Below are positions 1 to 39,881 of a stretch of 39,881 nt of DNA, in pieces. The notes under the pieces are model-generated. The model did no database searches. It saw only the letters and a program-made list of their open reading frames with translations, and had not been told where the DNA came from. This DNA is from Rikenellaceae bacterium. GTDB lineage: Bacteria > Bacteroidota > Bacteroidia > Bacteroidales > Rikenellaceae. The position numbers and the translations under genes are program-made. Positions within the stretch are counted from its first letter, which is position 1, and each line of letters starts with the position of its first letter. The DNA lies in assembly GCA_017464745.1 (NCBI GenBank), contig JAFTYJ010000059.1:1-39881 (forward strand), written 5' to 3'.

Positions 1-1
1 G

Positions 2-3000
2 CGTGAGGAGTCGAAGGTTAAGGTTATCTTCGTTCCCTCGTATCTGCAAGGCGCCGACGGCATCTTCAACAAACACTACTACGAGTTGTTGGTTGGTATG
101 GACGCAACCGTATTCGCATCGTACTACGAGCCCTGGGGCTACACCCCGCTCGAAAGTATCGCATTCGGCGTTCCCACCATCACCACCACTCTGGCAGGTT
201 TCGGTAAATGGGCCGAGGGCGTGAAAAACCACAAAGGCGTGGTAGTTGTTGACCGCAACGACACCAACTACGAGCAAGTGGTAGAGGCTATCGCAAACAA
301 CATTCTGAGCTTCTCGCTTGCCAAGAAGAGCGAGATGACATCGATTCGCAACGCCGCTTCGAAACTCTCGGAGCAAGCCGCGTGGTCGAACTTTATCAAC
401 TACTATATCGACGGATACAAAATCGCCATGGAAAACGCAGCAGCACGTGCTACTTACTCTTCGCTCGATGGCGGCGCACACACCGAGCAAATCAACTTCG
501 TACGCCAACAACTTTCGACCAACACCCCCAACTGGACCCGTATGATGGTGGAGAAAAACCTCCCCGAGCGTCTGCGTCCCTTAGAGTTGCTGTCGAAAAA
601 CCTGTGGTGGAGCTGGACTCTCAACGGCCACGAACTGTTCAAATGTATCGACCCCGACTTGTGGACCGCAAGTTACAACAACCCCATCGAGTTCCTCGAC
701 CGTTTGAGCTACGACCGTCTTAAAGAGTTGGAGCAAGACCAAGAGTTTCTGGCTAAAATGGATGCCGTGTGGAACGACTTCCAAGCATATATGGCTGAGA
801 AGAAAGATGCCAAGGCTCCCAAGCTTGCATATTTCAGCATGGAGTACGGTCTGCACTCGTCGCTGAAAATCTACTCGGGTGGTCTGGGTATCCTTGCCGG
901 TGACTACATTAAAGAGGCCAGCGACAAGAACGTTCAAATGGTTGCTGTGGGTCTGCTGTACCGCTACGGTTACTTCACCCAAAAACTGTCGAACTTCGGT
1001 GAGCAAGAGGCTACCTACGAGGCACAAAACTTCTACAAACTGCCCATCTCGCCCGTTCGTAACGAGGACGGCTCGTGGGTAAGCATTCAAGTTGCAATGC
1101 CCGGCCGTATGGTTACCGCCCGTATCTGGAAATGCGAGGTAGGTCGTACCGATCTCTACCTGCTCGACACCGACCACGACCTCAACTTGGCCGAGGACCG
1201 CAGCATCACCCACCACTTGTATGGTGGCGACTGGGAGAACCGTCTGAAACAAGAGTTGCTGCTGGGTATCGGTGGTATCCGTGCACTCCGCGCCGTAGGT
1301 ATCAAACAAGAGGTTTACCACTGCAACGAGGGTCACGCCGCATTCATCGGCATTGAGCGCATCCGCGAGTTGATTGCCACCAAACACCTGTCGTTCAGCG
1401 AGGCATTGGAGGTTATCCGTTCGTCGTCGTTGTTCACCACCCACACCCCCGTTCCCGCAGGTCACGACGCATTCCCCGAGGGTATGATTCGTCAATATAT
1501 GTCGCACTTCCCCGATCGTTTGGGTATCACCTGGGAGCAATTCATCAACCTGGGTAAAACCAACCCCAACGACCCCAACGAGAAGTTCTCGATGAGTGTA
1601 TTGGCTTGCAACCTGTCGCAAGAGGTGAACGGTGTGAGCTGGCTGCACGGCGAGGTGAGCAAAAAACTGTTGGGCAATATGTGGCCCGGCTACTTCACCG
1701 ACGAGTTGCACATCGGCTACGTTACCAATGGTGTTCACTTCCCCACCTGGACCGCAACAAGCCTGAAAAAATTGTATTTAAAATACTTCCCCGAGGGATT
1801 CAGCGGTCACCAATACCAAATCCCCGCTTGGCAAAAGGTACACAACATTCCCGACGAGGAGTTGTGGAGCACCCGTATCGCACTGAAACAACGTCTGCTC
1901 AAAACTATCAACCGTCGTCTGGCAGACCCCACCCAAGTTCGTTTTGACAACCCCGCACAGGCTGTTAAGATTCGCGAGACTATGAAGGCCGAGACCCTGA
2001 CTATCGGTTTCGCTCGTCGTTTCGCAACCTACAAACGTGCTTACCTGTTGTTCACCAACTTGGAGCGTCTGTCGGCAATCGTAAACAACAAGGAGCGTCC
2101 CGTACAATTCCTGTTCGCAGGTAAGGCTCACCCCAACGACAAACCCGGACAAGACCTCATCAAACGTATCGTAGAGGTTTCGAATATGCCCGAGTTCGTG
2201 GGTAAGATTCTGTTCCTGCAAAACTACGATATGGAGTTGGCACGTCGTATGGTTCAAGGTGTTGACGTATGGTTGAACAACCCCACCCGTCCTTTGGAGG
2301 CTTCGGGTACCAGCGGTGAGAAGTGTGTAATGAACGGCGTAATGCAGTTCTCGGTTCTCGACGGATGGTGGGTTGAAGGCTACAAAGAGGGTGCAGGTTG
2401 GATGCTGCCTATGGAGCGTACCTACCAAGACCAAAAATTCCAAGATGAGTTGGATGCAGAGTTGATCTACAACACTATCGAGGAGCAAATCGTACCTCTT
2501 TATTATAATAGCCGTAACGCCAACAACGTTCCTACCGAGTGGGTTCACAGCCTCAAAAAGTGTGTTGCCGACATCGCGTCGAACTTCACCACCAACCGTA
2601 TGCTGACCGACTACGAGGAGCGCTTCTATCACAAACTCGCCGAGCGCAAGGCCGCAATGAAGGCTTCGAACTTCGCTCTGGCTCGTGAGATGGCCGCCTG
2701 GAAACGCCGCGTAAGCAGCGCCTGGGATATGGTTAAGGTTGTAGGCGTTCAGAAGGTGGACATCGACAAAGAGGCAATCTTTGTAGGTGGCAAATATCAC
2801 ATCGAGGTGGTTGTCGATATTGCAACCCTGAACCCCGAGGATATCGGTGCAGAGTTCGTTATCGCAAGCCAAATCGAGAACGGCCAAAACGTGAAAGTGG
2901 TATCGAAACAAGAGCTCAGCCTTGTTAAACGCGAGGGTAACTATGCTACCTACGCTACCGAGGTTATTCCCGAGCACACCGGTTCGTACGACTCGGCAAT

Positions 3001-3067
3001 CCGTATCTTCGCCAAGAACGAGAAGTTGCCCCACCGTATGGACTTCGCCCTGGTTAAGTGGGCATAA
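2..3067 (+). CDS. Glycogen synthase (GT3) / alpha-glucan phosphorylase (GT35) fusion, 5' end missing
   Basis: The reading frame is open from base 2, so the N-terminus lies outside the window; 1021 residues are visible. Residues 1 to about 155 match the end of a GT3 glycogen synthase, with the E-x7-E nucleotide-sugar motif (EPWGYTPLE, E43 to E51). From about residue 181 the chain reads as a GT35 phosphorylase with its DUF3417-type N-terminal part (LSKNLWWSW). The pyridoxal-phosphate site is GTSGEK followed by CVMNG, with the lysine at residue 774, and LDGWW follows. GT3 enzymes extend alpha-1,4-glucan from nucleotide sugars; GT35 enzymes release glucose-1-phosphate from it. Both activities would sit on one cytoplasmic polypeptide. 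In Bacteroides I recall two adjacent genes instead. A hairpin terminator follows. The family call is firm; the metabolic balance of the two halves is inference. Confidence 0.93.
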   Translation, partial: REESKVKVIFVPSYLQGADGIFNKHYYELLVGMDATVFASYYEPWGYTPLESIAFGVPTITTTLAGFGKWAEGVKNHKGVVVVDRNDTNYEQVVEAIANNILSFSLAKKSEMTSIRNAASKLSEQAAWSNFINYYIDGYKIAMENAAARATYSSLDGGAHTEQINFVRQQLSTNTPNWTRMMVEKNLPERLRPLELLSKNLWWSWTLNGHELFKCIDPDLWTASYNNPIEFLDRLSYDRLKELEQDQEFLAKMDAVWNDFQAYMAEKKDAKAPKLAYFSMEYGLHSSLKIYSGGLGILAGDYIKEASDKNVQMVAVGLLYRYGYFTQKLSNFGEQEATYEAQNFYKLPISPVRNEDGSWVSIQVAMPGRMVTARIWKCEVGRTDLYLLDTDHDLNLAEDRSITHHLYGGDWENRLKQELLLGIGGIRALRAVGIKQEVYHCNEGHAAFIGIERIRELIATKHLSFSEALEVIRSSSLFTTHTPVPAGHDAFPEGMIRQYMSHFPDRLGITWEQFINLGKTNPNDPNEKFSMSVLACNLSQEVNGVSWLHGEVSKKLLGNMWPGYFTDELHIGYVTNGVHFPTWTATSLKKLYLKYFPEGFSGHQYQIPAWQKVHNIPDEELWSTRIALKQRLLKTINRRLADPTQVRFDNPAQAVKIRETMKAETLTIGFARRFATYKRAYLLFTNLERLSAIVNNKERPVQFLFAGKAHPNDKPGQDLIKRIVEVSNMPEFVGKILFLQNYDMELARRMVQGVDVWLNNPTRPLEASGTSGEKCVMNGVMQFSVLDGWWVEGYKEGAGWMLPMERTYQDQKFQDELDAELIYNTIEEQIVPLYYNSRNANNVPTEWVHSLKKCVADIASNFTTNRMLTDYEERFYHKLAERKAAMKASNFALAREMAAWKRRVSSAWDMVKVVGVQKVDIDKEAIFVGGKYHIEVVVDIATLNPEDIGAEFVIASQIENGQNVKVVSKQELSLVKREGNYATYATEVIPEHTGSYDSAIRIFAKNEKLPHRMDFALVKWA

Positions 3068-3083
3068 CCATCGAAATGAATCA

Positions 3084-3124
3084 GTCTGTCGGCCCAAATA
3101 GCGCCGACAGACCGATTTATTTTC
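3084..3124 (+). terminator. Rho-independent terminator after the GT3/GT35 gene
   Basis: A perfect 10-bp stem (3084-3093 with 3103-3112) closes a 9-base loop and is followed by a T-rich stretch. It starts 17 bases after the stop codon and separates this gene from the downstream glucan cluster. Confidence 0.75.
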
Positions 3125-3140
3125 AAAAACAAGTCCAAAA

Positions 3141-3172
3141 TTTGGTATTTCGAAAAACATTTTGTAAATTTC
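3141..3172 (+). promoter_or_regulatory. Bacteroidota-type promoter for the debranching-GT4-GH57 operon
   Basis: TTTG (3141-3144) is followed after 20 bases by TAAATTTC (3165-3172), which fits TTTG-N19/21-TAnnTTTG in all but the last base. Transcription would begin near 3179, leaving about 230 bases of leader before the debranching gene at 3409. Apart from the terminator, this promoter and the tiny ORF at 3360, I see no other gene in the 341-base gap 3068-3408; it is A/T-rich. Confidence 0.5.
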
Positions 3173-3359
3173 GAAATCAAAACGAAGCGTAAGAAACTGT
3201 TTAAATTTCATTTCGTAATTATTCTAACTCGAACACGGAAAAGATATTGATTAAAGAGAAAAACCGACAGCAAATTGTTGGCAAACATTCCCGAAATCAA
3301 AATCAACACCAAAACAAAGTGTCGAGGCAACCGAAACAATTTAGACAGTTGGAGGTAAT

Positions 3360-3398
3360 ATGATGTCGTTAATAAAATTTAAAACAGTTTCTAAATAA
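3360..3398 (+). CDS. Possible 12-codon leader ORF upstream of the debranching gene
   Basis: A GGAGG sequence (3351-3355) lies 4 bases before two ATG codons opening a 12-residue ORF, MMSLIKFKTVSK, that stops 10 bases before the next gene. A clear Shine-Dalgarno sequence is unusual in this window. The peptide resembles the start of the debranching enzyme (MSVLKFDKTS), so it may be a partial duplication of that start or a translated leader peptide. No homologue is recognised and expression is unproven. Confidence 0.3.
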   Translation: MMSLIKFKTVSK

Positions 3399-3408
3399 AA
3401 ACACAACT

Positions 3409-5352
3409 ATGTCTGTCTTGAAATTCGACAAAACAAGTCTGGGAAACTTGGAGTACTCACTCAAAAAAGAGATGCTCGCAACAGACCGAACAGGCGGTTA
3501 TATGAGCACCACCATCGTGTGCTGCAATACCCGCAAATATCACGGACTGATGGTATGCCCCATCGACGATAGCGATAAAAGTTATGTTATGCTCTCGTCG
3601 CTCGACGAAACCGTCATCCAACACGAGCAAGCATTCAACCTGGCACTGCACAAATTCCCCGGAAACTATGAGCCGAAAGGACACAAATACATCGTGGACT
3701 TTCAGTACACCCCCACCCCCACCATCACCTATCGCGTGGGCGGCGTGGTACTGAAAAAAGAGTTGCTGTGGGTGCACTCGTGCGCACAACTGCTGGTTCG
3801 CTACACCCTGGTAGATTGCCACTCGGAGACTACTCTCCGTCTGCGTCCCTTCTTGGCGTTCCGCGACAAACACGCACTCAGCAAAGCCAATATGGATGCC
3901 GATGGACACTCGTATCCCATCAAAAACGGTGTTAAATGCCGTCTGTATGAGTCGTTCCCCTGGCTGAATATGCAAACCAACAAAACAGGCGTAGAGTTTA
4001 TTGCCGCTCCCGACTGGTACTACGACTTCGAATACGAAGAGGAGTTGGAGCGCGGTTATGAGGGTCACGAGGATTTGCTGACTCCCGGATACTTCGAAAC
4101 CAAACTTGCCAAAGGCGAGAGCATTATCTTCTCGTGCTCGTTTGAGGCTATGAAGTCGGGCAAAGCAATCAGCGAAATCTTTGATGCCGAAATTGCTCGT
4201 CGTACACAAAAGGTCGACTTTATGTCGATTCTCCAACACTCGGCACGTCAGTTTATCATCCGTCGCGATGGTAAAACCGAGGTTATCGCAGGCTATCCCT
4301 GGTTTGGTCGCTGGGGCCGCGACACCTTTATCGCACTGCCCGGTGTAACCCTGTCGCGTGGCGACGTTCAAAGTTGTCTTGATGTGCTGGATACCATCAC
4401 CAGCGAGATGCAAGACGGCCTGTTCCCCAATATGGGTTCGGCCTACAATTCGGTTGATGCACCGCTGTGGTTCTTCCACGTGCTGCAACAATTGGAGGAG
4501 CACAAAATGACCAAAGCCGAAATCTGGGAGCGCTATGGTCAAAAGATGAAAGATATTCTGGGCGCATACAAACGTGGCGTGGGCGATTTGATTCGTGTAC
4601 ACGACAACGGCCTTGTGTGGGCTCAACACCCGCAATATGCAATGACTTGGATGGACGCTGTGGTTGATGGCAAACCCGTCACCGGCCGCGAGGGCTATCA
4701 AGTCGAAATCAACGCAATGTGGTACAACGCGATGTGCTACACCTTGGAGTTGGCCAAAAAGGCAAAAGACAAAGAGTTCTGCGCCGAGTGGAAAGATATG
4801 CCCGCCAAAACCAAAGCCTCGTTCATCGAGTTGTTCTGGGACGACAAACTCGGCTACCTGGCCGACTACGTAAATCTGGCCGAGAAGAGCTGGTTCATCC
4901 GCCCCAACCAAATCATCGCTTGCGCACTGCCCTACAAAATGTTGGACAACGACCAACAAATGGGCGTAATCAATATCGTGAAACAACACCTGCTGACCCC
5001 CAAAGGTCTTCGCACCCTGTCGCCCCGCAACCCGCTCTACAAAGGTCGCTACTATGGTAGCCAACCCGAGCGTGACGCAGCATACCACCAAGGTACCGTA
5101 TGGGTATGGCCTTTGGAGCACTACGTAAAGGCTTGCTTCGATATGTTCGGCAAAACCTTCCTGCCCAAAGCACAAGAGATTTTGGCCGGATTTGAGGAGG
5201 ATTTGACCACCTACGGCATCGGCTCGATTCCCGAGATTTACGACGGTGACCCCCCTCACACTCCTCGTGGAGCCGTTTCGCAGGCTTGGAGCGTAGGCGC
5301 TGTCTTGCGTATTGCTGAGATGATTAATAGTTATAAACGTAAAAGATCGTAG
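3409..5352 (+). CDS. Glycogen debranching enzyme (GH133-type amylo-alpha-1,6-glucosidase)
   Basis: This 647-residue protein has the bacterial/archaeal debranching layout: an N-terminal beta-rich domain (about 15-235, with TDRTGGYMSTT and NTRKYHGLMV) and a C-terminal (alpha/alpha)6-barrel. The barrel begins with the family signature PWFGRWGRDTF at residues 297-307. Such enzymes remove alpha-1,6 branch stubs from glycogen, giving linear chains to phosphorylase and amylases. No signal peptide is visible, so it should be cytoplasmic. The next gene starts 3 bases after its TAG stop, so it is the first gene of a tight three-gene operon (debranching, GT4, GH57). I recall the same order in Bacteroides. 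Confidence 0.93.
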   Translation: MSVLKFDKTSLGNLEYSLKKEMLATDRTGGYMSTTIVCCNTRKYHGLMVCPIDDSDKSYVMLSSLDETVIQHEQAFNLALHKFPGNYEPKGHKYIVDFQYTPTPTITYRVGGVVLKKELLWVHSCAQLLVRYTLVDCHSETTLRLRPFLAFRDKHALSKANMDADGHSYPIKNGVKCRLYESFPWLNMQTNKTGVEFIAAPDWYYDFEYEEELERGYEGHEDLLTPGYFETKLAKGESIIFSCSFEAMKSGKAISEIFDAEIARRTQKVDFMSILQHSARQFIIRRDGKTEVIAGYPWFGRWGRDTFIALPGVTLSRGDVQSCLDVLDTITSEMQDGLFPNMGSAYNSVDAPLWFFHVLQQLEEHKMTKAEIWERYGQKMKDILGAYKRGVGDLIRVHDNGLVWAQHPQYAMTWMDAVVDGKPVTGREGYQVEINAMWYNAMCYTLELAKKAKDKEFCAEWKDMPAKTKASFIELFWDDKLGYLADYVNLAEKSWFIRPNQIIACALPYKMLDNDQQMGVINIVKQHLLTPKGLRTLSPRNPLYKGRYYGSQPERDAAYHQGTVWVWPLEHYVKACFDMFGKTFLPKAQEILAGFEEDLTTYGIGSIPEIYDGDPPHTPRGAVSQAWSVGAVLRIAEMINSYKRKRS

Positions 5353-5355
5353 CCT

Positions 5356-6657
5356 ATGAGAGTGTTAATGTTTGGCTGGGAATTCCCGCCCCATATTGCC
5401 GGAGGTCTCGGCACCGCTTGCTACGGACTGACACGAGGACTCGCACGAAATGATGTGAAGGTAACCTTTGTGGTTCCCCGCGCCCACGGCGACGAGGACC
5501 AACGATTCACCCATATCGTAAATGCGAGCGACATTGAGACCGATTTCTGTCGCAGAGATGAGTACACCAAAGAGATTTGGGAGAACTTGTCGTACATCAG
5601 CATCGACTCGAACATGGTACCTTATGCCACGCCCGAAGAGTATTTTGAGCGCCGCGAAGAGTGGCTCAAACAACGTGAAACCAGCGTAGTTCAAGACAGC
5701 TGGCACCAACGTTATACCTTCTCGGGTAAATATGGTGCCAACCTGATGGAAGAGGTACAACGATATGCTATGGTGGCTGCCGAGGTGGCAAAAGCCGAGG
5801 CCGGAAACTTTGACGTTATCCACGCCCACGACTGGCTCACCTACTACGCAGGTATCGCTGCCAAAAACGTATCGGGCAAACCCCTGGTAGTGCATATCCA
5901 CGCTACCGACTTCGACCGCTCGGGTGCTATCAACCCCGACTCGCCCGTATATCAAATCGAGAAAGCGGGTATGTCGGCTGCCGATAAGGTAATCGCTGTA
6001 AGCAACCTGACACGCGACATCTGTATCAACAAATACGGTATCGACGCCAATAAAATTGTGACCGTTCACAACGCCGTACGTTTCGCTTCGAACACTCCCG
6101 ACTATGGTGAGCGCGGTGTGAAACAAAAAATCGTAACCTTCCTGGGTCGTATCACCTTCCAAAAAGGTCCCGACTACTTTGTGGAGGCTGCTGCCAAAGT
6201 ACTCAAACGTCTGCCCGATGTACACTTTGTAATGGCAGGTAACGGCGATATGTTCAACCACGTTATCCGCCGCGTTGCAAAACTCGGTATCGCCGACCGT
6301 TTCCACTTCACAGGTTTCTTGAAGGGCGACGACGTGCAAAAGATGTTTGCAATGAGCGACGTGTATGTTATGCCCTCGGTATCGGAGCCTTTCGGTATCT
6401 CGCCCTTGGAGGCTATGCGTGAGGGTGTACCCGTAATTATTTCGAAACAGAGCGGTGTAGCCGAGGTTTTGGACTACGCCGTGAAGGTGGACTACTGGGA
6501 TGTAGACGCTATGGCCGACGCAATCTATGCGCTGGTACAATACCCCGCATTGGCCGGTATGTTCGGCCGAATGGGCTATGACGAGGTAACGGGTCTGAAA
6601 TGGAACAACGCTGCTGCAAAGGTTAAGGATGTGTATGCGTCCGTATTGAACGAATAA
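5356..6657 (+). CDS. GT4-family glycosyltransferase, glycogen synthase-like
   Basis: The 433-residue protein has a two-Rossmann GT-B fold. The N-terminal half opens with MRVLMFGWEFPPHIAGGLG, a glycine-rich acceptor loop seen in starch/glycogen synthase-like enzymes, and contains HAHDW near residue 156. The C-terminal nucleotide-sugar domain has FLGRITFQKGPD near 262 and the E-x7-E motif EPFGISPLE (E344 and E352). It lies between a debranching enzyme and a GH57 protein, so a glucan substrate is likely; donor and acceptor cannot be read from sequence. No signal peptide or membrane segment is visible. Family confidence is high, role confidence moderate. Confidence 0.9.
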   Translation: MRVLMFGWEFPPHIAGGLGTACYGLTRGLARNDVKVTFVVPRAHGDEDQRFTHIVNASDIETDFCRRDEYTKEIWENLSYISIDSNMVPYATPEEYFERREEWLKQRETSVVQDSWHQRYTFSGKYGANLMEEVQRYAMVAAEVAKAEAGNFDVIHAHDWLTYYAGIAAKNVSGKPLVVHIHATDFDRSGAINPDSPVYQIEKAGMSAADKVIAVSNLTRDICINKYGIDANKIVTVHNAVRFASNTPDYGERGVKQKIVTFLGRITFQKGPDYFVEAAAKVLKRLPDVHFVMAGNGDMFNHVIRRVAKLGIADRFHFTGFLKGDDVQKMFAMSDVYVMPSVSEPFGISPLEAMREGVPVIISKQSGVAEVLDYAVKVDYWDVDAMADAIYALVQYPALAGMFGRMGYDEVTGLKWNNAAAKVKDVYASVLNE

Positions 6658-6681
6658 AAACAAAAAAAATAGATAAAGAGT

Positions 6682-7896
6682 ATGAAAACCGTATGTTTAA
6701 ATTTCCAGGTGAGCCTGCCTATGACGTTGAAACGTTACCGTTTCTTCAGTATGGGTCTTGACCACAACTACCTGGACGACACCGCCAACAGATACGCTAC
6801 TCAACGTGCTGCCCGTATGTGCTACCTGCCTATGAACGCACTGTTGATGTCGATTATCAAAGAGCAAGCAGGCAAATTCAAAGTTTCGTTCACCATCGAC
6901 GGCATCACCATCGAGCAACTGCGCGCGTGGGCTCCCGAGGTTCTGGATTCGATGAAAGAGTTGGCCAAAACCGGATGCGTTGAGTTTGTGGGTACCACCT
7001 ACTCGCACTCGCTGGCATCGCTGACCGACAAGAGCGAGTTTGAGAAACAAGCCAAAGCACACAAAAAAGCCATCGAGAAAGAGTTTGGCGTATCGCCTAA
7101 GGTGTTCTGCAACACCGAACTCATCTACTCGGACGGTATCGGCGAGATGACTGCCGATATGGGTTACAACACCATCCTGACCGAGGGCGCACGTCACATC
7201 CTGGGTTGGAAATCGCCCAACTATGTGTATGCAGGCGCAGTAAACCAACGTCAAAAAGTGATGTTGCGTAACTACAAACTGTCGGATGACTTGACCTTCA
7301 AATTCTCGTGCAAAGAGTGGAACGAGTGGCCTCTGACCGCCGACAAATATGCCGAGTGGATTGAGGGTAGCACCGGTGAGACTGTGAACGTTTGTGTTGA
7401 TTACAGCACCTTCGGTCTGACCAACGAGGCTCCCAGCGGAATCTTTGAGTTTGTGAAGGCTCTTCCCGAGGCCATTATCGGTCGCGGTATGGAGTTCGAC
7501 ACCTTGGAGGGTTCGGCTACCAAACACCAACCTATCGGCGTGCTGTCGTGCCCCCACCCCATCAGCTGGGCAGACGAGGAGCGCGATGTTACCGCTTGGT
7601 TGGGTAACGAGTTGCAAAACGAGGCATTCAGCAAACTGTATGGTCTGAAAGCCAAAGTTGCCAAGGTTAATAACCCCGACTTCAACTTTGTATGGAGTTT
7701 TATGCAACAAGCCAGCAACTTTTACTATATGTCGAGCCGCTGGTTGGGTACAAGCAATGGTTCGCCCTTCGATTCGTCGTATGATGCATTCATCAACTAT
7801 ATGAACATCCTGAGCGACTTCGGTTTGGAGTTGGATGCACAAATTGCAGCCAAGAAACCCGCAAGCCGTAGCAAAAAAGCCGCTGCCGAGAAGTAA
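6682..7896 (+). CDS. GH57 alpha-amylase-like protein with altered active-site motifs
   Basis: This 404-residue protein aligns along its length with GH57 alpha-amylase-type proteins (LKRYRFF near 16-22, TEGARHILGWKSPNYVY near 167-183, YDAFINYMN near 367-375). The nucleophile candidate is E146 in NTELIYSD and the proton-donor candidate is D240 in VDYSTFG; both are present. Other hallmark residues differ: the motif-1 HQP position reads SLP (11-13), the usual ETFGEH stretch reads STFGLT, and the usual S-D-x-F of the last motif reads ASNF (344-347). GH57 is known to include alpha-amylase-like members lacking catalytic residues, so this may be a weak, redirected or non-catalytic enzyme. It is cytoplasmic, last in the operon, with a lysine-rich tail. 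A terminator follows. Confidence 0.85.
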   Translation: MKTVCLNFQVSLPMTLKRYRFFSMGLDHNYLDDTANRYATQRAARMCYLPMNALLMSIIKEQAGKFKVSFTIDGITIEQLRAWAPEVLDSMKELAKTGCVEFVGTTYSHSLASLTDKSEFEKQAKAHKKAIEKEFGVSPKVFCNTELIYSDGIGEMTADMGYNTILTEGARHILGWKSPNYVYAGAVNQRQKVMLRNYKLSDDLTFKFSCKEWNEWPLTADKYAEWIEGSTGETVNVCVDYSTFGLTNEAPSGIFEFVKALPEAIIGRGMEFDTLEGSATKHQPIGVLSCPHPISWADEERDVTAWLGNELQNEAFSKLYGLKAKVAKVNNPDFNFVWSFMQQASNFYYMSSRWLGTSNGSPFDSSYDAFINYMNILSDFGLELDAQIAAKKPASRSKKAAAEK

Positions 7897-7922
7897 ACCA
7901 CTTTCGGATGTTTGGAAAGATA

Positions 7923-7960
7923 CAAGGCTGTCTGCTATGCGGGCGGCCTTGTGTTTTTTA
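7923..7960 (+). terminator. Terminator of the glucan operon
   Basis: A 13-bp stem with two G-U pairs (7923-7935 with 7939-7951) and a 3-base loop is followed by a run of six T. Confidence 0.85.
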
Positions 7961-7978
7961 TGTGTTATTTAAATAAAA

Positions 7979-8016
7979 AGAGTAGTCCTGTCGGATGCGA
8001 CGGGACTACTCTTTTC
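7979..8016. terminator. Second hairpin between convergent genes, probably the terminator of the minus-strand transcript
   Basis: A 15-bp stem (7979-7993 with 7998-8012, one G-T pair) closes a 4-base loop. It is flanked by A-rich sequence on the left (a T-run for the minus strand) and TTTT on the right, so it could work in both directions. It lies 22 bases beyond the stop of the minus-strand gene ending at 8039. Confidence 0.8.
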
Positions 8017-8038
8017 TTGGGGGGAGGTGACCTCCTGA

Positions 8039-8320
8039 CTACTTGTTGAGTTCGCTCAGTTGGGTAAACAGCGCATCAATGCCGGTAAACATATCACGGC
8101 GAACTTGCGCATAGTGTTTGGCAACAAGCGAAGGGTTGTGAGGCTCGGCGGGGTTGTTGACACGAGCAAACAGGTCGTTGCGAAGTTCAACAGCCTTGTT
8201 CATCACGCCTACAATCTCCTCTTTCTTGTCCGAGTGGAAGTAAATCGAAAGGTAGCAATCGGTTACGACCTCCTCAACCAGATAGTCGATATCCTTTTTA
8301 AGTCTTTTTACACTTGCCAT
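8039..8320 (-). CDS. Small conserved hypothetical protein of Bacteroidales type
   Basis: The 93-residue protein is charged and predicted mostly helical (KRLKKDIDYLVEEVVTDCYL, then EEIVGVMNKAVELRNDLFARV). It has no signal peptide, membrane segment or catalytic motif. I recall similar short proteins as uncharacterised genes in Bacteroidales but can name no domain. It has its own strong promoter at 8349-8379 and its own terminator, so it looks like a single-gene transcript despite lying downstream of argB on the same strand. Function unknown. Confidence 0.75.
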   Translation of the reverse strand: MASVKRLKKDIDYLVEEVVTDCYLSIYFHSDKKEEIVGVMNKAVELRNDLFARVNNPAEPHNPSLVAKHYAQVRRDMFTGIDALFTQLSELNK

Positions 8321-8348
8321 AATCAGTTGTTTTGATTGTTATTTGTCA

Positions 8349-8379
8349 CAAATATAGCGATAAAACCCGAATTTTCAAA
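8349..8379 (-). promoter_or_regulatory. Promoter of the small hypothetical gene
   Basis: On the minus strand TTTG (8379-8376) and TATATTTG (8356-8349) are 19 bases apart, a full match to the Bacteroidota -33/-7 consensus. The start codon is 28 bases downstream of the -7 element. Confidence 0.75.
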
Positions 8380-8402
8380 TTTTTTCGCAGTTTAGTGCCG
8401 CT

Positions 8403-9164
8403 TTACTCCAAAACCGTACCGCGGCCACTTGCAATATTTTCGGCCGAGCAGATACGCACTCGGGCAACACCGCTATCGATAGCCTTGAACGAGTTTTCGA
8501 GTTTGGGCAGCATACCGTCGGCAACAACGCCCTCGGCACGCAGGCGGGCAAAGTCCTCGCGGGTGATATGTTCGATGAGCGAACTCTCGTCATTCACGTC
8601 GCGCAGAACACCCGACTTCTCGAAGCAATAAATCAGTTCAACCTCGCCCTCGGCAGCCAAACCCGTAGCCACCGCAGCAGCAACAGTATCGGCATTGGTA
8701 TTGAGCAGACCGCACTCGGGGTCAAACGTAATGGGAGCAATAACAAGGTTATAGCCCGCATCGGTCAGTGTGCGGATAAGTTCGGTATTGACCTTATAGG
8801 GGTCGCCCACAAGACCATAGTCCACGGGAGCGGGTTTGCGTCGGTGCGAGGCAATAAGGCAGCCATCAACGCCACACAAACCAATGGTATTGAGTCCTTT
8901 GCGTTGCAGGCGCGAGGTAATATCCTTATTGACACCACCTGCATAGACCATAGTCACAACGCCCAACGTATCGGCGTCGGTTACGCGTCGTCCCTCAATC
9001 ATTGTGGTGGGAATTCCGAGCGATTTGGATATTTGGGTTGCAATTTTGCCACCTCCGTGAATCAAAATCTTGGCACCCTCAACGGTCACAAAGTCGCTCA
9101 AAAACGAGTCCAGCGCGGCGAGGTTATCAACCACATTGCCGCCAATCTTAAAGACCTTAATCAT
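8403..9164 (-). CDS. argB: N-acetylglutamate (or N-succinylglutamate) kinase
   Basis: The 253-residue protein is an amino-acid kinase fold enzyme: FKIGGNVV at the N-terminus for phosphate binding, HGGGKIA near 36-42 for substrate and ATP, and NTNADTVAAAVATGLAAE near 175-192. It phosphorylates the gamma-carboxylate of N-acyl-glutamate, the second step of arginine synthesis. Some Bacteroidota use N-succinyl rather than N-acetyl intermediates, so the substrate could be N-succinylglutamate; sequence alone does not decide. It is the last gene of the arginine cluster, 12 bases after argD. No obvious terminator follows in the 82-base gap. Confidence 0.95.
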   Translation of the reverse strand: MIKVFKIGGNVVDNLAALDSFLSDFVTVEGAKILIHGGGKIATQISKSLGIPTTMIEGRRVTDADTLGVVTMVYAGGVNKDITSRLQRKGLNTIGLCGVDGCLIASHRRKPAPVDYGLVGDPYKVNTELIRTLTDAGYNLVIAPITFDPECGLLNTNADTVAAAVATGLAAEGEVELIYCFEKSGVLRDVNDESSLIEHITREDFARLRAEGVVADGMLPKLENSFKAIDSGVARVRICSAENIASGRGTVLE

Positions 9165-9176
9165 ACGCCACTCCGA

Positions 9177-10310
9177 CTAACCATTAATAGCACTACGGAA
9201 GGCTGCGATAAACTCCTCAACCTGCTGGCGACCGAGACACAACGGCGGCAACAGGCGCACGACATTGGTTCCTGCCGAGCCGACAAACACGTGGTGGTCG
9301 AACAGCAGGCGGCGTTTAATCTCCGAGCAGTCACTCTCGAACTCGATACCAATCATCAATCCCTCGCCACGCAGTTCCTTGATACCATCCAATTTGCGCA
9401 ACTCCGCCATCAGCAGTTCGCCCATCTCGGCAGCATTGGCAACCAGCCCTTCGGCCGACATAACATCGGCTACGGCAATAGCGGCAGCACACGACAGAGG
9501 GTTACCACCGAAAGTTGTACCAAGCATACCTTTCTTAGCCTCGATATGGGGAGCGATAGCCACTGCGCCCACGGGGAAACCATTGGCGATACCTTTGGCC
9601 ATAGTGTACATATCGGCCGAGAAGCCTGCGCGGTCAGTTGCATAGTAGTGGCCCGTGCGGCCGCAACCTGCCTGCACCTCGTCGGCGATATATAGTGCAC
9701 CATACTCTTCGCACAAGCGTTTAGCCTCGCGGCAGAAGTCGTCCTCGGCAACGATAATTCCGCCCACGCCCTGAATCTTCTCGAAGATTACACCTGCGAT
9801 ATTTGCACCCTCGGCCGCAAACAGCGCACGCAGAGCTTCAACATCGTTGATAGGGGTAAACAGAACGTTGTCGGTCTTATTCACAGGAGCCTGAATTTTG
9901 GGGTTATCGGTAGCCGACACCGCAAGCGAGGTACGTCCGTGGAACGCCTTACGCAGGGCAACAATCTTGCTACGACCCGTAACAAACGAGGCCAATTTCA
10001 TAGCGTTCTCGTTGGCCTCGGCACCCGAGTTACACAAGAAGAGTTGGTAGTCCTCGTGGCCCGACAGTGCGCCGAGTTTGTCGGCCAACTCCTGCTGACC
10101 GGGCAGTTTGACAGCGTTCGAATAGAAGCCGAGAGTAGCCACCTGGTCGGCAATACGCATAACATACGAGGGGTGGCTGTGACCGATTGAAATCACGGCG
10201 TGGCCACCATACATATCGAGGTATTGTTGTCCCTTATCGTCCCACACATACATACCGTTGCCCTTGACAATGGCGATGTCGTGTTGGCTGTAAACATCAA
10301 AAAGTTTCAT
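9177..10310 (-). CDS. argD: N-acetylornithine (or N-succinylornithine) aminotransferase
   Basis: The 377-residue protein is a class III PLP aminotransferase. Visible landmarks are SGAEANENAMKLA near 96-107, the pyridine-nitrogen aspartate in YIADEVQAGCGRTG near 207-220, and the Schiff-base lysine K239 in TMAKGIANGFPVGA. It converts the N-acyl-glutamate semialdehyde to N-acyl-ornithine using glutamate. Length matches ArgD. It lies 78 bases after argC, a gap holding a terminator-like structure, and 12 bases before argB. Confidence 0.95.
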   Translation of the reverse strand: MKLFDVYSQHDIAIVKGNGMYVWDDKGQQYLDMYGGHAVISIGHSHPSYVMRIADQVATLGFYSNAVKLPGQQELADKLGALSGHEDYQLFLCNSGAEANENAMKLASFVTGRSKIVALRKAFHGRTSLAVSATDNPKIQAPVNKTDNVLFTPINDVEALRALFAAEGANIAGVIFEKIQGVGGIIVAEDDFCREAKRLCEEYGALYIADEVQAGCGRTGHYYATDRAGFSADMYTMAKGIANGFPVGAVAIAPHIEAKKGMLGTTFGGNPLSCAAAIAVADVMSAEGLVANAAEMGELLMAELRKLDGIKELRGEGLMIGIEFESDCSEIKRRLLFDHHVFVGSAGTNVVRLLPPLCLGRQQVEEFIAAFRSAING

Positions 10311-10320
10311 ATTCCGAATC

Positions 10321-10386
10321 TATTTAAAAACCCGAAGTGCACATACACCTCGGGTAAAAAGTTTTATTATTAGGTTTGTTACCCGA
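10321..10386 (-). promoter_or_regulatory. Possible attenuator between argC and argD
   Basis: Read on the minus strand, a 10-bp hairpin with one G-U pair (10355-10346 with 10339-10330) is followed at once by five T then AAATA, the form of an intrinsic terminator. The 5' arm of that hairpin can instead pair with an upstream segment just after argC: 10386-10379 with 10357-10350, 8 bp. The two structures share bases 10350-10355 and exclude each other. argD starts 10 bases after the T-rich tract, so it has no room for its own promoter downstream. Confidence 0.5.
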
Positions 10387-10388
10387 AA

Positions 10389-11369
10389 CTAAAAAGCCGA
10401 AGGTTTCAAACGCAGACCTGCCGTCTGCTCCAAGCCCATCATAATATTCATATTCTGAACAGCCTGGCCGCTGGCTCCCTTCACCAAGTTGTCGATAGTA
10501 GAACTTACCAAGAGTTGGTCGCCGTGTTTAACTACATTAACCAGACATTTGTTGGTATTCACCACTTGTTTCATATCAATAGCCTTGTCGCTCACGTGGG
10601 TAAACGCTGCGTCCTTATAGAACTCTTTGTACAACTCCACGGCTTGCTCCTGAGTCATATCGGTACGGGTATAAATCGTAGCGAAGATTCCGCGAGCAAA
10701 AGCACCACGCATAGGAACAAAGTTGATTGCGCCACCAAACGAAGGTTGCAGGCGGGTAATGGTTTCGCCAATCTCGTGCAAGTGTTGGTGCGTAAAAGCC
10801 TTATAGTGGCTTAGGTTGGAGTTACGCCAACTGAAATGGGTGGTAGCCGAAGGTTTTTGGCCGGCACCTGTCGAGCCCGTGGTTGCGGTAATCTGAACAT
10901 CATCGGTCAGCACACCCGCAGCCGCCAAAGGCAACATTCCGAGTTGCAGACAGGTGGCAAAGCATCCGGGGTTGGCAATATTGTTTGCGCTCTTAATCGC
11001 CTCGAAGTTCACCTCGGGCAGACCATACACAAACTCACGAGAGCCAATAGACGAGGTAGCCACCAAACGGAAATCCTGGCTCAGGTCAATAACCTTAACC
11101 GATGCAGGGATGTCGTGTGCCTCCATATATTTGCGTGCGTCGCCGTGGCCTACACACAAGAACACAACATCCACACCGTCCCAATCCGGCTCGGCAACAA
11201 ATCTCATCGAGGTATCGCCAAACAGGTCGGCGTGCACGTCACTCAAAAGGTTGCCTCCGTTGCTGGTACTTTGAACAAAACGCAGTTGCGCCTCGGGGTG
11301 GTTCAACAACAATCTGATTGCCTCACCGCCGGTGTATCCGGCACCTCCTATAATCGCTGCACCAATCAT
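10389..11369 (-). CDS. argC: N-acetyl-gamma-glutamyl-phosphate reductase (or succinyl form)
   Basis: The 326-residue protein starts with a Rossmann NADP site (IIGGAGYTGGEAIRLL) and has the active-site cysteine C136 in IANPGCFAT. It reduces N-acyl-glutamyl-phosphate to the semialdehyde, the third step of arginine synthesis. Its ATG overlaps the argG stop by one base (TAATG), suggesting translational coupling. Its own stop is followed by the possible attenuator. Confidence 0.95.
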   Translation of the reverse strand: MIGAAIIGGAGYTGGEAIRLLLNHPEAQLRFVQSTSNGGNLLSDVHADLFGDTSMRFVAEPDWDGVDVVFLCVGHGDARKYMEAHDIPASVKVIDLSQDFRLVATSSIGSREFVYGLPEVNFEAIKSANNIANPGCFATCLQLGMLPLAAAGVLTDDVQITATTGSTGAGQKPSATTHFSWRNSNLSHYKAFTHQHLHEIGETITRLQPSFGGAINFVPMRGAFARGIFATIYTRTDMTQEQAVELYKEFYKDAAFTHVSDKAIDMKQVVNTNKCLVNVVKHGDQLLVSSTIDNLVKGASGQAVQNMNIMMGLEQTAGLRLKPSAF

Positions 11370-12559
11370 TACTGCTCGTTGATTTTGTGCCAGATAACGT
11401 TTTGCAGACCGAAAATCTTGCCGAAGCCCTCAACGTCGGTGCTGCTCCAATCGCTCATAACCTCGCCATAAGCACCAAACTTGTTGCTCATCAGGTCGTG
11501 TGCGCTCTCAACACCCACGATAACATAGCGGTAGGGATAGAGGTCAACAATCACATCACCCGTAACCATACGTTGCGAAGTTTCGAGCATAGCCTCCATA
11601 TCGCGCATCACGGGGTCGTAGTATTGGCCCTCGTGCAACCAGTTGCCATAGAATTGCGAGATTTGGTCTTTCCAGAAGAGTTGCCACTTGGTCAGAGTGT
11701 GTTTTTCCAACATATGGTGGGCTTTGATAATCAGAATAGGAGCGGCAGCCTCAAAACCTACACGGCCCTTGATACCGATGATGGTATCGCCAACGTGCAT
11801 ACCACGGCCGATAGCATAGGGAGCGGCGATGGCTTGCAGGTCTTGGATGGCTTTGATTTTGTCGTCATATTTCACGCCGTCGATAGCCGAAATCTCACCT
11901 TTCTCGAACGAGAGGGTTACACGGCGAGGCTCGGTTGCGGTCATTTGCGAAGGATATGCCTTCTCGGGCAGGGTTTCGGACGAGGTAAGGGTCTCTTTAC
12001 CACCCACCGAGGTACCCCAAACGCCTTGGTTAATCGAGTACTCGGCCTTCTTGAAGTCGAAGTCTACACCGTGCGAACGCAGGTATGCAATCTCCTCCTC
12101 GCGGGTGAGTCGTTTCTCACGAATCAGGGCGATAACCTTGATGTCGGGAGCAACGATATTGAAAATCATATCGAAACGTACTTGGTCGTTACCTGCACCG
12201 GTCGAGCCGTGGCACAGATAGTCGGCACCGATTTGTTTGGCATACTCGGCAACAGCACTTGCTTGCGAGATACGCTCCGAACTAACCGAGATGGGGTAAG
12301 CGCCGTTTTTGAGCACGTTACCATAGACCATATAACGAATCGAGTCGTTATAATATTTGTGAGCGACATCCAGCACCGTATAGTCTTTCACACCAAGGGC
12401 ACGGGCGCGGCGCTCGATTTCGGCCAACTCGGCCTCCGAGAAACCACCGGTGCTTGCCAATGCTGCATAAACTTCGAGGCCCATCTCTTTGGCCAGATAC
12501 ACGGCGCTATACGAGGTATCCAAACCTCCACTGAACGCCAAAACTACTTTTTTGCTCAT
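11369..12559 (-). CDS. argG: Argininosuccinate synthase
   Basis: The 396-residue protein begins with the ATP pyrophosphatase P-loop (LAFSGGLDTSYSA, residues 7-19), and HGSTGAGNDQVRFD marks the citrulline/aspartate site near 117-130. It joins citrulline and aspartate with ATP to form argininosuccinate. It is 22 bases downstream of the GNAT gene and overlaps argC by one base. Neither argininosuccinate lyase nor an ornithine transcarbamylase is in the window. Confidence 0.96.
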   Translation of the reverse strand: MSKKVVLAFSGGLDTSYSAVYLAKEMGLEVYAALASTGGFSEAELAEIERRARALGVKDYTVLDVAHKYYNDSIRYMVYGNVLKNGAYPISVSSERISQASAVAEYAKQIGADYLCHGSTGAGNDQVRFDMIFNIVAPDIKVIALIREKRLTREEEIAYLRSHGVDFDFKKAEYSINQGVWGTSVGGKETLTSSETLPEKAYPSQMTATEPRRVTLSFEKGEISAIDGVKYDDKIKAIQDLQAIAAPYAIGRGMHVGDTIIGIKGRVGFEAAAPILIIKAHHMLEKHTLTKWQLFWKDQISQFYGNWLHEGQYYDPVMRDMEAMLETSQRMVTGDVIVDLYPYRYVIVGVESAHDLMSNKFGAYGEVMSDWSSTDVEGFGKIFGLQNVIWHKINEQ

Positions 12560-12581
12560 AATATTTGTACTTTTTGATTAA

Positions 12582-13214
12582 TTACAGTGAGTGGATGTCG
12601 ATAGGCTCGACATTGGCCAAATCCTCCATCATATCGAACAGGAATTTGGGTTTCAAGGTTGCGGTGATGTAGTCCACCTCGGGGTCAAACAGCATTGCGG
12701 TACACAAGCAGTTGTGACGCTCCTTGCTTTCGAGAATGGGATAGTTCACACAACTCTTGCAGCCTGCCCAAAACTCATCCTCGTCGGTAAGTTGCGAGAA
12801 GGTTACGGGGTGGTAGCCGAGTTCGGTATTAATCTTCATAACGGCCAGGCCTGTGGTCAGACCGAAGAGTTTGGCGCCCTTGAATTTTTTGAGCGACAGG
12901 AAGAATGTTTTGGTCTTGATAGCCCTTGCCAATCCGAGTTTGCGGAATTTGGGATTGATAATAAGACCCGAGTTGGCGACATATTTGCCGTGGCCCCAGC
13001 ACTCAATGTAACTGAAACCGGCCCAAGTGCCGTCTTTATGAATTGCGATAACGGCTTTACCGTCACGCATTTTGCCTGCAACGTACTCGGGCGAGCGTTT
13101 GGAAATACCCGTACCGCGAGCCTTGGCCGACTCGGCCATTTCGTCACAAATCTCTTTGGCATAGGGAGTGTGCTTCTCCGATGCCACCACAACTACAAAG
13201 TCGTCTATTGTCAT
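12582..13214 (-). CDS. GNAT acyltransferase heading the arginine cluster; candidate N-acylglutamate synthase
   Basis: I start this gene at the ATG at 13214 (210 residues). An in-frame TTG at 13238 lies only 10 bases from the -7 promoter element and would make the message nearly leaderless. The GNAT fold shows a CoA-pyrophosphate loop (NPKFRKLGLARA, about 87-98). After it comes a C-x2-C, 13-residue gap, C-x-C pattern (C152, C155, C169, C171) that could bind metal. It is the first gene before argG, argC, argD and argB, and no standard argA or argJ is present. This makes it the natural candidate for the first step, N-acylation of glutamate. I recall genetic evidence for a homologue in Bacteroides but cannot check it here. 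Confidence 0.85.
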   Translation of the reverse strand: MTIDDFVVVVASEKHTPYAKEICDEMAESAKARGTGISKRSPEYVAGKMRDGKAVIAIHKDGTWAGFSYIECWGHGKYVANSGLIINPKFRKLGLARAIKTKTFFLSLKKFKGAKLFGLTTGLAVMKINTELGYHPVTFSQLTDEDEFWAGCKSCVNYPILESKERHNCLCTAMLFDPEVDYITATLKPKFLFDMMEDLANVEPIDIHSL

Positions 13215-13248
13215 TTCAGTTTTTGGGTTAAGATGCAACTTTTGGATG

Positions 13249-13256
13249 CAAAGGTA
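13249..13256 (-). promoter_or_regulatory. -7 element of the arginine cluster
   Basis: On the minus strand TACCTTTG (13256-13249) is a perfect TAnnTTTG. No TTTG stands at the usual spacing upstream. Transcription would start near 13243, about 29 bases before the chosen ATG of the GNAT gene. Confidence 0.55.
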
Positions 13257-13300
13257 TAAAAAACATCTTGGAATTATTCCCTCCTTTCAAACTTTTTTAA

Positions 13301-13308
13301 TACCTTTG
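13301..13308 (+). promoter_or_regulatory. -7 element of ileS
   Basis: TACCTTTG (13301-13308) is a perfect TAnnTTTG on the plus strand, 36 bases before the ileS ATG. A clear -33 TTTG is missing. It faces away from the arginine-cluster -7 element; the two are 44 bases apart. Confidence 0.55.
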
Positions 13309-13344
13309 CGTTTTTAGTTGACGACTATACAAATTAGATATAAA

Positions 13345-16300
13345 ATGAGTAACGCCAAATTCAAGGAGTACAAAGGACTCAATCTGACCCAATTGTCCGA
13401 AGAGGTGCTGAACCAATGGGATCGTGACGACACGTTCCGCAAGAGTGTTTTGCAACGCGAAGGTTCGCCCGCATTCATCTTCTATGAAGGACCTCCCTCG
13501 GCTAACGGTATGCCCGGTATTCACCATATGATGGCCCGCACCATCAAAGACATCATCTGCCGATACAAAACAGGTAAAGGTTTCCAAGTAAACCGCAAAG
13601 CAGGATGGGATACTCACGGACTGCCCGTTGAGTTGGGTGTCGAGAAAAAACTCGGCATCACCAAAGACGAAATCGGAACCAAAATATCTATCGAGGAGTA
13701 CAACCGAACCTGCCGAGAGGCTGTTATGGAGTACACCGATGTGTGGGGCGATTTGACCCGCAAAATGGGATATTGGGTGAACACCGACGACGCATACATC
13801 ACCTACGACAACAAATACATCGAAACTCTGTGGTGGATGCTCAAACAACTCTACGAGAAGGGACTGCTCTACAAGGGCTACACCATCCAGCCCTACTCGC
13901 CCGGCGCAGGTACGGGACTCTCGACTCACGAGTTGAACCAACCGGGTTGCTACCGCGATGTTAAGGACACCACCGCTACGGCTCTGTTCCGCATCGTAAA
14001 CCCGCGTGAGGAGATGGCGGCTTGGGGTACACCCTGCTTTGCTGCGTGGACTACCACTCCGTGGACCCTGCCCTCGAACACTGCACTGTGTGTTGGCCCC
14101 AAAATCGAGTATGTGTGCGTACAAACCTACAACCCCTACAACGGCGAGAAAATCAGCGTCGTGATGGCCGAGGCTCGTGTGAATGCCTATTTCAAAGCCG
14201 AAGGTGCCGAGGCTTCGATGGAGGAGTACAAAGCCGGTGACAAGGTGGTTCCCTATCGTGTGGTGGCTCACTACACAGGTGCCGACCTGGTAGATATGCG
14301 CTATGAGCAACTTATGCCGTGGGTAAAACCCGTCGAGATGGCAGGTGTGAACGCCGCCGAGTGGGTTAATACCTATGCTAAGGCCAATCCCGACAAGTGT
14401 TTCAAAGTTCAGAAGGATAATTTTGTCGAACTTTCGGAGTGCGCTTTCCGCGTAATCCCCGGCGACTATGTTACCACCGACGACGGTACGGGTATCGTAC
14501 ACATTGCACCTACGTTTGGTGCCGACGACGCCAAGGTTGCCAAAGCAGCAGGTGTTCCGTCGCTGTTTATGATTAACCGCCGTGGCGAGACCCGCCCGAT
14601 GGTCGATATGACAGGTAAATACTATCTGTTGGAGGAGTGCGACGACACATTCGTAAATATGTGCGTAAACCGAGAGGGTTATGGCGTGCACGAGGGCGCT
14701 TATGTCAAGAACGCCTACGACCCGCAGTTCAACCCCGGTGGTAAGTATGAAGAGAAAGCCGCTGCCAAAGCCGAGGACCTGAACATCTATCTGTGTATGG
14801 AGATGAAACAGGCCGGAACTGCACTCAAAATCGAGAAACATACCCACAACTATCCCCACTGCTGGCGTACCGACAAACCCGTGCTGTACTATCCGCTGGA
14901 TTCGTGGTTCATTCGCACCACCGCTTGTCGTGAGCGTATGATGGAACTCAACGAGGGTATCTATTGGAAACCCGAATCAACCGGTTCGGGACGTTTCGGC
15001 AAGTGGCTCGAAAACCTCCAAGATTGGAACTTGTCGCGTTCGCGTTTCTGGGGTACTCCCCTGCCCATTTGGGCTACCGACGACTACTCGGAGTTGAAGT
15101 GTATCGGCTCGGTAGAGGAGTTGAAAGCCGAAATCGAAAAGGCTATTGCAGCAGGTGTAATGACCGAAAATCCCTATGCCGACTTCTGCGTGGGCGATTT
15201 CAGCAAAGAGAACTACAACAAAATTGACCTGCACCGTCCCTATGTAGACAACATTGTGTTGGTATCGAGCAAGGGCGAGCCTATGCGTCGTGAGAGCGAC
15301 CTGATTGACGTGTGGTTCGACAGTGGCGCAATGCCCTATGCACAGGTTCACTTCCCGTTCGAAATGAGCAAGGAGGAGTTCCTGAAAGTATATCCCGCAG
15401 ATTTCATCGCCGAGGGTGTGGACCAAACCCGTGGATGGTTCTTTACGCTGCACGCGCTGGGCACAATGCTGTTTGACTCGGTGGCATTTAAGAACATCAT
15501 CTCGAATGGTTTGGTGCTCGACAAGAACGGCAACAAGATGAGTAAACGTTTGGGCAACGCCATCGACCCGTTTGAGGTTATGGACAAGTATGGTGTGGAT
15601 GCCGTGCGTTGGTACATCATCTCGAACTCGCAACCGTGGGACAACCTGAAATTCGACGTAGATGGTGTTGACGAGGTACGACGCAAGTTCTTCGGCACAC
15701 TCTACAACACTTATAGTTTCTTTGCGCTGTATGCCAACGTAGATGGTTTCAGTGGCACCGAGGAGGAGGTTCCTGTCGAGGAGCGCCCCGAAATTGACCG
15801 CTGGATTATCTCGCTGCTCAACACCCTGGTGGCCAACGTCACCAAGTGTCTGGACGACTACGACCCCACCCCTGCGGCTCGTATGATTCAAGAGTTTGTG
15901 GGCGAGAACCTGTCGAACTGGTACGTACGTCTGAACCGCAAGCGTTTCTGGGGAGGCGAGATGAACCGCGACAAGTTGGCCGCCTACCAAACACTCTACA
16001 CCTGTCTGGAAACCGTGGCTCAACTGAGTGCGCCGTTTGCACCCTTCATCTCGGAGCAAATCTTCTGTGACCTGAACGCCGTGAGCGGTCGCCACACCGA
16101 AGAGTCGGTTCACCTGGCACTCTTCCCCGAGAGCAACGCTGCACTCATCAACAGCGACCTCGAAGAGATGATGGCTGTGGCACAACAAGTGTCGTCGATG
16201 GTATTGGCCCTGCGTCGCAAAGTGAACATCAAAGTTCGTCAGCCGCTGACCAAAATCATTATCCCGCTGTTGGACGAGCGTCTGGGCGCACACATCGAGG

Positions 16301-16902
16301 CTGTCAAAGGACTCATTATGGGTGAGGTCAACATCAAAGAGATTGAACTCATCAGCGACACCACAGGACTTATCACCAAGCGCATCAAACCCAACTTCAA
16401 AACTCTGGGCCCGCGCTATGGCAAGTATATGAAACAGATTGCCGCTCTGGTGGCCGAGATGGGTCAGGAGCAGATTGCCGAAATTGAGGCTTCGCAAACC
16501 TACGTATTGAACGTTGCCGGAGAGGAATTGACCTTGGAGCGTGGCGACTTCGACATCACTTCGGACGATATGCCCGGATGGTTGGTTGCCTCGGAGGGTA
16601 AACTGACCGTGGCTTTGGACATCACCGTGACCGACGAGTTGCGCAAGGAGGGTACGGCACGCGAACTCATCAACCGTATTCAAAACATCCGTAAGGATAG
16701 CGGTTTGGAGGTTACCGACCGTATTCGTCTGTCGATTCAACGCACCGACGAGGTTGCCGAGAGTGTGGAGGCATTCGGAAATCTGATTGCTTCGCAAACG
16801 CTGGCTGTGGCAATTTCGGTGGACGAGAAGGCCGAAGGAACCTTTGTGGCCGACACCGACATCAACGAAACTCCGCTTCAAATCGGTATCACCAAAGAGT
16901 AG
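13345..16902 (+). CDS. ileS: Isoleucyl-tRNA synthetase
   Basis: I start at the ATG at 13345 (1185 residues); the in-frame TTG at 13318 only adds nine residues close to the promoter. This class I synthetase has the HIGH-equivalent GIHH (58-61 in SANGMPGIHHMMAR), an inserted editing domain (about 200-420), KMSKR (731-735), and an anticodon-binding domain with a long C-terminal extension (DUF5915-like, from about 960). Length and the GIHH form match the long, eukaryote-like IleRS of Bacteroidota. Type-2 IleRS are often mupirocin-insensitive, but I cannot assign that here. A terminator follows the TAG stop. Confidence 0.97.
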   Translation: MSNAKFKEYKGLNLTQLSEEVLNQWDRDDTFRKSVLQREGSPAFIFYEGPPSANGMPGIHHMMARTIKDIICRYKTGKGFQVNRKAGWDTHGLPVELGVEKKLGITKDEIGTKISIEEYNRTCREAVMEYTDVWGDLTRKMGYWVNTDDAYITYDNKYIETLWWMLKQLYEKGLLYKGYTIQPYSPGAGTGLSTHELNQPGCYRDVKDTTATALFRIVNPREEMAAWGTPCFAAWTTTPWTLPSNTALCVGPKIEYVCVQTYNPYNGEKISVVMAEARVNAYFKAEGAEASMEEYKAGDKVVPYRVVAHYTGADLVDMRYEQLMPWVKPVEMAGVNAAEWVNTYAKANPDKCFKVQKDNFVELSECAFRVIPGDYVTTDDGTGIVHIAPTFGADDAKVAKAAGVPSLFMINRRGETRPMVDMTGKYYLLEECDDTFVNMCVNREGYGVHEGAYVKNAYDPQFNPGGKYEEKAAAKAEDLNIYLCMEMKQAGTALKIEKHTHNYPHCWRTDKPVLYYPLDSWFIRTTACRERMMELNEGIYWKPESTGSGRFGKWLENLQDWNLSRSRFWGTPLPIWATDDYSELKCIGSVEELKAEIEKAIAAGVMTENPYADFCVGDFSKENYNKIDLHRPYVDNIVLVSSKGEPMRRESDLIDVWFDSGAMPYAQVHFPFEMSKEEFLKVYPADFIAEGVDQTRGWFFTLHALGTMLFDSVAFKNIISNGLVLDKNGNKMSKRLGNAIDPFEVMDKYGVDAVRWYIISNSQPWDNLKFDVDGVDEVRRKFFGTLYNTYSFFALYANVDGFSGTEEEVPVEERPEIDRWIISLLNTLVANVTKCLDDYDPTPAARMIQEFVGENLSNWYVRLNRKRFWGGEMNRDKLAAYQTLYTCLETVAQLSAPFAPFISEQIFCDLNAVSGRHTEESVHLALFPESNAALINSDLEEMMAVAQQVSSMVLALRRKVNIKVRQPLTKIIIPLLDERLGAHIEAVKGLIMGEVNIKEIELISDTTGLITKRIKPNFKTLGPRYGKYMKQIAALVAEMGQEQIAEIEASQTYVLNVAGEELTLERGDFDITSDDMPGWLVASEGKLTVALDITVTDELRKEGTARELINRIQNIRKDSGLEVTDRIRLSIQRTDEVAESVEAFGNLIASQTLAVAISVDEKAEGTFVADTDINETPLQIGITKE

Positions 16903-16919
16903 TGATATACATTATTAAG

Positions 16920-16953
16920 AAAAGGTGGGCTAATGAAAAGTCCACCTTTTTTT
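16920..16953 (+). terminator. Terminator after ileS
   Basis: A 9-bp stem (16920-16928 with 16942-16950) with a 13-base loop is followed by a T-run, 18 bases after the stop. Confidence 0.8.
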
Positions 16954-16971
16954 GTGTTTTTATGCAAAATG

Positions 16972-17003
16972 TTTGGCTGTTTCAAAAAATATACTTAATT
17001 TTA
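16972..17003 (+). promoter_or_regulatory. Promoter of the DksA/TraR-like gene
   Basis: TTTG (16972-16975), 20 bases, then TAATTTTA (16996-17003), one base from the TAnnTTTG consensus. The ATG is 34 bases downstream, so this gene can be transcribed separately from ileS. Confidence 0.65.
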
Positions 17004-17036
17004 CATAACCGAACTAACTAATTAAACTACACGATT

Positions 17037-17417
17037 ATGGCAGAAGTTGAGAAAACCAGATACAACGACGAGGAATTGGCCGAATTCAAGGCTATCATTC
17101 TCGACAAACTCGGCAAAGCACGCGAAGACTACGAACTGCTCCGAGCAACAATCACTCACTCGTCGAGTAACGACACCGAAGACACCTCGCCTACATTCAA
17201 AGTACTGGAAGAGGGTGCTACCACTCTGACCAAAGAGGAGTGCGGACGTCTGGCTCAACGACAACTCAAATTTATCCACCACCTCGAAGCAGCGCTCATC
17301 CGCATCGAGAACAAAACCTACGGTATCTGCCGCGAAACGGGTAAACTTATCCCCAAGGAGCGTCTGCGCATCGTACCCCACGCAACCCTCAGCATCGAGG
17401 CTAAAAAAGACAAATAA
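17037..17417 (+). CDS. TraR/DksA family RNA-polymerase-binding regulator, non-canonical zinc finger
   Basis: The 126-residue protein has an N-terminal helical pair (about 10-85, charged) and a C-terminal finger region, YGICRETGKLIPKERLRIVP then HATL. This is the DksA/TraR C4-zinc-finger region with only one of the four cysteines left (the others read T, V and H), as is usual in Bacteroidota. DksA-type proteins enter the RNA polymerase secondary channel and tune promoters with ppGpp; whether this version does so is unknown. It follows ileS with its own promoter and terminator. The lspA gene I would expect next in many Bacteroidales is absent. Confidence 0.85.
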   Translation: MAEVEKTRYNDEELAEFKAIILDKLGKAREDYELLRATITHSSSNDTEDTSPTFKVLEEGATTLTKEECGRLAQRQLKFIHHLEAALIRIENKTYGICRETGKLIPKERLRIVPHATLSIEAKKDK

Positions 17418-17467
17418 AGCCCGGTAAGCCGAAAAACAAGAGTAGGCCCGACTTTCAGATTCCAACA

Positions 17468-17510
17468 CAAAAGGCTGTTCAACGCTCTGGTTGAACAGCC
17501 TTTTATTTTT
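17468..17510. terminator. Bidirectional terminator between dksA-like gene and efflux operon
   Basis: A 15-bp perfect stem (17469-17483 with 17490-17504) closes a 6-base loop, with T-runs to the right and A-rich sequence to the left. It serves the convergent transcripts ending at 17417 and 17526. Confidence 0.88.
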
Positions 17511-17525
17511 GAGGTACAACGGTCT

Positions 17526-18887
17526 TTATTTGGCACCGCCTCCCAACGAGTGGTAGAGTTGAATCACACCCTGAATCTCGGAGTAGCGGTCCGAAATCTC
17601 GGTAAGCTCGGCTTGCAACAGGTTTTGTTGTGCAGTCAATACTTCGAGGTAATTGGTCAGACCGTGTTTCATCAGCAGTTTGGTGTTCCACACTGCGGCG
17701 CGAAGGTGCAGAATCTGTTTCTTATCGACCTCCAAGCGCTCCTTGGCCGTTTGCCACTGGATAAGGGCATTATTAACCTCGGTACCTGCATCCAACAGAC
17801 TTTGACGGAAAAGCAGCAGGGCTTGCTCCTGACGGGCTTGTGCTGTACGCAGGCGGGCTTTATTCTGACCCTTGGCAAAGATAGGTTGCACCAGACCTGC
17901 CACAGCATTCAACAGCCAACTACCCGGATTAGCGATGGCGGCTCCTGCCGAGGTCCAACCCAGCGTTCCTCCGAGTGTAATTTTGGGATAGAACTCCGAG
18001 CGGGCAGCATTGGTATTATAGAAGGCTTGTGCGAGGTTCATCTCGGCCTGACGGACATCGGGACGACGTGATAGCAGTTGTGCAGGAATACCCGTATAGA
18101 GCACCTCGGGAAACTCCTGTTCGGCAAGGTTGCCACGGCGAATATCGTGGGGCGTAACACCCAGCAGTGCACACAACGAGTTTTGTTGTTGGGCAATCTG
18201 TCGGGTCAGAGTCAGCACCGAGCCTTCGACACTCAGGCGGTTGGATTTGGCTTGCAGCACCGCAGCCTCGTTGGTTTTACCTGCGCGTTTGAGCGCCTCC
18301 AAGGTACGGATATTCTCCTCCCAGTTGTCGAGTGTACGGCGGCTGATGGCGAGTTGCTCGTCCAGCATCAGCAGGGTGTAGTAGGAGTCGGCGATGGTTG
18401 CCACAAGTTGGGTTTGCACCGCTTGGCGATAGGCCTCGCTTGCCATGAGTGCCGCTTGGGCTCCACGCTTGGCATTGGTCAGTCGGCCAAAGATATCCAA
18501 CTCCCAGCCAATATCAAAACCCGCCGAGTAACCTGTCGAAGTTCGCTCAAAATCGTAGTTCGACACCGAGCCATCGGCCGAAAAAGCCACCGAAGGCACA
18601 TAAGCCAACTTGGAGGTTTTGAGCACAGCCTCGGCCTCAACCACTTTGAGTCGCGCAACGTTCAGGTCGGTATTATTTCGCAGTCCCGTACGAATGAGGG
18701 TTTGCAGGCGTTCGTCCGTAAACAAGTCCTCCCATTCGAGCGATGCGATTGAGGTAGAGTCATCGGGATTAGATGGAGTATAGAGTCGGTTTACGACATC
18801 TGTAACCTCGGGTCGTTGGTATTTGGTGTAGAGTCCGCAGCCACCCAACGTAAAGGCTACGGCACACATAAGCACTATCTTTTTCAT
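17526..18887 (-). CDS. Outer-membrane efflux lipoprotein (TolC/NodT-type factor of an RND pump)
   Basis: The 453-residue protein starts with a lipoprotein signal peptide ending in LGGC, giving lipidated C17. It has the duplicated outer-membrane-factor helical hairpins typical of NodT/OprM proteins (WELDIFGRLTNAKRGA near 149-164, LLSRRPDVRQAEMNLAQAFYNTN near 272-294). It forms the trimeric exit duct of a tripartite pump. It is the last gene of the operon, 3 bases downstream of the pump gene. Substrates cannot be inferred. Confidence 0.93.
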   Translation of the reverse strand: MKKIVLMCAVAFTLGGCGLYTKYQRPEVTDVVNRLYTPSNPDDSTSIASLEWEDLFTDERLQTLIRTGLRNNTDLNVARLKVVEAEAVLKTSKLAYVPSVAFSADGSVSNYDFERTSTGYSAGFDIGWELDIFGRLTNAKRGAQAALMASEAYRQAVQTQLVATIADSYYTLLMLDEQLAISRRTLDNWEENIRTLEALKRAGKTNEAAVLQAKSNRLSVEGSVLTLTRQIAQQQNSLCALLGVTPHDIRRGNLAEQEFPEVLYTGIPAQLLSRRPDVRQAEMNLAQAFYNTNAARSEFYPKITLGGTLGWTSAGAAIANPGSWLLNAVAGLVQPIFAKGQNKARLRTAQARQEQALLLFRQSLLDAGTEVNNALIQWQTAKERLEVDKKQILHLRAAVWNTKLLMKHGLTNYLEVLTAQQNLLQAELTEISDRYSEIQGVIQLYHSLGGGAK

Positions 18888-18890
18888 ACG

Positions 18891-21800
18891 TTACTCTTCA
18901 ATTTGGCGTTTGGGCATTACCTTCTCCTCGATGTATTGGAACACGATGAACAGCACCGGAACCACAAACAACAGCGCAATGGTACCAATCAGCATACCGC
19001 CTACCGTACCCACACCGATTGAGATGTTACCATTGGCTCCAACACCCGAGGCAAACATCATAGGCAGCATACCGAACACCATTGTCAGCGAAGTCATCAG
19101 AATGGGGCGCAGACGAGCCTTGGCAGCCGACATCGCAGCAGCCGTGATACTCATACCCTGGCTACGGCGCTCCGAAGCGTACTCCGTGAGCAGAATTGCG
19201 GTTTTGGCCAACAGACCAATCAGCATCAGCAGACCGATTTGCAGATAGATATTGTTCTCCAATCCGAACATTCGGGCAAACAAGAAACTACCGGCCAGAC
19301 CAAACGGCACCGATATAATAATCACAACGGGGATAAACAGGCTCTCGTAGAGTGCACACAGAATCAGATAAATGAACACAATGCACACCACAAAGATGAT
19401 TGCAGTCGAGCGACCGGCCGCGGCCTCCTCACGCGACATACCGCCAAACTCGTAGCCATAGCCCGTAGGCAGCACCTCGGCAGTAACCTCGCGCACGGCT
19501 TGAATTGCCTCACCCGACGAGTAGCCATTAGCCGCAGCACCATTCACCGAGATTGCGGGGAAGAGGTTGAAACGCGACAGCGATTGCGCGCCATAGACTC
19601 TGGTGAGCGAGATATATTGGTTGATAGGCGACATCTCGCCTTTGGAGTTACGCACAAACATATTGCTCAGCGACTCGGTATCGAGGCGGTATTCGGGCGA
19701 TGCCTGAACAATCACACGATAGAGTTTCGAGAAACGGTTAAGGTTTGACGAGTAACTACCGCCGATATAACCCGACAGCACACCCAGCACATTGGAGGGC
19801 GACACACCATTACGTTTGCAACGTGCAGCGTCCACTTCGAGCAGGTATTGGGGGTATTTGGTATCGAACGAGGTTGATGCGCGGGCAATTTCGGGGCGTT
19901 TGTTGAGTTCCTCAATTACCTGTTTGGTGAGCATATGCAGGTCCTCGATAGTTCCGCCCTTCTGGTCCTGGATGTGGATTTCGAAACCATTTGTTGCACC
20001 ATAGCCCGGAATCATACCACGAGTAAAGGCATAGATATTGGCCGACGAGATGTCGGAAGTGCGGTTATAGAAGTCCTCTATCACCGAGTCAATGTCGTCG
20101 CCCTCGCCCGTACGCTCTTCCCACGGTTTGAGTTTCACAACAAACATACCGCACGACGAGCCCACACCACTAATCATACCGTAACCCGTAGTACGGCTCG
20201 AAGCCAACACCTGAGGCATTTCGGCCAGACGGCGGTCAATTTCGTCCATCACAGCGGTGGTTTCGTTAAGGTTGGTTCCGGGAGGGGTTTGCACGTCGAT
20301 ATTGAAGGTACCCATATCCTCCTTGGGCACAAGTCCCGTCTTGGTGGTCTGCATCAGGTAGTACAGGCCGCCACCAGCCACAATCAGCAGCACAACGGTA
20401 ATCCATTTGTGGCGGAACAGGAACATCACACCACGTTTGTATTTACCCAACAGGCCACCGAATGCGCTCTCGAAAGCGATGTGAAACTTAGCCGAGAAAC
20501 TCATCTTACCCTCGCCATGTTCGGCGTGCGGAGTCATAATGAGCGAACACAATGCGGGCGACAGTGTGAGGGCATTCAACAGCGAGATACCCACCGCCAC
20601 GGCCATAGTCAGACCGAACTGTGTATAGAAAGTACCTGTTGTTCCACCCATAAAACTTACGGGGATAAACACCGCCATAAACACAAAAGTGGTAGTCACA
20701 AGTGCTGTTGAGATTCCGTGCATTGCGTCCACCGTAGCCTTATAAGGTGATTTGTAGCCCTCATCGAACTTAGCCTGCACCGCCTCGACCACCACAATAG
20801 CGTCATCTACCACGGTACCAATCACAAGCACCAGCGCAAACAACGTAATCATATTGAGCGAGAATCCCGCAACGTACATAAATGCAAAGGTACCAATGAG
20901 CGACACCACAATCGACACGGCAGGAATAAAACTCGAACGCAGACTCTGCAAGAAAACATACACCACAAGGATTACCAGCAGTATGGCCTCAAACAGGGTT
21001 TTAATTACGTTCTTGATTGATGCGTCCAAGAAGTCTTTGGTGCTCATCAAATCGACAATTTCGACACCCTTAGGCAGGTCCTTGCGAATGGCCTCAACCT
21101 CGCGGTCAATGGCTTCGATAATCTCGTTGGCATTCGAGCCCGAGGTTTGCGAAATCATACAGGTTGTACCCGGGTGGCCGTTCACTGCACCGATATAGTC
21201 GTAACTCTGTGAGCCGAGTTCAATACGCGCCACATCCTTCAAGCGCAACACTGTACCGTCGTTCTCGGCACGAATTACCAGATTTTCGTACTCCTCGACG
21301 TGTTCGTAGCGGCCACGATATTTGAGCGAGTAGCGGAAGGTGTTGTCCGACTGCGCGCCGAGCGTTCCCGTGGGAGCCTCCAAGTTCTGTTCGCCCAGCA
21401 CGGTCGAAATATCCGACGGCATCAAGCCATACTTGGCCATCTTGCCGGGGTCGAGCCACACACGCAGCGAATAGTCGGCACCACGAACATCGACCTCACC
21501 AACACCCGCAATACGCGACAGACGAGGCTCGATATTGATTTTAACATAGTTACACAGGAATTGTTGGTCAAACGAGTCATCCGGACTATATACGGCCAAC
21601 ACCTTGATACGGCTTGTTTGGCGTTTGCGCACGTTCACACCGCTTCGGGTAACCTCGGCAGGCAGCAGGGCCTGAGCCGGAGCCAAGCGGTTTTGGACAT
21701 TCACCATAGCCATATCGCCGTCGGTTCCCTGACGGAAGTAGATAGTGATGTTGGCCGAGCCGTTGTTGGTTGCGCTCGACACCATATACATCATATCCTC

Positions 21801-22025
21801 AACACCATTGATAGCCTCCTCCAAGGGAACAATCACACTCTTCTGCACCGTTTCGGCGCTCGCACCGGCATAACTTGCAGACACACTCACCGTCGGAGGC
21901 GCAATCTCGGGGAATTGTTCAACGGGGAGTTGCACAAGGCTGATAACTCCCAGCAGCACAATGACCACCGAAATGACACCCGCCAAAATCGGTCGGTCGA
22001 TAAACGTTTTGATACCCATTCCCAT
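18891..22025 (-). CDS. RND multidrug efflux pump subunit, HAE1/AcrB family
   Basis: The 1044-residue protein has the two-fold RND layout: TM1 near 10-30, porter domains, a TM2-6 bundle near 340-500, a second porter block, and TM8-12 near 870-1030. The proton-relay pair D407-D408 in TM4 (GTVVDDAIVVVEA) falls at the same residue numbers as in E. coli AcrB, and the TM10 lysine is in GLLAKTAILL. It exports hydrophobic compounds in exchange for protons from the inner membrane. ATG at 22025 is taken as start; a second in-frame ATG lies two codons later. It is 4 bases after the adaptor gene. Confidence 0.96.
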   Translation of the reverse strand: MGMGIKTFIDRPILAGVISVVIVLLGVISLVQLPVEQFPEIAPPTVSVSASYAGASAETVQKSVIVPLEEAINGVEDMMYMVSSATNNGSANITIYFRQGTDGDMAMVNVQNRLAPAQALLPAEVTRSGVNVRKRQTSRIKVLAVYSPDDSFDQQFLCNYVKINIEPRLSRIAGVGEVDVRGADYSLRVWLDPGKMAKYGLMPSDISTVLGEQNLEAPTGTLGAQSDNTFRYSLKYRGRYEHVEEYENLVIRAENDGTVLRLKDVARIELGSQSYDYIGAVNGHPGTTCMISQTSGSNANEIIEAIDREVEAIRKDLPKGVEIVDLMSTKDFLDASIKNVIKTLFEAILLVILVVYVFLQSLRSSFIPAVSIVVSLIGTFAFMYVAGFSLNMITLFALVLVIGTVVDDAIVVVEAVQAKFDEGYKSPYKATVDAMHGISTALVTTTFVFMAVFIPVSFMGGTTGTFYTQFGLTMAVAVGISLLNALTLSPALCSLIMTPHAEHGEGKMSFSAKFHIAFESAFGGLLGKYKRGVMFLFRHKWITVVLLIVAGGGLYYLMQTTKTGLVPKEDMGTFNIDVQTPPGTNLNETTAVMDEIDRRLAEMPQVLASSRTTGYGMISGVGSSCGMFVVKLKPWEERTGEGDDIDSVIEDFYNRTSDISSANIYAFTRGMIPGYGATNGFEIHIQDQKGGTIEDLHMLTKQVIEELNKRPEIARASTSFDTKYPQYLLEVDAARCKRNGVSPSNVLGVLSGYIGGSYSSNLNRFSKLYRVIVQASPEYRLDTESLSNMFVRNSKGEMSPINQYISLTRVYGAQSLSRFNLFPAISVNGAAANGYSSGEAIQAVREVTAEVLPTGYGYEFGGMSREEAAAGRSTAIIFVVCIVFIYLILCALYESLFIPVVIIISVPFGLAGSFLFARMFGLENNIYLQIGLLMLIGLLAKTAILLTEYASERRSQGMSITAAAMSAAKARLRPILMTSLTMVFGMLPMMFASGVGANGNISIGVGTVGGMLIGTIALLFVVPVLFIVFQYIEEKVMPKRQIEE

Positions 22026-22029
22026 AAGG

Positions 22030-23163
22030 CTACTCTTGTTTAGTGGTGTCGGCTACGGCCTCGGCATTTACATCCTCGGCAGTGGTAATTTCGGTACCCT
22101 CGCGAATAAGACCCGCACCCTCGGCAACAATCACATCACCCACCGAGAGGCCCTCCTCGACGATATACTCTTTACCGTTGTTTTGGCTCAGAACACGGAT
22201 TTCGGTCGAAGTGGCAACGCCATCCACAACCTTATAGACAAACACGCGGTCTTGGAGTTCGTAGGTTGCTGCTTGCGGAATGACAATGCAGTTGTGACGC
22301 ATTTGGGGGATTACAACAGTACCACTACCGCCGTTACGCAGCAGACGTTGGCCGTTGGGGAAGGTGGCACGAAGGCTCACGGCTCCCGTAGTTTCGCTGA
22401 TAGTGCCGCTTACTGCGTTGATACGTCCTTTGTGAGGATAGATTCGACCATTGCTCATCATCAGTTCGACCTCGGGCATTTTGTTGATAGCCTCACGCAA
22501 CGAGCCATACTCCATAATGAGATCCAACATCTGATTCTCGGCCATCGAGAAATAGGCGTACACTTGGCTGTCGTCCGACACTGTAACCAGCGGTTTTTCG
22601 ATATTGCTACCCACCAGCGCACCCACACGATAGGGAATCATACTTGCCACACCGTTTACGGGCGAGCGCACCTCGGTGTACGATAGGTTATTCTTGGCGT
22701 TAATCTCCTCGGCGCGGCACAAAGCCAAGCGAGCCTCGGCCTCGGCCAAGTCGTTTTGGGCTGTCATAAGGTCGATTTCCGAAACCACATCCTCCTTGAA
22801 AAGGTCTTTGTTGGAGTCCAAAATAAGTTGTGCCGTCGACATTGCGGCCTCGGCACTCTTGACGTTAGCCACAGCGATTTCGTAGGCGGCTTTGTAGGGG
22901 GTTTGGTCGATGACAAACAGCACCGAGTCCTTGCGCACAAAGTCACCCTCCTCGATACGGATGTCGGTAATCATACCGCTCACCTGCGGGCGAATTTCGA
23001 CGGTTTGACAGCCGTTGATTGTTGCGGCATAACCCGTTTTGAGTTCGCGGTCGGCCGAGGTGACGGTCATAATTTTGTAGGTCTTTTTTGTTTGAGTTTG
23101 TTGTGTTTGGGTGCACCCCACAGCAAGCAGAGCGCAGAGTCCAACGAGTAAAAATTTCCTCAT
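22030..23163 (-). CDS. RND periplasmic adaptor (membrane fusion lipoprotein)
   Basis: The 377-residue protein has a lipobox (LLAVGC, lipidated C17), then a lipoyl/barrel-sandwich half motif (VEIRPQVSGMITDIRIEEGDF near 55-75). A long alpha-hairpin (about 92-165) and the second lipoyl half (SYTEVRSPVNGVASMI) follow. Adaptors of this family bridge the inner-membrane pump and the outer-membrane channel. It is the first gene of the operon (adaptor, pump, outer-membrane factor) and has a -7 element 41 bases upstream. No regulator gene is attached on this strand; the ECF sigma gene diverges from the same intergenic region. Confidence 0.93.
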   Translation of the reverse strand: MRKFLLVGLCALLAVGCTQTQQTQTKKTYKIMTVTSADRELKTGYAATINGCQTVEIRPQVSGMITDIRIEEGDFVRKDSVLFVIDQTPYKAAYEIAVANVKSAEAAMSTAQLILDSNKDLFKEDVVSEIDLMTAQNDLAEAEARLALCRAEEINAKNNLSYTEVRSPVNGVASMIPYRVGALVGSNIEKPLVTVSDDSQVYAYFSMAENQMLDLIMEYGSLREAINKMPEVELMMSNGRIYPHKGRINAVSGTISETTGAVSLRATFPNGQRLLRNGGSGTVVIPQMRHNCIVIPQAATYELQDRVFVYKVVDGVATSTEIRVLSQNNGKEYIVEEGLSVGDVIVAEGAGLIREGTEITTAEDVNAEAVADTTKQE

Positions 23164-23203
23164 AGTTTTATTTTTTTTCGATTTTTCAGCAGGAATTTAC
23201 CCA

Positions 23204-23211
23204 CAAAATTA
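23204..23211 (-). promoter_or_regulatory. -7 element of the RND efflux operon
   Basis: On the minus strand TAATTTTG (23211-23204) is a perfect TAnnTTTG. The -33 region at the right spacing reads TTTC, an imperfect match. The adaptor ATG is 41 bases downstream. Confidence 0.5.
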
Positions 23212-23294
23212 ACATTTTTCCACAGAAAATGAAAGAAAACACCTTATTCACTCCTTTTTTTTGCCGTTTTTATCCCAAATCACTCACTTAGTGT

Positions 23295-23302
23295 TATATT
23301 TG
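23295..23302 (+). promoter_or_regulatory. -7 element of the ECF sigma operon
   Basis: TATATTTG (23295-23302) is a perfect TAnnTTTG, 40 bases before the sigma factor ATG. No good TTTG is present 19-21 bases upstream. It faces away from the efflux operon promoter within a 179-base shared region. Confidence 0.5.
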
Positions 23303-23342
23303 TACGTGGACGTTCGTATTACATGCAAAACACCCACGACAG

Positions 23343-23834
23343 ATGACATCCGAAACCTTCAATACTATATTCCTCGGTTGCAAGGACCGCGCAATGCGTT
23401 TTGCATGGAGCATCACAGGCAACCGACAAGATGCCGAAGATATAGTGCAGGATGTCTACGAGAAGTTGTGGCGACGACGTTTGCTTATTCGTGATACGGG
23501 GCTTCCGTCGCTTATCATGACCTCGGTGCGGAACGCTGCCATCGACCGTACAAGACGATTGAAACCCATGCCACTCGAAGGCTCTCAGGAGTCCTCGGCA
23601 CAGAACCCCGACACCGCCCTGCTCGACCAATTGTACCGAGCCATAAGCCTGCTACCCGAGGCACAACGCAACGCGGTAACATTGCACGACATCGAGGGTA
23701 TGGAGATTGACGAGATAGCCGCCCTAACCGGCGTTAGCACGGCATCAGTCAGAATGGCACTGTCACGTGGACGCAACACTTTACGTAATAAATTAACAAA
23801 AATCATAAACTATGGAGTCGAAGAGCAAAAATAA
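23343..23834 (+). CDS. ECF-type RNA polymerase sigma factor
   Basis: The 163-residue protein has the two ECF domains. Region 2 includes GNRQDAEDIVQDVYEKLWRR near residues 26-45, which binds core polymerase and the -10 region. Region 4 is a helix-turn-helix (IDEIAALTGVSTASVRMALSRGRNTLRNKL, about 125-155). It contains no anti-sigma domain of its own. The last 23 bases overlap the start of the small membrane protein gene, so the two are probably coupled and act as a sigma/anti-sigma pair. Two secreted proteins follow. Confidence 0.93.
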   Translation: MTSETFNTIFLGCKDRAMRFAWSITGNRQDAEDIVQDVYEKLWRRRLLIRDTGLPSLIMTSVRNAAIDRTRRLKPMPLEGSQESSAQNPDTALLDQLYRAISLLPEAQRNAVTLHDIEGMEIDEIAALTGVSTASVRMALSRGRNTLRNKLTKIINYGVEEQK

Positions 23835-24120
23835 CGAAAAGGACGAATACCTGCGCCTTACACGCCTTGCATCTACCCAAAAGATGCAACTTCGCACACA
23901 CCACCCCGCCCCATTTCGAGTCGTTGCATACTCGCTGGCTGCGGCCGTCGTTGTTGCCATCGTTGCTCTCGGAATCACTCTCCAAATGCAAAGTAAGCCC
24001 ACCGTCTACGCAGTGTGCAACGGCAAGGCTATCACTGACTTGGAAGAGGCCCAACAACAAGCCCAAGAGTCACTGTCGCTACTCTCCGAAACCTTTGCCG
24101 ACCTCAATACACAACATTAA
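23812..24120 (+). CDS. Small single-pass membrane protein, candidate anti-sigma factor
   Basis: This 102-residue protein has a charged cytoplasmic N-terminus (1-36), one hydrophobic segment (about 37-58, VVAYSLAAAVVVAIVALGI), and a short outer part (59-102) ending in a helical, glutamine-rich stretch. It overlaps the sigma gene by 23 bases in another frame. Membrane proteins encoded just behind an ECF sigma gene are commonly its anti-sigma factor, and the short N-terminal tail would have to hold the sigma factor. I recognise no standard anti-sigma domain, so the role rests on position and topology. Confidence 0.75.
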   Translation: MESKSKNNEKDEYLRLTRLASTQKMQLRTHHPAPFRVVAYSLAAAVVVAIVALGITLQMQSKPTVYAVCNGKAITDLEEAQQQAQESLSLLSETFADLNTQH

Positions 24121-24133
24121 TACAGCATTAATC

Positions 24134-24928
24134 ATGAAACGAATCTCCACCATTATCATCTTTACCCTGGCAGCACTCTCGACGTGGAATGTTTCGGGAC
24201 AAAACAGCATAAAGAGCGAACGAGGTAACCTAACCATCTGCGTTGCTGGTGTCGACCTAACCATATTCGAACGCTACGGTGGAGTTCCGCCACACGTACA
24301 CACCTTTTCGGGACTTGCCAAATATCGCACCCACCAAGCATTGTTCGAACTCGGATTCAACCTTCCCACGCAACTCTCCTACGGAGCTTATCCCGAGGAC
24401 ATCGAGCCGTGGTTCCGCCTGCGTAACAACAAATCGGTACAAGTTACCTTCAACTTACTCAACGTCGGCACACGCCTGGTTCAAAGTGGAGCCGTGGGTT
24501 TGTCTGCCTCACTGGGTATTTCGTGGAACGACTATGTATTCGAGGACCCCACAAGGGTACAACGCACCGGACAACTCCTCACGGCAGAACCCATCAAAAG
24601 TTCCAAATGGGTCAAGACCAAAATCAACACATTCTCGTTACACCTGCCCGTCCTACTGGAATTTGGTCAGCGCAAAGGGTTCTTTGGTGCTGTGGGCGTT
24701 TACGGCGACCTGCTTGTGGCCTCGCACTCCAAAATCAAACACGGCAAAAAACGAGATAACGAAAAGCACTACAATCTTCCTACTGCCCTACCTCAAGCCG
24801 GAGTGACTGCACGTGTTGGCTACCAACGCATCTACTTGTTCGGCAACTACTCGCTCACTCGTCTGTTCCAAAACGACCGAGGCCCCGAAACCAACATTTT
24901 GACCATTGGCCTGGGCTTGGGTTTCTAA
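24134..24928 (+). CDS. Secreted protein, probably an outer-membrane beta-barrel
   Basis: I start at the ATG at 24134 (264 residues). The frame is open further upstream, but that part overlaps the previous gene in another frame and lacks a signal peptide. Residues 1-23 form a Sec signal peptide ending in VSG before QNS. The mature part has alternating polar/hydrophobic strands with aromatic ends (VQVTFNLLNVGTRLVQSG, FSLHLPVLLEFGQ, GVTARVGYQRIYLFGNYSL) and finishes in a hydrophobic strand ending in F, as outer-membrane barrels do. This resembles the porin/PorT-like barrels of Bacteroidota. It is the third gene of the sigma operon, 13 bases after the candidate anti-sigma gene. Ligand or role unknown. 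Confidence 0.72.
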   Translation: MKRISTIIIFTLAALSTWNVSGQNSIKSERGNLTICVAGVDLTIFERYGGVPPHVHTFSGLAKYRTHQALFELGFNLPTQLSYGAYPEDIEPWFRLRNNKSVQVTFNLLNVGTRLVQSGAVGLSASLGISWNDYVFEDPTRVQRTGQLLTAEPIKSSKWVKTKINTFSLHLPVLLEFGQRKGFFGAVGVYGDLLVASHSKIKHGKKRDNEKHYNLPTALPQAGVTARVGYQRIYLFGNYSLTRLFQNDRGPETNILTIGLGLGF

Positions 24929-24961
24929 CTCACACCTAAACACTCTAAAACCGAAAACACT

Positions 24962-25633
24962 ATGAAACGACTATTCATCACCCTACTCACACTATCGAGC
25001 ACACTGTGCAACGTGTGGGGGCACACCCCTGTCGGTCATAGTGCCTACATTGAGGAGGTTGTAAATTCGCACAGACCGCACAACGCCACCTTTGACGACA
25101 GCCAACTCAACGACCTATACGGACCTATCACACCATTTATAGGGTTTTGGTGGAGCTACCTATATCCCGACCCGAAGGAGAACACATGCGGCATCCACGT
25201 AGACTGCTTCTCCAAAGAGGCACTTGCAAAGTTTACGCTTTCGAAAAGCCTACTCAAAAAGATTGACGGCATACGCATCGTCAGTGTTGCGCACGCCAAC
25301 CACACGGGAAAGAGCAAATGCTCCAAAGAAGTATACAACTTACTGATTACTCGCATCAAAGCCATGGTTGAGCAAATCGAAGAGGAGGCCAAAATCTGCA
25401 ACCCCGCAATCGTCACCAAACTCAAAGGCTATGTACACTCCGAAGAGTACAATCTTGCCATATACTACGCCCCCAGGAGAAATCGCTCCATCAAAAATAT
25501 GCGCGACCAACTCATCATCGTGCGCTACAGCGACCTTCCAAACGAACACGCCTTTGTTGTTGAGATTATCGGTAGTTTCAACGAAGATGACTTATTTTTC
25601 GACCTCGACATAAACAACTTCACAACCAAGTAG
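24962..25633 (+). CDS. Secreted DUF4252-like protein
   Basis: The 223-residue protein has a signal peptide (1-20, ending VWG before HTP) and no lipobox. The central and C-terminal parts (SKSLLKKIDGIRIVSV near 97-112, then a helix, then AFVVEIIGSFNEDDLFFDL near 199-217) resemble DUF4252. That is a secreted domain often encoded next to ECF sigma factors in Bacteroidota; the match is from memory and moderate. It closes the four-gene sigma operon, 33 bases after the barrel gene. Role unknown; an envelope-stress reporter or target is one guess. Confidence 0.65.
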   Translation: MKRLFITLLTLSSTLCNVWGHTPVGHSAYIEEVVNSHRPHNATFDDSQLNDLYGPITPFIGFWWSYLYPDPKENTCGIHVDCFSKEALAKFTLSKSLLKKIDGIRIVSVAHANHTGKSKCSKEVYNLLITRIKAMVEQIEEEAKICNPAIVTKLKGYVHSEEYNLAIYYAPRRNRSIKNMRDQLIIVRYSDLPNEHAFVVEIIGSFNEDDLFFDLDINNFTTK

Positions 25634-25657
25634 CGACACACAAAAAACAGAAGGGCG

Positions 25658-25688
25658 ATTGCTTTTAACGCGAAAAAGCGTATCTTTG
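25658..25688 (+). promoter_or_regulatory. Promoter of the RNA methyltransferase pseudogene
   Basis: ATTG (25658-25661), 19 bases, then TATCTTTG (25681-25688), a perfect -7 element 7 bases before the ATG. The promoter still looks intact although the gene behind it is interrupted. Confidence 0.55.
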
Positions 25689-25695
25689 TACTCGT

Positions 25696-26424
25696 ATGTT
25701 GACAAAAGCCGAAATACAACTCTATCGCTAGCTGGGCGACAAACGCGAACGCGACACTCACGGACTATTCGTTGCCGAGGGTGCCAAACTTGTGGGCGAA
25801 ATCACACATTCGACACTCAATGTAGTGCGACTGCTGACCACGCGCGACTTCCCCGGAGCCGAGCTAATTTCGACCAAAGAGATGGAGCGTGGAAGTCAAC
25901 TCTAATCGCCAACTGACACCTTTGCCGTGGTCGAAAAACCACATTACGACATCCGTTCGGCGCGTCCCCAAAGCGAGTTGGTTTTGGCTCTTGACGGGGT
26001 ACAGAATCCGGGTAATATGGGAACTATCATTCGTTTGGCTGACTGGTTCGGTATCAGCGACATAGTATGTTCGGCGGATTCAGCCGACTGCTTCAATCCC
26101 AAAGTCGTACAGGCCACAATGGGAGCCATTCTCAGAGTGCGCGTTCACTACACCGATTTGGCAAAATATGTAGAGTCGTTACCCACGGGTACGCCCGTGT
26201 ATGGCACGTTCCTCGAAGGCGAAAACCTCTACGACACAACACTGCAAAATCGCGGACTTGTGGTTATGGGCAGTGAGGGTCGCGGAGTATCTGAGGCCGT
26301 AGCCAAAGCCGTCACCAACAAACTCTACATTCCGCCCTACCCTGCCGACAACTGCAACACCGAATCGCTCAATGTGGCTATCGCAACTGCAATTATCTGC
26401 GCAGAATTCCGCAGGGCGAAATAA
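25696..26424 (+). pseudogene. SpoU/TrmH-family rRNA/tRNA 2'-O-methyltransferase gene with two in-frame stops
   Basis: Reading from ATG 25696, one frame encodes a typical Bacteroidales SpoU-type methyltransferase (about 240 residues). It is broken by TAG at 25729-25731 (codon 12) and TAA at 25903-25905 (codon 70); there is no frameshift. The N-terminal L30e-like substrate part is therefore interrupted. The C-terminal SPOUT knot is complete, with NPGNMGTIIRLADWFG, GSEGRGVSEA and ESLNVAIATAI, all needed for S-adenosylmethionine binding. A GTG at 25927 could in principle start a 165-residue protein with only this domain. Both stops are one base from common sense codons. Either the gene is decaying, or the catalytic domain alone is made. 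Confidence 0.8.
26336..26405 (+). repeat. 70-bp perfect direct repeat, copy 1 (inside the methyltransferase 3' end)
   Basis: Bases 26336-26405 are identical to 26486-26555, an offset of exactly 150 bases. This copy encodes the end of the SPOUT domain and continues into the last codons (EFRRAK, TAA). Confidence 0.95.
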
Positions 26425-26445
26425 AGTGTTGGACCCTCCCCTAAA

Positions 26446-26463
26446 TCCCCTCCTTGGAGGGGA
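26446..26463. repeat. Palindromic C/G-rich intergenic repeat of Bacteroidota type
   Basis: An 8-bp inverted repeat (26446-26453 with 26456-26463) separated by TT, with CCCCTCC facing GGAGGGG. It sits inside a C-rich stretch (26431-26465) that resembles short extragenic palindromes common in this phylum. It lies between the two copies of the 70-bp repeat. Only one copy is present in this window, so its repeat nature is from recollection. Confidence 0.6.
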
Positions 26464-26485
26464 CTTTTGTCGCTGCGCTCCGAAG

Positions 26486-26574
26486 CCTACCCTGCCGACA
26501 ACTGCAACACCGAATCGCTCAATGTGGCTATCGCAACTGCAATTATCTGCGCAGAGTTTCGCCGCCGAAAATAG
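26486..26574 (+). pseudogene. Orphan second copy of the methyltransferase 3' end
   Basis: The first 70 bases repeat 26336-26405 exactly. The remaining 19 still encode the conserved tail (EFRRRK then TAG at 26572-26574) but with different codons from copy 1 (EFRRAK, TAA). There is no start codon, and the fragment is cut off from the gene body by 80 bases. The pattern looks like the leftover end of a resident gene after another allele recombined in. Confidence 0.75.
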
Positions 26575-26611
26575 AAATTACCACACAATAAAAAGTGGCA
26601 CAATACGCCTC

Positions 26612-26647
26612 AAAACGACCTCCCAAAATTTGGCAGGTCGTTTTTTT
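26612..26647 (+). terminator. Terminator downstream of the methyltransferase locus
   Basis: A 10-bp stem (26612-26621 with 26635-26644) with a 13-base loop runs into seven T. The loop carries the -33 TTTG of the next promoter. Confidence 0.85.
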
Positions 26648-26660
26648 ATGCTTAATTTTG
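26629..26660 (+). promoter_or_regulatory. Promoter of the oxidoreductase/isomerase pair, nested in the terminator
   Basis: TTTG (26629-26632), 20 bases, then TAATTTTG (26653-26660), a full consensus match. The -33 element lies in the loop of the upstream terminator. The ATG of the oxidoreductase is 39 bases downstream. Confidence 0.75.
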
Positions 26661-26699
26661 GGGGAACAAACCTAAAAAACCTCAAAATACTACCACAAT

Positions 26700-27920
26700 A
26701 TGGACAGAAGAGAATTTCTGAAAGCATTTGCGGCGACAACCGCATTCTCGGTACTCAATCCGCTCGAAGCCGTTTCGGGCGAACGCAAAGAGGACAAAAA
26801 CCGCCCCTTGAAAGTTGGTTTCATCGGCACCGGTGCGCGAGGCACAGCCGTTATCACCGCTATGAGCCGCAACAACAATGTCGAAATTTATGCGCTGGCA
26901 GACCTTTTCCGCGACCGCATCGACGGCGTTCTGCCACACCTCAACAAACTCAACAAAGCCAAAGGGTTGGGTCCCGTAGCCGAGGAGAATATCTACGTCG
27001 GCGGCAAGGCCTACAAACAGTTGCTCAAAGACAAAGATGTTGATTTGGTTATCATCTCGACACCCGCATACGCCCACCCCGAAATCTTTGAGGCGGCAGT
27101 CAAGGCTCGCAAGCACGTCTATTGCGAAAAGCCCTCGGCACCGGACGTTTACGGCACACTCCAAATGAGAGATTGCGCACGCAAAGCCAAAGGTTTGTCG
27201 TTGGTTATGGGATTCCAAGTGCGTCACGCATCGGCCTACGACGAGATGATTCGCCGTATTCACGCAGGCGACATCGGCGAGGTGGTGACCGCACAACTCT
27301 ACTACAACAGCAGTGGCGGTAGTGGCAAGGCTCCCGCAGTGGAGGACGATGAGTTCCGCATTCGTCACCACTTCCAATATCTGGCTATGTCGGGCGGTAT
27401 CCTCAACGACCAGGGTATTCACATTCTGGACATCTGCAACACAGTACTCAAAGCCACTCCCGAGTACGCTATCGCGTTGGGTAACGACAAGGGCAAGCGT
27501 TATGAGTTTGGCGACACGCTGACCAACTACCACTGTGTGTATGGCTATCCGAACGATGTCAATGTGTCGATTCAGTCGTTGCAGATTGGCGATAAATTTG
27601 GCGATGTGTGCGCCCGTTTCTTTGGCACCAAGGGTATGGCCGAGGCCCACTACACGGGAGGTGTGTTCATCACAGGCCCCAACAAGTGGGATTCGAACAA
27701 CAACAATGCACTGTCGGATGCCAGCAAAAACAAGACCGTGAACTTTATCGAAAGTATCACCAGCGGCAACTACATCAACGAGATTGAAGACGCTTGCAAC
27801 TCAACCCTCACGGCTATGCTCGGACGCGAAGCCGCTCTCAAAGATGGCCGCATAACCTGGGACGAGATGTTGCGCGAGAAACAACGTTATGGCGACCAAC
27901 CCGACTTGTCGAAATTTTAA
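26700..27920 (+). CDS. Exported Gfo/Idh/MocA family oxidoreductase (twin-arginine signal)
   Basis: The 406-residue protein starts with a twin-arginine signal (DRREFLKAFAATTAF). A Rossmann NAD(P) site follows, GFIGTGARGT near 40-49, then the family lysine in CEKPSAPDV (EKP at 143-145) and a C-terminal substrate domain with GGILNDQGIHILDI. Tat export fits a protein folded around its nicotinamide cofactor before secretion. Such proteins oxidise or reduce sugars and inositols; some act as NAD-dependent glycosidases, so the reaction is not fixed. An exported sugar isomerase gene follows 30 bases later. Substrate unknown. Confidence 0.9.
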   Translation: MDRREFLKAFAATTAFSVLNPLEAVSGERKEDKNRPLKVGFIGTGARGTAVITAMSRNNNVEIYALADLFRDRIDGVLPHLNKLNKAKGLGPVAEENIYVGGKAYKQLLKDKDVDLVIISTPAYAHPEIFEAAVKARKHVYCEKPSAPDVYGTLQMRDCARKAKGLSLVMGFQVRHASAYDEMIRRIHAGDIGEVVTAQLYYNSSGGSGKAPAVEDDEFRIRHHFQYLAMSGGILNDQGIHILDICNTVLKATPEYAIALGNDKGKRYEFGDTLTNYHCVYGYPNDVNVSIQSLQIGDKFGDVCARFFGTKGMAEAHYTGGVFITGPNKWDSNNNNALSDASKNKTVNFIESITSGNYINEIEDACNSTLTAMLGREAALKDGRITWDEMLREKQRYGDQPDLSKF

Positions 27921-27950
27921 ATACTGTCTTAAACTCAGAACGAATTGTAT

Positions 27951-28841
27951 ATGAAACAGATATTCCGAATGATACTTTGCGCGGTGGCTGTATTGAGCCT
28001 TTCGAGCGCAATGGCACAAGAGGTTCACGTCGGACTTTTGGGCGGCGTGGGCAATGACCCCGAAGCAACATTCAAAAAACTGCACGACTCGGGATTCAAA
28101 TATTGCCAAATCGGTTACGGCCTCAACTGGGGCGAGGATATGGCAAAGACGCTCAAACAGTTGTCGAAAAAGTATGATGTCAAAATCAGCACTATGATGT
28201 ATTGTACCCCCGGCGGACGTTGGAACTTCCTGGAAGGCCCCACAACCATCGGACTTGTGCCGCCCGTCAATCGCATCAAGTATATGGACACCTACAAAAA
28301 GGCGGTTGATTTCTGCGCAATGGCCGATATTCCTGCAATGCACTCCCACTTCGGATTTATCCCCGAGGAGCCCAACTGCGAGTTGTATGCAAGTTTCATC
28401 GAGTGTATGCGCGAACTCTGCCAATATGCCAAAGACAAGGGCGTGATGGTGTTCTGCGAGACGGGGCAGGAGACTGCCACCACGCTGATTCGCGCCATTC
28501 ACGACATCGGTACGGGCAATATCTTTGTGAACTGCGACGTGGCAAATATGGTGCTCTACGGCAAGGGCAACCCCGTGGATGCAGTACGTCAGTTCGGCCC
28601 GCTGCTCAAAGAGTTGCACGCCAAAGACGGCAAGTATTCCACCAATCCCTACTACTTGGGACGCGAAACCAAGATTCCTCAGGGTGATGTAAACTTCCCC
28701 GAGTTGGTAAAAGCACTCAAAGAGATTGGTTTCAAGGGCGTTATGACTATCGAATGCGAACTTCGTGGCGACAACTCGGAGTATGTGCTGAACACCAAGA
28801 AATACCTCGAAGGACTCATCGAGCAGACCTACGGCAAATAG
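27951..28841 (+). CDS. Exported sugar phosphate isomerase/epimerase-like TIM-barrel protein
   Basis: I start at the ATG at 27951 (296 residues); an in-frame TTG six bases earlier adds nothing. Residues 1-23 are a Sec signal peptide ending AMAQ. The mature part is an AP-endonuclease-2/xylose-isomerase-like TIM barrel: VGLLGGVGNDPE, then MHSHFGFIPEE, VMVFCETGQE, FVNCDVANM, ELHAKDGKYS and MTIECEL. The E, D, H and E that bind the divalent metal in this fold are present in these strands. Cofactor-free isomerases or keto-sugar enzymes of this fold are known in the periplasm of Bacteroidota. With the preceding oxidoreductase it suggests a two-step sugar modification outside the inner membrane. A terminator follows. 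Confidence 0.87.
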   Translation: MKQIFRMILCAVAVLSLSSAMAQEVHVGLLGGVGNDPEATFKKLHDSGFKYCQIGYGLNWGEDMAKTLKQLSKKYDVKISTMMYCTPGGRWNFLEGPTTIGLVPPVNRIKYMDTYKKAVDFCAMADIPAMHSHFGFIPEEPNCELYASFIECMRELCQYAKDKGVMVFCETGQETATTLIRAIHDIGTGNIFVNCDVANMVLYGKGNPVDAVRQFGPLLKELHAKDGKYSTNPYYLGRETKIPQGDVNFPELVKALKEIGFKGVMTIECELRGDNSEYVLNTKKYLEGLIEQTYGK

Positions 28842-28864
28842 CCTACACACGCTCACAAAGCCTC

Positions 28865-28902
28865 AAAAGCAGTCGAAACACACGTTGTTCGGCTGCTTTT
28901 TT
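28865..28902 (+). terminator. Terminator after the isomerase gene
   Basis: A 13-bp stem with one G-T pair (28865-28877 with 28888-28900) and a 10-base loop ends in six T. Confidence 0.85.
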
Positions 28903-28936
28903 GTATATTTTTTAGTGGTAATCCAAAATAATATTG

Positions 28937-28944
28937 TATCTTTG
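28937..28944 (+). promoter_or_regulatory. -7 element of pdxA
   Basis: TATCTTTG (28937-28944) is a perfect TAnnTTTG, 26 bases before the pdxA ATG. The -33 region has no clear TTTG. Confidence 0.6.
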
Positions 28945-28970
28945 GGGTTTGATAGTAATGATTAGACACT

Positions 28971-30059
28971 ATGTACAATAACATAAAAATCGGCAGAACA
29001 CAGGGTGACACCGCAGGCATCGGCCTGGAATGTGCACTCAAAGCACTTGCCGACCCCCGAATGCTCGAAATCTTCACACCCGTGCTATACGCCTCGGCTT
29101 CGGCCGTGGAGCACTACCGCACGCTGGTGGAGGATGCCGAGAGTATGAACATCCGCAAGGTTTCGAATGCAGACCGCGCACAAGATGGACAGATTAACCT
29201 GGTGGTAGTTGGCGACAACACCCCCGTAACTCCCGGCCACGGTACCCCGGAGTCGGGCAAGGCAGCAATTGCAGCCCTGCGACGCGCTGTGGAGGATGCC
29301 AAGCAAGGTGCATTGGACGGTATTGTGACAATGCCCATCTGCAAGGAGAACACCAAAAGCGAAGAGTTCCCCTATGCAGGGCACACGGGATACTTTGGCG
29401 ACGAGTTTGAGGGTGTGCCCACAATGATGATGATTAGCGACGCTATGAGGGTAGCGCTCCAAACAACCCATATTCCGCTCGACCAAGTAAGAGGCAATCT
29501 CTCAATCGAGGGTATCACCACCAAGTTGGCAGAGTTGAAAGCGTCGTTGATTCGTGATTTCGGAATCGTTGAGCCGCGCATTGCAGTTATGTCGCTCAAT
29601 CCCCATTCGGGCGAGGGCGGTGTGCTGGGTAGCGAGGAGATTCAGATTATAACACCCGCTATTCAGGCTGCGGCCGAGCAGAAAATTTATGCGTTCGGAC
29701 CCTTTGCGGCCGACGGATTGTTCCTGTCGGGCGGATTTGCCAAATACGACGCACTGTTGGCAATGTATCACGACCAAGGGCTCACACCCTTCAAGGCTCT
29801 GACCCCCGACGGAGTGAACTACACCGCAGGACTCGACATCGTACGCACAAGCCCCGACCACGGAACAGCCTACGACATCGCAGGCAAAGGAGTGGCCGAC
29901 CCGCAAGCCACACGCAACGCAATATATGCCGCGTTGGACATCATTCGTTGCAGGGAACGTCACAACGAGATGAATGCCAATCCGCTGCCCCACTACGAAC
30001 GCGAAAAGGGTCGCGACGTATCAATCAGCGAATTGAAGTTGCCCGAACAACACGACTAA
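28971..30059 (+). CDS. pdxA: 4-hydroxythreonine-4-phosphate dehydrogenase
   Basis: The 362-residue protein carries the PdxA motifs: GHT at 137-139, TTHIPL (H167), NPHSGEGG (H212), MYHDQGLTPFK (H267) and RTSPDHGTAYDIAGKG. H167, H212 and H267 correspond to the metal-binding histidines H166, H211 and H266 of E. coli PdxA. It oxidises 4-phosphohydroxy-L-threonine with NAD in the DXP-dependent vitamin B6 pathway. The GHTE form common in the family reads GHTG here, and the N-terminal GDPAG reads GDTAG; I would not infer loss of function. It has its own promoter and is followed by an 86-base gap with a hairpin before thrS. Confidence 0.92.
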   Translation: MYNNIKIGRTQGDTAGIGLECALKALADPRMLEIFTPVLYASASAVEHYRTLVEDAESMNIRKVSNADRAQDGQINLVVVGDNTPVTPGHGTPESGKAAIAALRRAVEDAKQGALDGIVTMPICKENTKSEEFPYAGHTGYFGDEFEGVPTMMMISDAMRVALQTTHIPLDQVRGNLSIEGITTKLAELKASLIRDFGIVEPRIAVMSLNPHSGEGGVLGSEEIQIITPAIQAAAEQKIYAFGPFAADGLFLSGGFAKYDALLAMYHDQGLTPFKALTPDGVNYTAGLDIVRTSPDHGTAYDIAGKGVADPQATRNAIYAALDIIRCRERHNEMNANPLPHYEREKGRDVSISELKLPEQHD

Positions 30060-30074
30060 CAGAACAGAAACAAC

Positions 30075-30114
30075 GTCCGAGGTAGTTCCTCGTTGTAGCA
30101 AGGGACACTCGGAC
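30075..30114 (+). other. Structured leader hairpin upstream of thrS
   Basis: A 7-bp stem (30075-30081 with 30108-30114) is stacked on a 6-bp stem with one G-U pair (30085-30090 with 30101-30106), closing a 10-base loop. No T-run follows, so it is not a standard terminator. It ends 31 bases before the thrS ATG and could be a thrS leader structure or a factor-dependent end for pdxA. Confidence 0.45.
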
Positions 30115-30145
30115 AAAACCCAAATATTAACTAACTAAACAAAAA

Positions 30146-32080
30146 ATGATTAACGTAACATTTCCTGACGGCAGCGCTCGTAAGTTTGCAAAAGGAACCA
30201 CCGCAATGCAAATTGCGGAGAGCATCAGTCCCCGTTTGGCAGCAGAGGTGCTGACTGCCACCGTCAATGGCAAGGTAACAGACCTTATCACTCCCATCAA
30301 CGAAGACTGCCAACTCAAACTCCACAAATGGGAAGACCCCGAAGCCAAAATGACCTTCTGGCACACCTCGTCGCACTTGTTGGCCGAGGCTCTGGAAGCC
30401 CTCTATCCCGGTATCAAATTCGGTATCGGTCCGGCTATCGAAAGCGGTTTTTACTATGACGTAGATTCACCCACCCCCATCACCGAAGGCGACCTGCCCG
30501 CAATCGAGGCAAAAATGAGTGAACTTGCTCGCAACAAAGAACCTATGGTTCGCCGCGAAATCAGCAAGGACGAGGCTATGAAAACCTTCACCGAAAAGGG
30601 TGACCAATATAAGACCGAACTTATCGGTGCTTTGGAGGACGGAACCATCACATTCTACACCAATGGCGCATTCACCGACCTGTGCCGCGGCCCGCACTTG
30701 CCCAACACTGGACTTATCAAGGCTGTGAAACTTACCTCGGTAGCAGGTGCCTACTGGCGCGGCGACGAGCACAACAAAATGCTCACCCGTATCTATGGTG
30801 TATCATTCCCCAAGAAGAGTATGCTCGACGAGCACCTGGCAATGTTGGAGGAGGCCAAGAAACGTGACCACCGCAAATTGGGTAAGGAACTCGAACTATT
30901 CGCATTCTCGCAACGCGTAGGTCAAGGTCTGCCCTTGTGGTTGCCCAAAGGTACCGCACTGCGCGACCGTTTGGAGCAATTCCTGCGTGCCGTACAAAAG
31001 AAACACGGCTATGAGCAAGTTATCACCCCGCACATCGGTAACAAAGACCTGTATGTGACTTCGGGCCACTACGCAAAGTATGGCAAGGACTCGTTCCAAC
31101 CCATCCACACTCCGTATGAGGGCGAGGAGTACCTGCTCAAACCTATGAACTGCCCCCACCACTGCGAAATCTATCGCACCAAACCCCGTTCGTACAAAGA
31201 CCTGCCTCTGCGTTTTGCGGAGTTCGGTACTGTGTATCGTTACGAGCAGAGTGGTGAGTTGCACGGTTTGACCCGTGTACGCGGATTTACCCAAGACGAT
31301 GCCCACTTGTTTGTTCGTCCCGACCAACTGTTGGAGGAGTTCAACAAGGTTATCGACATCGTGCTGTACATCTTCAAGACCCTGAAATTCGACGACTTCA
31401 CCGCACAAGTTTCGCTGCGCGATCCCAACAACAAGAGCAAATACATCGGCTCGGATAAGAACTGGGAGAAGGCTGAGGCTGCAATCATCGAGGCCGCCAA
31501 GACCAAAGGACTCAAAACCGTTGTGGAGTATGGCGAGGCTGCATTCTATGGCCCGAAACTCGACTTTATGGTTAAGGATGCTATCGGTCGTAAATGGCAG
31601 TTGGGTACCATTCAAGTGGACTACAACCTGCCTGAGCGTTTCGACCTGACCTACACCGGAGCCGACGACAAACCCCACCGCCCCATTATGATTCACCGTG
31701 CACCGTTCGGTTCGATGGAACGTTTTGTGGCTGTGCTGTTGGAGCACACCGGCGGTAAATTCCCGTTGTGGCTGACTCCCGACCAAGCAGTGGTGTTGCC
31801 CATCAGCGAGAAATACAACGAGTATGCTCACAAAGTGGCCGACTATCTGTGTGCAGGTGATGTGCGCGCAAGCGTGGATGACCGCAACGAGAAAATCGGT
31901 CGTAAGATTCGTGACAATGAGCTCAAACGTATCCCCTACCTGGTTATCGTAGGCGAAAAAGAGGAGGCAAGCCAAACCGTTTCGTATCGTGTACAAGGTG
32001 AGGGCGACAAAGGCTCGCTCACAGCCGAAGAGTTCAAAAACATCATCCTCAACAAAGTTAAAGAGGAGATTGGAGCGTAA
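30146..32080 (+). CDS. thrS: Threonyl-tRNA synthetase
   Basis: The 644-residue protein has all domains in order: TGS (1-60), the editing domain (about 70-225, with [12 protein letters not shown]), the class II catalytic core with zinc ligand C336 in [10 protein letters not shown] (E. coli C334), motif 2 ([11 protein letters not shown]) and motif 3 ([11 protein letters not shown]), and the C-terminal anticodon-binding domain (about 540-640). It charges tRNA-Thr and clears mis-charged Ser-tRNA-Thr. The order thrS-infC is conserved in many bacteria. No Shine-Dalgarno sequence precedes it. Confidence 0.97.
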
Positions 32081-32092
32081 CAACGAGGCGCG

Positions 32093-32121
32093 CTGTGGTG
32101 TGTGTACGCCACACACCACAG
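32093..32121 (+). other. 12-bp hairpin between thrS and infC
   Basis: A perfect 12-bp stem (32093-32104 with 32110-32121) with a 5-base loop. It has no T-run, so it is a weak terminator at best. It lies 34 bases before the infC Shine-Dalgarno sequence and may set the ratio of infC to thrS message or protect the 3' end. Confidence 0.55.
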
Positions 32122-32154
32122 ACACCCCTCACAATTTATACATTAATTTAATTT

Positions 32155-32171
32155 AGGAGGACAAAGTTATA
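32155..32171 (+). promoter_or_regulatory. Strong Shine-Dalgarno sequence and AUA start codon of infC
   Basis: AGGAGG (32155-32160) stands 8 bases before ATA (32169-32171), the codon that opens the infC frame at the expected length. Strong Shine-Dalgarno sequences are rare in this window, and AUA is a start codon that initiation factor 3 normally discriminates against. This is the arrangement expected for IF3 autoregulation. Confidence 0.75.
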
Positions 32172-32756
32172 GGACCTAAACCTTTTACCGGCGCACCCAA
32201 CCGCCCGGCAGGCGCGCCGCAACAACGCGGACGTGTAGTTAAAGAACAACCTAATCGCATCAACAACCAAATCACCGCCCCGATGGTTCGTGTGGTGGGT
32301 GACAACATTGAGGGTGCAGCGGTTATGTCCATCAAAGAGGCTATCCGTATGGCCGACGAAATGGAGTTGGACCTCATTGAGATTTCGCCCAACGCCGAGC
32401 CGCCCGTATGTCGCATCGCCGACTACCAAAAGTATCTGTACCAACAGAAAAAGAAAGCCAAAGAGATTAAGGCCAAAGCCGTGAAGATGGTTGTGAAAGA
32501 GATTCGTTTCGGCCCCCAAACCGACGACCACGACTACAACTTCAAACTGCGTCACGCTGAAAACTTCATCAAGGAGGGCGCCAAAGTCAAGGCTTATGTG
32601 TTCTTCCGTGGCCGTAGCATTACATTCAAGGAGCAGGGCGAAATCCTGTTGCTGCGTTTTGCCACCGACCTCGAAGAGATTGCAAAAGTCGAGATGATGC
32701 CCAAGTTGGAAGGCAAAAAGATGAATATGATTCTGGCTCCCAAGTCCAAAAAGTAG
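32169..32756 (+). CDS. infC: Translation initiation factor IF-3 (AUA start)
   Basis: The frame from ATA 32169 gives 195 residues. Starting at the first in-frame ATG (32283) would remove the beginning of the N-domain ([17 protein letters not shown]) and leave no ribosome-binding site. The N-domain has [18 protein letters not shown], and the C-domain has [21 protein letters not shown] and [12 protein letters not shown]. The first 35 residues form a proline/glycine-rich basic extension. IF3 keeps 30S subunits free and checks the start codon; non-AUG starts of infC are known to mediate autoregulation. The ribosomal protein genes rpmI and rplT, its usual downstream partners, are not here; queA follows. 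Confidence 0.95.
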
Positions 32757-32813
32757 GACACGAAGCCACGAACTTAACGGTTAGTCGATTGTGACCAACC
32801 CCAAAATCCATTT

Positions 32814-32839
32814 GACAGGTGTGCTGCGGCACACCTGTC
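32814..32839 (+). terminator. Hairpin after infC, possible terminator
   Basis: A perfect 11-bp stem (32814-32824 with 32829-32839) with a TGCG loop. The downstream sequence is G-rich, then TCTTTGTTTA, so the T-run is displaced and termination may be partial. It resembles the hairpin ahead of infC in its GTGTG/CACAC stem core. Confidence 0.55.
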
Positions 32840-32905
32840 GGGTGGGTCTTTGTTTATATTCGACATCCATCGCAAGGTGGAGGTCAAAGAGTGCATCGAA
32901 AATCT

Positions 32906-34123
32906 ATGCAAGAGATTAATATTGAGGAGTTCAACTACGAACTGCCCGACCACCGAATCGCAAAATACCCCGTCGAGCAACGCGACCATTCGAAACTGCT
33001 GATTAGGGATGCCGAGGGAAACATCTCGCACACGGTGTTCTGCCGTATGGCGGAGGTGTTGCCCAAGGAGTCGTTGCTGGTATTCAACAACACGCGAGTG
33101 GTGCGCGCGCGAGTGATTATGCACAAACCCACGGGAGCACGGGTCGAGGTGTTGTGTTTGGAGCCGTGTGAACCTGCCGACTACGAGAGAGCCTTCACCG
33201 CTGTGGGCGAGTGTAAGTGGCACTGCATTGTGGGAGGTCTTAAAAAGTGGAAGGAGGGACCTGTACAGATTCCTTTTGACTACGAGGGAGAGCACTACAC
33301 GTTGCAGGCGTGGCGAGATGAACAGACCGATGGTAGCGAGCAGATTGTGCGCTTTGCGTGGGATGCTCCGATGACCTTTGGTCAGTTGTTGGAGTTATTG
33401 GGACGTATGCCTATCCCACCCTACCTAAACCGCGACACCCAAGAGGTGGACTACACACGATACCAAACCGTGTATTCGAAATTCGAAGGGTCGGTTGCCG
33501 CACCTACGGCGGGATTGCACTTCACGGATGAACTTATCGGCAAGTTGCGTAGTGAGGGTGTTGAAACCGAGGAAGTTACGCTTCACGTTGGTGCAGGTAC
33601 ATTCCTGCCCGTCAAGGAGAAAGATGCAACACGACACCCTATGCATACCGAGCACTTCGAGATTCGTTTGGATACCGTTCGGAAATTGATTCGCAAACAC
33701 GGCGATGTGACGGCGGTGGGCACCACTTCGGTGCGCACATTGGAGTCGCTTTCGGCGTTGGGTTGGCGAATTATCAGTCAGGGCGAGCCCGGTGTTGAGA
33801 GGGTTATCGGACAATGGGAGTTGTACGACATTCCCGAAGAGCGAAGCGGTGTAGAGTTGTTGCAAGCGCTGGCCGATTATATGACAACTCACGGCACGGA
33901 CAGGCTCAAAGCCGCGACACAGATTATGATTGTACCGGGATTCAAGTTTAGAGTTGTAAGTCGCATTATAACCAATTTCCACCAGCCCAAGAGTACATTA
34001 CTGTTGCTCATCAGCGCCTTTATCGGCGACGAGTGGCACAAGGTGTATCGTTATGCGATGGACAACGAGTTCCGTTTCCTGAGTTATGGCGACAGCAGTC
34101 TGTTGTTCCCTGCCAAGAAGTAG
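32906..34123 (+). CDS. queA: S-adenosylmethionine:tRNA ribosyltransferase-isomerase
   Basis: I start at the ATG at 32906 (405 residues). The frame is open upstream to 32819, but that part runs through the infC hairpin. Family motifs are FELP-like FNYELPDHRIAKYP near 7-20, NNTRVVRARV, AAPTAGLHFT, HVGAGTFLPV, GTTSVRTLE and NFHQPKSTLLLLISAF. QueA transfers the ribosyl group of S-adenosylmethionine to preQ1 in tRNA, making epoxyqueuosine. At 405 residues it is longer than E. coli QueA (about 356). Bacteroidota can carry a longer QueA-like paralogue, so the exact reaction is slightly less certain. Confidence 0.88.
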   Translation: MQEINIEEFNYELPDHRIAKYPVEQRDHSKLLIRDAEGNISHTVFCRMAEVLPKESLLVFNNTRVVRARVIMHKPTGARVEVLCLEPCEPADYERAFTAVGECKWHCIVGGLKKWKEGPVQIPFDYEGEHYTLQAWRDEQTDGSEQIVRFAWDAPMTFGQLLELLGRMPIPPYLNRDTQEVDYTRYQTVYSKFEGSVAAPTAGLHFTDELIGKLRSEGVETEEVTLHVGAGTFLPVKEKDATRHPMHTEHFEIRLDTVRKLIRKHGDVTAVGTTSVRTLESLSALGWRIISQGEPGVERVIGQWELYDIPEERSGVELLQALADYMTTHGTDRLKAATQIMIVPGFKFRVVSRIITNFHQPKSTLLLLISAFIGDEWHKVYRYAMDNEFRFLSYGDSSLLFPAKK

Positions 34124-34125
34124 AT

Positions 34126-34157
34126 TTTGGAAGTAACCGAAAAAAAATATACCTTTG
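34126..34157 (+). promoter_or_regulatory. Promoter of the dapF-hydrolase-rpiB operon
   Basis: TTTG (34126-34129), 20 bases, then TACCTTTG (34150-34157): a full consensus match. The -33 element begins 2 bases after the queA stop codon. The dapF ATG is 38 bases downstream. Confidence 0.8.
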
Positions 34158-34195
34158 TGATATAAGGACAATCACCAAACTCGACACAACCAACA

Positions 34196-35008
34196 ATGAC
34201 TCTGAAATTCAGCAAATACGAGGGCGCAGGCAACGATTTTGTGCTGCTGGATATCCGCCAGACGGATTTTGTACCCTCGGCGGAGTTTATCAGAGCCGTG
34301 TGCGACCGCCACAAGGGTGTGGGAGGAGATGGTTTGATGACTCTGGGCAAGGCTACCCTACCCGAAGCCTTGTTCCGTATGCGATACTACAATGCCGACG
34401 GCGGCGAGGGAACAATGTGCGGCAACGGAGGACGATGCATCACAATGTTTGCCCACAATCTGGGTATTGGTGGCGAGTGCAAAACCTTTGAGGGTATTGA
34501 CGGAGTACACACCACCAAAGTTCTCAGCGCAGAGGGTGATTGCGGAGTGGTTGAGTTGGGCATCATCGACGTCGAAAAGGTGGAGATGGTGGATGGCGAC
34601 TACTTGTTGTATGACGGCTCGTATCACATTGTCCGAATGGTGGATGATGTGGCAGGTTACGACGTTGACGGCATAGGACGCCAAATTCGATACAACCACA
34701 AGTTCGACTATATTCACGGTGTGAATGTAAACTTTGTGGAGATTGTGGCCGACGGAGAGTTCCGAATCCGCACCTATGAGCGAGGTGTCGAAAACGAAAC
34801 CTTGGCGTGCGGCACAGGAGCCACGGCAAGCGCCATTGCAACACGACTACACACCCGCAGCAACGCTACGGAGTGGAAAGCACAAGCCCGAGGAGGATGT
34901 CTGAACGTGAAGTTCGACGTGAATGAGGGCAAATTTCAAAACATCCGACTCACAGGTCCTGCACGCAGGGTCTTTGACGGAGAATTGAACACCGAAAATT
35001 TCAGATAA
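34196..35008 (+). CDS. dapF: Diaminopimelate epimerase
   Basis: The 270-residue protein has both catalytic cysteines of the cofactor-independent epimerase: C75 in NADGGEGTMCGNGGR and C205 in ENETLACGTGATA, plus the N-terminal KYEGAGNDFVLLD. It converts LL- to meso-diaminopimelate for lysine and peptidoglycan synthesis. It is the first gene of a three-gene operon, with the next gene 8 bases downstream. Length is normal. Confidence 0.95.
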   Translation: MTLKFSKYEGAGNDFVLLDIRQTDFVPSAEFIRAVCDRHKGVGGDGLMTLGKATLPEALFRMRYYNADGGEGTMCGNGGRCITMFAHNLGIGGECKTFEGIDGVHTTKVLSAEGDCGVVELGIIDVEKVEMVDGDYLLYDGSYHIVRMVDDVAGYDVDGIGRQIRYNHKFDYIHGVNVNFVEIVADGEFRIRTYERGVENETLACGTGATASAIATRLHTRSNATEWKAQARGGCLNVKFDVNEGKFQNIRLTGPARRVFDGELNTENFR

Positions 35009-35016
35009 CACGCAAT

Positions 35017-35814
35017 ATGGAGAGATTTACCATAGCAAACCAATGTGTGACGCTGGTGAGCGACACCGGTCGAGGCGACAAAACAGTTGTGTTGCTACAC
35101 GGCTACTTGGAGTCACTCAACGTGTGGGACGAACTAACCGACCTTATCAAAAAACAGGTTCGCGTAATCGCTCTTGACCTGCCCGGACACGGAGTATCGG
35201 AGGTCGTGGGCGAGGTACACACGATGGATTTCCTGGCCGATGTTGTGGCCGATGTGCTACGTCAGCAGGAGGTTGAACGCGCCACGATTGTAGGTCACTC
35301 AATGGGTGGCTATGTGGCTGTGGCGATGTTGGAACGACATCCCGAAATGGTCGAAGGTATTGTGATGATGCACTCGACACCCTACGCCGACTCCGAGGAG
35401 AAACGCACCAACCGCGAACGCGAAATCAAACTTATACAGTCGGGCAAAAAAGACACGCTGGCCGCACTGACACCCCAACAAGGGTTTGCTTCGGACAACG
35501 TAAAGTATTTCCGAGCCGACATTGAGGGTTTGGCCGAGCAGATTTATCTGACCGACGATGAAGGCATCTGCGCCCTGTTGCGCGGAATGATGGAGCGCCC
35601 CGACCGCAGCAAAGTTCTCAGCCAAAGCAAGTGCCCCAAACTGCTCGTTTACGGCGCCAAGGACAACTACATCAGCCGAGAGGTAGCCGAACGTGTAATC
35701 GCCGAGAATCCCGATGCCCAAGTGGTATGGCTCGAAAATTCGGGTCATATGGGATTTATCGAACAAGAGGACGATGCGGCACAAGCATTGATTGATTTTG
35801 TAACAAATATTTAA
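35017..35814 (+). CDS. Alpha/beta-fold hydrolase, substrate unknown
   Basis: The 265-residue protein has the alpha/beta hydrolase elements: oxyanion HG in VVLLHGYLES, nucleophile S95 in GHSMGGYVA, acid D216 in VYGAKDNYI and base H244 in ENSGHMGFIEQ. There is a small cap domain (about 120-190). No signal peptide is seen, so it is cytoplasmic. It resembles generic esterase/MhpC-type proteins; nothing fixes the substrate. It lies in a tight operon between dapF and rpiB, which are not otherwise linked in pathway. Confidence 0.88.
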   Translation: MERFTIANQCVTLVSDTGRGDKTVVLLHGYLESLNVWDELTDLIKKQVRVIALDLPGHGVSEVVGEVHTMDFLADVVADVLRQQEVERATIVGHSMGGYVAVAMLERHPEMVEGIVMMHSTPYADSEEKRTNREREIKLIQSGKKDTLAALTPQQGFASDNVKYFRADIEGLAEQIYLTDDEGICALLRGMMERPDRSKVLSQSKCPKLLVYGAKDNYISREVAERVIAENPDAQVVWLENSGHMGFIEQEDDAAQALIDFVTNI

Positions 35815-35827
35815 TCACAACACAATA

Positions 35828-36274
35828 ATGGAAAAGAAAATCGGATTGGCTTGCGACCACGCAGGCTACGACATGAAAGAGTTTATCGCCGGCTATCTGG
35901 ATGCCAAAGGTTATGATGTACACGACTTCGGATGCGACTCGCCCGAAAGTTGCGACTACCCCGATATGGCACACGCACTGGCCGAAAGTATCGAAAAAGG
36001 CGAAGTTCCTATGGGTATCGCAATGTGCGGCTCGGGTAACGGTATCAGCATGAGCCTCAACAAACACGCTGCTGTGCGTGCTGCTTTGTGCTGGAACGTT
36101 GAGTTGGCCGAGTTGGCTCGTCAGCACAACAATGCCAACGTATTGTCGCTGCCCGCACGTTTCATCGACAACTCGGAGGCTATCGCAATGGTTGATGCAT
36201 TCCTGGCCACCAAGTTCGACGAGAGTGCCGAGCGTCACGTTCGCCGCGTAAACAAGATTGCCATCAGCAAATAA
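35828..36274 (+). CDS. rpiB: Ribose-5-phosphate isomerase B
   Basis: The 148-residue protein matches RpiB: the phosphate-binding D10-H11 in ACDHAGYDMK, the catalytic C67 in MCGSGNGISMS, and HNNANVLSLPARF. It interconverts ribose-5-phosphate and ribulose-5-phosphate in the pentose phosphate pathway. It is the last gene of the dapF operon, 13 bases after the hydrolase, and is followed by a strong terminator. Confidence 0.95.
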   Translation: MEKKIGLACDHAGYDMKEFIAGYLDAKGYDVHDFGCDSPESCDYPDMAHALAESIEKGEVPMGIAMCGSGNGISMSLNKHAAVRAALCWNVELAELARQHNNANVLSLPARFIDNSEAIAMVDAFLATKFDESAERHVRRVNKIAISK

Positions 36275-36294
36275 GCAAGGCAACATTCCAACCC

Positions 36295-36327
36295 AAAGGC
36301 TGTATGACGTTTGTCATACAGCCTTTT
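36295..36327 (+). terminator. Terminator of the dapF-hydrolase-rpiB operon
   Basis: A perfect 14-bp stem (36295-36308 with 36313-36326) with a 4-base loop ends in TTTT. Confidence 0.88.
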
Positions 36328-36334
36328 ATAATAC

Positions 36335-36369
36335 AACACCCCGCATAACCGATGGTTATGCGGGGTGTT
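36335..36369 (-). terminator. Terminator of the phosphate transporter gene
   Basis: A perfect 16-bp stem (36335-36350 with 36354-36369) with a 3-base loop lies 25 bases beyond the stop of the minus-strand transporter. A T-run for the minus strand is weak, but the stem is very stable. Confidence 0.75.
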
Positions 36370-36394
36370 TGGTGAAGTGTTGGTATCGAGAATA

Positions 36395-38629
36395 TTAGTC
36401 CTCGACAAAGTGTTCGAGCGACTTCATAATGTTGCGCGACTGCAACACCATAGTCTTGGTCTCATTCAGGATATTGAAGAACAGAATACTTGCCGAGGTG
36501 GACATATGCTCAACACGCATACGGCGCAGTTGGCTCTTCATAATATCATCAATCTTATCGAACAGGCGGTCACGTTTTTCGAGGATAGTGCTCATATCGC
36601 TGAAATCGCGGCTACGAAGCATAATATTGATACTCGAAAAAATCTCCTCTACCGAGTCATTAACCTCCTTCAAATCCACGATTTGCTCTTTGGTAAAACC
36701 GGTGTGGTTGTTGTCGATGTGGTCGAACGCAGGGCGGGTGATGTGAATCAGAGCCTTGGTGGTCTCCGACATATAGTCCACAACCTGAACATAGAACGGA
36801 GCGGTGATGATGTCTTGTTGTTCGAGTTTTTTCATCATACCCAGCAGAGCATACTTCTGCTCGCGGGCAGCAAAGAACAGGTCATTGGACTCCTTAACCA
36901 TATCACGCAGCACTTTACGGTTCTCCTTGAACACCGCCACGATTGTACGGCCATAGATGTGGGTTACGCTCTCCATATCGACGCACACGTTCTCGATATA
37001 GCCAATCAAGGCCTCTTGTGCATTTTGGTTTTTGTCGGTAATGTCAATATTTTTCTTGCTATCGGACTTCTCCTCTTTTTTCTCATCCTTAGCAAAGAAG
37101 TTACCCTTAATCACGAGGAACAGGCCCAACAGCGACAGTCCAACAGCGGCAATCCATCCGCCCCAAGCCAACAGCATAGTAACAAGCATCGAAATGGCGA
37201 AACCTGCCAAAGCGGTGATAAACCAACCTGTAATCACGGTCATCACACCCGTCACACGATAAACGGCACTCTCACGGCCCCACGCACGGTCGGCCAATGC
37301 CGAAGCCATCGACACCATAAACACAACGTAGGTGGTCGAAAGGGGCAGTTTCAGAGTAGTACCTACGGCAATCAGCAACGATGCGCAGGTGAGGTTTACG
37401 GTTGCACGGATACGGTCATAAACCAAGTCCCCACGTTCGTCAGCGGGAAGCGGAATAAAGCGTTTCTCGATAGCAATCTTTACACGGCGAGGAGTTACTC
37501 GCTCATAAAAATTGTTAATTGCAACGGCTCCGCGAACGATTGCACGCGAAACAAAGTTCGAATCGAAGTTACCCGTCGAGTTCTCGTCTTGACCTGCCAG
37601 CGACTGCTCGGTTTGGATAACCTTTTTGGTCTTATTAGAGAAGAACAATGTCAGAATCATCACCAAGCCTGCTCCCAACATAATAAAGAAGTTGGCAGCC
37701 ACGGGAGTTTTGAGTCCCTCCATAGTGATGTCGATTGCGCCACCTGCATTTTTGGCAATTCCGAAGGCATCGAATGCAGCATAAGGAGCACCAATGAAGT
37801 TCACAAGGTCATTACCCGCAAAGGCCAAAGCCAACGAGAACGTTCCTGCCAGAATGGTGACTTTGAGGATGTCGACCTTGCAGAGTTGCAATAGCAACAG
37901 CACAATCGAACTGATAGCCCACATTGCCAGCAGAGCCAAGCCTACGTTGGAGTTCACCCAATCAACCAATTCGACGGGAATCAAACCAGACGATTTCAGA
38001 CCCTTAAACAGTGCGAAGTAGAGAATACCTGCCAACGATACGCCACACCACAGCCAGCCGATTTTGCCAAACAACGTTTGGTAGCGGAACGAGAACAGCA
38101 TACGTGACAGATACATATAGATACCGCCAACGACAAATGCAATCACAACCGACAGCAAGATACCCGACACAATGGCCAGAGCCTTACCCGAGTTGATGAA
38201 CTGGCACATATTAGCCATTGTCAGCGTATCCGACTCTTTAATTTTGAAGATAGCCAGCGCCATAGCCGAACCCAACAAACCGAACACCATAGATACGGTG
38301 GTCGATGTGGGCAGACCCAGCGAGTTGAACATGTCGAGCAGGATGACGTTACCGAGCATCATACCCAGGAACAAGAACATAATCTCGTGGAACGTAAACA
38401 TCTCGGGATGGAACACGCCACTACGGGCCACCTCCATCATACCGCTCGATGTGATTACACCAACTAGGATGCCGACCGAAGCCACAATAAGGATATTGCG
38501 GAATGATGCGACTTTCGAACCGATTGCCGAGTTCAGGAAGTTCACGGCGTCATTCGAAACTCCCACAACGATGCCGAGCACAGCCAAGATTGCCAGCACG
38601 ACAAGGATAAATGTGTAAAGTAAAGACAT
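36395..38629 (-). CDS. PiT-family inorganic phosphate transporter with C-terminal PhoU-like domain
   Basis: The 744-residue protein has two PHO4 half-repeats: GVSNDAVNFLNSAIGSK near 23-39, and a degenerate second one, LAFAGNDLVNFIGAPYAAFD near 267-286. There are about 12 membrane segments up to residue 515. A cytoplasmic helical tail (about 520-744) resembles PhoU/DUF47 domains and is rich in charged coiled-coil-like stretches. PiT proteins carry metal-phosphate into the cell with H+ or Na+. The tail may gate or sense transport. It lies downstream of a sensor kinase on the same strand, 147 bases apart. Length matches PiT homologues I know from Bacteroides. Confidence 0.92.
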   Translation of the reverse strand: MSLLYTFILVVLAILAVLGIVVGVSNDAVNFLNSAIGSKVASFRNILIVASVGILVGVITSSGMMEVARSGVFHPEMFTFHEIMFLFLGMMLGNVILLDMFNSLGLPTSTTVSMVFGLLGSAMALAIFKIKESDTLTMANMCQFINSGKALAIVSGILLSVVIAFVVGGIYMYLSRMLFSFRYQTLFGKIGWLWCGVSLAGILYFALFKGLKSSGLIPVELVDWVNSNVGLALLAMWAISSIVLLLLQLCKVDILKVTILAGTFSLALAFAGNDLVNFIGAPYAAFDAFGIAKNAGGAIDITMEGLKTPVAANFFIMLGAGLVMILTLFFSNKTKKVIQTEQSLAGQDENSTGNFDSNFVSRAIVRGAVAINNFYERVTPRRVKIAIEKRFIPLPADERGDLVYDRIRATVNLTCASLLIAVGTTLKLPLSTTYVVFMVSMASALADRAWGRESAVYRVTGVMTVITGWFITALAGFAISMLVTMLLAWGGWIAAVGLSLLGLFLVIKGNFFAKDEKKEEKSDSKKNIDITDKNQNAQEALIGYIENVCVDMESVTHIYGRTIVAVFKENRKVLRDMVKESNDLFFAAREQKYALLGMMKKLEQQDIITAPFYVQVVDYMSETTKALIHITRPAFDHIDNNHTGFTKEQIVDLKEVNDSVEEIFSSINIMLRSRDFSDMSTILEKRDRLFDKIDDIMKSQLRRMRVEHMSTSASILFFNILNETKTMVLQSRNIMKSLEHFVED

Positions 38630-38678
38630 AATGTATTTTTTATTTGTTTGTTTCGTGTGCTTTTCCGATTAGTTGTCA

Positions 38679-38700
38679 GTCGTTTGGGCTCCCAAGCAAC
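38679..38700. other. Imperfect inverted repeat between kinase and phosphate transporter
   Basis: Two 10-base arms (38679-38688 and 38691-38700) around CT pair at 9 of 10 positions, counting one G-U pair, with a TTGGG/CCCAA core. There is no T-run. It could be an operator or a processing hairpin in the 147-base gap 38630-38776; I see no consensus -7 element in that gap. Confidence 0.3.
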
Positions 38701-38776
38701 TTCTTCGGATGGTACAAAGCAACTAAAACGATATTACAAAGGTGTTACATTATGGTTAAATCTTCACGCAGAGGTG

Positions 38777-39877
38777 TTATTTTGCCTCGCCACGGGCAAG
38801 TGAGAAGGTAAATTGAAGACCGCCCTCGCGACGGTTGCACACATCGATTTCGCCACCGTGGAACAGCACTGCATTCTTGACAATAGCCAAACCAAGGCCC
38901 GTGCCACCCTCCTTACGCGAACGGCCCTTATCGACACGATAGAAGCGTTCGAAGAGGTGATTGAGGTGGTGGTCATCGACACCGATACCATTATCGGCCA
39001 CACGGAAGGTGTAGTGCGTTGCTGTGGTATCGATAAGCGATATATATATGTCGCGGCCGCCCGAATAGGCGATAGAGTTCTCGGTAAGGTTGCGGAAAAC
39101 CGAGGTCAGTAGCGAGGTATTTCCCACAATAGGAAGACTTTCGGGCATTGACACATTGACCCTCATTCGGCGTTCGACCGGCAACAATGCGATGTCGGCG
39201 GCAATATCATCCACCACGCGACGCAAATCGACCTCCTCACGTGAGTACATCGAACTTGCCTCGTCCATACGGGTGATGGTCGATACGTCACGCAACAACA
39301 CACGAAGGCGTTCGCACTGGGCATAACTCTTTTGGATAAACTCCGTACGGATAGTCTCGTCCATATCTGGGTTAGCCAAAATGGTTTCGAGGTAGCCACG
39401 GATAGAACTTACGGGAGTTTTGAGTTCGTGATTGATATTGTTGGTGAGTTGTCGTTTGATACGGATTTTCTCCTGTTCCTGGTGGAGAGCCATTGCGTGC
39501 TCTTGTTCGAGGTCCTCGGTTGTACGGCGCAGGGTAAGATATAGGTTGACGATATGTTTGGAGATTTCGCCCAACTCGTCGTCGGCAAACGACGGCAACT
39601 CCTCCATCTCGCGGCCACGGTCGGCATCGCGCACAAAGCGACGCAGTTGGCGAAGGTTGCGATTCAGGCGGCGCACCAACACACCAACCGTAATCAGCAC
39701 CCCAAGCAACAACACTATAAGGCCCCACATCAGCACACTCTCACGCGAGGTCAGAGCACCCAAGGTTCGTTGGTCGATGTGCAGAGCCGTAAAGATACAG
39801 ATTGCCGCGAGGGCGGGTACCACTGTCAGCAGTATTGAGAGCAGCAGGTGATAGGTCGGTCTTTTTCGTGACGCCAT
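38777..39877 (-). CDS. Two-component sensor histidine kinase, possibly 5' complete
   Basis: Read from the ATG at 39877, four bases from the window edge, the protein has 366 residues. There are two membrane segments (about 10-32 and 48-68) flanking a very short outer loop, a HAMP-like linker (about 69-120) and the HisKA motif with H150 in NNINHELKTPVSSIRG. The HATPase domain follows, with N-box NLTENSIAYS, DNGIGVDD, FERFYRVDKGRSR and GGTGLGLAIV. With almost no outer domain it probably senses through the membrane or a partner. Its response regulator would be upstream, outside the window. Proximity to the phosphate transporter suggests, but does not prove, a phosphate link. The true start could lie beyond the edge. 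Confidence 0.9.
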   Translation of the reverse strand: MASRKRPTYHLLLSILLTVVPALAAICIFTALHIDQRTLGALTSRESVLMWGLIVLLLGVLITVGVLVRRLNRNLRQLRRFVRDADRGREMEELPSFADDELGEISKHIVNLYLTLRRTTEDLEQEHAMALHQEQEKIRIKRQLTNNINHELKTPVSSIRGYLETILANPDMDETIRTEFIQKSYAQCERLRVLLRDVSTITRMDEASSMYSREEVDLRRVVDDIAADIALLPVERRMRVNVSMPESLPIVGNTSLLTSVFRNLTENSIAYSGGRDIYISLIDTTATHYTFRVADNGIGVDDHHLNHLFERFYRVDKGRSRKEGGTGLGLAIVKNAVLFHGGEIDVCNRREGGLQFTFSLARGEAK

Positions 39878-39881
39878 ATCC

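Follow-up and report, generated by a model that had tools for sequence, protein, structure and literature searches.

A four-cysteine GNAT protein heading a Rikenellaceae arginine operon as a probable N-succinylglutamate synthase

Which protein acylates glutamate at the start of arginine synthesis in a Rikenellaceae bacterium whose arginine operon begins with a small GNAT-fold protein, and what do the four clustered cysteines of that protein do? The window analysed here, a stretch of 39,881 nucleotides, is contig 23 of an assembly of 1.63 Mb in 99 contigs that is 83.4% complete. The gene in question, argA2, lies at 12582..13214 on the minus strand and encodes a predicted GNAT-fold N-acylglutamate synthase of 210 amino acids, with an ATG start at 13214 and a TAA stop at 12582-12584; an in-frame TTG at 13238 is an alternative start that would add eight residues. 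The first-pass annotation had given this interval no strand: the gene is real and sits on the minus strand, and the plus-strand reading of 12582-13214 is not the ArgA2 protein.

The earlier proposal that a GNAT protein heads an arginine cluster held up, with argA2 preceding argG, argC, argD and argB in that order on the minus strand and successive gaps of 22, -1, 78 and 12 bases. The argininosuccinate synthase gene argG (11369..12559, minus) matched PF00764 and PF20979 above cut-off; the NCBIfam argG models ranked best for it, yet fell under their own cut-offs. N-acyl-gamma-glutamyl-phosphate reductase (argC; 10389..11369, minus) and N-acylglutamate kinase (argB; 8403..9164, minus) passed TIGR01850 and TIGR00761, respectively. 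The argD-like N-acylornithine aminotransferase gene between them (9177..10310, minus) passed PF00202, and its best NCBIfam models, under cut-off, were for acetylornithine transaminase. A 93-amino-acid open frame on the same strand (8039-8320), 82 bases past argB, had no Pfam match.

Upstream of argA2, a divergent open frame at 13318-16902 is presumably ileS by its sequence, a name supported by a match in one relative's locus (L072). The argA2-ileS intergenic region (13215..13338) contains TACCTTTG on the argA2 strand, which we take to resemble the Bacteroidota -7 element TAnnTTTG. The same motif occurs on both strands of 13215-13338, an arrangement that would fit two divergent Bacteroidota-type promoters. 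Searches of the window with Rfam and for tRNAs returned no match.

Family databases placed ArgA2 poorly. Pfam gave no specific family (best PF13508, E 0.075, under cut-off), NCBIfam gave none either and the protein had no TIGR01890 match, and the sole PHROGs hit was weak and partial, to a family whose function is unknown (E 8e-4). A single-sequence search of solved structures found remote GNATs only, the best being PA4794 (E 6e-6). Membership of the GNAT superfamily is weak by Pfam and clear by predicted structure: the model (pLDDT 91, pTM 0.89) has the fold, and the acyl-CoA-binding loop R91-K-L-G-L-A96 (12927..12944, minus) is in place, with R91 invariant and G94 present in 177 of 179 aligned sequences. 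We take this RKLGLA loop to be motif A of GNAT, R/Q-x-x-G-x-A/G. The classical ArgA arrangement, an AAK domain fused to GNAT with a TIGR01890 score above cut-off, was not found in this 210-residue protein.

The closest structural neighbour of the model was Neisseria N-acetylglutamate synthase (2r8v; Z 15.6, rmsd 3.0, 153 aligned residues), which also ranked first in a Foldseek search, and the third was Mycobacterium tuberculosis ArgA with glutamate and acetyl-CoA (5yge; Z 14.7, rmsd 2.6, 144 aligned). Rank two, at Z 14.7, went to PA2271, a GNAT outside the glutamate enzymes, and Z was still 13.0 at rank 50; the glutamate enzymes lead by so little that the fold by itself does not establish a function. 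Neisseria N-acetylglutamate synthase and M. tuberculosis ArgA (Rv2747, 5yge/5yo2) share with ArgA2 one of the closest folds and the acylation of glutamate, which is predicted for ArgA2, whereas their sequences are only 14-15% identical to it. The Neisseria enzyme carries an amino-acid-kinase domain, which ArgA2 lacks.

Proteins of this kind have been described before. BT3761 (Q8A1A5) of Bacteroides thetaiotaomicron was assigned a role in arginine synthesis from mutant fitness in GapMind (PMC7311316); it is reported to be required for growth without arginine, with rescue by arginine (PMC7311316, PMC9026213), and is described there as more than 50% identical to Cabys_1732 and as a probable N-succinylglutamate synthase (PMC7311316). 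The family has been named ArgA2, with members in Bacteroides, Prevotella, Alistipes and others and a function proposed along the same lines (PMC9026213). Set beside BT3761 by description, the protein studied here is likewise a GNAT in a Bacteroidota arginine operon, where it apparently stands in for ArgA. Cabys_1732 of Caldithrix abyssi, also compared by description, resembles it in opening an arg locus (argAGCBEH), and differs in being reported, from unpublished results, as a newly characterised N-acetylglutamate synthase isoform rather than the likely succinyl enzyme here (PMC5317091). The label BT3761 also turns up in PMC9765024, in the legend of a figure that deals with a glycoside hydrolase family; that mention was set aside here. 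By sequence and neighbourhood, ArgA2 of this window is a member of the described family and not of a new one. The N-acylglutamate synthase role suggested for it in the first-pass annotation is well supported but is not new, having been in print already, together with BT3761 mutant fitness as backing (PMC7311316, PMC9026213). The support for this first-step role is genetic; the accessible parts of PMC7311316, PMC9026213 and PMC5317091 yielded no biochemical proof.

The remainder of the genome was searched for other routes to an acylated glutamate and for the later steps. ArgJ had no match in the 83.4% complete assembly, and classical ArgA (TIGR01890) had two weak matches, neither over the cut-off, which were argB and a short GNAT on contig 55. 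The TIGR01890 cut-off is narrow, being passed in 1 of 14 control genomes, and the absence of ArgJ and classical ArgA is provisional. Four places with a GNAT domain exist besides argA2.

The transcarbamylase of this genome, encoded on another contig, scored 580 bits against the Bacteroides fragilis N-succinylornithine enzyme (1js1) versus 189 against an N-acetylornithine enzyme. Three sites are reported to discriminate the two types, occupied by Glu92, Asn185 and Lys302 in the acetyl enzyme and by A/S/P/V/Q, P and V/I/E in the succinyl enzyme (PMC4581275); the enzyme here has S, P and I, which is the succinyl type. Across 77 transcarbamylases in the fetched loci, this one included, Glu occurred at the first site in none and a residue listed for the succinyl type in 73, in a count that favours the succinyl type since it was queried with this genome's own succinylornithine enzyme. 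The exceptions were four sequences whose first-site residue was T, G or I, one sequence that lacks the second site and three that lack the third. GapMind similarly records a succinyl-type key-site residue in 61 of 69 Bacteroidetes transcarbamylases (PMC7311316). For the deacylation step there is an M20 peptidase-family protein of 354 amino acids, whose gene directly adjoins argH on contig 40; M20 genes similar to it (E 1e-20 or better) occur in 44 other fetched loci. Judged by sequence, each step of a succinyl route has a candidate gene in this gut-type bacterium, and ArgA2, a GNAT in a Bacteroidota arginine operon that co-occurs with a succinylornithine transcarbamylase, is the candidate for the first.

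These results bear on the acyl donor. That ArgA2 instead uses acetyl-CoA and makes N-acetylglutamate is the alternative that survives best, although we consider it unlikely: Cabys_1732 is described as an N-acetylglutamate synthase (PMC5317091) and acetyl-CoA is the donor for those of the nearest solved folds that are glutamate enzymes, but the transcarbamylase of this genome has succinyl-type residues at each of the three discriminating sites, and ArgB of B. fragilis has been reported as an N-succinylglutamate kinase (PMC7311316).

A part of the family that seems to have drawn little notice is a segment with four invariant cysteines. ArgA2 has cysteines at positions 23, 72, 152, 155, 169 and 171, and the pattern noted at first pass, C-x2-C, a 13-residue gap and C-x-C downstream of the CoA-binding loop, is exact at C152, C155, C169 and C171 (codons 12759..12761, 12750..12752, 12708..12710 and 12702..12704, all minus). 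C23 and C72 vary among relatives. By contrast, each of the four clustered positions was cysteine in 61 of 61 rows of a smaller alignment and in 179 of 179 distinct sequences, which reach down to 42% identity. The set of 179 was obtained by dropping identical rows from 193 sequences, all of which carry the four cysteines. These counts cover part of the homologues found, namely 18 of 44 matching relatives' genomes, 45 of 70 matching genomes of the class (this genome included), the best 80 of at least 588 confirmed candidates and, from a phylum search that matched 125 genomes, the top 30 loci together with 20 further stretches chosen because they had weak scores, long frames or second copies or belonged to other families. 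The four cysteines are kept in three ArgA2-ArgG fusions, six second copies, a record labelled as phage and a 0.5-Mb genome (L046) whose terminal branch is the longest in the tree, which was built from 67 rows. Conservation of the four is beyond chance.

The cysteines belong to a segment (residues 146-172; 12699..12779, minus) that, by model and alignment, lies between strands 135-137 and 172-176. Invariant columns number 20 across the 179 sequences, and eight of them (F148, W149, C152, C155, L161, C169, C171 and T172) fall within these 27 of 210 positions, for which the hypergeometric P is about 0.001 with a range that was picked after looking. In the model, C152 is placed near the end of helix 146-154 and C155 just past it, with C169 and C171 just before strand 172-176, so that the segment connects the last two strands of the predicted core. 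The superposition on 2r8v pairs a model range of 178 residues with a chain range of 153, about 25 extra, which is consistent with the cysteine segment being the addition relative to the Neisseria enzyme but does not establish it. Searched alone, the segment had no Pfam match and gave chance-like matches to solved structures (best E 0.054), with no convincing metal site among them.

C152, C155, C169 and C171 probably hold a metal ion together, with zinc the most likely metal of the putative site. A partial parallel is the arginyl-tRNA-protein transferase ATE1, another GNAT-domain enzyme with four cysteines (CX2C...CC), whose zinc site is reported to be needed for stability; unlike here, that site lies in a separate substrate-binding domain and has another spacing, and ATE1 has another function (PMC10115844). 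Control of the enzyme through its cysteines, as first proposed, fared less well. Were they an iron-sulfur cluster or a thiol switch that ties arginine synthesis to the redox state or to the supply of metal, their strict conservation as a set would also be accounted for. A regulatory device would, however, be expected to be lost somewhere, and not one loss or replacement occurred in 179 sequences, the 0.5-Mb genome with the longest branch included; we regard this reading as decidedly improbable. Unbroken retention argues for a part in structure or catalysis and favours a metal centre that is obligatory, whether structural or at the active site, over an optional redox switch. We found no description of the ArgA2 four-cysteine segment in the open-licence literature, and the accessible parts of PMC7311316 and PMC9026213 do not mention the four cysteines for ArgA2/BT3761.

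Gene neighbourhoods tie the family to arginine synthesis. ArgA2 sequence searches matched 44 of 61 relatives and, across the class, 70 of 198 genomes, and a profile matched 125 of 296 genomes of the phylum. In the phylum search, full matches scored at least 259 bits and the next ones at most 27, which marks the family as sharply bounded; three weak partial matches (E 1e-5 to 7e-4) were left out of the counts. The six best named loci among the matches listed were from Alistipes and Rikenellaceae assemblies, at 69-80% identity, which makes a Rikenellaceae-like member of Bacteroidales the probable source of the window. A Parabacteroides GNAT annotated at the head of argininosuccinate synthase and argC was 57% identical to ArgA2. 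Among 193 loci, in which some genomes are present twice, 171 had argG as the next gene, on the same strand and at most 1 kb away; it was fused to argA2 in three, and another three had too little flank. The other 16 lacked argG within 1 kb and, together with the want of a specific Pfam or NCBIfam assignment, are what could be said for a GNAT acting on some other substrate (protein, polyamine or antibiotic) and placed in the operon by chance, which is very improbable given the 171 adjacent and three fused loci, the BT3761 mutant data (PMC7311316) and the lack of an ArgJ match or an ArgA match over the cut-off in this 83.4% complete genome.

Taking these lines together, we consider it probable that ArgA2 is an N-succinylglutamate synthase with a built-in four-cysteine site. 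We infer the glutamate-acylating reaction and its acyl donor from the predicted fold, the operon position, the family as defined by sequence and neighbourhood, the pathway genes and the transcarbamylase signature; that the four cysteines bind one metal ion, most likely zinc, goes a step further and draws on their invariance. As a short single-domain GNAT, ArgA2 would bind acyl-CoA at the R91-A96 loop and acylate glutamate on its amino group, with succinyl-CoA as the most likely donor and succinyl as the group transferred. In GNATs, the amine substrate side is formed partly by the region between the last two strands. The metal, most likely zinc, would pin the added cysteine segment near the glutamate site and keep it in shape for glutamate binding, and the invariant F148, W149 and T172 may help to shape that site. 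The N-succinylglutamate would then pass through ArgB, ArgC, ArgD, succinylornithine transcarbamylase, the M20 desuccinylase, ArgG and ArgH. Against this succinyl-transferring metalloenzyme stand the acetyl activity reported for one characterised family member, Cabys_1732 (PMC5317091), the loci without a nearby argG, the four further GNAT places in the genome, the small structural lead of the glutamate enzymes and the failure of the cysteine segment to match a solved metal site convincingly.

A wider possibility, which we advance tentatively, is that the first arginine-specific step in much of a phylum is carried out by a metalloenzyme whose GNAT fold is built around a Cys4 metal centre that is obligatory; no description of such a variant of the fold was found in the open-licence literature. 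If true, arginine prototrophy of gut Bacteroidota would depend on the supply of zinc or iron, and metal held by the cysteines would matter for metal starvation in the gut as well as for the way in which ArgA2 works.

The three ArgA2-ArgG fusions (L180, L181 and L182) are single open frames of 588-630 amino acids with the GNAT part first and ArgG second. All three derive from a single family and group together in the tree with support of 99/87; in each, one chain combines two steps of arginine synthesis, the first and a late one. Six genomes have a second full ArgA2 copy (L183-L188) without argG nearby; these copies fall into two well-supported tree groups, of four and two rows, and one of them (L188) adjoins an M20 gene resembling the one beside argH in the genome studied here.

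Two records carry relatives in unexpected settings. LR756504.1, a 636-kb sequence labelled as uncultured phage, encodes at 12001-12603 an intact ArgA2 relative (65% identity) that keeps the full set of four cysteines and lies close to phage-like genes; searches of the record gave a match for terminase and none for ArgG. A phage with the first arginine enzyme and no ArgG would be unusual, if LR756504.1 is truly phage. In Parabacteroides distasonis, NZ_OY725752.1 (118 kb, labelled as a plasmid) has consecutive genes for an arginine repressor, a GNAT, argininosuccinate synthase, argC and an aminotransferase, and is perhaps a mislabelled piece of chromosome.
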